From assembly GCF_017115095.1 (NCBI RefSeq), contig NZ_JABXKI010000099.1, positions 1 through 46,536 of the forward strand: DNA of 46,536 nucleotides, written 5' to 3'. Of this stretch, positions 1 to 46,536 are shown piece by piece; position 1 is the first letter of the stretch; every line of letters starts with the position of its first letter. Made by a program: the position numbers and the translations under genes. Origin of the DNA: Nostoc sp. NMS4 (GTDB lineage Bacteria; Cyanobacteriota; Cyanobacteriia; Cyanobacteriales; Nostocaceae). The notes below the pieces were generated by a model. It was given only the letters and a program-made list of their open reading frames with translations, had not been told where the DNA came from and searched no databases.

Positions 1-252
1 CTAGAATGGATTGCCAAAAAGAAAAATAAGCTTGTTGTATTTATTGATAGATGGTATCCCAGCAGTAAAACTTGTTCTCATTGTGGACACGTTCTAGAAA
101 GTTTGGATTGGTCTGTTAGAGAGTGGCGTTGCCCATCCTGTCAATCCGTGAATGGGAGAGACGAAAACGCCGCTAAAAACATTCAAGCAGTCGGGGCATC
201 GACTGTTAGCTTAGGTGATGTCAGACAGTCTCAGACTGCAATTGCTGTTTGA
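1..252 (+). CDS. tnpB: TnpB (IS200/IS605 OrfB) C-terminal fragment, cut by the window edge
   Basis: The frame is open from base 1 to the TGA at 250-252, giving 83 residues of a larger protein that begins outside the window. It shows the C-terminal hallmarks of canonical TnpB: a four-cysteine zinc finger (CSHCG near residue 29 and CPSC near residue 48) followed by the RuvC-III motif GRDENAAKNI, which carries the third catalytic aspartate. TnpB is the RNA-guided nuclease that accompanies IS200/IS605 transposons. The hairpin at 262-282 is the matching element end. No tnpA is visible here, so this could be a full element or a tnpB-only one. It is of a different type from the TnpB at 20364-21629, which lacks the zinc finger. 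Confidence 0.9.
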   Translation, partial: LEWIAKKKNKLVVFIDRWYPSSKTCSHCGHVLESLDWSVREWRCPSCQSVNGRDENAAKNIQAVGASTVSLGDVRQSQTAIAV

Positions 253-261
253 AGCTAGAAT

Positions 262-282
262 CCCCGTGCGTTCACGCCGGGG
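262..282 (+). repeat. IS200/IS605 end hairpin (right end)
   Basis: CCCCG (262-266) pairs with CGGGG (278-282), and inside it GCG (268-270) pairs with CGC (275-277) around the loop TTCA, with one bulged T. It lies 10 bases after the tnpB stop. The hairpin at 20357-20377 has the same plan. Such imperfect subterminal hairpins are bound by TnpA in this family, and the tnpB guide RNA normally reads into this end. Confidence 0.7.
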
Positions 283-363
283 AGTATGTCAAGTAATTGA
301 TGATTTTTTTAATAACACAACGATGGCTACAATCTAGAAAAACAAAATCCAAGAGTGTGGCAG

Positions 364-3300
364 ATGCTCAGGCGGATATCGCAGTCGCTTAAAAGGTTTT
401 TAAAGCGCCTCATTGCAAGTAAACAGAATAGTTCTCTCAAGGGTGCGAGAGGACGTAATCTGGTGGGTGTACTACCAGAACTAACCAATGCCGATCTGGA
501 ACAATTGTTTATCCAATTGTTAGAAGGCGTGCATCAAGCACGAGGACGACAGTGGGCATTGAGGTATCTGCAACGGATCGAAAATCGCGTTCCGGCTGAA
601 CGCTGGATAGACTGGTTGGTGATGTTTGGTGAAAGCTTGCTAGCTTCACCTACACCAAATCCTCTTTTAGCCACACAGATGGTGCAATTAGGGGAACTTG
701 GTGTTGGCAGAATTGGAGAAGTTGCTTATGACATTGGCATTCGGCTAATGCAAAACTTACCTACAGAAATACAAGAGTATCAGGACAATCAGGCACAAGA
801 TGATCAAGATGATGTAGAGAATACTCCTGGGCAAGAACTGATCCGCGATTTAGGCGAGCAGTTATGGGAGTATGATCAGCCAGATGTGGTAGAAACTACT
901 CCTGGGCAAGAACTGATCCGCGATTTGGGCGAGCAGTTATGGGAGTATGATGAGCCAGATGTGGTAGAAACTACAACCGATGAAGAAATTCTCCCAACTT
1001 CCCCCGGACAAGAGCTAATCCGTAGCTTTGGCGAACAATTATGGGAATATGATGTGCCAGATGTTGAACCAATAACGTCAGCACCCCAAAATGCCTCTTT
1101 TGAGGAAATATCGCCCGAAAACTTAGAGGAACTGGTATGGGAATATGAAAGAGAAGACCCGCAAACCACAATACCAGAAAATATCCCTCTCCCCGCCGCC
1201 GAAGATTCAATCACCTTGTTAACCCAACTGAGGTTCGAGGATGGAAAAGTTGTTCAAATTACAACACCAGCAAATCTCCTTTCCACTAGACAAAAAACTG
1301 AATTAGCAACGTCTTCCTTGGTGGAAACCTGGGATAACACTTTGACGAACTTAGAGCCGAATGTGGCTAATACTTTAGATGAGTTGTGGGTAAGATTGGA
1401 TCAAAGTACCAATTTAGTCCAGCAACTTGCTTCTGATTTGGCAGTTCAAAGCAGTAATTCCCCTGGTATTATTGAGCGACATAGCGATCATCCGATTACC
1501 CACGCTCAAGGGTGGTTTTACCAAGGTCTTCAGCAAGCGAAAACAGGTGACTTGTTGGGGGCGATCGCATCTTATGGCCAAGCTATTGAAATGCAACCCG
1601 AATTCTCAGAATATTGGTTTAATCGAGGCTTAACGCTGTTCCATTTAGAACGTTTTGAAGAAGCGATCGCATCCTATGAAACAGCCATAGAACTAAAACC
1701 CGACTTCTACAAAGCCTGGTACAACCGGGGTGGAACTCTGGGAGAATTAGGATACTTTGAAGAAGCGATCGCTTCTTTTGACAAAGCTATAGAAATCAAG
1801 CCAGACTATCAAGAAGCGTGGTCTAGCAAGGGTCTGGCACTGCTGAAATTAGGTTGGCTACCAGAAGCCATTGCTAGTTATGACCAAGCCCTGCAACTCG
1901 AACCAGAAGACCAGGAAAACTGGTATCACCGAGGTATCGCCCTAGCCGTCAGCGAACAATTTGCCGAGGCGATTATATCTTATGACAGAGCTATAGAAAT
2001 TAACCCAGAGTACCACGAAGTTTGGATAGATCGGGGTGTCGTGCTGTTTAATTTGGGAAGATGGTCAGAAGCGATCGCCTCCTGGGATAAAGCCCTTTCA
2101 GTTCAAGCTGATTTCTACTTAGCTTGGTACAACCGGGGTATAGCATTAGACAACTTAGGACGTAGACAAGAAGCGATCGCCTCCTATCGACAAGCGATCG
2201 CCATTAAACCCGACTTCCACTTAGCTTGGTATAATCAGGCAGTAGCACTGTTTTATTTAGAACAATTTGCCGAAGCGATCGCCTGTTATGACAACGCTTT
2301 GCAAATCAAACAAGACTATTGGGAAGCTTGGATTGGTCGGGGAACTGCGATCGGTAATTTAGTAGATTCTGACAGGATCGCAGCCACAAATCCCGCCTTA
2401 CAACAGGGCGGCTACGAAGGAAAATTAGCCAGCTACGAGGAAGGGTTAAGGCATCTACGGACAGATACCCATCCAGAAGGTTGGGGGAGATTGCATTTTG
2501 CGATCGCTAATACTTACTATGAGCAAGGTAAAAAACATACCAATACCCGCGATTATTGGCGGAAAGCTGCATCTGAATACCATCAGGCGCTATTAACCCT
2601 GACATTAGAATATTTTCCTCAGTTGCATTTAGAGGTTTTACAATCTCTAAGCAAAGTGTTGATGGGTTTAGGACAAACCACACAAGTTCAAGAATTGCTG
2701 CAACGTGGGACAGATTTATTGCGACAATTACTGAGTGAAGAAACTCGCTCAGATGAAAGTAAAAAACAGCTAGCTTTAAAATTTGCCGGCTTCGATCAAT
2801 TGGCAGTTGATTTAGCTGTGGAGTCTGGTGATTTAGTTGAAGCTTGGGAAATTGCCGAACAAGGTAAAAATACTTGTTTAAACTGGCTGCTTTCTGGCTG
2901 GAATAATAATATTTACTCGCCTTATTATGGCGCAATTCAACAACTATTCAATCCGACAACAGCAATTATTTACTGGCATATTAGTCCAGTTGCCCTACAT
3001 ACTTTCATTCTCAAAGACCAAGCGCCATCACCGATTCTTCTGTTTACACCCATGCAAGATACTGGGGTAATACCTTTAGGAGAAGATGCTATCCGTCTCA
3101 ATGAATTACCTCTACCCGAAGCAGTGCAACGCCTAATTGAATTTGAAATTTGGTTAGAAGATTGGCATCAAAAATACCAAGAATATCGCAACATAGCCCA
3201 AGATAAAGAAAGTAAAAGTCAGCATTCTTGGCGAGTTGAGATGGAAGAGAAGCTGTTGCAACTCTATGAAATCCTGAATATTTCCACAATCGCCCAGGAA

Positions 3301-4209
3301 CTCGAAGGTATCACCCAACTGGTCTTAATTCCTCACCGTGATTTGTACAGATTGCCCATCCATACCCTTTTCCATCTCTCTTCGCCATCGCCAGAAGAGT
3401 TACCCAATGTAGAATCAAATTTCACCGTTACCTATCTACCTAGCGCCCAAATAGGTTTATCAATCAGAACTGAGGATATTTGGCAGTGGCAAAATAAGTT
3501 CTTGCTCAGTGTTGAACATCCTGAAAGTACAGATTATCCTCCACTTAAATTTGCCAAATTGGAATCTGAAATTGTTAGTCAGATGTTTAATAATATCCAA
3601 CGAATTTCGGGAGCAGAAGCTACAAAAAATATTGTCGTCAATGCCTTATCTGAGAATTATAACATCTTGCATTTTACGGGTCATGCCACTAATAATTTAG
3701 CTGAACCTAAAAAATCCGAATTAGCATTAGCAGGTGAAGACAGACTTACTCTAGATGAAATCTGCCAACAAAATCTAGATAGTTACAACCTTATTACCCT
3801 TTCTGCCTGTGAAAATTTAATTACTAGCAACCACACTATCAGCAGCGAATATGTGAGTTTAGTCAGTGGTTTTGTAACTCAGGGCGTACCTCATGTAGTT
3901 AGTACTCTCTGGAGTGTAGAATCTTCGGCTAGTGCTTTGGTAACAATCGAGTTTTACCGACGATTACAGCCGAATAAATCAGCAGTTACGGCCTTAGCTG
4001 AAGCAACCCGATGGCTGAAAGAACTAACTGCTGGAGAACTGACAAAATGGTATGAAGATATTTTGAATAATCTACATCCAGAGGAAGTAAGAATTCAAAC
4101 TTATTTAGCGACCCAACTATATAGAAATAGTAAAATGCCATCAGATAAAAATCTTTATAATCACCCTTATTACTGGGCAGCATTCACGATTATGGGTAAA
4201 CCTAATTAA
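364..4209 (+). CDS. TPR-CHAT protein (caspase-like protease domain)
   Basis: A large soluble protein of about 1281 residues. The N-terminal ~130 residues are unassigned. Three tandem copies of an acidic unit follow (core PGQELIRDLGEQLWEYD, residues ~150-240), then at least eight tetratricopeptide repeats (~385-690, each close to 34 residues, with WYNRG and AIASYD signatures). The C-terminus is a CHAT domain (~900-1281) with the expected His-Cys dyad: His1107 in HFTGHA and Cys1149 in LSACEN. CHAT proteins are caspase/gingipain-like peptidases; in cyanobacteria they are linked to regulated proteolysis and cell-death-like or defence signalling, and TPRs usually bind the trigger or substrate. The frame also allows a GTG start at 355. 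I prefer ATG 364 because AAGAG (351-355) is well spaced for it. No partner gene is adjacent, so the substrate is unknown. Confidence 0.9.
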   Translation: MLRRISQSLKRFLKRLIASKQNSSLKGARGRNLVGVLPELTNADLEQLFIQLLEGVHQARGRQWALRYLQRIENRVPAERWIDWLVMFGESLLASPTPNPLLATQMVQLGELGVGRIGEVAYDIGIRLMQNLPTEIQEYQDNQAQDDQDDVENTPGQELIRDLGEQLWEYDQPDVVETTPGQELIRDLGEQLWEYDEPDVVETTTDEEILPTSPGQELIRSFGEQLWEYDVPDVEPITSAPQNASFEEISPENLEELVWEYEREDPQTTIPENIPLPAAEDSITLLTQLRFEDGKVVQITTPANLLSTRQKTELATSSLVETWDNTLTNLEPNVANTLDELWVRLDQSTNLVQQLASDLAVQSSNSPGIIERHSDHPITHAQGWFYQGLQQAKTGDLLGAIASYGQAIEMQPEFSEYWFNRGLTLFHLERFEEAIASYETAIELKPDFYKAWYNRGGTLGELGYFEEAIASFDKAIEIKPDYQEAWSSKGLALLKLGWLPEAIASYDQALQLEPEDQENWYHRGIALAVSEQFAEAIISYDRAIEINPEYHEVWIDRGVVLFNLGRWSEAIASWDKALSVQADFYLAWYNRGIALDNLGRRQEAIASYRQAIAIKPDFHLAWYNQAVALFYLEQFAEAIACYDNALQIKQDYWEAWIGRGTAIGNLVDSDRIAATNPALQQGGYEGKLASYEEGLRHLRTDTHPEGWGRLHFAIANTYYEQGKKHTNTRDYWRKAASEYHQALLTLTLEYFPQLHLEVLQSLSKVLMGLGQTTQVQELLQRGTDLLRQLLSEETRSDESKKQLALKFAGFDQLAVDLAVESGDLVEAWEIAEQGKNTCLNWLLSGWNNNIYSPYYGAIQQLFNPTTAIIYWHISPVALHTFILKDQAPSPILLFTPMQDTGVIPLGEDAIRLNELPLPEAVQRLIEFEIWLEDWHQKYQEYRNIAQDKESKSQHSWRVEMEEKLLQLYEILNISTIAQELEGITQLVLIPHRDLYRLPIHTLFHLSSPSPEELPNVESNFTVTYLPSAQIGLSIRTEDIWQWQNKFLLSVEHPESTDYPPLKFAKLESEIVSQMFNNIQRISGAEATKNIVVNALSENYNILHFTGHATNNLAEPKKSELALAGEDRLTLDEICQQNLDSYNLITLSACENLITSNHTISSEYVSLVSGFVTQGVPHVVSTLWSVESSASALVTIEFYRRLQPNKSAVTALAEATRWLKELTAGELTKWYEDILNNLHPEEVRIQTYLATQLYRNSKMPSDKNLYNHPYYWAAFTIMGKPN

Positions 4210-4239
4210 AATAATTCGTAATTCGTAAGGAAGCGGGTA

Positions 4240-4362
4240 TTGACAGTTACAAACTTTGCCACTGGCGCACACCAAGAAAAACCTGTCCTCTGGGTTGATG
4301 GCAACATCCACGCCACTGAACTAGTACCATCAAGTGTTTGTCTATACCTCTTGCAAACATTA
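4240..4362 (+). pseudogene. Relic of an M14-family zinc carboxypeptidase
   Basis: A 41-codon stretch without a good start reads LTVTNFATG...KPVLWVDGNIHATE...SSVCLYLLQTL. This matches the part of M14 zinc carboxypeptidases around the HxxE zinc-binding motif (HATE). Nothing recognisable of the enzyme lies before or after it. The frame runs into the palindromic repeat at 4384 and stops at 4411. I read it as a small remnant of a deleted gene. Confidence 0.55.
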
Positions 4363-4383
4363 GACCTCTTGCAAAAATCCTTG

Positions 4384-4475
4384 AATCACCCCTCCCCAAC
4401 CCTCCCCTTGTAAAGGGGAGGGCGCAAGATTTCAAGTTTCCCCCCTTTATAAGGGGGGATTAAGGGGGGTAATTT
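4384..4475. repeat. Dispersed CCCTCCCC/CCCCCTT palindromic repeat, copy 1
   Basis: Two adjacent palindromes: CCTCCCCTTG...AAAGGGGAGG, then CCCCCCTTTATAAGGGGGG followed by a partial repeat of the G-rich arm. The same two-hairpin unit recurs at 16181-16262 and 45817-45901, and a single-hairpin variant is at 7058-7080. Confidence 0.8.
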
Positions 4476-5292
4476 GACTTATGTAACAGGTCTGGTCTAT
4501 TAGTTACAGCTTACGGTACTTACGTCGAGCTACTTGTAGCTTTGTCTAAACCTATAATTACCGTTTGCCTGATTACACTTCCAAAAACCCTAGTTTATCT
4601 TTGGGTTCATTTTCATAAAATTGTCTTTTGGAAAAAAAATAATTCTTAGCCAAAAACTTGGCGCAATCATGCTCGAAATTTTTGATTGCGATCGCTAACT
4701 TCCAGTCTAGTATTTGAAAATTTACCATCAATGACAACTATCTAAAGAGTGAAAGTTTTTCTTCAAAATCCAGCCCTGAGTTAGTTGTATAATTTCAATC
4801 AAAGATTAATAATACATCATATCGCCAAGACACATTTTATTCTTAATTCTTGCTAAAGATCATGATACATTAAGTTTGACGGCATGAACCCTCTTCGGCA
4901 ATTATAAAGAGATGGCTATTAAAAGCCAATTATTTTACTGCTTGACTGCAATTTTAGTACTGATAAAATCGCCTACTTGCATTAATTATCTTTATTGTTG
5001 CAACAGAAGAGATTACCACAGTATACCTGCTTCTCTTGAAGTACGATCTGCGGTTCTTTAAAAAACAAATAAGAATCCCATACTATATGTGGTCAACATT
5101 TGGATAAATGTTATGAGATATCAGAGCAGCTACTCATAATGTCCCACATTTGAACTTTCCAGAGTTAACGGGTTTCACTTCTGGTTTCCATATCAAGGCA
5201 ACCAAATAATCATCTGGATATCTATATTCAATTAACCTTACATCCAGTATTTTCCAATAGTCAACCCAAGAAATTGAAAAGAGGATATTTCC
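4476..5292. other. Intergenic region upstream of the SLH/FAS1 gene
   Basis: About 800 bases of AT-rich sequence with stops in all frames. I see no convincing gene or RNA. The last part must hold the promoter and leader of the next gene. AAGAGGA at 5279-5285, 7 bases before the ATG at 5293, is a strong ribosome binding site that fixes that start. Confidence 0.6.
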
Positions 5293-7002
5293 ATGTCTAG
5301 TTTGTCTCGTTGGTCATCTACAAAGGTTGCTTTGCTAGTTCTGGGAATGACTGCTGCTACAATAACTCCCATCGTAATTTCTGCCCCAGCTTTATCTCAA
5401 ACTCCTGTTCCATCTGCGACACCATCACCTGAGACACCAGCACCTGAGACACCAGCACCTGCGACACCATCGCCGACTTCAACATTTAACTTGTCTGATG
5501 TTTCCTCAGATTATTGGGCGCGTCCCTTCATTCAAGCCCTAGCTGAGAATAACGTGATTAGTGGCTTTCCTGATGGCACTTATAGACCAAATCAGCCTGT
5601 TACGCGTGCTGAATTTGCTGCTTTGATTCAAAAAGCTTTCAGTAACCAAAACCGAGTCCGGCAATTAAGTGCAGGTGGATTTAGTGATGTTCCTGCTAAC
5701 TACTGGGCAGCTGCTGCAATTCAAAACGCCTACGAAACTGGATTTTTGGCTGGCTATCCTGGGAACGTATTTAAACCAAATCAAGAAATTCCCAGAGTGC
5801 AGGGGATCGTTGCTTTAAGTAGTGGTTTAGCTTTAACTGGTGGCGATACAAGTACTCTCACTACATTTTACAACGATGCATCAGCTATCCCACAATATGC
5901 TGTTGGCAGTGTAGCAGCAGCGACAGTAAGTAATCTTGTTGTCAACTACCCAGATGTAAAACAACTCAATCCGCAACAGTCTTTGACTCGTGCTGAAGCA
6001 GCAGCACTTTTATATCAAGCTTTAGTTAAACAGGGACGGGTACAACCCATTGCTAGCAATCTTCCAGCTAGTCAATATGTTGTAGCTGGAACTCCTGCAA
6101 GTACTGATATTGTTGCTCTGGCTGCATCCAGTAGTTCTTTTACAACTCTGACTTCTTTATTAAAGACAGCCGGTCTAGCAGATACTCTTCAACAGGCAGG
6201 CCCTTATACAGTCTTCGCTCCCACCAATGATGCATTTGCTGCTTTACCTGCTGCTACCTTACAACAGTTAGAGCAACCAGAGAACAGAGAAGCGTTAGTT
6301 AAGATTTTGAGATATCATGTCGTTCCCGGTGCGGTAACTGCTAGTCAACTCTCGGCAGGAAAATTGACAACCGATGAAGGAAAAACTGTAAATATTAAAA
6401 TCGATTCCGCAAACAGTCAAGTCTCGGTAAATGATGCCAGAGTTCTCCAAGCGGATGTGAAAGCTAGCAATGGTATTATCCATGCAATTAACCAAGTCTT
6501 GATTCCGCCTGATGTTAACATCAGTAAGTTAAATCAGCCGCCAACAGGAAGTAATGGTACAACACCTGATGTTAAAGTAGGTAGAAGTACTCGTGGTGGC
6601 AGAAGCTATATCGGAGTTGGTGGTAACATTGGTTTGAGCGGCAACGATACAGCTCTGAGTGATGGTAACTTTACAGTGATCAGTAAACTTGGTCTGACAA
6701 ACTATCTCTCAGTACGACCATCGGTGATTTTCGGGGACGATACAATATTTCTAGTTCCTGTGACTTTAGATTTTTCTCCCCGCAAAGCAGGTTCAGTAGG
6801 TGAGAAAACCTATAGTATATCTCCTTATATTGGTGCTGGTGTAGCAATTGAAGCTAATGCTAATACTGATATTGGATTGCTGCTAACAGGTGGTGTAGAT
6901 GTTCCTCTCGGTTCTAAAATTACGCTTACCGGTGGTGTAAATGCTGCTTTTCTAGATGACACTGATGTAGGACTACAATTAGGAGTTGGCTATAACTTCT
7001 AA
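5293..7002 (+). CDS. SLH - fasciclin (FAS1) - beta-barrel envelope protein
   Basis: 569 residues. A Sec signal peptide (residues 1-36, cleavage after SAPALS) is followed by a Pro/Thr/Ala-rich linker (~37-62). Three S-layer-homology repeats come next (~65-250; motifs DYWARPFIQAL, FPDGTYRPNQPVTRAEF). A complete FAS1 adhesion domain follows (~270-412; YTVFAPTNDAF, LRYHVVPG, NGIIHAINQVLIP). The last ~130 residues are glycine-rich alternating strands ending in YNF, typical of an outer-membrane beta-barrel with a terminal aromatic. The SLH repeats should bind peptidoglycan or wall polymer and the barrel should insert in the outer membrane, with FAS1 between them. No S-layer or porin gene is adjacent. 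The start is set by the AAGAGGA site upstream. Confidence 0.88.
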   Translation: MSSLSRWSSTKVALLVLGMTAATITPIVISAPALSQTPVPSATPSPETPAPETPAPATPSPTSTFNLSDVSSDYWARPFIQALAENNVISGFPDGTYRPNQPVTRAEFAALIQKAFSNQNRVRQLSAGGFSDVPANYWAAAAIQNAYETGFLAGYPGNVFKPNQEIPRVQGIVALSSGLALTGGDTSTLTTFYNDASAIPQYAVGSVAAATVSNLVVNYPDVKQLNPQQSLTRAEAAALLYQALVKQGRVQPIASNLPASQYVVAGTPASTDIVALAASSSSFTTLTSLLKTAGLADTLQQAGPYTVFAPTNDAFAALPAATLQQLEQPENREALVKILRYHVVPGAVTASQLSAGKLTTDEGKTVNIKIDSANSQVSVNDARVLQADVKASNGIIHAINQVLIPPDVNISKLNQPPTGSNGTTPDVKVGRSTRGGRSYIGVGGNIGLSGNDTALSDGNFTVISKLGLTNYLSVRPSVIFGDDTIFLVPVTLDFSPRKAGSVGEKTYSISPYIGAGVAIEANANTDIGLLLTGGVDVPLGSKITLTGGVNAAFLDDTDVGLQLGVGYNF

Positions 7003-7057
7003 GGAATGAGAATTAAATAACATACAATTTATATCCCTGGTTTACCTCACCCTCAAT

Positions 7058-7080
7058 CCCTCTCCTTATAAAGGAGAGGG
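7058..7080. repeat. Dispersed palindrome, single-hairpin variant
   Basis: CCCTCTCCTT and AAGGAGAGGG form a perfect 10-bp stem with a 3-base loop 55 bases after the SLH/FAS1 stop. It belongs to the same repeat family as 4384-4475 and could also help end transcription. A second short dispersed repeat (ACTAAAGTCCTAACTAC, around 7175-7200) lies downstream. Confidence 0.7.
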
Positions 7081-7279
7081 AAGCTAGAGACAGGATAAAG
7101 TTTTGCATCTTATTTAATCCATGTTCCTAAGTAAAATCCTAGTTAGTAGTGAGCGATTCATGACTCAAAGCAAGGATTATTAGGACTAAAGTCCTAACTA
7201 CAAAAATTGATTTACGTCTAGCTACTTGGAAGTAGAAGACGTGGTAGGGGCGTACAGTTAGCTGTGCGCCCTTGCTGTA

Positions 7280-7945
7280 TTAAGGTCGCTTGATTGCTAA
7301 AGTAAGTCCATCGGCGATGGGGACAAGGGAGAGGGTAATGCGTTCGTCATGATGTAACTTTTCGTTCAGCGCCCGGATTGCTTGGGTGGTTTCATGTTGA
7401 TTTTGCTCGTCGGCTACTTGTCCAGACCATAAAACATTATCGATCGCAATCAATCCACCTGGACGCACTAATTGCAGCGATCGCTCATAATATCCATCAT
7501 AATTTTCTTTATCAGCATCAATAAAGGCAAAATCAAAAGTCTCAGCTTGCCCAGTTGCTAAGAGGCTATCTAAAGTTTCTAAAGCTGGTGCTAATCGGAG
7601 ATCGATTTTATCAGCAACCCCGGCTTCTTGCCAATACCGTCTTGCGATCGCAGTAAATTCTTCACTCACATCACAAGCAATAATCTTACCATCAGCCGGT
7701 AGAGTCAAAGCTACAGAAAGCGAGCTATAACCCGTAAACACTCCAACTTCTAGGGTTTTCTTCGCTCCAATTAACTGTACCAGAAAGCTCATAAACTGCC
7801 CTTGTTCTGGTGAAATCTGCATTCTACTCCGGGGATGATTGGCGGTTTCTTGGCGCAACTTCCCCAGAATCTCTGGTTCCCTTAGCGAAACGGATAAAAG
7901 ATAATTGTAGAGTTGGTTATCAAGACCTATAGACTGTTTTGGCAT
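7280..7945 (-). CDS. SAM-dependent O-methyltransferase (Methyltransf_3 / caffeoyl-CoA type)
   Basis: 221 residues, the usual length for class I cation-dependent O-methyltransferases. Motif I is LEVGVFTGYSSL (about residue 65). The acidic residue that holds the SAM ribose is in IACDVS, and the metal-binding and catalytic region is FAFIDADKENY followed by IDNVLWSGQV. The same motif set appears in MysB 6 kb away (LEVGMFTGYSAL, FIFIDADKKEY, VDNTLLQGQV), so the two are paralogs of one family. Its own substrate is not evident from context. It is divergent from the lipoprotein gene at 8013, sharing a 67-bp promoter region. Confidence 0.88.
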   Translation of the reverse strand: MPKQSIGLDNQLYNYLLSVSLREPEILGKLRQETANHPRSRMQISPEQGQFMSFLVQLIGAKKTLEVGVFTGYSSLSVALTLPADGKIIACDVSEEFTAIARRYWQEAGVADKIDLRLAPALETLDSLLATGQAETFDFAFIDADKENYDGYYERSLQLVRPGGLIAIDNVLWSGQVADEQNQHETTQAIRALNEKLHHDERITLSLVPIADGLTLAIKRP

Positions 7946-8012
7946 GATAGATCAGAGAATTGAGAGAAACTACAGTTATACTATCGCTGATAAGTGGAAT
8001 CTCAGGAATAAC

Positions 8013-8420
8013 ATGGTGCGGTTAGTTTTGACAGCAATATTACTGGTGCTAGTAACTGCTTGTGGTAGTATTGGACTGCTACCGACTAGCGATTTAGTGC
8101 AAAAAGCGATCGCACTTGGGCTAGAACAAACTCAACAAAAACTTAGCCAGCAGTTGGATTTAGATTTTCAAGGATTTGAAATCAAGCGGTTATCAATTAC
8201 CCAGGAACAACCCCTGACGATTGAAAATTTACCAGCTTTCCACGTTCGGGGAACCTACGACTTGATTGTTAAGCTACCAAAGCGACGCTTGACGCAACCA
8301 CAAAAACCCTTTGATGTTTATCTACAAATTCAGCAAGAAGGTAAAACTTGGCGATCGCTAATTCCAGAAAAAGGCAGTAAAGATACTCAATCAATTTGGC
8401 GTAGCTATCTCATCCAATAG
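8013..8420 (+). CDS. Small lipoprotein of unknown function
   Basis: 135 residues from ATG 8013. A 23-codon in-frame extension to 7944 exists, but it would overlap the methyltransferase start on the other strand and put polar sequence ahead of the signal peptide. AGGA at 8004-8007 fits ATG 8013. The N-terminus MVRLVLTAILLVLVTAC is a lipoprotein signal with lipobox VTAC, so mature Cys is near residue 17. The rest is one small alpha/beta domain that I do not recognise. Location should be a membrane-anchored periplasmic face. Its last ~50 bases are duplicated downstream at 9398-9448. Confidence 0.75.
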   Translation: MVRLVLTAILLVLVTACGSIGLLPTSDLVQKAIALGLEQTQQKLSQQLDLDFQGFEIKRLSITQEQPLTIENLPAFHVRGTYDLIVKLPKRRLTQPQKPFDVYLQIQQEGKTWRSLIPEKGSKDTQSIWRSYLIQ

Positions 8421-8446
8421 CTGGTATGTGCAACTATAAAAACCAG
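8396..8446 (+). repeat. Direct repeat flanking the methyltransferase pseudogene, copy A
   Basis: This stretch, which includes the last codons of the lipoprotein gene (TTGGCGTAGCTATCT...), recurs with a few mismatches at 9398-9448. The two copies bracket the ~1-kb segment that carries the methyltransferase pseudogene. Confidence 0.7.
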
Positions 8447-8466
8447 TGAGTATCCACTTTAAAAGC

Positions 8467-8586
8467 GTAAGAATTCAGCACCCAGGAGTCAGAAGTCAGA
8501 ATTTAAAAGGAATCCAGTATGATTGCTAGATGAATATATCAAATATTCTCCTGATTCTTTAACTATTCTGACTCCTGAATTCTTAC
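8467..8586. repeat. MITE-like inverted repeat (AATTCAGGAGTCAGAA family)
   Basis: The arm GTAAGAATTCAG...GGAGTCAGAA (8467-8494) is answered by TTCTGACTCCTGAATTCTTAC-type sequence at 8566-8586. The unit is about 120 bp with no coding content. The same arms bound the larger element at 18538-18716. Confidence 0.75.
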
Positions 8587-8626
8587 TTAAAAGCTATAGA
8601 TTGCAGGTAAAAAAAGTACAAAAATT

Positions 8627-9316
8627 ATGATAAGTAAAATTATTCAGTAACAAATAGATTACTACCGAAATAGAGCTACTGAGTATGATGAATGGTTCTA
8701 TAGAATAGGACGTTATGATCGTGGTGAAAAACTGAACCAACAATGGTTTAAGGAAGTAGATATTGTCAGTAAATCTTTAGATAAAGTGGGATTAGTCGAA
8801 TCTGTTTTAGAATTAGCTAGTGGAACGGGAATATGGACACAAAAGCTTTTAAATATTGGTGAGAAAATTATAGCGATTGATGCTTCGGAAGAAATGATTA
8901 CTATTAATAGAGCTAAATTAAATTCACCAAATATTGAATATCGCCAACTAGACTTATTTACATGGCAGCCGGAAACTGAATATAATTTAGTTTTCTTTGG
9001 TTTTTGGCTTTCTCATGTACCACCAAACTTACTCAATTCATTTTTGCAAAAGGTTTATCAATCTGTACGTTTGGGTGGGCAATTATTTATTATCGATTCT
9101 CGTTTTGAACCTACATCTACAGCGAAAAATCATCTGTTGGCAGATGATGGTAATATCTATAAACTTCGCAAATTAAATAATGAGCAGGAATTCACTATAG
9201 TCAAAGTTTTTTATCAGGCCGATGAATTGCAAGAACACCTAGAAAAAATTGGGTTTAAAGCCCAAGTCAATGTGACAGATAACTATTTTATCTATGCGAA
9301 TTGCCAGAAAATTTAG
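8627..9316 (+). pseudogene. Class I SAM methyltransferase with an in-frame stop at codon 8
   Basis: The reading frame from ATG 8627 meets TAA at 8648-8650 and then stays open to 9316. The sequence right after the stop is clearly conserved protein (QIDYYRNRATEYDEWFYR, then IGRYDRGEKLNQQWF), matching the start of a known methyltransferase type. It is followed by motif I VLELASGTGIWT, the SAM acid in IAIDAS, and FFGFWLSHVPP. A GTG at 8786 would give 176 residues but drops this conserved N-terminus, so it is probably not the native start. Either the gene is dead by nonsense mutation, or it relies on readthrough, reinitiation or a non-standard start. The rest of the frame is intact, so any inactivation is recent. 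Confidence 0.7.
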
Positions 9317-9397
9317 AGTTTTACAGCATAAGCGGCTGCTTGTGGCTAAGAGGTTGTTTGATGTCTTGTTTTGCGCGTGTCCCGGCTGATCCCCTAA

Positions 9398-9448
9398 TTG
9401 GCGTAGCTATCTTATCGAAAAGCTTGTATGTGCAAATAGAAAAACCAT
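9398..9448 (+). repeat. Direct repeat flanking the methyltransferase pseudogene, copy B
   Basis: An imperfect copy of 8396-8446, including the duplicated 3' end of the lipoprotein gene. It lies in the short gap between the methyltransferase relic and the next gene. Confidence 0.7.
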
Positions 9449-9520
9449 CACAATAATTTACGTATAACTGCTGGGTTACAGCCATAATCGAGGTGATAGT
9501 TTCACCGGAGACAGGGCAAA

Positions 9521-10294
9521 ATGTATATTAACTTTTTCATCAGTTCTATTGCAGGAATTGTGGTTGTAGTGTTGGCAGCTTTTGGACTACTGCAATGGTT
9601 GCACATCCCTGCTGGTAACTTTCTTGATTGGGTAATTGGTGGTGCTAGTTTTTGGTGGCTGTTGGTAATTGTCACCGTACCGTGGAATGTGCATTTTCAA
9701 GCCAAAGAAGTCTTAGCAGAAGCAGCACAATCAACAGAGAAAGGCATTCCAGTCGATGAGAAACAAGTGAAGTATGTCACAGTGTTAGCCAAGCGATCGC
9801 TCTGGGTTGCCATTGCTTTACACTTATTCTCAGCCATTGGTCTTTATACTCTGGCTGCTACAGGTATTAGTACAGTTGGGTATATAAGTTCTGGTGCAGC
9901 TTTATTATTAACAATTCTGCGTCCCGCGATTCGCGCTTATGAGTATTTATATGCGCGGTTAGCGATGATTCGCCAAGAGTGGAAGTATCCGCGCGAAGAT
10001 ATTTTTGAACTGCGCGATCGCTTCTCGATATTGGAACAAAAAATCCAGTCATTAGAAGATCAACTCAACCCAGAACAACCCTATTCTTTATCCGCAACTC
10101 AACAACGCTTTGGTGAAGAAACCCGCCGAGATTTAGCTCGAATTGCGGCTAATTTAGAAGAATTACGAGCGACAAATCAAACAGAACATGAGCGTTTGGC
10201 GAGAGAAGCCAGAAATGCGATCGCGCAACTTTCCACTGATGGGCAATTTCTGGATCATGTCCGCGAAATTATTCGATTTTTTAAGACTGCTTAA
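9521..10294 (+). CDS. Membrane protein with C-terminal coiled coil, function unknown
   Basis: 257 residues. Four hydrophobic segments (about residues 5-25, 36-54, 92-112 and 118-137) form a membrane domain. A cytoplasmic C-terminal half (~145-257) follows, rich in Glu, Arg, Leu and Gln with heptad character (FSILEQKIQSLEDQL, DLARIAANLEEL), so probably coiled coil. I do not recognise a family with an assigned function. GGAGACAGGG shortly before the ATG supplies the ribosome site. The gene stands alone and ends head-to-head against the next gene with a terminator-like hairpin between them. Confidence 0.8.
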   Translation: MYINFFISSIAGIVVVVLAAFGLLQWLHIPAGNFLDWVIGGASFWWLLVIVTVPWNVHFQAKEVLAEAAQSTEKGIPVDEKQVKYVTVLAKRSLWVAIALHLFSAIGLYTLAATGISTVGYISSGAALLLTILRPAIRAYEYLYARLAMIRQEWKYPREDIFELRDRFSILEQKIQSLEDQLNPEQPYSLSATQQRFGEETRRDLARIAANLEELRATNQTEHERLAREARNAIAQLSTDGQFLDHVREIIRFFKTA

Positions 10295-10314
10295 CTATTA
10301 CTCTCATAGCGAAA

Positions 10315-10339
10315 AGACGCAAAGAATTTCTTTGCGTCT
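10315..10339. terminator. Hairpin between convergent genes, likely bidirectional terminator
   Basis: AGACGCAAAGA (10315-10325) and TCTTTGCGTCT (10329-10339) form a perfect 11-bp stem with a 3-base loop, between two gene ends at 10294 and 10392. There is no long T-run, so it may equally be a dispersed repeat placed here. Confidence 0.5.
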
Positions 10340-10391
10340 CTGGCGTGAGATTTATAAGTGGATATTCTCACCATTACACTTCTCCAACTAC

Positions 10392-10883
10392 TTAAAATTG
10401 CTCCCGCCAGTACCAGCTTAAAAGTGTACCACCAGCTACCACCTTAACTAGTTCCAGTAGCCAATAACTACCATGTAGTAAATTCATTGTCGATGGAATA
10501 GCAGCCGCAGCTTCAAATAGGTTGAGTTGAACTCCTATAGCGCACATCTGCGGAGTTAATAAATAGGTGTCAAGCACAGCTATAGTTAACAGCAGCACAG
10601 ATAAAACAATGCTGCCAATACTCCAGTGATATCGGGTTTTGCTCAAAGCTAGTGCGCCAGTTAAGACTACAGCAGCTGATAATAATTCCATCCGATTGAA
10701 GTTCCAAAAAATCGTATATCCTGCTGTTGTAAAACCAGCTTGGCTCATCATCCCAGAAAGATAAAGGCTAGGCATAATTACCCAGTCTAAAACTAGACTA
10801 GCACTGAGCCAAAAGCCCAAGGTCAATACGATCGCGGTTTGCCAAATTGGTCGTTTGAATTCAAGGTTAGAAATAGCAGTCAT
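10392..10883 (-). CDS. Four-helix membrane protein (DUF4149-like)
   Basis: 163 residues with four clear transmembrane segments (about 14-34, 60-80, 86-106 and 138-156). The first helix is followed by DWVIMPSLY, and the second begins near NFNRMEL. The overall pattern resembles the small DUF4149-type membrane family, but I am not certain. No catalytic or metal motif stands out. Both the start at 10883 and the length fit a complete protein. It is convergent with the gene before it and followed upstream by a 1.7-kb gene-free region. Confidence 0.72.
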   Translation of the reverse strand: MTAISNLEFKRPIWQTAIVLTLGFWLSASLVLDWVIMPSLYLSGMMSQAGFTTAGYTIFWNFNRMELLSAAVVLTGALALSKTRYHWSIGSIVLSVLLLTIAVLDTYLLTPQMCAIGVQLNLFEAAAAIPSTMNLLHGSYWLLELVKVVAGGTLLSWYWREQF

Positions 10884-11845
10884 AAAATAATTGCGTGTGT
10901 TGTATTTCTTTAGTTTGTAACTTCATCAGCAGTTTGACAACTAATATCAATTAACCTTTACAAAGCGATCGCTCTTACATTCTGAAGTCAATACCAAGAT
11001 TTTTTAACCTAAGTTAAGGAACATTAAGATTATTTAAAAAGCAAATTAAATAAGTTTTGTCTGTTAGAAATACTCAATTTTTTAGATCGTAAAATAAATA
11101 AGCGATCGCACTTACAAATTCTCCCCTTTGACAGCTATCTAGCATAATAGTAACGTTGTCTGTTTTAACGCAGATATGATGTCTTAGACTACGCCACTTG
11201 CGATCGGATTGCGATCTATGAGAATTAGTCGCCATCTTATAACCGTGAACCATTACTCAGAACTCAGCACTCAGCCATAGCTACTGCTTCAAATATCTTA
11301 TTGTATAAAATATCTATCTTGAGACATATTTTTTTGCAGATATCTGGTTATCCACCACACTTCGCATGGTGGATTGACTTAAATATATTTACAGATGTTA
11401 TGATTTGTACTAATGTAATGTTATGTTATGATTTGTGTTGTACTTTTCAGTTATCAACTAGCAAACTACTTGCTGGTTTAGGCTGGAAAGGCTTAATTTA
11501 GGACTAATAAGGCAATTCCAGCAAACTTAGAAACCTTTAACAGACATAACCGTTCCTTAAAAAGGTTAAATTTTTGTTACAAATAATTCAGATATATTTA
11601 AATTCTGAGTTTTCAGGAGTTGCTGAAGTAGGTATGTTAGATACTGATCGCTAAATTGACTTAAACAATAGATTTTCTACTGAGGTTCGGAATAGAATGC
11701 AGTGAATCAATTTTGGATTTTGGATTTATTCTCGTGTTTAAATTCGCTTGCTCTGAGACCAGTTTAGATTTTAAATTTTGAATCTTCAATCCAAAATCTA
11801 AAATTTGGTGAGTGATCTTCGTTTTTAGCCATTTTATGGTTTTAA

Positions 11846-12020
11846 ACTAATGCAAAAAAACAGCAAGATGAGAATTAATCATGCCTGTAATATCAAATGT
11901 CAGCCTGGAGATAGACAATAATAGACAATATGAGTAGTTTACTAAGATATGAGTTTTGCAAAGTCTAAGACTCGGAAAGTTCCTAGAGACAAACATATTG
12001 GAGTTAGTATAAATTCAGCG
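11846..12020 (+). repeat. Diverged direct repeat upstream of mysA, copy 1
   Basis: It starts ACTAATGCAAAAAAACAGC, then AATTAATCA, and later CTAGAGACAAACATATTGGAG. Copy 2 repeats these blocks in the same order about 240 bases downstream with scattered mismatches and small gaps. Confidence 0.55.
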
Positions 12021-12091
12021 AAACTTCCTAAAAGTCCACTGTTATTCTAAAGCAAATAGAATGTAGCGAATTTAGTAATATAAGGCTTGAG

Positions 12092-12260
12092 ACTAATGCT
12101 AAGAAACAGCGAACTAACAATTAATCAGGGTTCTAATCTCAAGTTGAAGCTTGGGGATCAACGATACAATCAGTTATCTAGGCTAGAATTTTTACGGAAT
12201 CGCACAGTTGGAAAGCCACTAGATTTAAACATAGTGGAATAAATCTGAATTTCAGATTAA
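12092..12260 (+). repeat. Diverged direct repeat upstream of mysA, copy 2
   Basis: ACTAATGCTAAGAAACAGC, then AATTAATCA, and later CTAGATTTAAACATAGTGGAA, in register with copy 1. The conserved blocks inside a diverged background suggest a duplicated regulatory or RNA unit, not recent slippage. Confidence 0.55.
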
Positions 12261-12577
12261 TTTCCCAAATTTTAAGTCAACAATCCACAGAATAAGCAGG
12301 GAAGTATTATCCCAATATATTGCTAGTGGGACTAATTGGCTTGTTTGAGGTTATGCCGAATTAAAGGTTAACCCATCTACAGAATTTACTCAAATGAATG
12401 GTGTTGTTTAAAAACATTGCCAGTCAGTAATCAGCGTTAGCTTTTGATTGAAAGCTGATTTCGTACTGTCTTTTATCTGAAAGGGTAAAAAGCATAGATG
12501 CTTGCTGGCATACATTAGGGTAAATCACAATTATTACCGAAATCTCACAACTTTTTAATTGGAATCAGGTCAACACA

Positions 12578-13807
12578 ATGAATAAAGTTCAAGCATCATT
12601 TGAAGCTACAGAAGCTGCATTTCACGTGCAAGGTTACGAAAAAATCGATTTTAGTCTTGTCTATGTGAACGGTGCATTTGATATTGAAAACAGAGAAATT
12701 GCAGATAGCTACGCAAAATTTGGTCGCTGTCTGACTGTAATTGATGCCAATGTCCATGAACTTTATGGCGATCAGATCAGGTCATATTTTAGACACTATG
12801 ACATTGAACTGACAGTATTTCCGATCATCATTACAGAGCCGGCTAAAACCCTGGCAACTTTTGAAAAAATTATTGACGCTTTTTCGGACTTCGGCTTAGT
12901 TCGTAAAGAACCGGTCTTAGTTGTCGGTGGTGGTCTAATTACTGATGTGGCTGGGTTTGCTTGTGCTTCTTACCGTCGCAAGAGTAACTACATTCGCATT
13001 CCTACCACGTTGATTGGTTTAATTGATGCAGGTGTAGCAATTAAGGTTGCAGTTAATCATCGTAAGGAAAAAAATCGCTTGGGAGCATATCATGCACCTT
13101 TGAAAGTGATCCTAGATTTCTCATTCTTGAAAACCTTGCCAACGTCTCAAGTTCGTAATGGGATGGCAGAGTTGGTGAAAATCGCTGTAGTGTCTAACTC
13201 GGAAGTCTTTGAGCTGCTATACGAATATGGCGAAGAACTGCTTTCTACTCACTTTGGACATGTGAATGGGACACCGGAAATTAAAGAGATAGCTCATAAA
13301 GTCAACTACGAAGCAATCAAAACCATGTTGGAGTTAGAGACACCTAACTTACATGAACTAGACCTCGATCGCGTCATCGCCTATGGCCACACTTGGAGTC
13401 CTACCCTAGAATTAGCACCTCAGATACCCCTATATCATGGTCATGCCGTCAATATAGATATGGCTTTGTCTGCAACCATTGCAGCACAACGCGGCTATAT
13501 TCCCACAGGAGAGCGCGATCGCATCCTAGATTTGATGAGTCGTATCGGTTTATCACTCGATCATCCTCTACTAGATGGGGATTTGCTCTGGGATGCTACC
13601 CAGTCTATAAGCTTGACACGAGATGGTAAGCTACGTGCAGCTATGCCTTGTCCCATTGGTGAGTGCTTCTTTGCCAACGATCTAACTCGTGAAGAACTTG
13701 ATACTGCCCTAGCTGAACACAAACGTCTTTGTGCTAAATACCCTCGTGGCGGCAAAGGTGTTGATGCATACATTGAAAGTCAAGAAGCCAAGCTAGTAGG
13801 GGTGTGA
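12578..13807 (+). CDS. mysA: MysA, 2-demethyl-4-deoxygadusol synthase
   Basis: 409 residues, a sugar-phosphate cyclase of the 3-dehydroquinate-synthase fold. In MAA biosynthesis it makes demethyl-4-deoxygadusol, from sedoheptulose 7-phosphate in the characterised pathway. The NAD site is [13 protein letters not shown] (about residue 114), the active-site loop is [11 protein letters not shown] (~146), and zinc ligands are the Glu in NGMAELVK (~198) and the His in YGHTW and [10 protein letters not shown] (~270-290). The DDGS subtype is assigned because the gene is followed directly by mysB, C and D. Its stop is 4 bases from the mysB start, so the two are cotranscribed. Ribosome site is weak (CAGG about 10 bases upstream). 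Confidence 0.95.
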
Positions 13808-13811
13808 TGAT

Positions 13812-14645
13812 ATGACGAGTGTTTTAGAACGAGAAACAGCTAGACCGATAACGCCACACAGTATCTTAGTAGCCCAGCTACAGCAAACCCTGAAATTAGC
13901 AGAAGAGAACAACATTCCCGTAGAGATATTAGATTCTTTGCGGCAGGGAGTTCAATTAGCGGCGGGTTTAGATCCCTACTTGGATGAATACACCACGCCC
14001 GAATCGAGCGCATTGACTACATTAGCGCAAAAAACAAGTCAAGAAGACTGGAGCAAACGCTTCAGCGATGGTGAAACAGTGCGTCAACTAGAGCAGGAAA
14101 TGCTCTCAGGACATCTGGAAGGACAGACATTGAAAATGTTTGTTCATATCACCAAAGCAAAGCGCATTCTAGAAGTAGGGATGTTCACAGGGTATTCAGC
14201 CTTAGCAATGGCAGAAGCATTACCAAGTGATGGGCAACTTATCGGTTGCGAAGTAGATCCCTACGTTGCTGAATTCGCTCAAACTTGCTTTAGTGAGTCT
14301 CCCCACGGCGACAAAATCGTTGTGGAAGTAGCACCTGCTTTAGAGACACTCCACAAGCTGGCTGCCAGAAAAGAAGTATTCGATCTGATCTTCATTGATG
14401 CAGATAAAAAAGAGTATGTAGAGTACTTCCAGACCATTTTGGATAATCACTTACTGACTCTCGACGGTTTAATTTGTGTGGATAACACTTTGTTGCAGGG
14501 ACAAGTTTACCTACCACCTGAACAACGTACTATTAATGGTGAAGCGATCGCTCAATTCAACAGTATTGTCGCCGCCGATCCTCGTGTAGAGCAAGTTCTG
14601 TTACCCATCCGAGATGGTGTAACCCTAATTAGACGCGTGGTGTAA
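13812..14645 (+). CDS. mysB: MysB, O-methyltransferase forming 4-deoxygadusol
   Basis: 277 residues, longer than ordinary family members through an N-terminal extension of ~90 residues. Motif I is LEVGMFTGYSAL, with downstream FIFIDADKKEY and CVDNTLLQGQV. It methylates the MysA product to 4-deoxygadusol, the core of all MAAs. It starts 4 bases after mysA and is separated from mysC by 59 bases that contain a perfect hairpin. Its closest relative in the window is the O-methyltransferase at 7280-7945. Confidence 0.95.
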   Translation: MTSVLERETARPITPHSILVAQLQQTLKLAEENNIPVEILDSLRQGVQLAAGLDPYLDEYTTPESSALTTLAQKTSQEDWSKRFSDGETVRQLEQEMLSGHLEGQTLKMFVHITKAKRILEVGMFTGYSALAMAEALPSDGQLIGCEVDPYVAEFAQTCFSESPHGDKIVVEVAPALETLHKLAARKEVFDLIFIDADKKEYVEYFQTILDNHLLTLDGLICVDNTLLQGQVYLPPEQRTINGEAIAQFNSIVAADPRVEQVLLPIRDGVTLIRRVV

Positions 14646-14651
14646 CAAAGT

Positions 14652-14684
14652 TTGTAGAGACGTTGCAATACAACGTCTCTACAA
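14652..14684. promoter_or_regulatory. Perfect 14-bp hairpin between mysB and mysC
   Basis: TTGTAGAGACGTTG (14652-14665) and CAACGTCTCTACAA (14671-14684) pair without mismatch around a 5-base loop, starting 7 bases after the mysB stop. It is followed by A-rich sequence, not a T-run, so it is not a standard terminator. It is related to the dispersed GTAGAGACG palindromes (e.g. 44156-44220). It could set mRNA stability or the ratio of early to late enzymes. Confidence 0.7.
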
Positions 14685-14704
14685 TAAACACAAAGGAAAG
14701 ACTT

Positions 14705-16102
14705 ATGACACAATCAATCTCCTTATCTCTGCCTCAATCTTCAACGTCATCAACAAGTCTTAGGGTAAAGGTAGTAGCTCTATTCAAGACTCTCGGTACT
14801 CTGATATTATTACTAATAGCCTTGCCGTTCAATGCTTTGATAGTATTGATATCTTTGCTGTGGGGCATTGTGAGTTCGCCGTTTACGAAAAAAGCTATCA
14901 TAGCTGCTCATCCTCAGACTATCTTGGTAAGTGGAGCCAAGATGACCAAAGCATTGCAACTTGCTCGCTCCTTCCATGCCGCAGGACACAGAGTTATTTT
15001 GATTGAAGGTAAAAAATACTGGTTGTCTGGTCATAGATTCTCAAAAGCGGTAAGTCGTTTTTATACAGTTCCGGCTCCGCAATCAGATCCAGAAGGCTAT
15101 ATCCAGTCGCTAGTAAAAATCGTCAAACAAGAAAAGGTTGACGTTTATGTACCTGTATGCAGTCCTGTCGCTAGCTATTATGACTCTTTAGCAAAGCCTG
15201 TATTATCAGAATACTGCGAAGTTTTCCACTTTGATCCAGATATAACCAAAATGTTGGATGATAAATTTGCCTTTACCGATCGCGCGCGATCGCTTGGTTT
15301 ATCTGTCCCCAAATCGTTTAAAATCACAGATCCTCAACAAGTTATCAATTTCGATTTTAGTCAAGAAACCCGCAAATATATTCTTAAAAGTATTGATTAC
15401 GACTCCGTTCGCCGCTTAAATTTAACCAAACTTCCCTGCGACACTCCAGAAGAGACAGCAGCTTTTGTCAACAGTTTACCCATCAGTCCAGAAAAACCTT
15501 GGATTATGCAAGAGTTTGTTCCTGGTAAGGAATTATGCACACATAGTACGGTGCGCGATGGAGAATTAAGATTGCATTGCTGTTCAAACTCTTCTGCCTT
15601 TCAAATTAACTATGAAAACGTCGAAAATCCCCAAATCCGTCAATGGGTGCAACACTTCGTCAAGAGTTTGGCATTGACTGGACAAGTTTCTTTCGACTTT
15701 ATCCAAGCTGAAGACAGTACAGTTTACGCCATTGAGTGCAATCCCCGTACTCATTCGGCAATTACAATGTTCTACAATCACCCCAGTGTTGCAGAGGCCT
15801 ATCTTGGTAAAACTCCCCTCGCTGCACCTCTGGAACCCCTAGCAAGTAGCAAGCCCACTTACTTCATATATCACGAAATCTGGCGACTAACTGGTATCCG
15901 TTCCTGGAAACAATTGCAAACATCGATTAATACCCTAGTGCAAGGCACTGATGCTATTTACAATCTTGATGACCCCATACCATTTTTGACTTTGCATCAT
16001 TGGCAGATTCCCTTACTTTTGCTGAAGAATCTCCAACAACTCAAAGGATGGGTAAAAATAGACTTTAATATTGGCAAACTGGTGGAATTAGATGGCGATT
16101 AA
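14705..16102 (+). CDS. mysC: MysC, ATP-grasp ligase making mycosporine-glycine
   Basis: 465 residues from ATG 14705. AAGGAAAG at 14692-14699 supports this start over an in-frame ATG at 14663 that lies within the mysB-mysC hairpin. The N-terminus holds a strongly hydrophobic stretch (~residues 25-55, TLILLLIALPFNALIVLISL) that could tether the enzyme to the membrane. A PurK/carbamoyl-phosphate-synthase-like ATP-grasp fold follows: MLDDKFAFTDRA, YILKSIDYDS, WIMQEFVPGKEL, and the metal-binding end FIQAEDSTVYAIECNPR. It couples glycine to 4-deoxygadusol to give mycosporine-glycine. It is third in the mys operon. Confidence 0.95.
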   Translation: MTQSISLSLPQSSTSSTSLRVKVVALFKTLGTLILLLIALPFNALIVLISLLWGIVSSPFTKKAIIAAHPQTILVSGAKMTKALQLARSFHAAGHRVILIEGKKYWLSGHRFSKAVSRFYTVPAPQSDPEGYIQSLVKIVKQEKVDVYVPVCSPVASYYDSLAKPVLSEYCEVFHFDPDITKMLDDKFAFTDRARSLGLSVPKSFKITDPQQVINFDFSQETRKYILKSIDYDSVRRLNLTKLPCDTPEETAAFVNSLPISPEKPWIMQEFVPGKELCTHSTVRDGELRLHCCSNSSAFQINYENVENPQIRQWVQHFVKSLALTGQVSFDFIQAEDSTVYAIECNPRTHSAITMFYNHPSVAEAYLGKTPLAAPLEPLASSKPTYFIYHEIWRLTGIRSWKQLQTSINTLVQGTDAIYNLDDPIPFLTLHHWQIPLLLLKNLQQLKGWVKIDFNIGKLVELDGD

Positions 16103-16180
16103 ATAATTCGTAAATTAAATAAGAATTCAGTACATCATAGCCCCCTCGTCGCTTGCGGGGTGTGTACACTAGGCCTTCTC

Positions 16181-16262
16181 ACCCCCTCTAACTCCCCCTT
16201 GCCAAGGGGGAGAACCGGATTGGATTATTTCCCCCCTTTGCAAGGGGGGATTAAGGGGGGTA
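16181..16262. repeat. Dispersed CCCCCTT palindromic repeat between mysC and mysD
   Basis: CTCCCCCTTG...AAGGGGGAG (16192-16212) and CCCCCCTTTGCAAGGGGGG (16231-16249), plus a trailing AAGGGGGG. This is the same two-hairpin unit as at 4384 and 45817. It makes up much of the 288-base gap between mysC and mysD and may weaken cotranscription of mysD. Confidence 0.8.
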
Positions 16263-16390
16263 AATCCAGGGTTTGGGCTTCATTACCAAGATGTGTATAC
16301 ACCGTAGCCTTACTTGCATGGAGAGGTTTTTGTATCTCACTCAACTGAGAACTGATATATAAATTCTCACAATACATAGGAAAATGAATC

Positions 16391-17437
16391 ATGCCAGTAC
16401 TTCGTATCCTTCATTTAGTTGGGTCTGCACACAATGATTTTTATTGTGATTTGTCACGCCTTTACGCTCAAGATTGTCTAGCAGCAACGGCAGAGCAATC
16501 GCACTATGATTTTCAGATTGCATACATCACACCCGATGGCCAATGGCGATTTCCTTCCTCTCTCAGTTCTGAAGATATTGCTGATACCAAACCGATTTCT
16601 CTATCCGATGCCATAGAATTTATAACAAGACAAAACATTGACCTCGTGTTACCACAAATGTTTTGTATTCCGGGAATGACTCACTACCGCGCTCTATTTG
16701 ACTTGTTGAAGATCCCTTATGTAGGCAATACACCAGATATTATGGCGATCGCGGCGCATAAAGCCAGAGCCAAAGCAATTGTCGAAGCCGCAGGGGTAAA
16801 AGTGCCTCGTGGAGAACTGCTTCGCCAAGGAGACGTTCCGACAATTACACCTCCAGCGATCGTTAAACCTGCAAGTTCCGACAACTCTTTAGGGGTGGCC
16901 TTAGTTAAAGATTTTACTGACTATGACGCTGCTCTGAAGCAAGCATTTGAATATGCTTCAGAAGTCATCGTAGAAGAATTCATCGAACTCGGTAGAGAAG
17001 TCAGATGCGGCATCATTGTCAAAGACGGGGAACTAGTGGGTTTACCCCTTGAAGAGTATCAAGTAGATGCCCACGATAAACCCATCCGCAACTATGCTGA
17101 TAAACTCAAAAAAACGGACGATGGTAACTTAGATTGTGCCGCTAAAGATAATATCAAGGCTTGGATGGTAGATCCTAAAGATCCGATTACCGCAAAGGTT
17201 CAGCAAGTGGCTAAGAAGTGCCATCAGGCTTTAGGTTGTCGTCACTACAGTTTATTTGACTTCCGCATCGACCCAAAGGGAGAACCTTGGTTTTTAGAAG
17301 CCGGGTTGTATTGTTCTTTTGCCCCTAAAAGTGTGATTTCCTCTATGGCAAAAGCAGCAGGAATCCCTTTAAATGAGTTATTACTGACGGCTATAAATGA
17401 AACATTGGGTAGTAATAAAAAGGTATTGCAGAATTGA
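16391..17437 (+). CDS. mysD: MysD, D-Ala-D-Ala-ligase-like MAA ligase
   Basis: 348 residues, an ATP-grasp enzyme of the D-alanyl-D-alanine ligase superfamily. The visible motifs are HLVGSAHNDFY at the N-terminus, NTPDIMAIAAHKARAK (~115), the ATP-binding lysine and loop VKPASSDNSLGVA (~158), VEEFIELGREVRCG (~197), and the metal-ligand segment FDFRIDPKGEPWFLEAG (~287). In MAA pathways MysD attaches a second amino acid (often serine or threonine) to mycosporine-glycine, giving shinorine or porphyra-334 types. Position after mysA-B-C fits this and argues against a cell-wall Ddl. The 3' end is followed by a hairpin at 17459-17492. Confidence 0.93.
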   Translation: MPVLRILHLVGSAHNDFYCDLSRLYAQDCLAATAEQSHYDFQIAYITPDGQWRFPSSLSSEDIADTKPISLSDAIEFITRQNIDLVLPQMFCIPGMTHYRALFDLLKIPYVGNTPDIMAIAAHKARAKAIVEAAGVKVPRGELLRQGDVPTITPPAIVKPASSDNSLGVALVKDFTDYDAALKQAFEYASEVIVEEFIELGREVRCGIIVKDGELVGLPLEEYQVDAHDKPIRNYADKLKKTDDGNLDCAAKDNIKAWMVDPKDPITAKVQQVAKKCHQALGCRHYSLFDFRIDPKGEPWFLEAGLYCSFAPKSVISSMAKAAGIPLNELLLTAINETLGSNKKVLQN

Positions 17438-17458
17438 TCGTGATAGATTTTCTGCTTG

Positions 17459-17492
17459 TAGTGATAGGATAGCGATCGCTTGACTATCACTA
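17459..17492 (+). terminator. Terminator-like hairpin after mysD
   Basis: TAGTGATAG (17459-17467) pairs with CTATCACTA (17484-17492). The loop contains the HIP1-like palindrome AGCGATCGCT and a short TTTC follows. It sits 21 bases after the mysD stop and would limit readthrough into the glycosyltransferase gene. Confidence 0.5.
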
Positions 17493-17590
17493 TTTCAATC
17501 TGGCTAAACTCTTATTGAACTAATAAAAAATATTTATTCACAGAAACATATATATTTTAAAACATTTTCCAAAATATGCAACTTCAGTAA

Positions 17591-18502
17591 ATGTCTAATT
17601 ATCCTAGTAATTCGATAGGTTTTATTTTACTAACTCATACAAAACCTCCACAAATTTACAGACTCATAAATAAGTTAAATAGTATGTTTAACTATCCTCT
17701 AATTGTCTGCCATCATGATTTTTCAAAATGTGATTTATCTGTAGATGCTCTGTCAAAAAATGTTTTATTAGTACGCCCTCATTTACAAACAGAGTGGGCA
17801 AATTTTGCTTTAGTAGAAGCTACAGTACAGGCACTTCGATTAATGTATGAGGTTCCACACACACCAGATTGGTTTGTATTACTCAGTGGGGCAGACTATC
17901 CCATTAAAACTGCAAAACAAATATTGGACGATCTGACCTCAAATTCTTATGATGCTTATATTCAGCATGAAAAAATCACTTATGAGACTTATAAATATGA
18001 TGACAGACCAAGCATTTTATGGCAAAAAAATTCCTATCAACGATACTGTACAAAATCGTTTTCTTTCCATTACTCAAAAAAATCTTTGGCGCATCTGAAT
18101 CTAGAAATATCCTTGGAACATCCGTTATTAACAAAACCTTTCCTTCCTTTTTCCAAAAAACTTGCTTGTTTTAGTGGAAGTCAATGGTTTTGTGCCAATA
18201 GCAAAGCTGCTAAGTACATTATCGATTTTCACAGCAAGAAAAATGCGTTAACTTTGTATTATAGTAAGCTTAAGTACACAGATGAGTCCTATTTTCAAAC
18301 TGTACTTGCTAATGCATCTCATCTGAAGCTGCAAAACGACCGACGACGCTATATTGATTGGTCAGATGGAGGTTGTCATCCCAAGACATTGCTAATGGAA
18401 GACTTGCCAAATTTGCTCGCCTCATCTGCTCACTTCGCTCGAAAATTTGACATTGATATAGATAGCAATATTCTTAATGAACTTGATAAGATTATATCTT
18501 AG
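17591..18502 (+). CDS. GT14-like beta-1,6-N-acetylglucosaminyltransferase family glycosyltransferase
   Basis: 303 residues, cytosolic, without a signal or membrane anchor. The pattern is that of bacterial core-2/I-branching (GT14) enzymes: IGFILLTHTKPPQIYRLI at the N-terminus, the nucleotide-binding region WFVLLSGADYPI (~95), then GSQWFCANSKAAKYI (~198), YTDESYFQTVLAN (~232, with the acidic pair), and RRYIDWSDGGCHPK (~253). The family transfers GlcNAc, xylose or other sugars to hydroxyls. It lies 153 bases downstream of mysD on the same strand, which makes an MAA glycosylation role attractive, but a terminator-like hairpin lies between them and GT14 genes also occur near polysaccharide loci. 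No strong ribosome site precedes the ATG. Confidence 0.85.
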   Translation: MSNYPSNSIGFILLTHTKPPQIYRLINKLNSMFNYPLIVCHHDFSKCDLSVDALSKNVLLVRPHLQTEWANFALVEATVQALRLMYEVPHTPDWFVLLSGADYPIKTAKQILDDLTSNSYDAYIQHEKITYETYKYDDRPSILWQKNSYQRYCTKSFSFHYSKKSLAHLNLEISLEHPLLTKPFLPFSKKLACFSGSQWFCANSKAAKYIIDFHSKKNALTLYYSKLKYTDESYFQTVLANASHLKLQNDRRRYIDWSDGGCHPKTLLMEDLPNLLASSAHFARKFDIDIDSNILNELDKIIS

Positions 18503-18537
18503 CAGTTACACCTTTCCAGGATTTGTAGTAAGCATTG

Positions 18538-18716
18538 AAGAAGAATTCAGAATTCAGAATTCAGGAGTCAGAATCAAGACGCGACGCTCTCTACGAGACG
18601 CTAAAAGCGAACGAGTACTCGCTAACGCTTCTCTACGAGACGCTACGCGAACGCTATCAGTGGGGGATTCAGACAGAATTCAATTCTGAATTCTGGCTCC
18701 TGACTCCTGAATTCTG
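18538..18716. repeat. MITE-like element with GAATTCAGGAGTCAG arms and internal GACGCT repeats
   Basis: The left arm (18538-18572) repeats AGAATTC and ends in GGAGTCAGAAT. The right arm (18683-18716) reads ATTCTGAATTC...CTCCTGACTCC. The interior has two copies of CTCTACGAGACGCTA-type sequence (~18590 and ~18634). It has the same arms as 8467-8586, enlarged by a nested repeat, and lies between the convergent glycosyltransferase and MFS genes. Confidence 0.75.
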
Positions 18717-18740
18717 TTTTGATAACCAATAAATTTTACC

Positions 18741-20183
18741 CTAACTACCCAAATCTTTTTTAACAATAAGTGGCACAAGTGAAGCTAATCGTAATACACC
18801 AGATACAATGAATACTTCTACTATGCCAAAAGACCCAGAAAATTGAGCGATGAAGCCACCGATAGTTGCTCCTAAAGCACCACTTGCACCAGCCACAGCT
18901 GCTGCTGTAGCAAAATAGATAGACTGATTTTTAACTGGTGCAATCTCTATCTGGAGATTGTTGTTACACAAGTCAACTCCTCCCCAATTAGCCCCAATGA
19001 AAATGTGTAACAGAGGCAACCACACCCAGAGGTCGAGAGGACTAGAACCCATCTTCAGCCACAGCCAGGGTATAACTGCAATTAGAATTCCAGTAGAAAT
19101 TAGAATCGGACGATTGCCTATTTTATCTGCTAATCTACCCCACACAATGAGCATTAGCATGTGTGCCCCTGCGCGCAGACTGTTATAGAAAGTTACCCAA
19201 CTCACATCCAGGTTTAAGGTATCTAGCAAGTAGAGGTTAAAAAACGGCGCACTCAAGTTAACAGCAAACGTCCATGAGCCGAAATAAAGTAGAAACACCA
19301 AAAAATTAGAGTTTTTCCAAATGCTGCTATCTATCTGGTTTTGAGAAGTTGGCATTTGCGGCAGAGAGATTGCTTGAGATACCTCACCAGATTCATTTGA
19401 TGCCGAGTCTGACTGAATCTCACTTGTTTGAGATGAGTTAGCATAATAAGTATTTTGTAATTGGGGATTTATATCTACTTGGAAATACTGACACCCCAAG
19501 CTTATAATTCCAAAGATAATGCCTAAGAGCAAAATCACCCCATAACCTTGAATAGCGCCGCCGTACCAATGTGATACAGCTAGACCGGCTATTGGCAAAG
19601 CGACCAACTCGGTTAAGTTGGCAAGGCTATTGCGTAGCCCAAAATATCTACCTCGTAATTGCCGTGGGACTAACATTGCTATCCAACTCAACCACGATGC
19701 GGCTCCTAGTCCTCCTAAAAAATGGCTGCATACGAGAATCAAAAGCGACAATATCACCAATTGGTTGGAATTAAGCCCTCCCCAACTAAAGCTAATAATG
19801 CCAATTACTAAAATCAGCCACAGTAGCCGACCAATCCCATGAGTGCGAAGGGAATACTGAAAGCGGCTAGTGCTGCGTTCAGACAAGTAAGCACCCATCG
19901 GCTGAAAGAGATTCACCAACATAGGGATAGAACTCACCATGCCAAATACCACCGGACTGGCATTCAACCCTACCAAGAAATTACCTAGCAAAATTCCGCC
20001 AGTGCCAATAGAGAAAATTGCTGCGAAAACACCATCGACAGTAGAAGCCGTCAAACTGGTACGAATACCATCTTTAGAAATACGAGGACTGAGTGTTGAG
20101 GTAGGAGAGAGTGTTGATGGTGAGGCAATTTGAGCAATTTCTATTGAAAGAGGCGCATCTGTTTCAATTTGAGAAGAATCCAT
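18741..20183 (-). CDS. Major facilitator superfamily transporter
   Basis: 480 residues with about twelve hydrophobic segments. There is a Ser/Thr-rich cytoplasmic N-terminus of ~40 residues (TLSPTSTLSPR) and a polar central loop (~245-290, SNESGEVSQAISLPQMPTSQNQ). MFS loop signatures are present: LSERSTSRFQ after the second helix and GRLADKIGNRP after the eighth. It is an inner-membrane secondary carrier; the substrate is not readable. It faces the MAA/glycosyltransferase block convergently, so MAA export is a possibility but nothing in the sequence proves it. Confidence 0.85.
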   Translation of the reverse strand: MDSSQIETDAPLSIEIAQIASPSTLSPTSTLSPRISKDGIRTSLTASTVDGVFAAIFSIGTGGILLGNFLVGLNASPVVFGMVSSIPMLVNLFQPMGAYLSERSTSRFQYSLRTHGIGRLLWLILVIGIISFSWGGLNSNQLVILSLLILVCSHFLGGLGAASWLSWIAMLVPRQLRGRYFGLRNSLANLTELVALPIAGLAVSHWYGGAIQGYGVILLLGIIFGIISLGCQYFQVDINPQLQNTYYANSSQTSEIQSDSASNESGEVSQAISLPQMPTSQNQIDSSIWKNSNFLVFLLYFGSWTFAVNLSAPFFNLYLLDTLNLDVSWVTFYNSLRAGAHMLMLIVWGRLADKIGNRPILISTGILIAVIPWLWLKMGSSPLDLWVWLPLLHIFIGANWGGVDLCNNNLQIEIAPVKNQSIYFATAAAVAGASGALGATIGGFIAQFSGSFGIVEVFIVSGVLRLASLVPLIVKKDLGS

Positions 20184-20356
20184 AAATATAGTATTTAAGA
20201 AAATAATTAGAATTTACGCATCATACATACAGCAGAATTCTGAATTCGAGAATAAAACAGGCTTTATATCTAGCTTTGAGACTTAGATTTGTACCTCACC
20301 AACTTAAAATCTGCTGTATGTACTATACTAATTTTGGGCTTTTGAGGTTTAAGCTT

Positions 20357-20377
20357 CCCCGGTCTAAAGACGCGGGG
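20357..20377. repeat. IS end hairpin at the tnpB side
   Basis: CCCCG (20357-20361) with CGGGG (20373-20377) and inside GTCT (20362-20365) with AGAC (20368-20371), one base bulged. It overlaps the tnpB stop codon and has the same design as 262-282. Confidence 0.75.
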
Positions 20378-21629
20378 ATTTCTGAAGAGTCCATAGTCGA
20401 ACTTTCTTAGGCTGACTTAAACAACCTCTACCTACTCCACTTAAGTCAAACTTAAATATCGCAGCTACTTTTCGCAAAATATTCCCGCTGCCGTTGCAGT
20501 CCGCGTTTATTTTGATTCCTTCTGCTGTTATGAATAAACCTCTACTGATTCTAGTACCGCTACTTTTCCACCCGTCGGGTTTTTCACCATATTTAGGTAG
20601 AACATCATTATCTGGGAACGACGTTTTTGACGTATAACTTTCCTCAGTCTCAATAAACTTTATTCCGTATTGTTCACACAATTGTTCGATACGTTTTTTT
20701 AATTTAGCTGTGGGGATTTGAACAAATTTTTGATTGTTCTTTTTACCCATATTTACACCGTCTTTCTGTCCTGTATTCCATCCAAAAACTATTGAACCAA
20801 TTTGATTTTCAATGCAATGGTTGATTACAATTCTCGCAGCTTTATTAACAGCATCTCGCATTGTACGATTGCGCTTTTCTGTAATTGCTGCGAGTCGATT
20901 TGACCAAAAGCCTTGGGGTTTTCCTTCTTTTATGCTGGCAGCTGACTTGTTGTACCACTGATTAATACTTTTGAGATGCAATCCATCAACAATAAAAGAT
21001 GTTCCAGCATTCGATACGCAAGTCAACCAGTTGTCTATTCCGTGGTCAATTCCTAATACTCTAGATTGATCTAGGTTAACAACTTCATTTTTTTGTTGAT
21101 AGACAAACTCAGCATAAAAGCATGTGTTTCTCGGTAAAATTCTAACCTCTTTTATCTCTGCCCAATCTAAATTAGACGGGAGAGGTAAATAAAAATCAGT
21201 TATACCAAACCAAGTTTTTACCTGATTACCTAGTGGGAATCTAATAAAATTGTCTTTTAGTTTAAGCCATCTTTTCGGATAAGTAACAGTAAATAAACCT
21301 CCAGGTTTTCTATAGTTAGTAACTTTTGGTTTTTGGCTTAAATCTCCTTTTTTAGCTTTTGCCAATAGCTGTTTAAAAGATTTAAAAGCTTCTCCAACAT
21401 TTAAGCAAGTTTGTTGCATTGCGGAGGCATAACCAGCATTAAAATGTTTATTTGTCTTCATCTCTGAAGTTAGGTCAAACCCCGTAACTATTTTGTGAGC
21501 TTTGAACCAAATTTGTCGCCCATAATAAACAGAACAATTGTAAAGATTGTTAGACTCTCTACAAAGATATTCTATTATTGCCTCGGTGTCAAAATCTGTT
21601 TTGATTAGTACCTGTTGACAGCCAAACAA
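20364..21629 (-). CDS. tnpB: TnpB variant without zinc finger and with altered RuvC-II
   Basis: 421 residues from a TTG start that gives the family-type N-terminus MFGCQQVLIKTD; no ATG lies nearby. RuvC-I is LGIDHGIDNW and RuvC-III is NADCNGSGNILRK, so two catalytic aspartates are present. Where canonical TnpB has the RuvC-II Glu (VxEDL) this protein has SIVFGWNTGQK. Where the CxxC...CxxC zinc finger should be it has ESYTSKTSFPDND. Glutamates in the ETEESYTSK segment could replace the missing one. This is a recognisable large TnpB subgroup. Its RNA-guided nuclease activity may be rearranged, weakened or absent. The stop lies within the element-end hairpin. Confidence 0.9.
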   Translation of the reverse strand: MFGCQQVLIKTDFDTEAIIEYLCRESNNLYNCSVYYGRQIWFKAHKIVTGFDLTSEMKTNKHFNAGYASAMQQTCLNVGEAFKSFKQLLAKAKKGDLSQKPKVTNYRKPGGLFTVTYPKRWLKLKDNFIRFPLGNQVKTWFGITDFYLPLPSNLDWAEIKEVRILPRNTCFYAEFVYQQKNEVVNLDQSRVLGIDHGIDNWLTCVSNAGTSFIVDGLHLKSINQWYNKSAASIKEGKPQGFWSNRLAAITEKRNRTMRDAVNKAARIVINHCIENQIGSIVFGWNTGQKDGVNMGKKNNQKFVQIPTAKLKKRIEQLCEQYGIKFIETEESYTSKTSFPDNDVLPKYGEKPDGWKSSGTRISRGLFITAEGIKINADCNGSGNILRKVAAIFKFDLSGVGRGCLSQPKKVRLWTLQKSPRL

Positions 21630-21704
21630 TTTATCTACCTTTTGATTGCTTATATTTATATGTTACATTATTGGTTGACAAGAGTCAATGTATCAACCAA
21701 TAAA

Positions 21705-22115
21705 ATGAGAAAAGATTCTATAGTGTATAGACATAATGAGCATTCTGTTGGGTTAGCTACTATTCATTTAGTTTGGATACCTAAACGTAGAAAACCTGTA
21801 TTAAAGGGTGATATCAAATTCAGGTTGGCTGAAATTTTAGACTCGGTTGCTCATGATAAAAATTGGATTATCCTAGCATTAGAAATAGCATCAGACCACG
21901 TTCACCTGCTTGTAGAGTATGATGAAAAAACACCTATCTGTGATGTTGTTAAAGCTTTTAAAGGACGTAGTTCTAAGTTATTGAGAGAAGAGTTCCCAGA
22001 ACTAAAAAAACTCCCGTCTCTTTGGACTAGGAGCTACTTTTACGACACATCAGGCAAAGTTAGTACAAGTAATGTGATGGCATATATAAATGATCCACAT
22101 CATGAAAGGCATTAA
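21705..22115 (+). CDS. tnpA: TnpA, IS200-type Y1 (HUH) transposase
   Basis: 136 residues from ATG 21705. A 30-codon upstream extension to 21615 overlaps tnpB and is not family-like. The HUH metal site is ASDHVHLLVEY, and the nucleophile tyrosine is in the C-terminal helix (SNVMAYIND). LVWIPKRRKPVLKG and LPSLWTRSYFYDTSG are typical of the family. It cuts and joins single-stranded ends at the hairpins. Length matches an intact enzyme. Confidence 0.92.
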   Translation: MRKDSIVYRHNEHSVGLATIHLVWIPKRRKPVLKGDIKFRLAEILDSVAHDKNWIILALEIASDHVHLLVEYDEKTPICDVVKAFKGRSSKLLREEFPELKKLPSLWTRSYFYDTSGKVSTSNVMAYINDPHHERH

Positions 22116-22153
22116 TCTTGAAAGCAGATAAATCTGCTCGTGTTGTTTTTCCA

Positions 22154-22175
22154 CCCCGCTCGCTTCGTGACGGGG
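22154..22175. repeat. IS end hairpin at the tnpA side
   Basis: CCCCG (22154-22158) with CGGGG (22171-22175), inner TCGC (22160-22163) with GTGA (22167-22170), one bulged base and loop TTC. It lies 39 bases after the tnpA stop. Confidence 0.72.
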
Positions 22176-22261
22176 CTACCAAACTCCCGGATATTTTTCG
22201 TGTCTAACACCCAAAACAGTAAATGTACGACTAAATCAGGGTTCAGTCATCACCTGAAATG

Positions 22262-22368
22262 TATATAGCAATCCTAAATCATTTGTAAAAATAAATTAAC
22301 CGCAGAGACGCAGAGAACGCAGAGAGAGGAATCAAAGATTTTCACGACTCATTTAGGATTGCTATATA
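22262..22368. repeat. 107-bp MITE-like repeat with perfect 18-bp terminal inverted repeats
   Basis: TATATAGCAATCCTAAAT at the left is exactly reverse-complemented at 22351-22368. The interior contains CGCAGAGACGCAGAGAACGCAGAGAG. A second, altered copy in the opposite orientation begins at 25804. The 22116-22754 gap holds this repeat, the one at 22441, and short palindromes near 22655-22710, but no gene. Confidence 0.8.
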
Positions 22369-22440
22369 TTGACTAATGCATATTATGGGAACTTTGTAAA
22401 GCTCGTAAGTCCTAATATGATTTTTTTTCTTAGTTACAAG

Positions 22441-22588
22441 TAGACGTAGGTTGGGTGGAGCGGAGCGCAACCCAACATATATCAGGATGTTGGGTTACGC
22501 AAAGCCTCCAACGCCACTTGCTACAACTCGGGGAACCCGCGCAACGCAGTGGCTCCCCAACCTACATTTTTTTTGCAACATTTTTTTT
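22441..22588. repeat. ~145-bp repeat (GTAGGTTGGG family), copy 1
   Basis: It begins TAGACGTAGGTTGGGTGGAG and ends CCCCAACCTACATTTTTTTT. The reverse complement is present, nearly unchanged, at 28539-28683. Both ends carry GTAGGTTGGG / CCAACCTAC so the unit is itself an inverted repeat. Confidence 0.8.
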
Positions 22589-22754
22589 AGCCTTGTCACG
22601 CCAGTAGGGTGTGTTAGCGACGGCGTATCCTTGTAAATGGTGCTTTACGACGTTCCGTCTAACTGTCAAACCCATTTTGACGGTTGGAGAGATGCGATAA
22701 ATCGCCGTCTCTACAGAAAATTTATTTGTCAATTAGTCCTTGACAGACTACTAG

Positions 22755-25340
22755 TTATTTTTCCTGAAATGTCCAGACTCCTTCATCCCAGTCTGATTCT
22801 GTTGGGGGTGATTGTAACCAATGCTGACAACGCAACAGATGCAACATAGCAGCTTTGTCCTGGCTGTCTGCTGCCAAAACATTAGCAAACTCTGCTCTGG
22901 CACGCGAAAACTCCCGCTTGAGGTAATACTCACGCCCTTTCTGATAATGCTCAATCACTTGCAATTTTTCGCTTTCAATCGGATTGGAACGCAAACCCAG
23001 TAATTCATATATGGCTACTGGCTCATTTCTGCCCTTGACACGAATGTAATCTAGTTCCCTAGCCCAAATATTATCTTGGCATGGTTTAAAAGTGTTATGG
23101 CTAATAATAATATCGCAACCATATTGCTTACTAACACTTTCTAATCGAGAACCAAGATTAACGCCATCGCCAATGGCGGTAAATTCCATCCGCTTACTAG
23201 AGCCGATATTCCCACTAATCACGGTATCAGAGTTGATGCCAATGCCGATTTTAATTCTGGGCTTATCATCTACATAGCGACGTAGATTAAATTCGTGCAG
23301 CCGAACGCGCATTTCTAAGGATGTTTGCACTGCCATCCAAGCATGTTCTTCTAATGGTAAGGGAGAACCAAATACAGCCATGATGGCATCGCCGATATAT
23401 TTATCAAGGGTGCCTTTATGTTTAAAAACTGCCTCCACCATTGATTCAAAATATTCATTGAGCATACTTACCACTTCTTCTGCTTCCAAGGTTTCAGTTA
23501 AAGTGGTGTAGCCGCGAATATCAGAAAATAAAATCGAAACCTCTTTACGAGCGCCTCCTAGTTTAGCGTCATCCAATTTCAGCAATTCTTCGGCTAATTC
23601 CTGGGTCATGTAGCGGTACATCGTACTCTTGAGCCGCTTTTCATCACTGATATCTTCCATCACCACCAGCGCCCCACGGATTTGCTCTTGGTCGCTAGCA
23701 TCGGCAATTGTGTTAATTGATAAATTAATACTGTGCGGTTTTATGCTATTGGTTATGAGTGTGCGATCAGGGTAATATTGCTGCCGGCCTTTTAAGTCAG
23801 CTGCATGTAAAGCATCCTGATACCACTTGCTAAAGTCACCTTCTTTGAGGGCGATCGCATCAGTAACTAATTTACCTTCTAAACGGTCTTCTGGCTCAAG
23901 TCCTAGCAAACGTTGAGCGCTTTCATTGGCGGCGATAATTAAGCCAGTTTTATCAGTGGAAATCACTCCATTGGAAAGACTACGCAAAATATCCCGTTGC
24001 ATTTGTTCTTGTTGCTTGACTGTGGCAAACAACTGGGCATTTTGCAGCGCTACTCCCGCTTGAATATTAAAAGCTTCCATGAACTCTTCATCGTTGCGGT
24101 CAAAACTAGCTTGGAAGCAGTCGGGAGCTTTCGGCCAATCAGCTGGATTGTAAGGGGGAAAATCACCAGTTTTCTTTTTATTTACGAGTTGGGTAACGCC
24201 AATCAGTTGTTGATCGGCATTGAATACTGGCATACAAAGTAAGCTACAGGTGCGATAGCCATTTTGCTGGTCTAGTTTTTGGGCTGTCTCTGAGTCAGGA
24301 TCGTAGTACAAATCAAAGCCAATATTTAGCTTTTTGCCAGAAACCGCTACTAAACCAGCAAAGCCTTTACCTATGGGGACTCGCAACTCTTTCGTTGAAC
24401 CATCATCCTGAGTGATTTTTGTCCATAATTCATGGCGATCGCGGTCTATTAACCATAGTGTACTGCGATCGGCATTCATCAGTTCTTTGGCTTCATCCAT
24501 CACCCGCTTTAGGGTGTCTTCTAAGTCGAGACTGCTTTGAGAGAGAGACTTAATCGCCTTCATTAGCGCCGCCACTGCTCTTTGTTTTTGGGTGGCTACA
24601 TAAAAAGAGCGTGAGGACTCTAAAATCAGGCGAATTGAAGGGGCAAATTCTTGAAATAATTGTTCGTCAGCCCAGATAAAACCTTTGGTATCAATGCGCT
24701 CTGCAAGTGGAGCATTGTGATTATTTCCAGATTTTAATTTATTCAGTAATTGTACTACTGCAACTAATTGCCCATGTTCATTTAAGAGTGGCAAAGCTAA
24801 CATGGTGTAGGTGCGATAGCCAGTTCTCTTTTCTTGTTCTTGGGCAAAATGCGATCGCGGATCGTTATAAAAATCAAAGGGAATATTAATAACTTCTTTA
24901 AAAGTGGCGACTTCACCAGCAATACCTTTATTAGCAGGGATGCGAATTTCTAAAGAGCGACCCCCCTCACTCTCAGCTAAAATTGACCAAAGTTCTTGTT
25001 TTTCTTCATCCAATAAAAATATTGTCGTCCGGTCTGCGCCCAGTAATTCCCCGGTTTTTAAGGTAATGGAATGCAACATTTCTTGCAGAATGGTTTCAAA
25101 CCCATGAGAATCCAGCATTGAAAGGGTTTGATGAACAATCTGTAATTTTTGCTCGACATCCTGAACTACCTGTTTAAAAGTATCCTGAGTTAGGGGAGCA
25201 AGAAACGTAGAAAAAGTTCCTTGTCTTGTGGCAAGAGCACCCACAGGAGCAGAATTTGCTGGTAATTCGAGGTTTTCTTGGTTGTGAACACCAATAATCA
25301 AATCGGTGGTCTCCCCACAACTTGCTTGATACGCTGACAT
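22755..25340 (-). CDS. cyaB: CyaB-type class III adenylate cyclase (GAF-GAF-PAS-cyclase)
   Basis: 861 residues, matching the architecture and size of Anabaena CyaB1/CyaB2. Two GAF domains come first (~70-225 and ~265-445), each with the NKFDE-like signature that marks cyclic-nucleotide-binding GAFs (INIPFDFYNDPRS and LNIGFDLYYDPDS). A PAS domain (~455-575) and a class III catalytic domain (~600-780) follow. Metal aspartates are in LFSDIRGYTT and YIGDAIMAVFG; the adenine-specifying lysine is in TLDKYIGD with Thr in EFTAIGD; the transition-state Asn/Arg pair is in GVNLGSRLES. So it should make cAMP, with GAF feedback by cyclic nucleotide. The C-terminal ~90 residues resemble one or two TPR helices. 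I cannot say whether it is the B1 or B2 ortholog. It is transcribed alone. Confidence 0.92.
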   Translation of the reverse strand: MSAYQASCGETTDLIIGVHNQENLELPANSAPVGALATRQGTFSTFLAPLTQDTFKQVVQDVEQKLQIVHQTLSMLDSHGFETILQEMLHSITLKTGELLGADRTTIFLLDEEKQELWSILAESEGGRSLEIRIPANKGIAGEVATFKEVINIPFDFYNDPRSHFAQEQEKRTGYRTYTMLALPLLNEHGQLVAVVQLLNKLKSGNNHNAPLAERIDTKGFIWADEQLFQEFAPSIRLILESSRSFYVATQKQRAVAALMKAIKSLSQSSLDLEDTLKRVMDEAKELMNADRSTLWLIDRDRHELWTKITQDDGSTKELRVPIGKGFAGLVAVSGKKLNIGFDLYYDPDSETAQKLDQQNGYRTCSLLCMPVFNADQQLIGVTQLVNKKKTGDFPPYNPADWPKAPDCFQASFDRNDEEFMEAFNIQAGVALQNAQLFATVKQQEQMQRDILRSLSNGVISTDKTGLIIAANESAQRLLGLEPEDRLEGKLVTDAIALKEGDFSKWYQDALHAADLKGRQQYYPDRTLITNSIKPHSINLSINTIADASDQEQIRGALVVMEDISDEKRLKSTMYRYMTQELAEELLKLDDAKLGGARKEVSILFSDIRGYTTLTETLEAEEVVSMLNEYFESMVEAVFKHKGTLDKYIGDAIMAVFGSPLPLEEHAWMAVQTSLEMRVRLHEFNLRRYVDDKPRIKIGIGINSDTVISGNIGSSKRMEFTAIGDGVNLGSRLESVSKQYGCDIIISHNTFKPCQDNIWARELDYIRVKGRNEPVAIYELLGLRSNPIESEKLQVIEHYQKGREYYLKREFSRARAEFANVLAADSQDKAAMLHLLRCQHWLQSPPTESDWDEGVWTFQEK

Positions 25341-26569
25341 AACTGGTATTTTATATAACAGGATGAGATTTTAGATTTAACAATGAGATTAAATTTATGT
25401 AAGTGGTGTTAAAAGCAACAATTGCTCGACATTATCCATAGTTTAATCCCTTGTTTAGCCAGCGTCATCCTGTGAATAAACGCTCAAGTTGATTACCAAC
25501 AAGCATGGCTTAACCAAAACCCCTTCCCCTTGGGGCATACAGATGATAAATAGAGGGTCAGACCCCTCAGATAAACGAAAAAACAATGTTTTACCCAGGC
25601 GATCGATTGCTAATGTTGCCTAATAATATTTTGCAAAGGCACTCTGATAAGCATTCCTGTATCCGTAGAGTATAGTCGATCGACCTGAAAATAACCGTGC
25701 ATTATAAGTAATTGTACTTAAAAAATATTAGCTCTAGCTCAACTGCGATCGCATCCTTTTGCAGATATGTCAGCCTGAAAAAGAAAGTGCTAAGTAAAAA
25801 ATACTATAGCAATCCTAAATGAGTCGTGAAAATCTCTGATTCTTCTCTCTGCGTTCTCTGCGCCACCCTGCGGGTTCGCTCTTAGCGTTCTCGTAGAGTA
25901 GCCGCAAAGCGTCTACTGCGGTTAGCTTAATGAATACGATGTTTAAAATAGACTACGCCTATGCATACAATTTTGTATTTATATTTGTGACTTTTAAAAC
26001 TTGGGATTGTTCGGGTAAACTGTTACCATGAAATGATTCATTGTTTATAAGTGTAAATTTAATCAGCAGACAATATTATCTTTTACTGTACATTTTCAGC
26101 TTTCCCGGACATCTAAAAAAATAAATATTTATGACAATTATCTGGAAGATGATATCAATTAGTTTTCATATTTACTTTACTGATTTATCATGAAGTTTAT
26201 ATATTTCTGCTAACTTTTTTTGAAAATTATAGTAACCTAAGTTTTAGTGAGTACCTTACTTGTTATCTACCATCTAGCTGAAAATAGCTATTTTGCAGGT
26301 ATGTACTACTAATCAAGAATTTTGCTGTAAGTTCTTGAATTTACCACTCCAATTTGTGTAGGGGTGACTATTTAGCTCCACAAGAACATTAGAACCCGTT
26401 TCTAGTACTTATGAAGAGATTCCCTTCTGCTGATTTGGTCGCCTGTGCATCACACCACACACCATCATGGCGGCAATTATCAGCAAACTCATTCTTGGCC
26501 GGAGGTTTACCATTATTGTTGTGCAAGTGATAATTTTGCCAAATCCCAAGACTAAGAGTTGCTCTACAA
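25341..26569. other. Gene-poor region between cyaB and a hypothetical gene
   Basis: 1.2 kb, AT-rich, with the cyaB upstream region at its left. Apart from the nested repeat at 25804-25925, I see only short hairpins (for example TCAAGAA...TTCTTGA around 26313-26339). A 34-codon minus-strand frame at 26409-26513 encodes one possible membrane helix but lacks a ribosome site. Confidence 0.55.
25804..25925. repeat. Copy of the CTATAGCAATCCTAAAT repeat interrupted by another repeat
   Basis: The first ~58 bases match the reverse complement of 22262-22368 (ATAGCAATCCTAAATGAGTC, then GCGTTCTCTGCG). After CTGCG a ~53-base GC-richer segment (CCACCCTGCGGG...AAAGCGTCTA) is inserted, and the match resumes at CTGCGGTTA. 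The second terminal repeat is missing. Confidence 0.7.
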
Positions 26570-27205
26570 TCACAAACTTAAGTAAGATATTGGAATTTTG
26601 GAATGCTTAGTTTTTAATAATACTTTTTCTCTTTTGAAGTTCCCCTCAAGAATAAACTTCTTGAAAAAGTACCCGCCGACTTTCCTCACGGCTATAAAAA
26701 CATACATCGTCAACGCGGGATTAATGCCTAAAAGTCTTGATAGAGAAGCATTTACATCTACATTACAGTAGATTTTAGTTGCTCCAGACTTTAGCATTAG
26801 GGACAAAATAAACTTTTGCAAGAGAACTAACGTATCTATAATTTTAAGCTGCAAAATACGGATAACAATGATACTTTTGTGACTGATGGGCGAGAGCCAA
26901 TGGTCTTTGTGTGGCACTTGAGTTACTGTTAGATTGGCTAGATTAGCTAAAGATACAGAAAACCAATCTAATTTTTGAAATACTATATCCTGGCAACCAG
27001 TCAGGTCATTTTTCTGTTGAAAAATAGCATGAATTGGTTTAGTTGTGAGTCGTGGATTATAGCTTAACAGAGATTGGTCAATTAAGAGTTGGGGGGTGTG
27101 GAATCTCTGTACTAACTCAATTGTTGCCGCTATATTTATCTGAACAGTGCTTCCAACAAAGTCACAGTGAATTCTGAAAAGGAAATTCACTAATTTTGCC
27201 TGCAA
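26570..27205 (-). CDS. Hypothetical protein, possibly degenerate
   Basis: 211 residues that I do not recognise. It is rich in Leu, Ile and Lys. The C-terminal part (LGINPALTMYVFIAVRKVGG) faintly recalls the end of nitroreductase/SagB-type flavoproteins, but no flavin-binding motif is clear, so I assign no function. It is divergent from the PatA-like gene, with only 28 bases between the starts. No clear ribosome site precedes its ATG. It may be a real lineage-specific gene or a decayed one. Confidence 0.4.
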   Translation of the reverse strand: MQAKLVNFLFRIHCDFVGSTVQINIAATIELVQRFHTPQLLIDQSLLSYNPRLTTKPIHAIFQQKNDLTGCQDIVFQKLDWFSVSLANLANLTVTQVPHKDHWLSPISHKSIIVIRILQLKIIDTLVLLQKFILSLMLKSGATKIYCNVDVNASLSRLLGINPALTMYVFIAVRKVGGYFFKKFILEGNFKREKVLLKTKHSKIPISYLSL

Positions 27206-27233
27206 ATATTAATTTTATTCCAGAGCGATCGCA

Positions 27234-28334
27234 ATGAAGACACTTCCGATTAGTAGATACAGATTTTTTCAAAAGCTCCAGCCCCTACCTTTGTTGAAAA
27301 AAATCACTGGTAAGTCGGTTACTGGTTGTTTGCAGGTGTTTAGTACATCAGGCTCTTGGTCAATATATGTAGATGAGGGTAAATTAATTTATGCCTGTTA
27401 CTCAGAGAAAATGTTTGAGCCGCTTTACAGAAATTTGCAACAATTGAGTCAGGAAATTTCTACTCTCCCTTACGGAATCAAAGATCAATTACGGGCGATA
27501 TTTGAAACTGGTATTGAAAATCAGTCAATACCAAACCCAGACTATCTGGCTATTTGCTGGTTAGTCAATCAGAAATATATCAGTCCCTCTCAAGCAGCAA
27601 TGCTAATAGAGCAATTGGCGCTAGAAGTTCTAGAGTCATTTCTAAACTTAGAAGAGGGGAGTTATGAATTTATTCCTGAGAGCTTTCTGGATGATATGCC
27701 AAAGTTTTGTCATCTAAATCTCCGTTTATTAGTTGAACAATGTCAAATGCCCCGAAGCGTTAGAGTCTCTGAAAGAGAAGCGGCTTATCGTCAAACATCG
27801 CCAGGTTATCAATCGCATCCCTCACAATTTTTCCAAATAAATGAGCTACAACCGAAAGCCAAGACTACGCCAAAGTTGCCTAAAATAAACGGCTATAAAC
27901 CAGCAGCCTACTCTATTAACACTAATGAACACAGGGGTCAGCAAATCATCCAACCACCTGCGGATAAAAAAATCTACAAAATATTTTGCATTGATGAGAA
28001 TCCTACAGTGCTAAATGCTATTAAAAGTTATTTAGACGAGCAAACCTTTTGTGTGATTGGAGTTACTGACTCTTTAAAAGCTTTAATGCAGATTATCAAC
28101 ATTAAACCTGACATAGTTTTGTTAGATATATCAATGCCTAATCTAGATGGATATGAACTCTGCTCTTTGCTGCGTAAACACTCGTGTTTTAAAAATACAC
28201 CTGTGATTATGGTGTCAGAAAAAGTAGGATTTCTAGATAGAGCTAAAGCGAAGATGGTCAGAGCATCAGGCTATTTGACTAAGCCTTTTAAACAAGGAGA
28301 TTTACTAAAAGTTATTTTTCAACATATTGTTTAA
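27234..28334 (+). CDS. PatA-like response regulator (PATAN/DUF4388 + receiver)
   Basis: 366 residues, close to the length of Nostoc PatA. The N-terminal ~180 residues match the PATAN domain (LPLLKKITGKSVTGCLQVFS, WSIYVDEGKLIYACYS, LALEVLESFLNLEEGSYEF). A variable linker of ~65 residues and a C-terminal receiver domain (~245-366) follow. The phosphoacceptor is Asp298 in LLDISMPNLDG, the acidic pair is in CIDENP, and the conserved lysine is in LTKPF. There is no DNA-binding domain, so it probably signals by protein contact. PatA itself acts in heterocyst patterning and paralogs in phototaxis; the sequence does not say which this is. No chemotaxis-like genes are adjacent. Confidence 0.88.
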   Translation: MKTLPISRYRFFQKLQPLPLLKKITGKSVTGCLQVFSTSGSWSIYVDEGKLIYACYSEKMFEPLYRNLQQLSQEISTLPYGIKDQLRAIFETGIENQSIPNPDYLAICWLVNQKYISPSQAAMLIEQLALEVLESFLNLEEGSYEFIPESFLDDMPKFCHLNLRLLVEQCQMPRSVRVSEREAAYRQTSPGYQSHPSQFFQINELQPKAKTTPKLPKINGYKPAAYSINTNEHRGQQIIQPPADKKIYKIFCIDENPTVLNAIKSYLDEQTFCVIGVTDSLKALMQIINIKPDIVLLDISMPNLDGYELCSLLRKHSCFKNTPVIMVSEKVGFLDRAKAKMVRASGYLTKPFKQGDLLKVIFQHIV

Positions 28335-28538
28335 TTTTTTAATATAAAATATAACTCCATTTAAGCAATCGGTTATTTTAGAGATTTACGGTTGAGTATT
28401 ATGTGGTTTGCGATCATTCTAGTTATAGAAGATTGTTTGAGTGAGTTAAAATTAATTTTAATTAGTCATTATCTTATATAAGAATCAGATTTGATTTCTG
28501 AAAAAATCTCGGTAGTCTTGTAATGGATTCTCTTGGCT

Positions 28539-28683
28539 AAAATGTTGCAAAAAAATTGTAGGTTGGGGAGCCACTGCGTTGCGCGGGTTCCCCGAGTTGT
28601 AGCAAGTGGCGTTGGAGGCTTTGCGCAACCCAACATCCTGATATATGTTGGGTGGAGGCTTTGCGCAACCCAACCTACGTCTA
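28539..28683. repeat. ~145-bp repeat (GTAGGTTGGG family), copy 2, inverted
   Basis: Reverse complement of 22441-22588 with few changes, including the flanking poly-A/T and TTGCAA. It lies in the 509-base gap between the PatA-like gene and the kinase; the rest of that gap shows no gene. Confidence 0.8.
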
Positions 28684-28822
28684 AGGGACTAAAATGCGTA
28701 GACAGTCCACTACGTGCATTTCAAAAATCAAATACTAGTCCTATAACTACAAAACGAATTCTAGTGTAGTAACCAATAATAAACTAGAAGTCTGACGAAA
28801 ATATTCATTTGCTGCTATATTT

Positions 28823-28841
28823 TGGGAACCATTGGTTCCCA
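28823..28841. promoter_or_regulatory. 19-bp palindrome after the kinase gene
   Basis: TGGGAACCA (28823-28831) and TGGTTCCCA (28833-28841) are separated by one base, 2 bases beyond the kinase stop. On the minus strand it is followed by A-rich, not T-rich, sequence, so an operator or a remnant repeat is as likely as a terminator. Confidence 0.35.
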
Positions 28842-28843
28842 TT

Positions 28844-30241
28844 TCATTGATTTGATAAGGGTAGGCAAATGGTAAAACAAGTTCTGCCTGACTGCGATTC
28901 AAATGAAAGCGTACCGTGATGGCGATTTTCTACAATCCGGCGAACGGTTTCTAAACCTAGTCCTGAACCATGCCCCACTGATTTGGTGGTAAAGAAAGGC
29001 TCAAAAATTCGGGTTTTAATTTCTGGTGGAATTCCACTGCCAGAATCTATGATGTCAATATGGGCAAAGCGATCGCAATGGTATGTTGTAATTTCCAACA
29101 GTCCCTTACCATCCATTGCATCAATGGCGTTGTCAATTAAGTTTGTCCACACTTGATTCAGTTCACTGCCATAGGCAAGGATTTTCGGAAGACTTTGATC
29201 GTAGTTGCGTTGTACTTGGACACCGGACTTGAGTTTATGAGCAAACAATCGCAAGGTATCTTCCAAGCCTTGATGTATATTTACTTCTTGCTGAGTGCCT
29301 TGATCGAGGTAAGAATAAGACTTCATCGCTTGCACAAGTTCGGAAATCCTCTCAGATCCTCGCAAACCATGTTTAATCATCGATATGACTTCAAAGGAAA
29401 GCGCTAGCCAGTGCAATCCCATTTCTCGCAATTCCGTCTTGTCGTTGCGCCAACGTTCCATGAGTTGCTCTAGGGTTTCAACCTCAACACCACCTTCCGC
29501 TAAAGGTTCTGCCAATTTCCATGCTTGGTTTACACCATAGTCTTCTAACCATTCCAGCAATATCTCTTCGCGATCGCTTAGTGTCACCGGATCTAGGCGA
29601 TTATTCAAAATCAGATCATAGCCGCGATCGCGTACTTTCAACCAGTGTTGAGTATGGGCTTCGTCAACATTGCGTTGCCCATAAACTAAGCTCATTCGTT
29701 GTAACTCTAAGATAGCGGCTGGCATTTCTCCTAAAGTCCGAACCAGGGCTGCGGCTGGGTTGTTCAGTTCATGAGCAAGACCGGCGGCAAGTGTCCCTAA
29801 AGCTGCCATCTTTTCCCGCCCACGAATGAAAGACTCTAACCCCCGGACACGATGTTGCATAATCCGAAAGACCATCCGCTCAAAATCACGACATTCATGC
29901 AGCAGTTTACGGAAGTCGTCTCCCTTCATTGCATAAATGTTGCAATTTGTCAATCCCCGCATTGTCACAGGTGCCGGTTCATCTGTGAGTACTGCAATTT
30001 CACCAAAAAAGGATGGGGCTTCGTGTTGGCCAATGGGAATTTCAACTCCTTCACTGCGGCGGGTAATGTTGATTTTACCTTTGACTAGGATAAATAAGCG
30101 ACATACAGGATCTCCCTCATGGGACAGCACTTCTCCTGCCGAAAGTTCAACTGTTTGAGAGCGATCGCAAACCCACTGCAATCGCTCTTTGGGAAGCTGT
30201 TGAAATGGGTCTAAGTTGATTAATTCTTCAACACACAACAT
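28844..30241 (-). CDS. Cyclic-nucleotide-binding sensor histidine kinase
   Basis: 465 residues from ATG 30241, chosen because a perfect AAGGAGG sits 7 bases upstream. A longer frame to 30325 would translate the C-rich repeat into proline-rich sequence. An N-terminal cNMP-binding/CRP-like domain (~5-130; LSHEGDPVCRLFILVKGKI, FFGEIAVLTDEP) is followed by a DHp domain with the phosphorylated His in AAGLAHELNNPAAA (~160). The HATPase domain (~340-465) has N-box NLIDNAIDAM, G1 DSGSGIPP and G2 GHGSGLGLETV. It is cytosolic, with no membrane segment. It lies 84 bases downstream of the receiver-reductase gene on the same strand, so the two form a likely pair, and its ligand could be the cAMP made by CyaB. 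Confidence 0.9.
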   Translation of the reverse strand: MLCVEELINLDPFQQLPKERLQWVCDRSQTVELSAGEVLSHEGDPVCRLFILVKGKINITRRSEGVEIPIGQHEAPSFFGEIAVLTDEPAPVTMRGLTNCNIYAMKGDDFRKLLHECRDFERMVFRIMQHRVRGLESFIRGREKMAALGTLAAGLAHELNNPAAALVRTLGEMPAAILELQRMSLVYGQRNVDEAHTQHWLKVRDRGYDLILNNRLDPVTLSDREEILLEWLEDYGVNQAWKLAEPLAEGGVEVETLEQLMERWRNDKTELREMGLHWLALSFEVISMIKHGLRGSERISELVQAMKSYSYLDQGTQQEVNIHQGLEDTLRLFAHKLKSGVQVQRNYDQSLPKILAYGSELNQVWTNLIDNAIDAMDGKGLLEITTYHCDRFAHIDIIDSGSGIPPEIKTRIFEPFFTTKSVGHGSGLGLETVRRIVENRHHGTLSFESQSGRTCFTICLPLSNQ

Positions 30242-30256
30242 CAGTAAACCTCCTTG

Positions 30257-30296
30257 AGGGGGCAGGGGAGCAGGGGGCAGGGGGCAGGGGGCAGGG
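30257..30296. repeat. GGGGGCA tandem repeat
   Basis: Five G-runs of three to five separated by CA or AGCA on the plus strand (C-rich in the transcript). It fills the gap between the reductase and kinase genes. A shorter copy of the same motif lies at 34047-34063. Confidence 0.75.
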
Positions 30297-30325
30297 TTTT
30301 CACAGCTTAGTATTGGCCACTTCAA

Positions 30326-31990
30326 CTAAACATTACTTAGGTAGCGGTGAACGAATTGAATAGCGATCGAACCTTCTCCGACACCGGATGCCACCCGCTT
30401 AATTGAGCCGTAGCGGACATCTCCGGCTGCGAAGATTCCGGGAATGTTGGTTTCTAATAAGAAAGGAGAGCGTTCTAAAGGCCAACCACGAGGAGATTTG
30501 CCATTATGCATCAAGTCCGGCCCTGTGATGATAAATCCCTGAGCATCGCGTTGAATAACGCCATCGAGCCAATCAGTTTTGGGGCTAGCACCGATGAAAA
30601 TGAACAGCGATCGCGCGGGGACGATTTCGGTTTTTCCGGTGTTGGTATGGGCAATCACAATTACTTCTAAATGTTCCTCTCCCTTGACTTCCACGACACT
30701 GCAACCTGTGCAAACTTTGATATTTTCAGTAGCGGCAATTTGGTCAATCAAATATTGGGACATACTCAATGATAGGGACTCTCCCCGTACCAACATGATT
30801 ACTTTGCTGGCATACTTAGAAAAGTGCATTGCTGCCTGTCCAGCAGAGTTTGCCCCGCCTACCAAGTAAACCTCTTCGTTGCTACAGGCGATCGCTTCCG
30901 TCATCGCAGCACCGTAATAAATTCCTGCTCCTGTGAGCTTTTCGGCTCCTGGAACATTTAGCCAACGGTAGGAAACACCGGTTGCAACTAAAAGTGCATG
31001 GCAACTAATCTCGCTACCATCCCCCAATTGCAAAACCCGATAAGGATCTTGCAGCTTAACCCCAGTTACTACTTGAGGAGTGAGAATTTCTACCCCAAAT
31101 CGCCGCGCCTGAGTGACTCCTCGCCTGGCCAAATCATTGCCACTTAAGCCAACAGGAAACCCTAGATAGTTCTCAATCCGCGAACTCGTACCTGCTTGTC
31201 CTCCTGGGGCTTCACGCTCAATTAAGACAGTACTCAATCCCTCAGAAGCGCCATAGACGGCGGCGGCCAGTCCAGCAGGGCCAGCACCTACGATCGCTAA
31301 GTCATAAAAGGGGCGCTCTGCGTGAGTTTGCAGTCCAATTCTGGCGGCAATTTCTAAATTAGATGGTTGAATTAACCGGGAACCATCGGGAAATAGCACC
31401 AAGGGCAATTGTTGTCTACCATCAGCTTGGGCGTATTCAACTAATTTTGCTGCATCCGGCTCCAGTTCAATATCTAACCACTTATATGGAATCTGGTTCC
31501 GTGCGAGGAAATCTTTTACCTGATGTGAAAAAGGCGACCAGCGATTACCAATGACTCGAATACCTGCAAATGTTGGGCGGAATCCAGCTAGCCAATCATC
31601 TAGCAAATCATCTAAAACCGGATATAGCTTTTCTTCTGGTGGATTCCAGGGCTTGAGTAAGTAATAATCAAGTCTGGCATTATTAATCGATTTAATGGCA
31701 GCATCCGTATCTGCATAGGCGGTCAACAAGGCACGTTTGGCATTGGGAAAGATGTTTTTTGCTTGTTCTAGGAACTCCACGCCTCCCATTTGGGGCATAC
31801 GTTGATCCACTAAAAATAGAGCAACTGGTTCATTCCGCAATTTTAGTTGCTGTACCACATCCAGAGCCATAATACCGGAATCTGCCCGAACAATGCGGAA
31901 GCGATCGCCATACTGATGACGCAAGTCTCGTGACACCGCTTGCAAAACTTCTGGATCGTCATCGACGGTTAAAATTGCTGGTTTCGCCAT
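30326..31990 (-). CDS. Receiver - glutaredoxin-like - thioredoxin-reductase-like fusion
   Basis: 554 residues in three parts. Residues 1-135 are a receiver (VDDDPEVL, phosphoacceptor in FLVDQRMP, lysine in LLKPW). Residues ~140-215 are a glutaredoxin-fold segment with SPFS where the CxxC would be. Residues ~228-554 are an FAD/NAD(P)H oxidoreductase of the thioredoxin-reductase family (FAD motif IVGAGPAGLAAAVYGASEG, NAD(P) motif VYLVGGANSAGQAA, end motif GIFAAGDVRYG). The reductase redox motif is also absent: GIYYGAAM lies where CATC would be. So it binds flavin and nicotinamide but should not reduce thioredoxin in the usual way. Fused regulators of this type are known in bacteria, and the partner kinase is the next gene downstream. 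Confidence 0.9.
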   Translation of the reverse strand: MAKPAILTVDDDPEVLQAVSRDLRHQYGDRFRIVRADSGIMALDVVQQLKLRNEPVALFLVDQRMPQMGGVEFLEQAKNIFPNAKRALLTAYADTDAAIKSINNARLDYYLLKPWNPPEEKLYPVLDDLLDDWLAGFRPTFAGIRVIGNRWSPFSHQVKDFLARNQIPYKWLDIELEPDAAKLVEYAQADGRQQLPLVLFPDGSRLIQPSNLEIAARIGLQTHAERPFYDLAIVGAGPAGLAAAVYGASEGLSTVLIEREAPGGQAGTSSRIENYLGFPVGLSGNDLARRGVTQARRFGVEILTPQVVTGVKLQDPYRVLQLGDGSEISCHALLVATGVSYRWLNVPGAEKLTGAGIYYGAAMTEAIACSNEEVYLVGGANSAGQAAMHFSKYASKVIMLVRGESLSLSMSQYLIDQIAATENIKVCTGCSVVEVKGEEHLEVIVIAHTNTGKTEIVPARSLFIFIGASPKTDWLDGVIQRDAQGFIITGPDLMHNGKSPRGWPLERSPFLLETNIPGIFAAGDVRYGSIKRVASGVGEGSIAIQFVHRYLSNV

Positions 31991-32057
31991 AACTACTGTT
32001 ACTTAACAATTGCAGTGTCTAGCCGTTATCTTCAAAAATCTGTCGTCAAAATATCTA

Positions 32058-32264
32058 CTATTTAACTAGTTGCTTTAAACGAAAGTATGCCTCTTCTGGT
32101 GTCAGCGCTTCCGATTGCTTTTCATTAGGTATATAAAATACCCAGGTATCAGGAAAGTAATGCACCACAAAGCTGGGAATCAAACCCAAGCTTACCGCTT
32201 GCTTTCCGAGTTTTTCAGCTTGTTCTTCTAAACTCAGTTGGTCATGAAATGAGTGTTCAGCCAT
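32058..32264 (-). CDS. Small conserved-looking protein of unknown function
   Basis: 68 residues. AGGGAGAT a few bases before the ATG is a good ribosome site. The protein is soluble, with an amphipathic N-terminal helix (SLEEQAEKLGKQAVSLG), a central strand pair (SFVVHYFPDTWVFYIP) and a C-terminal helix (TPEEAYFRLKQLV). It ends 67 bases before the receiver-reductase gene on the same strand and could head that operon. I do not recognise a family. Confidence 0.7.
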   Translation of the reverse strand: MAEHSFHDQLSLEEQAEKLGKQAVSLGLIPSFVVHYFPDTWVFYIPNEKQSEALTPEEAYFRLKQLVK

Positions 32265-32393
32265 ACTTTTTCATCTCCCTGTACTTTACTTTGACTCTGG
32301 AAGAAGGTTCAAAATCCAGTATTGCACGAATCACCTTTCGGTAATTCACGACTTCCAGGTTTTTTTTAATTCGGCAAGCAGAGCATCTAGGCG

Positions 32394-33572
32394 TTAAAAA
32401 AAATCAGCCATCCAAGGAGAACTACCTGCAAATATTTGTGTAGCTGCTGAAATAGCGGTTTCTGTCCCATGCAGTTTTCCGGTTATTTGCAAATGGTAGG
32501 GAGCAAACAAACTTGTATATAGTGGTGCTAATTCTCGGACATCTAACTGCAACTCACCCTTTCCACCTTTTGTAACTTCACCGCGTCCATTGGCAACAGA
32601 AAGAATAAATTTACCATTGTTTCCATCTAACAAATTATCTTGAATATCTAAGTGCAGTTCAGTTTCAATTCCCGATGGATAACCCCGCATCTCCATCGCC
32701 TTGACTACATCTACTATCCGCAGCATCCAACGCATCGTATGCTTGAGTTTGGCACTTTGCTCTGGTAACAGCAATGTCAAGGAATCGTTTAGAGAACTCC
32801 TCCATCGCACGTGTTCAATTTGGGAGCGATGACTGGCAAGAAAAGACCAAAATGTTTGTGCAGCCGCAGCCGTGAGAATTACCCAATCTTTGATTCGCAA
32901 GATTGCACCATCATCTGTTGAATGTTGACTGAAGAGGATGTAACCTTCGGGTTGCTCTTTTGTACCAATAAAATATGCATAAAATGTTTCCTTTTCATCT
33001 GGTTGAATTAAGCGCTCCCAGATTGCTGGATGTCGGTCTAAATATCCAGGCGTTCGTCTCGCTTGCTGCTGATATAGTTGATGAAATACTTGATGATTAA
33101 TACCCACTATGGGTTGCAAAGGTAGGGGTTGCTCTCGCACTTGGATACTTTTAGTCGGAACTTCCCAATTACACCAGCTACCCCCTTGCTCATACCCGAC
33201 TTTTCGATAGAGAGTTTGCACAGCTGGATAAAGAGCAGAGAGTGGTATACCTTTAACATAAAGTTCCTTGAGCGTCTGCTGCATCAGAGCGATCGCAGCT
33301 CCCGAACCGCGATATTCTGGAGCAATACCCACTGCGGCGATTCCTGTCATTGGTACACGCACACCACCCCACCACTGACCCATATTTAGAGTTGCCAATC
33401 CACCAACTAATTGTTCTGACTCACGAATAATGCGGAAATTTTCTATGCCAATTAGGTTGATATAAGCTTTTTCGCCAACAAGAGCGCTGATAAAACACTG
33501 CTCAAAGATAGTCCCAAGCTGCTTAATATCCTGTGGATGGGCAAGAGTGCTGTATTCAAATTGAGCCGTCAT
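32394..33572 (-). CDS. Eis-like GNAT N-acetyltransferase
   Basis: 392 residues. The N-terminal GNAT domain (~1-150) has the acetyl-CoA loop PEYRGSGAAIALM. A second, degenerate GNAT domain (~150-285) and a C-terminal SCP2-like domain (~290-392, with GRGEVTKGGKGELQLDVRELAPLY) follow. This three-part plan and ~400-residue length are those of the Eis family, whose studied members acetylate amines such as aminoglycosides. The native substrate here is unknown. It is a single gene with a weak ribosome site, divergent from the SMR transporter gene. Confidence 0.85.
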   Translation of the reverse strand: MTAQFEYSTLAHPQDIKQLGTIFEQCFISALVGEKAYINLIGIENFRIIRESEQLVGGLATLNMGQWWGGVRVPMTGIAAVGIAPEYRGSGAAIALMQQTLKELYVKGIPLSALYPAVQTLYRKVGYEQGGSWCNWEVPTKSIQVREQPLPLQPIVGINHQVFHQLYQQQARRTPGYLDRHPAIWERLIQPDEKETFYAYFIGTKEQPEGYILFSQHSTDDGAILRIKDWVILTAAAAQTFWSFLASHRSQIEHVRWRSSLNDSLTLLLPEQSAKLKHTMRWMLRIVDVVKAMEMRGYPSGIETELHLDIQDNLLDGNNGKFILSVANGRGEVTKGGKGELQLDVRELAPLYTSLFAPYHLQITGKLHGTETAISAATQIFAGSSPWMADFF

Positions 33573-33722
33573 CTCTCATACCATTAGTAGGACAAAACCA
33601 CAATCATCCTACAGCAAGCGTTGCCCCAATGCTTCACTAATTTCATAGCTATAAAGCCTCCAAAATCAGGCTAAACTATACTACTGCACCTTTGGTTTTA
33701 ACTTCGGAACACTTAATACCGT

Positions 33723-34046
33723 ATGTCAATAAGTGATTGGATTTACCTTGTATTAGCAATCCTCTTTGAGGTTTCAGGCACGACTTGCATGAAATTATCG
33801 CAGGGATTTACTAAAACAGTTCCTTCGGTATTAATATTTGTTTTCTATGGACTTTGTTTTACTTTTTTGACCTTTGCTCTGAAAAGACTTGAAGTGAGTG
33901 TCGCTTATTCTGTCTGGGCTGGATTGGGAACTGTTCTAATTGCTCTTATTGGTATTATTTGGTTTCGGGAATCTGCCACATTAATCAAACTAGTATCGAT
34001 CGCCTTAATCATCATCGGGGTGATTGGCGTAAATGCAAGTCAATGA
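33723..34046 (+). CDS. Small multidrug resistance (SMR) family transporter
   Basis: 107 residues with four transmembrane helices, exactly the family size. The essential membrane glutamate is Glu16 in LFEVSGTTCMKLSQG, and the third helix has SVAYSVWAGLG, which is characteristic. It works as a dimer exporting small cations against protons. Whether it belongs to the guanidinium or the lipophilic-cation subtype cannot be decided here. It is a single gene; G-rich repeat sequence follows the stop. Confidence 0.9.
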   Translation: MSISDWIYLVLAILFEVSGTTCMKLSQGFTKTVPSVLIFVFYGLCFTFLTFALKRLEVSVAYSVWAGLGTVLIALIGIIWFRESATLIKLVSIALIIIGVIGVNASQ

Positions 34047-34143
34047 AGGGAGCAGGGGGCAGGGAAAGTATTAATACAATCAGTTTTCTGCCGACCTGTA
34101 CTAGTAAAAATTATGAGTTAAATAAACTTTATTAACTTATAAA

Positions 34144-34692
34144 TCACTGATTCCAGCCAACTATATAACCTAACTCTTCTAGCTTTTCTAAGACCTTAGT
34201 TGCACTTTGAGCAATCCTTTCTTGATTAGTTTTGCATTCGACTTCAGGACAGAGTGGTATTTCATAAGGATCGTCAATACCAGTGAAATGCTTAATTTCT
34301 CCAGCTCTTGCTTTTTTATATAACCCTTTTATATCTCGCTGTTCACAAACTTCTAATGATGCATTGACGTAAACCTCAATGAAAAATTTAATACTTTGGC
34401 GCACTTCTTCCCGAATTTCGCGGTACGGTGAAATAGCCGAAACCAATACAATTACATTATTTCTGGTAAGAAGTTGAGCTACAAAACCAATGCGCCGAAT
34501 ATTCTCCTCTCGATCCTCTTTACTGAAACCCAATCCTTTGCATAGGTTTTGACGCACCGCATCGCCATCCAGAACTTCAACTCTGTATCCCTGTATCCGC
34601 AGTTCCTTTTCCACGAATTGACAGATAGTAGTTTTACCTGCACCACTCAGACCAGTAAACCATACTGTCACACCACACTCTTGTTGTCTCAT
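34144..34692 (-). CDS. cysC: Adenylyl-sulfate (APS) kinase
   Basis: 182 residues from ATG 34692; in-frame ATG 34710 and GTG 34722 are also possible, and none has a well-placed ribosome site. I chose the one closest to the family N-terminus. Walker A is GLSGAGKTT. LDGDAVRQNLCKGLGFSKEDREENIRRIG and the PAPS-lid region KARAGEIKHFTGIDDPYE are diagnostic. It phosphorylates APS to PAPS for sulfation or sulfate assimilation. No other sulfate gene is nearby, which is common in cyanobacteria. Confidence 0.93.
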   Translation of the reverse strand: MRQQECGVTVWFTGLSGAGKTTICQFVEKELRIQGYRVEVLDGDAVRQNLCKGLGFSKEDREENIRRIGFVAQLLTRNNVIVLVSAISPYREIREEVRQSIKFFIEVYVNASLEVCEQRDIKGLYKKARAGEIKHFTGIDDPYEIPLCPEVECKTNQERIAQSATKVLEKLEELGYIVGWNQ

Positions 34693-34722
34693 CCTACTTT
34701 CGCCGTACATTTTAAATGGCAC

Positions 34723-35617
34723 ACGAAAAAAAGCTTTTTTAGGTAATTATGGGTCAAATAGTAATTTTATTTTTATAACCCTTTTTTAGCAGTAATTTTA
34801 GCTATTACAATGCAGCCCGTGTCAAGCTTGCTACTTTTTCCTTTACTGATTTGGAGTGAAGGAATCATATAATTATACGTATTTAGTACCAATATTTGAT
34901 ACAGGGTCTGGTGATATCTACGACGGGCTACATCTACGCATTTTATCAAGCCAAATAATGGACTTCGCGGCTATAGTAACAAAAATTGCTGACCCAGGTT
35001 TGAAATTATTTAAGTTTTAACTAAGTTTTATATTCAGTATATATACAGTTTATTTTTAAAGGAAAAAGTCTTTATTATAACAGTAAGTTACCAAATAAGA
35101 CTTACCACTAGGACATTATAAAAAAACTAAGTTTAAAATATCTGCAAAGTTTAGATCCAGTGCAGCTTTATAGCATCGCGACCTATTATCTAGGGGCAAT
35201 TCCTTTAGGTGCTGTTTCTGGCACAGGTTTGTTTATTGACAATGATCGCAGGACTAGTGGTCTATTTCATTAGTTACGAGAGTTACGAGGGATGAATAAG
35301 TTCGTAGTAAGGACTTTAGTCCTGGATTTTTAAGCACTGAAGTGCTTACTACAAACTCATCATATTTAATGGTACACAACACTAGTACACTTTGGCATAA
35401 ACTTGCCCCCTTTAACCAGTTCAGAGCAACTGGTCTGGTTAATTGAGGTGGCAGATGTATTTACGCTGTGCTGTACTAGTGGTTTGTATCAGTAATTTTC
35501 GAGGTTCGTAGTGAGCGATTTATCGCTCAATTTTAAAGGCTAAAGGCACTGACTATTTTTGTACTTAACTAAGTCTAAAGTTCCCCAACAAAATTTGAAA
35601 TTTAATTCAACTGATTT
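34723..35617. other. Intergenic region with dispersed repeats and a possible gene relic
   Basis: About 0.9 kb. It contains a short open frame without a start at 35112-35273, the dispersed motif GTAGTAAGGACTTTAGTCCT...AAGCACTGAAGTGCTTACTAC (~35300-35353), a palindrome ACCAGTT...AACTGGT (~35416-35435), and GTAGTGAGCGATTTATCGCTC (~35506-35528). No complete gene is seen. Confidence 0.55.
35112..35273 (+). pseudogene. Possible gene relic, 53 codons without a start
   Basis: After a stop at 35109 the frame reads on to TAG 35271 with protein-like composition (LKYLQSLDPVQLYSIATYYL, then GAIPLGAVSGTGLFIDN), ending near a glycine-rich hydrophobic stretch. There is no ATG, GTG or TTG in a sensible place. 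I cannot name the parent family. Confidence 0.25.
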
Positions 35618-36721
35618 ATGTTATCAACCTTTCCCACTACTGCCCCAGAAGAGAATAACTTAATTCAATGTGATGCCGATGCCGGATTTATTTCCTGGCT
35701 AAGTCAAGCCGGAGGCTCAGTTGCCATCACCACCTACCAAGCTGGAAAACTGGCAGTTGTGGGCTGGAATGGGCAACAAATTACCATGCTGTTACGCCAA
35801 TTTTCCAAACCAATGGGATTGGCAGTTCATGGTTCGCGTCTGGCACTGGCTAGCCATCACGAAGTCTGTTTATTAGCCAATGCCCCTGCATTAGCTTATG
35901 AGTTCTTAGAAGACCAGCCCGGACGCTACGATGCCCTCTACCTGCCACGGATGGCATACTTCACAGGCGACCTGAATATTCACGACTTGGAATTTGGCAG
36001 AGAAGGGCTATGGATTGTCAACACCCGCTTTTCCTGTCTTTCTGCCTTGAGTCCAGACTTTAGCTTTGTACCGCGCTGGCATCCCAAATTTATTTCTGAA
36101 GTAGTTCCAGAAGATCGCTGCCACCTCAATGGGTTAGCGATGGTCGATGGCAAACCCAAGTATGTAACTGCCCTCGGTGCGACAGATACCGTCGGCGGAT
36201 GGCGAGCGAGTAAAGCCAACGGTGGGGTCGTTATAGAAGTAGAGAGCAATGAAATTATTTTAGATGGATTATCAATGCCTCATTCCCCAACCTGGCATGA
36301 CGGATTTTTGTGGCTGCTCAACTCTGGTGCTGGAGAAATATGGCGCATTCATCCAGAATCAGGAGACAAACAAGTAGTCTGCGTGTTGCCAGGATTTCTG
36401 CGGGGGTTGTGCTGCGTGGGATATTACGCCCTAGTGGGACTTTGCCAGATTCGGGAACGGCATATTTTCGGAGGGTTGCCCATAACCCAACGGTTTGAAA
36501 AGTTGCTCTGTGGCGTAGCAGTCGTGGATTTGCGAAATGGGCAGCAGGTAGGGATGCTGAAGTTCACGACAGGCTGTCAAGAACTTTATGATGTGCAGTT
36601 TCTCCCTGGTATACAACGTCCGATGGTTTTAAATCAGGAACGAAAAGAAATCCGCCAAGCATTTACAGCACCAGAGTTTAACTACTGGCTGCGACCAAGT
36701 GCAGTGATTCCTAATGACTAA
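35618..36721 (+). CDS. TIGR03032 / DUF4915-type protein
   Basis: 367 residues, predicted soluble, with a beta-propeller-like spread of W/G-rich strands. The diagnostic segments are AVVGWNGQQITMLLRQF, RYDALYLPRMAYFTGDLNIHD, RCHLNGLAMVDGKPKYVTALG, GGWRASKANGGVV and LPGFLRGL. The family occurs beside large repeat or secreted proteins in cyanobacteria and other bacteria, but its function is not established. It ends 64 bases before the giant repeat protein on the same strand, so the two are probably cotranscribed. Confidence 0.82.
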   Translation: MLSTFPTTAPEENNLIQCDADAGFISWLSQAGGSVAITTYQAGKLAVVGWNGQQITMLLRQFSKPMGLAVHGSRLALASHHEVCLLANAPALAYEFLEDQPGRYDALYLPRMAYFTGDLNIHDLEFGREGLWIVNTRFSCLSALSPDFSFVPRWHPKFISEVVPEDRCHLNGLAMVDGKPKYVTALGATDTVGGWRASKANGGVVIEVESNEIILDGLSMPHSPTWHDGFLWLLNSGAGEIWRIHPESGDKQVVCVLPGFLRGLCCVGYYALVGLCQIRERHIFGGLPITQRFEKLLCGVAVVDLRNGQQVGMLKFTTGCQELYDVQFLPGIQRPMVLNQERKEIRQAFTAPEFNYWLRPSAVIPND

Positions 36722-36785
36722 GGAATCTGTTTAATCAGACGGTAATTGTTGAAATCAAATTTTTAATTTTTTCAGAGGTTTTTTC

Positions 36786-39700
36786 ATGAATGAATTTCAA
36801 GTCAATACTTACACCACTGGCAATCAATCTAACTCCACAGTAGCGATAGATACAGATGGGGATTTTGTCATTTCCTGGCAAAGCAATGGTCAGGACACTT
36901 CTGGCTTGGGGATATATGCCCAACGCTACAACAGTGCTGGGGTAGCTGTTGGGAATGAATTCAAAGTCAATACCAACACCAACAACGATCAAACGAACCC
37001 CACAGTAGCGATAGATGCTACTGGGGACTTTGTTATTTCCTGGCAAAGCCAAGATGCGTCTGGTCTTGGGATATATGCCCAACGCTACAACAGTGCTGGG
37101 GTAGCTGTTGGGAGCGAATTTCAGGTCAATACCTCCACCAACAACAATCAAGTTAACCCCACAGTAGCGATGGATGCCGATGGGGACTTTGTTATTTCCT
37201 GGCAAAGCAGTGGTCAGGACGGATCTAGCTATGGGGTATATGCCCAACGCTACAACAATGCTGGAGTAGCTATTGGGGCTGAATTTCAGGTCAATACCCA
37301 CACTGAAAGCTCTCAATATAACCCCACAGTAGCGATAGATGCCACAGGGGACTTTGTTATTTCCTGGCAAAGCTATTATCAGGATGGGTCTTACTTGGGT
37401 ATATATGCCCAACGCTACAACAGTGCTGGGGTGGCTCAAGGGGCTGAATTTCAGGTCAATACCTATACTAACGGCTATCAATATAATCCCACGGTAGCAA
37501 TGGATAGCACTGGGGACTTTGTAATTTCCTGGCAAAGCTATGGTCAGGACGGATCTGGGAATGGCATATATGCCCAACGTTACAACAGTTCTGGGGTAGC
37601 TCAAGGGGCTGAATTCAAAGTCAATACCCAGACTAACAGCTCTCAATATAACCCCACAGCAGCGATGGATGCAGATGGGGACTTTATCATTTCCTGGACT
37701 AGCGATGGTCAGGATGGATCTGCGGATGGCATATATGCCCAACGCTACAACAGTTCTGGGGTAGCTATTGGGGGCGAATTTAAGGTCAATACCTACACCA
37801 ACAACTCTCAAAGTAACTCCACAGTAGCGATAGATGCCACTGGAGACTTTGTAATTTCCTGGACTAGCGATGGTCAGGATGGATCTGCGGATGGTATATA
37901 TGCCCAACTAAACAGCAATAGTGGGGTTCCCCCGACAATCACCTCTGGTTCTGCTTCTGCCCTGACATACACTGAGAATGCCACTACAGCTATTGATTCA
38001 GGCATCACCGTCAGCGATACAGACTCCCCCAACCTAGCTAGTGCCACCGTCAGCATTACCAGTGGTTTCGCCTCTGCTCAAGACACCCTCGCCTTCACCA
38101 ACCAAAATGGGATTACGGGTAGCTACAACAGCAGCACAGGTGTTTTAACGTTAACTGGCAGTTCCACGGTTGCTAACTATCAAACCGCACTGCGTTCCAT
38201 TACTTATAACAACAGCAGTGATAACCCCAGCACTACACCTCGTACCGTCAGCTTTGTTGTTAATGATGGGACTGCTAATAGTACCGTCGTTACCCGCAAT
38301 ATTAATATTACGGCGGTGAATGATGCGCCCGTTGCTACTGCTACTAATTCTGCTTTAGCATACACAGAGAATGCTACTACAGTCATTGACTCAGGCATCA
38401 CCGTCAGCGATGTAGACTCCTCTAACCTGGCTAGTGCTACTGTCAGTATTACCAGTGGTTTTGCCTCTGCTCAAGACATCCTCGCCTTTACCAACCAAAA
38501 TGGGATTACGGGTAGCTACAACCCCAACACAGGTGTTTTAACTTTAAATGGTAGTGCTACCGTTGCTAATTATCAAACTGCACTGCGTTCTGTTACTTAT
38601 ACCAATAGCAGTGACAACCCCAATACTACACCTCGTACTGTCAGCTTTGTCGTTAATGATGGGACTGGTAATAGTACTGCCGTTACCCGCAATATTAATA
38701 TTACGGCGGTGAATGATGCCCCAGTCCTTGCCAACCCCATTAGTGACAAAATAGCGACAGAAGACACCCCCTTCAGTTTCGCCTTACCAGCTAACACCTT
38801 CACGGATGTGGATGCCGCAGGTAGCCTCACCTACAGCGCTACTCTGGAAAATGGTAATCCAATTCCCAGTTGGTTGATCTTCAACGGCACGACCTTCAGT
38901 GGTACTCCCACAAATGACAATGTTGGTAGCCTCAACATCAAAGTTACCGCCAGTGATGGAACGGCAACTGTCAGCGATATTTTTGCTCTGACAGTACTTA
39001 ATACCAATGATGCGCCCGTCGCTGTTAACGACAGCATCACCACAAACAAAAATACACCTATTGTCATTAGTACTAGTACTCTGTTGAAAAATGATACAGA
39101 TGTGGATGTTAGTGACATCTTGAGCATTACTAGCTTCACTCAACCTAGTCAAGGAAGCTTAGTCAATAATGGTAATAGTACTTACACCTATACACCTGTC
39201 GAAAACTATTATGGCTCCGACGGCTTCACTTACACCATAAGTGATGGGCATGGAGGCAGTAGCACTGCTACTGTCAACTTGACCATTAATCAACCTACTA
39301 ATGTGTTTACTGGTACTTCAGGTATAGACAACCTGACTGGTACGGTGAATATGGATATCATTTCTGGATTACAAAGCAATGACACGCTCAAAGGACTAGG
39401 TGATAACGACACCCTTGATGGCGGCGATGGAAATGATTTCTTAGATGGTGGTACAGGAAATGACAGTCTGATCGGTGGGGCGGGCAATGACACCTATGCC
39501 GTGGACAATATCAGCGACACTATTACTGAATCCGCCAATGCTGGCACAGATTTAGTTAATTCTTCGGTGAGTTGGGTCTTGGGAAATAACTTGGAGAACT
39601 TGACCCTGACTGGAAGCTCGGCAATCAATGGTACTGGTAACAGCCTGAATAACATCTTGATTGGAAATACTGCCGCTAACATCTTGAGTGGAGAAAATGG

Positions 39701-41096
39701 CAATGACAACCTCTTTGGTGATTCCGGCAATGACACCCTTAATGGTGGTGCAGGTAATGACACCTTGGATGGAGGTCTGGGATCTGACAGTCTCAATGGT
39801 GGGGCTGGCAATGATACTTACACCATAGACAACCTGAACGATACGATTACTGAAGGCTTAAATGCAGGTACAGATTTAGTGAAGTCTTCGGTAACTTGGG
39901 TGTTGACAGATAACCTGGAGAATTTGACCCTGACTGGAACTGGGGCAATCAATGGTACTGGTAATAGCCTTAAGAACATCTTGACTGGAAATACTGCTGC
40001 TAACATCTTGAGCGGAGAAGATGGGAATGATAGCCTGATTGGTGGTACAGGCAATGACACCTTGTTAGGCGGTGCGGGCGATGACACCTTGGATGGAGGT
40101 GTAGGGGTTGACAATCTTGATGGTGGAGTCGGCAATGACATTTATACTGTGGACAACCTCAGCGATGCGATTACTGAATCGGCCAATGGTGGCACAGATT
40201 TAGTTAAGTCTTCGGTAACTTGGGTGTTGGCAAATAACCTGGAGAACCTTACCCTGACTGGAAGCTCGGCAATCAATGGTACTGGTAACAGCCTTAATAA
40301 CATCTTGATTGGAAATGGTGGCGCTAACACCTTGAAAGCAGAAGATGGGAATGATAGCCTGGTTGGTGGTACTGGCAATGACACCTTGTTAGGCGGTGCG
40401 GGTGATGACACCTTGGATGGAGGTGCGGGAGTTGACAATCTTGATGGTGGAGTTGGCAATGACATTTACACTGTAGACAACCTCAACGATACGATTGTTG
40501 AAGGCGTAGATGCAGGTACAGATTTAGTCAAGTCTTCGGTGAGTTGGGTGTTGGGAAATAACCTGGAGAACTTGACTTTAAGTGGAACCGGGATAATCAA
40601 TGGTACTGGTAACAGCTTCTATAACATCCTGACAGGAAATAATGCTGCTAACACATTAACAGGAGGAGATGGTAACGATAGCCTCTTTGGGAACTCAGGC
40701 AATGACACCTTACTCGGTGGTACAGGTGATGATTTACTAGTTGGTGGAGTTGGTCGAGATGTGCTGACTGGTGGAATTGGGCAAGACAGCTTCAACTTAA
40801 CTGGTAGCCGTACTGGAGGCTATGATACGATCGCTGATTTTACTCTTGGAGATGATACTATCTTGATTTCCAAAGCTGAATTCGCGCTGGTTCAATCTCA
40901 GAATACGACGCTCGATTCGGGCTTATTTCGACTTGGTACTAGTGCGATCGCAGGAGGCGATCGCTTTATCTACGATCAAACTACGGGTAATCTTTTCTTT
41001 GACGCAGATGGCACTGGTAAGGCTGCACAAGTTCAAATCGCTCAGTTCTCGAATCAGGCAATGCTCACTAATGTAAATATTACTGTCATTGCCTAA
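36786..41096 (+). CDS. Giant RTX/adhesin-like protein with Ca-binding repeats
   Basis: 1436 residues, no N-terminal signal peptide; AGAGG 7-11 bases upstream sets the ATG. Seven tandem ~55-residue units come first (residues 3-380; consensus EFQVNT...[16 protein letters not shown], then [12 protein letters not shown]). Two ~125-residue cadherin/Ig-like units follow (~380-640, [17 protein letters not shown]), then an Ig-like CADG domain (~645-745) and a VCBS-like unit (~745-840). Four ~108-residue blocks come next (~845-1310), each with hemolysin-type GGxGxDxLxGG calcium repeats and a W-V[12 protein letters not shown] segment. A terminal domain ([16 protein letters not shown] to the end) resembles C-terminal type I secretion regions. 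It should be exported by a type I system and fold with calcium outside the cell. No T1SS genes are in the window. Confidence 0.9.
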
Positions 41097-41125
41097 CGAA
41101 AGTTAACTATCGCAAGCATTAACAG

Positions 41126-41164
41126 ATTACCCAGCAAGAAACAGATCGACTCTTGCTGGGTAAT
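41126..41164 (+). terminator. Terminator-like hairpin after the RTX gene
   Basis: ATTACCCAGCAAGA (41126-41139) and TCTTGCTGGGTAAT (41151-41164) form a perfect 14-bp stem 30 bases after the stop, followed by TTGTCAT. It separates this gene from the transporter operon. Confidence 0.7.
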
Positions 41165-41540
41165 TTGTCATAAATACACATCTAAGTGCAACACAACTGC
41201 CAACTTTTAGGGACTTCCGCAGTTTATATTTTTTCCATCGCGCACGATGCCGTTCGCGGAGCGTCTCGTAGAGAAGGCGGGCTACGCACGCAAAATCCAA
41301 AACTACAACTCATTACGAAGGTTCGTCGAGCATCAACGTTCTATGGGACTACTTAAGGCAGTGCGTCAGCGACACCGACCTAACACCGCAAGGTCTCTTG
41401 ACATCTGGGCTGACGCTTTAACTTGACACCAATGGCAAGATGCCCACCCCACAATCTTGGATAATTTATTTCTTGGAGTTCCCTCAACTCAGTCTCTATA
41501 TATTCACAAAGAAGGTTTTCTCCCCAGATGCCCATTGATT
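41165..41540. other. Upstream region of the transporter operon
   Basis: It contains a nested dispersed repeat (CGTTCGCGGAGCGTCTCGTA region, ~41250-41290) and no gene. AGATGCCCA occurs twice, at 41438-41446 and 41526-41534. Activator sites for the sigma-54 promoter would be expected in this stretch, but I cannot define them. Confidence 0.5.
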
Positions 41541-41556
41541 TGGCACGATTTTTGCA
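41541..41556 (+). promoter_or_regulatory. Sigma-54 type -24/-12 promoter
   Basis: TGGCACG-ATTT-TTGCA is an exact match to the sigma-54 consensus TGGCAC(G)-N4-TTGC(A/T), with GG at 41542-41543, GC at 41554-41555 and exactly 10 bases between them. It points at the transporter operon. Transcription would begin about 41567, giving a ~39-base leader before ATG 41606. The sigma-54 gene is 3 kb away in the same window. Confidence 0.8.
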
Positions 41557-41605
41557 TAAGAATATTGTGACATCTCCATAGCTGACAAAATATCACTAAA
41601 GACTT

Positions 41606-42874
41606 ATGCAAAAACAGCGAAAACCGAGTGAGAAGAGTTTGCGATCGCTTGATTACTTGAATGTCTTTCTCGCAGATGTGCGCGATGGTGTTGGGCCATA
41701 TCTGAGTATTTACCTGAAAGCTTCAGCAAATTGGAACCCTGCTCAAATTGGATTGGCGATGTCAGCTTCGGCAATTGCCACAGTTATCGCCCAAACACCA
41801 GCTGGTGCATTGGTTGACAGGCTACGTCAAAAACGAATGTTGATTGTACTGGCGGCGGTGTTTGTTTCTATCGGCTGTATTGCTATCGGCTTATTCCCCA
41901 ATTTGCCTGTTGTGATTGGCTCTCAGATTATGATTGGGATTGCAGCAGCAATTTTTCCACCTGCGATTACTGCTATTACTCTGGGACTTGTAGGACATGA
42001 GAGATTAGATAGGCGGGTAGGTCGTAATGAAACATTTAACCATGCCGGAAATCTGCTAGCTGCAACTCTCGCTGGTTTAGCAGGTTACTTTATTGCACGT
42101 AAGGCAATATTTTTCCTGGTTGCAGCTATGGCCGTGGGCAGTATTATTTCAGTGAGGATGATTCGTGAAAGAGAGATTGACCACGAATTAGCGCGTGGAG
42201 ACGGTGAAGAGGGGGAAGAAGAAGATAATGAAAAACATCAACAGCGCTATGAAGGCATATTGGAATTATTAAGCGATCGCCCAATCTTATTTTTTACTGT
42301 CGCAGTCGTTCTGTTTCACTTTGCCAATGCTGCCATGTTACCGCTAGTTGGTCAAGAATTGGCACAGGGTAAAGGGACAAGTGACACAGTTTATATGTCT
42401 GCTTGTATCATTGTGGCTCAGTTAGTCATGATTCCGGTATCCAATTTGGCTGGACGTTTCGCAAATACAGCCCGAAAACCCATATTTTTGCTGGGCTTTG
42501 CCGTCTTACCGATTCGAGGAGTGCTGTATACGCTTTCGGACAATCCCTATTTTCTCGTTTCTGTGCAAATTCTGGATGGTATTGCAGGCGGGATTTTTGG
42601 TGTGCTTTCGGTGTTGATGGTAGCTGATTTGACTAAAGGCACGGGACGCTTTAATGTTACCCAAGGGATGCTCAACACTGCCATTGGTGTTGGTGCGGGT
42701 TTGAGCAACGTGTTGGCTGGGTTTGTAGTTAAAAGTGCTGGTTACAATGTTGGTTTTTTGATTTTAGCAGCGATTGCAGTTGTGGCTTTAGCAGTTTTTT
42801 GGTTCTGTGTACCTGAAACAAAAACAGGAGTTAATAGAAAAGCATCACATCAAAAGCATTTAGCGAAATCATGA
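41606..42874 (+). CDS. MFS transporter, first gene of a sigma-54-type operon
   Basis: 422 residues, about twelve transmembrane helices. MFS loop motifs are AGALVDRLRQKRML after helix 2 and LAGRFANTARKP after helix 8. A cytoplasmic central loop (~190-215) is very acidic (ARGDGEEGEEEDNE). The C-terminal helices are followed by a basic tail. Its stop overlaps the start of the permease gene (ATGA at 42871-42874), so the two are translationally coupled and probably share a task. Substrate is not evident. The only promoter I see is the -24/-12 element 50 bases upstream. Confidence 0.87.
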   Translation: MQKQRKPSEKSLRSLDYLNVFLADVRDGVGPYLSIYLKASANWNPAQIGLAMSASAIATVIAQTPAGALVDRLRQKRMLIVLAAVFVSIGCIAIGLFPNLPVVIGSQIMIGIAAAIFPPAITAITLGLVGHERLDRRVGRNETFNHAGNLLAATLAGLAGYFIARKAIFFLVAAMAVGSIISVRMIREREIDHELARGDGEEGEEEDNEKHQQRYEGILELLSDRPILFFTVAVVLFHFANAAMLPLVGQELAQGKGTSDTVYMSACIIVAQLVMIPVSNLAGRFANTARKPIFLLGFAVLPIRGVLYTLSDNPYFLVSVQILDGIAGGIFGVLSVLMVADLTKGTGRFNVTQGMLNTAIGVGAGLSNVLAGFVVKSAGYNVGFLILAAIAVVALAVFWFCVPETKTGVNRKASHQKHLAKS

Positions 42875-44055
42875 TTGTTTTCAGATACATCATCATTGGG
42901 CTGACTTATATCGGTTTGGGTTTAGGATATCTCCCTGGTTTGCGGATGAACCGAGCCAGTATTGCTTTAGTTGGTGCATCTTTACTGATGGCATTCGGGG
43001 TATTAGACCTCAAAGAAGCATGGCAAGCGATAGACTATAAAACGCTGATTTTCCTGTTTGGCATGATGGTAATCAGCACAAACTTAGCTTACGCTGGTTT
43101 TTTTCAACTAACCCTTGATACAGTTACACACTTTACCCGTAGCCCTTTGGGTTTGCTAATTGTTTTAACTTTCGGCAGTGGAATTCTCTCGGCTTTTTTT
43201 TTGAACGATACCATCGCTCTAATTTTGACTCCTTTGGTTCTCGGTTTAACCCAAACTTTGAAGCTCAATCCGATTCCTTACCTACTTGCCTTGGCGGGAG
43301 CAACTAATTTGGGTTCAGTGGCTACCTTAAGTGGTAATCCGCAAAATATCCTAATTGGTTCCTTCTCTGGTATCAGCTATCTCGATTTTGCAAAAGCATT
43401 GACTCCCATCGCATTAGTAAGTTTGTTAATCCAAATTGGGTTATTGTGGTGGCTTTATCCTGATGTCCGTTCTACTAAATCTTGTCCGAGTGTAACCCCC
43501 GTGCGTTACCGCATATTTAAACCGTTGCTGACTAAAAGCCTATTGATAACCGGAGGGCTATTAATTGCATTCTTAATTGGGATGCCCCCAGCCCAAGCAA
43601 CATTTGTAGCTGCTGGTTTACTCTTCATTACTAGGCGAATCAAACCGCAACGAGTTTTAAATAAAGTAGATTGGGACTTATTGGTGATGTTTTCTGGACT
43701 ATTTGTTGTGACTGCTGGAGTAGAAAAATTAGGAATATTGAATTTATTTAGCGGTTTAGTTTATACTCCTATGAACATATTAGGAATTACTGCTCTCCTT
43801 TCAAATTTAGTTTCTAATGTTCCAGCCGTATTGTTACTACAACATTTAATTCCCCATCCAGATACAAAAACCTGGTTACTATTAGCAGCAGGATCTACCT
43901 TAGCAGGTAATCTAACTTTGTTAGGTTCAGTTGCTAATTTAATTGTTGCTGAGGCTGTCGCAAAACTTGGTTATCAATTGTCATTCTGGGAACATCTACG
44001 TTTTGGTCTACCGTTAACTGTGCTGACTCTTATCCTGGCTTATTTTTGGATTTAG
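42871..44055 (+). CDS. ArsB/NhaD-superfamily ion permease
   Basis: 394 residues with about eleven hydrophobic segments. The family marks are two pseudo-repeats: FFLNDTIALILTPLVL with ATNLGSVATLSGNPQNILIG in the first half, and ALLSNLVSNVPAVLLL with AGSTLAGNLTLLGSVANLIVAE in the second. The re-entrant SNP/GN segments carry the ion and substrate sites. The superfamily includes arsenite exporters, Na+/H+ antiporters and dicarboxylate carriers; sequence alone does not choose between them. No arsR or arsenate reductase is in the window. It begins inside the MFS stop codon and ends convergent to rpoN, with a long hairpin between. Confidence 0.88.
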   Translation: MIVFRYIIIGLTYIGLGLGYLPGLRMNRASIALVGASLLMAFGVLDLKEAWQAIDYKTLIFLFGMMVISTNLAYAGFFQLTLDTVTHFTRSPLGLLIVLTFGSGILSAFFLNDTIALILTPLVLGLTQTLKLNPIPYLLALAGATNLGSVATLSGNPQNILIGSFSGISYLDFAKALTPIALVSLLIQIGLLWWLYPDVRSTKSCPSVTPVRYRIFKPLLTKSLLITGGLLIAFLIGMPPAQATFVAAGLLFITRRIKPQRVLNKVDWDLLVMFSGLFVVTAGVEKLGILNLFSGLVYTPMNILGITALLSNLVSNVPAVLLLQHLIPHPDTKTWLLLAAGSTLAGNLTLLGSVANLIVAEAVAKLGYQLSFWEHLRFGLPLTVLTLILAYFWI

Positions 44056-44155
44056 GGACTTCCAAATAAAAAAATACTCAAAAACCCGGCGAAAAAACTC
44101 TCTCCTTCCAATACGGTTCGGATAAGGTTTTTTGATGACACGCCGCTAATTGCAA

Positions 44156-44220
44156 AGACGCGATAAATCGCCGTCTCTACAATAATCAGTCCTTTGTAGA
44201 GACGGCGATTTATCGCGTCT
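44156..44220. terminator. Perfect 27-bp inverted repeat between convergent genes
   Basis: 44156-44182 is the exact reverse complement of 44194-44220 with an 11-base loop. It lies between the permease stop (44055) and the rpoN stop (44362), so it could end transcription both ways. The core CGATAAATCGCCGTCTCTAC also occurs near 22692-22715, and the GTAGAGACG part in the mysB-mysC hairpin, so this is a mobile palindrome family. The rest of this 306-base gap is the tandem repeat at 44284 and a repeat-like stretch near 44100-44130. Confidence 0.6.
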
Positions 44221-44283
44221 CTTTCCTTAACCCAAGCGTATTGTCTTAGTCATTAGTCATTCGTCAACAATCAAACTTAAAAT

Positions 44284-44366
44284 TTCAGGCTCAAAGCCGC
44301 AACGTTCAAGCTCAAAGGTGCAACGTTCAGGCTAAAAGGCTCAACGTTCAGGTTCAAAGGCTCAAC
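44284..44366. repeat. 21-bp tandem repeat, four units
   Basis: Four head-to-tail units: TTCAGGCTCAAAGCCGCAACG and variants start at 44284, 44305, 44326 and 44347, the last one 20 bases. It runs into the 3' end of rpoN. There are no spacers, so it is not a CRISPR. Confidence 0.85.
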
Positions 44367-44937
44367 TTTGATATTTCAAGAGACTTCCTTGCTTCCTGCT
44401 CTTGCTTCCCATCTTTTTATCAGTCAACTTGCGGTGATGTGATGACTTTATCCCGGAAATTTTACGGTATTTTGTAACTGTTCTGCGAGTGATTGGCAGA
44501 CAAAATCGGATTTTCAAAAGCTGGGCTAATTGCTCATCAGTATAAGGATTGGCGGGTGATTCTTCTGCAATTAACTGTAATAGCATCTGTTGGATTTGTT
44601 GAGGAGTACGCCCGCCTACTCCGACAGGAACACATAGAGAATGCAACGGAATTATCCGACTGTTTTGGTTACAAACTAATATATATCGTCCCCGCACAAT
44701 CCGGCTGATTGTAGAGTTACTAAGTCCCACCGATTGAGCTATTAATTGCTGAGGGGTAGAAATTAAGTCTAATTTATCCCGACTCTGCAAAAAAGCTTGC
44801 TGGCGCTCAACTAAAAATTGACCAACTTTGAGCAGATTTTCTTGCCATTGTTGCAATGCTGTGAGTAAATTTCTAGCTTTTTGTAATAATGCTTCTAGTT
44901 GTTGGGTATCTCGCCTTGATTTTGGTGATTCCTGCAA
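44362..44937 (-). CDS. rpoN: Sigma-54 DNA-binding part with RpoN box
   Basis: 191 residues from the first Met; the frame is open further upstream to about 45075 and carries native sequence there. QQWQENLLKVGQFLVERQQAF and STPQQLIAQSVGLSNSTISR (HTH) align with the sigma-54 C-terminal domain (VEQQQAFF, and the ESTISRV helix). The RpoN box is ITRRTVTKYRKISGI, against consensus ARRTVAKYRE. The box recognises the -24 element. The ~30-residue basic tail after it overlaps the 21-bp tandem repeats only at its last codons. Free translation from this Met is unlikely to give a working factor. Confidence 0.85.
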   Translation of the reverse strand: MQESPKSRRDTQQLEALLQKARNLLTALQQWQENLLKVGQFLVERQQAFLQSRDKLDLISTPQQLIAQSVGLSNSTISRIVRGRYILVCNQNSRIIPLHSLCVPVGVGGRTPQQIQQMLLQLIAEESPANPYTDEQLAQLLKIRFCLPITRRTVTKYRKISGIKSSHHRKLTDKKMGSKSRKQGSLLKYQS

Positions 44938-45026
44938 AAGTTTAATGGCTTCGGAATTCAGACAAAAACGTTGTTTGATTTCATAGGCTAAAGAAATTTC
45001 CCAACTTCCAGCTATTAGCTCAACTT

Positions 45027-45758
45027 TTAAATCAGGGGTGACGATGTGAGCATTACTACCACCGAAGTTTCTGGCGGACGTGGTTCTAATTCTTGAATTT
45101 CATGAATAGCATCGGTGATTTTATCGATATCAATATTTTGATGGTTTTGATGCAGCTTTTGTAATAGTAGTTGACAATTGTGTTTTGCTTCGGAAGTGTT
45201 ACCAATACAATTTGGTATGTCTTCTAAATAATTTTTAATTAGTAGAAAAGCTAGGCTTTCAGGCTGGTCTTTTAGTTGTACTAACAGACATTCTCGCAGG
45301 GAGCGAGTACCAATTCCAGGTGGATCTAAAGTTTGGAGGATAGGCACTACAGCCTCTAGTTCTTTTGGACTCCATATACTACCATCTGCCCAAATTTCTG
45401 GAGTTTCTTCTAAGTAACCGGAGTTGGATAACCACTGAGTTAGATAGGTTAAGGCTTGACGTTGTTTTGATGGGATTGATAAAGCTGATATTTGTCCGAG
45501 AAGATGTTCGCTTAGGCTTAATTCCTGGGCGATGGGATTGTACCAATTAGGTTTGATATCGTCTAAAAGTGCTTCGCTGTTATGGAAATCAGAGTTTTCT
45601 ATTATAAATGGATTGTGTTTAGATTCTTCTCGAAGATGGTCGAATACTCGTTTTCCATCCCACGGTAAGAAGCGAACTAAGTACTGTAGGGTTGGGTAAA
45701 TAACGGTTTGAGTTTCTAGGTGTGTTTCTAGTGTAGATGTTGAGTTTAAGGAATTCAT
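45027..45758 (-). CDS. rpoN: Sigma-54 N-terminal and core-binding part
   Basis: 243 residues as read. Region I (~12-55, LETHLETQTVIYPTLQYLV...LREESKHNPF) corresponds to the activator-interacting segment of RpoN, here with more aromatic and charged residues than the usual Gln/Leu-rich form. The core-binding region (~85-225) has LPTLDPPG-type sequence: ILQTLDPPGIGTRSLRECLL, followed by LLIKNYLEDIPN and the turn IQELEPRPP. The last ~16 residues (from PETSVVV) are out of frame and not native. There is no good ribosome site before the ATG. Confidence 0.82.
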   Translation of the reverse strand: MNSLNSTSTLETHLETQTVIYPTLQYLVRFLPWDGKRVFDHLREESKHNPFIIENSDFHNSEALLDDIKPNWYNPIAQELSLSEHLLGQISALSIPSKQRQALTYLTQWLSNSGYLEETPEIWADGSIWSPKELEAVVPILQTLDPPGIGTRSLRECLLVQLKDQPESLAFLLIKNYLEDIPNCIGNTSEAKHNCQLLLQKLHQNHQNIDIDKITDAIHEIQELEPRPPETSVVVMLTSSPLI

Positions 45759-45816
45759 TAGTTAGGAGATAGTGGTTAAATTAAGGCTAAAAATATTTGC
45801 CAAAGTCATTTTTTAC

Positions 45817-45901
45817 CCCACCCTAACCCTCCCCTTGCTAAGGGGAGGGAACCGGATTTTTCTTGTTTACCCCCTTTATAAGGGGGGACGAAGGGGGGTA
45901 A
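45817..45901. repeat. Dispersed CCCTCCCC/CCCCCTT palindromic repeat upstream of rpoN
   Basis: CCCTCCCCTTGC...AAGGGGAGGG followed by CCCCCTTTATAAGGGGGG and a trailing AAGGGGGG, the same unit as 4384-4475. It lies in the 303-base gap between rpoN and the activator gene, where no other gene is seen. Confidence 0.8.
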
Positions 45902-46061
45902 CTATGCGATTAAAATCACAGCCAACGACTTTTCAAACAACCTTTAAGAGCGCAAAGGAAAGAAAGACTTAACTGGATTAAATTAGGAGTTATGAATAGC
46001 TTTGTCAAGATTAAATGATATGGTTAGCAGAGCATGGGAATGAGACTTGGAAAGTATTGTG

Positions 46062-46493
46062 CTATAAATTCCATTGTTTCTTTTTTTGCTCAAGGCTTTC
46101 GGCGGAAATTCCTAATGCTTTGTGGGGTTGTTGGGGATAAAGTGCTAAAGCATGGCGGATAAAGTTTATTTCTAACTGAGCGATCGCTTGTTCTAAGTTC
46201 AAATTTATCTGATGTTCTTGATTAAAAATTAGATGCTCTGGAAGAATGGTTCTTCCTCCAGAAAAAATTGCTGCTCTCTCTAAAGTATTTTGCAGTTCTC
46301 GGACATTTCCAGGCCAAGGGTAATCTCTCAGTTTTTCTAGGGCGGTTGAGGTAATTGCTAAGTTTTTAATTCCGTTTCTTAGAGCAATAGAACTGAGAAA
46401 ATGTTGGGTAAGTTGTTCTAAATCTTCGGGGCGATCGCGCAAAGGTGGCAGTTCAATTCGTACTACGTTAAAGCGATAGTAACAGTAAACCAA
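46062..46493 (-). CDS. Sigma-54-dependent activator (bEBP), C-terminal fragment
   Basis: 143 residues from a TTG, certainly not the native start. The sequence YYRFNVVRIELPPLRDRPEDLEQLTQHF and YPWPGNVRELQNTLERAAIFSGG is the end of an NtrC-type AAA+ domain (sensor II region), and LEQAIAQLEINFIRHALALY leads into a short Fis-like helix (ALGISAESLEQKKKQW) that looks shortened compared with usual Fis domains. Walker A and GAFTGA would lie beyond the window. Just upstream, at ~46515, this frame meets a TAG inside repeat-like sequence (GTGTGCGTAGCGATCGCCC), so the gene may be interrupted. It is oriented towards rpoN. GCGATCGC sites inside it indicate long residence in a cyanobacterial genome. Confidence 0.8.
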   Translation of the reverse strand: MVYCYYRFNVVRIELPPLRDRPEDLEQLTQHFLSSIALRNGIKNLAITSTALEKLRDYPWPGNVRELQNTLERAAIFSGGRTILPEHLIFNQEHQINLNLEQAIAQLEINFIRHALALYPQQPHKALGISAESLEQKKKQWNL

Positions 46494-46536
46494 AAAGTTT
46501 TTCCAAAAGGGCGATCGCTACGCACACCGTAAGCAT

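Follow-up and report, generated by a model that had tools for sequence, protein, structure and literature searches.

Whether a cyanobacterium can house a sigma-54 promoter, together with the sigma factor (RpoN) and the activator that would serve it, is the question raised by a contig of Nostoc sp. NMS4. Sigma-54 is given as absent from 29 cyanobacterial strains in a passage of a 2011 paper (PMC3162934), and passages of later papers state that cyanobacteria have no specialised sigma-54 for the regulation of nitrogen metabolism (PMC10120043, 2023) and so far sigma-70 genes only (PMC11119718, 2024). A table of PMC2758279 lists no RpoN for its cyanobacteria, and a statement in PMC4284476 has no RpoN known for cyanobacterial nitrogen regulation. 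A single sentence of PMC12316311 (2025) names rpoN in Gloeocapsa sp. PCC 7428 and Leptolyngbya sp. O-77, and a cyanobacterial rpoN is thus common to that paper and the present analysis; the passage concerned names the two genes, while operon, activator, promoters, regulon and presence in Nostocaceae do not appear in it. Among the matches listed in the literature on sigma-54 or rpoN in cyanobacteria, Nostoc and Gloeocapsa, no description of the module reported below was found.

The DNA analysed, hereafter the window, is the entire 46,536-base contig C9 of a genome of 7.58 Mb in 440 contigs (G, L and C numbers are our handles for genomes, loci and contigs). An earlier note on this DNA, silent on the cyanobacterial host from which the finding draws its interest, had described an exact -24/-12 element about 50 bases ahead of a coupled transporter pair, and had read it with a nearby rpoN and activator as a self-contained regulon. 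The sigma-54-type promoter TTGGCACGATTTTTGCA lies at 41540..41556 on the + strand, matches the consensus exactly and is kept in relatives. Its core TGGCACGATTTTTGCA (TGGCACG-ATTT-TTGCA, 41541-41556, + strand) carries GG at 41542-41543 and GC at 41554-41555 with 10 bases between them, the spacing that marks a sigma-54 promoter sequence inside TTGGCACG-N4-TTGCA, which bears out the described match and spacing. The gap to the ATG of the transporter gene at 41606 measures 49 bases, in the right orientation. This gene encodes a 422-aa major facilitator superfamily (MFS) transporter (PF07690, 41606..42874, +), and its stop codon overlaps the beginning of the neighbouring gene (42871-42874), a 394-aa ArsB/CitMHS-type anion transporter (PF03600, 42871..44055, +), so that the pair is indeed coupled. 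The nearest solved relatives of the two transporters are NorA-type and ArsB/VcINDY-type proteins, which hints at the export of toxic compounds or anions. Upstream of the promoter lies a 1,436-aa repetitive ORF (36786-41096), whose repeats resemble calcium-binding RTX repeats by eye.

A string of this kind might arise by chance, with no link to sigma-54. When the whole window was scanned, TGGCACNNNNNTTGC occurred exactly once in 46,536 bases, in agreement with the earlier remark that no second match had been seen, and at up to two mismatches it gave 43 matches against 39.3 expected. Such low-stringency matches are at chance level, as a chance origin would have it, and only the exact site stands out in the window. 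On a matrix derived from 29 intergenic sigma-54 sites of Salmonella, taken from passages of PMC3844500, the element scored 23.3 bits (training maximum 23.5 bits; leave-one-out range 13.8 to 22.8), while the second-best window position reached 13.6. First-order Markov resampling of the window, repeated 200 times, never attained 23.3 bits. Moreover, orthologs in many genomes have the same element at a comparable distance, even though the sequence upstream of it has diverged. Chance resemblance was therefore rejected on matrix score, resampling and ortholog conservation, and is left with next to no probability.

The same promoter type recurs around related genes. In total, 24 loci comprising 454,727 bases contained 64 sites agreeing with at least 11 of 13 consensus positions: 19 sites at 13/13, where 20 resamples gave none, 18 at 12/13 against 1.2 expected, and 27 at 11/13 against 13.5 expected, which is just twice chance. 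The 19 perfect sites without exception, and 16 of 18 with a 12/13 match (35 of 37 together), were located within 200 bases 5' of a gene for an MFS transporter, an OB-like protein, a histidine kinase or a small proline-rich protein. Sigma-54-like promoters thus precede the transporter operon, the divergent OB-like gene and the kinase, the last with an element of at least 11/13 in only 8 of 19 kinase-bearing loci. Across Nostocaceae, TTGGCAYNNTTTTTGCA was present in 20 of 23 genomes matching PF04552, the RpoN DNA-binding domain, versus 26 of 194 others (Fisher p 7e-13). Counted by hand, strict-pattern sites numbered 44 in the PF04552 genomes, where the reversed control gave 3, and 28 in the others, where it gave 21. 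The strict pattern was absent from G122, which has a variant only, downstream of rpoN.

Some lineages carry further genes behind such elements. In genomes of genera g32 and g69, the gene for a 147-aa YdcZ-type exporter (L104:1312-1887, with PF04657 tested in L104; further loci L100, L103, L108, L109 and L110) has an element 118-119 bases upstream. In three lineages, sigma-54-like elements also precede genes for small proline-rich proteins whose N-termini look like those of secreted proteins (L048:5084-5595, L049:13097, L051:10246, L102:5028, L182:2682, L183:12278 and L184:12509). Their elements are found in g32, in G122, where the gene is cut at the contig end, and at 11/13 in three g232 genomes; neither of the two proteins scanned had a Pfam match.

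The genes expected to serve these promoters are distributed patchily. PF04552 matches were found in 23 of 217 Nostocaceae genomes and a full-length RpoN frame in 19 of 217, or 19 of 22 PF04552 genomes once G143 is left out; rpoN is broken or partial in the window's genome (G000), G003 and G168, and G029, outside the 23, has the N-terminal half only. The activator accompanies every full-length RpoN (19/19 genomes), and its AAA+ domain at 76% identity or more is confined to 22 genomes, all 22 with rpoN or a remnant. The usual order is a divergent OB-like gene, kinase, activator and rpoN, with the transporter pair close by in many genomes, although the activator is apart from rpoN in G011 and G203. 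Five genomes from two families outside Nostocaceae have a kinase-activator-rpoN operon, also with elements. These five were among the 10 of 388 genomes matched by an order-wide RpoN profile search and had been missed by the draw for a class-wide PF04552 search (388 genomes), in which G000, G168 and G332 (a 38-column match) exceeded the cut-off and G051, G394 and G380 matched more weakly. The window's genus is spread across several RpoN lineages, and the closest rpoN carriers are Nostoc sp. PA-18-2419, NMS7, JL34 and N. calcicola FACHB-3891.

Contamination from other bacteria would offer a trivial explanation for rpoN in these assemblies. The rpoN contig of G143 (L053, G143:C25) has 73% GC and looks like a contaminant, and the 49% activator of G028 sits on a contig poor in HIP1 sites (L187, G028:C307). 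HIP1 sites are a cyanobacterial hallmark, and together with the Nostoc carriers of the closest rpoN they mark the window's host as a Nostoc-like cyanobacterium. The 11 other rpoN loci with computed composition, by contrast, have 41-47% GC and 0.35-1.61 HIP1 sites per kb, and several rpoN loci lie on multi-megabase contigs, one of them in a one-contig genome. Contamination was accordingly rejected except for G143 and probably G028, and as an account of the cluster as a whole its probability is practically nil.

The module may be inherited as a unit. Distances for RpoN, activator, kinase and OB-like protein show correlations of 0.90-0.95, none of 500 permutations reaching any of these values, as joint inheritance predicts; common descent with the host alone could also explain them. 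A single pattern scan of viral contigs, able to detect close relatives only, gave no match. RpoN has 212 matching plasmid records, none of which reaches 60% identity (the best-ranked is at 30.4%), leaving no close donor among them.

The proteins themselves have recognisable sigma-54 features. RpoN of L016 matches PF04963 with 131 bits and PF04552 with 102 bits (cut-offs 22.9 and 22.8), and the RpoN box [AT]RRTV.KYR is present in 18 of 19 aligned copies, L051 having ARRTIAKYR. A profile match to solved sigma-54 chains in the PDB reached E 1e-45, and region I aligned weakly (10 bits), as a separate segment, to E. coli residues 7-55. In the RpoN scanned, region I had no Pfam match and all NCBIfam rpoN models stayed under cut-off (best 230.7 vs 277.35). 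The activator of relatives consists of a receiver, an AAA+ domain with Walker A and an intact GAFTGA, and a lid; one clade ends after the lid at 388-393 aa (408 aa in L017), and the other has a shortened degenerate tail, for 439-441 aa. For the activator scanned, the best NCBIfam relatives are NtrC and AtoC, both under cut-off. Scans of two full activators and of the window fragment showed no Pfam helix-turn-helix, such as a Fis-type C-terminal one. The OB-like protein had no match in Pfam or NCBIfam, and its label is our reading of the protein sequence.

An activator of this build raises the matter of enhancers, motifs for which were sought by eye and by column identity only. At nine Nostoc MFS loci, mean column identity falls from 0.97 in the element to 0.60 over the stretch 5-40 bases upstream of it and 0.42 over 40-100 bases, and is 0.92 in the 19 bases downstream, so no conserved distal enhancer is apparent there. 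With no recognisable DNA-binding domain in the activator and no conservation far upstream of the MFS genes, the activator probably acts from solution. At the OB-like promoters, about eight bases directly upstream of the element look conserved by eye, and the activator may contact the DNA there. These bases, together with the kinase promoters found in 8 of 19 loci, weaken the enhancer-free and the self-regulating parts of the proposal.

The state of the module in the window's own strain is another matter. Convergent with the transporter pair, rpoN (-, 44362-45758) is 92% identical to the gene of G005 and carries a one-base shift near codon 230, which leaves two overlapping frames instead of an intact one: 45027..45758 (-) encodes the N-terminal region and most of the PF04963 core-binding domain, and 44362..45099 (-) the PF04552 DNA-binding domain with the RpoN box TRRTVTKYR. 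Beyond it, about the last 420 bp of an NtrC-type activator gene remain (46062..46482, -; 432-bp DNA match 46051-46482), encoding the AAA+ lid and a degenerate tail. Activator homology ends at a 55-base repeat that closes the contig (46482..46536, -); these 55 bases are identical to one end of a stretch read from contig C284 and recur as partial copies on five further contigs. A 5.5-kb query running from the OB-like gene to rpoN returned from the window's genome rpoN and the 432-bp match, among the matches listed, and kinase, OB-like gene and remaining activator were not found among them in the 98.7% complete assembly. Thus rpoN and an activator are both near the promoter, as the earlier note had it, the former in two frames and the latter as a 3' fragment.

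These defects could in principle be artefacts, with the frameshift a sequencing error and the activator and kinase lost in assembly gaps, so that the module would still be active in the strain. The contig is a draft that closes on a repeat, and the shift, a single base within a short run of C, could be an error of sequencing. In addition, dN/dS of the rpoN pieces (0.16-0.37) resembles that of intact pairs (0.25-0.33), indicating that any decay is very recent, or that the frameshift alone is possibly an error. The truncation of the activator is better supported than the frameshift: the first 3.59 kb of the query (OB-like gene, kinase and activator front) gave short dispersed-repeat matches only, among the matches listed. 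The cluster is truncated in other ways in the relatives G003, G168 and G029, which makes its loss a common event in this group. An active module in this strain is accordingly unlikely. As the sequence reads, the sigma-54 circuit is broken in the window's genome and the element there is most likely a relic; the self-contained regulon thus holds for relatives and fails in the strain for which it was proposed, with its frameshifted rpoN, roughly 420 bp of activator and no kinase found.

The site might instead be used by a sigma-70-type polymerase, at least in strains that have lost rpoN. A sigma-70-like match of 9/12 (TTGGCA-17-TATTGT) overlaps the element, and the 19 bases downstream of the element are almost as conserved as the element itself at the nine Nostoc loci. 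The MFS genes bear on this directly. From 42 matches, 32 were examined together; nine more, chiefly fragments or second copies, were left out. The element stands ahead of 22 of the 32: where rpoN is full-length, 16 of 20 have it, as do all 3 in remnant genomes and 3 of 9 in genomes that lack rpoN. The earlier note had tied the element to rpoN in relatives, and had counted its conservation in strains lacking rpoN against its own reading. Among rpoN-less genomes whose MFS genes are 70-93% identical, such conservation is seen in three of six, which partly goes against the note: G172, G009 and G222 keep the element, as use by sigma-70 would allow, and G020, G079 and G082 (a broken frame with uncertain start) lack it. 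The distant MFS genes of G018, G136 and G139 (about 50% identity, no rpoN) lack it as well. The aligned string of G020 is TTTGTCACGATTTTTATA, with both GG and GC gone, yet the -10-like part and the leader are kept, which argues against the sigma-70 reading. Sigma-70-like matches occur in the region at chance frequency (19 found, 19.6 expected), and distant lineages share, by eye, the -24/-12 string only. Use of the site by sigma-70 is therefore distinctly unlikely. Second copies add variety: the module-side MFS copy of G006, outside the 32, has its element 205 bases before the start, and in genus g32 the module-side MFS gene has no element and a second MFS copy has one in two of three genomes. 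A second MFS copy of G006 (L149, G006:C1:5782840-5784099), about 90-92% identical to the window's group, is without the element.

Taken with the relatives, the element is very probably a genuine promoter of a dedicated cyanobacterial sigma-54 module, the window's copy being a relic or under other control, and its predicted tie to rpoN and the activator is strongly supported by the comparison. From the genes, domains, co-occurrence, conserved promoter matches and strain damage described above, we infer phosphorylation, activation, transcription and a role in export or the envelope. In relatives with an intact module, a membrane histidine kinase would phosphorylate the receiver-AAA+ activator, whose GAFTGA loop would remodel RNA polymerase bound to the RpoN encoded next door and waiting at TTGGCA[CT]-type -24/-12 sites. 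Putative targets are the exporter pair of MFS and ArsB/CitMHS type and the divergently encoded, membrane-anchored OB-like protein, joined in part of the genomes by the kinase-activator-rpoN operon and in certain lineages by the YdcZ exporter or small proline-rich proteins. Working from solution, the activator would leave specificity to the promoter, and in the window's strain the circuit would have been broken recently.

Such a circuit resembles NtrB/NtrC-RpoN (group 1: AtoC, ZraR, NtrC) in having a histidine kinase, a receiver-AAA+ GAFTGA activator, RpoN and -24/-12 promoters. It differs from that system in its cyanobacterial host, in an activator with no recognised Fis-type DNA-binding domain, in the single operon that usually encodes kinase, activator and RpoN, and in targets that resemble exporters and envelope proteins rather than nitrogen genes. 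Activators without a DNA-binding domain are described, in the passages concerned, for FlgR and Chlamydia CtcC (PMC7175178, PMC7482065). One cyanobacterial clade is like this group 5 in having receiver and AAA+ and nothing past the lid, whereas the second retains the shortened degenerate tail; also unlike group 5, rpoN usually lies in the operon of the activator, and no link to flagella or development was seen. The intact module is most likely a two-component sigma-54 switch for export and envelope genes with an enhancer-free activator. That a subset of cyanobacteria possesses a minimal one-activator operon circuit, enhancer-free, governing a small exporter and surface regulon defined by -24/-12 sites, inherited as a unit, patchy and being lost near the window's strain, is a proposal that we favour with some reserve.

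The presence of the full module in 19 of 217 Nostocaceae genomes would revise the view of cyanobacteria as organisms without sigma-54, since about twenty related cyanobacteria retain sensor, activator, sigma factor and matching promoters. It would present close strains at different stages of losing a sigma-factor regulon and, with exact promoters supplied that are testable in named strains, would offer a small natural system for the study of sigma-54 activation, perhaps free of enhancers.
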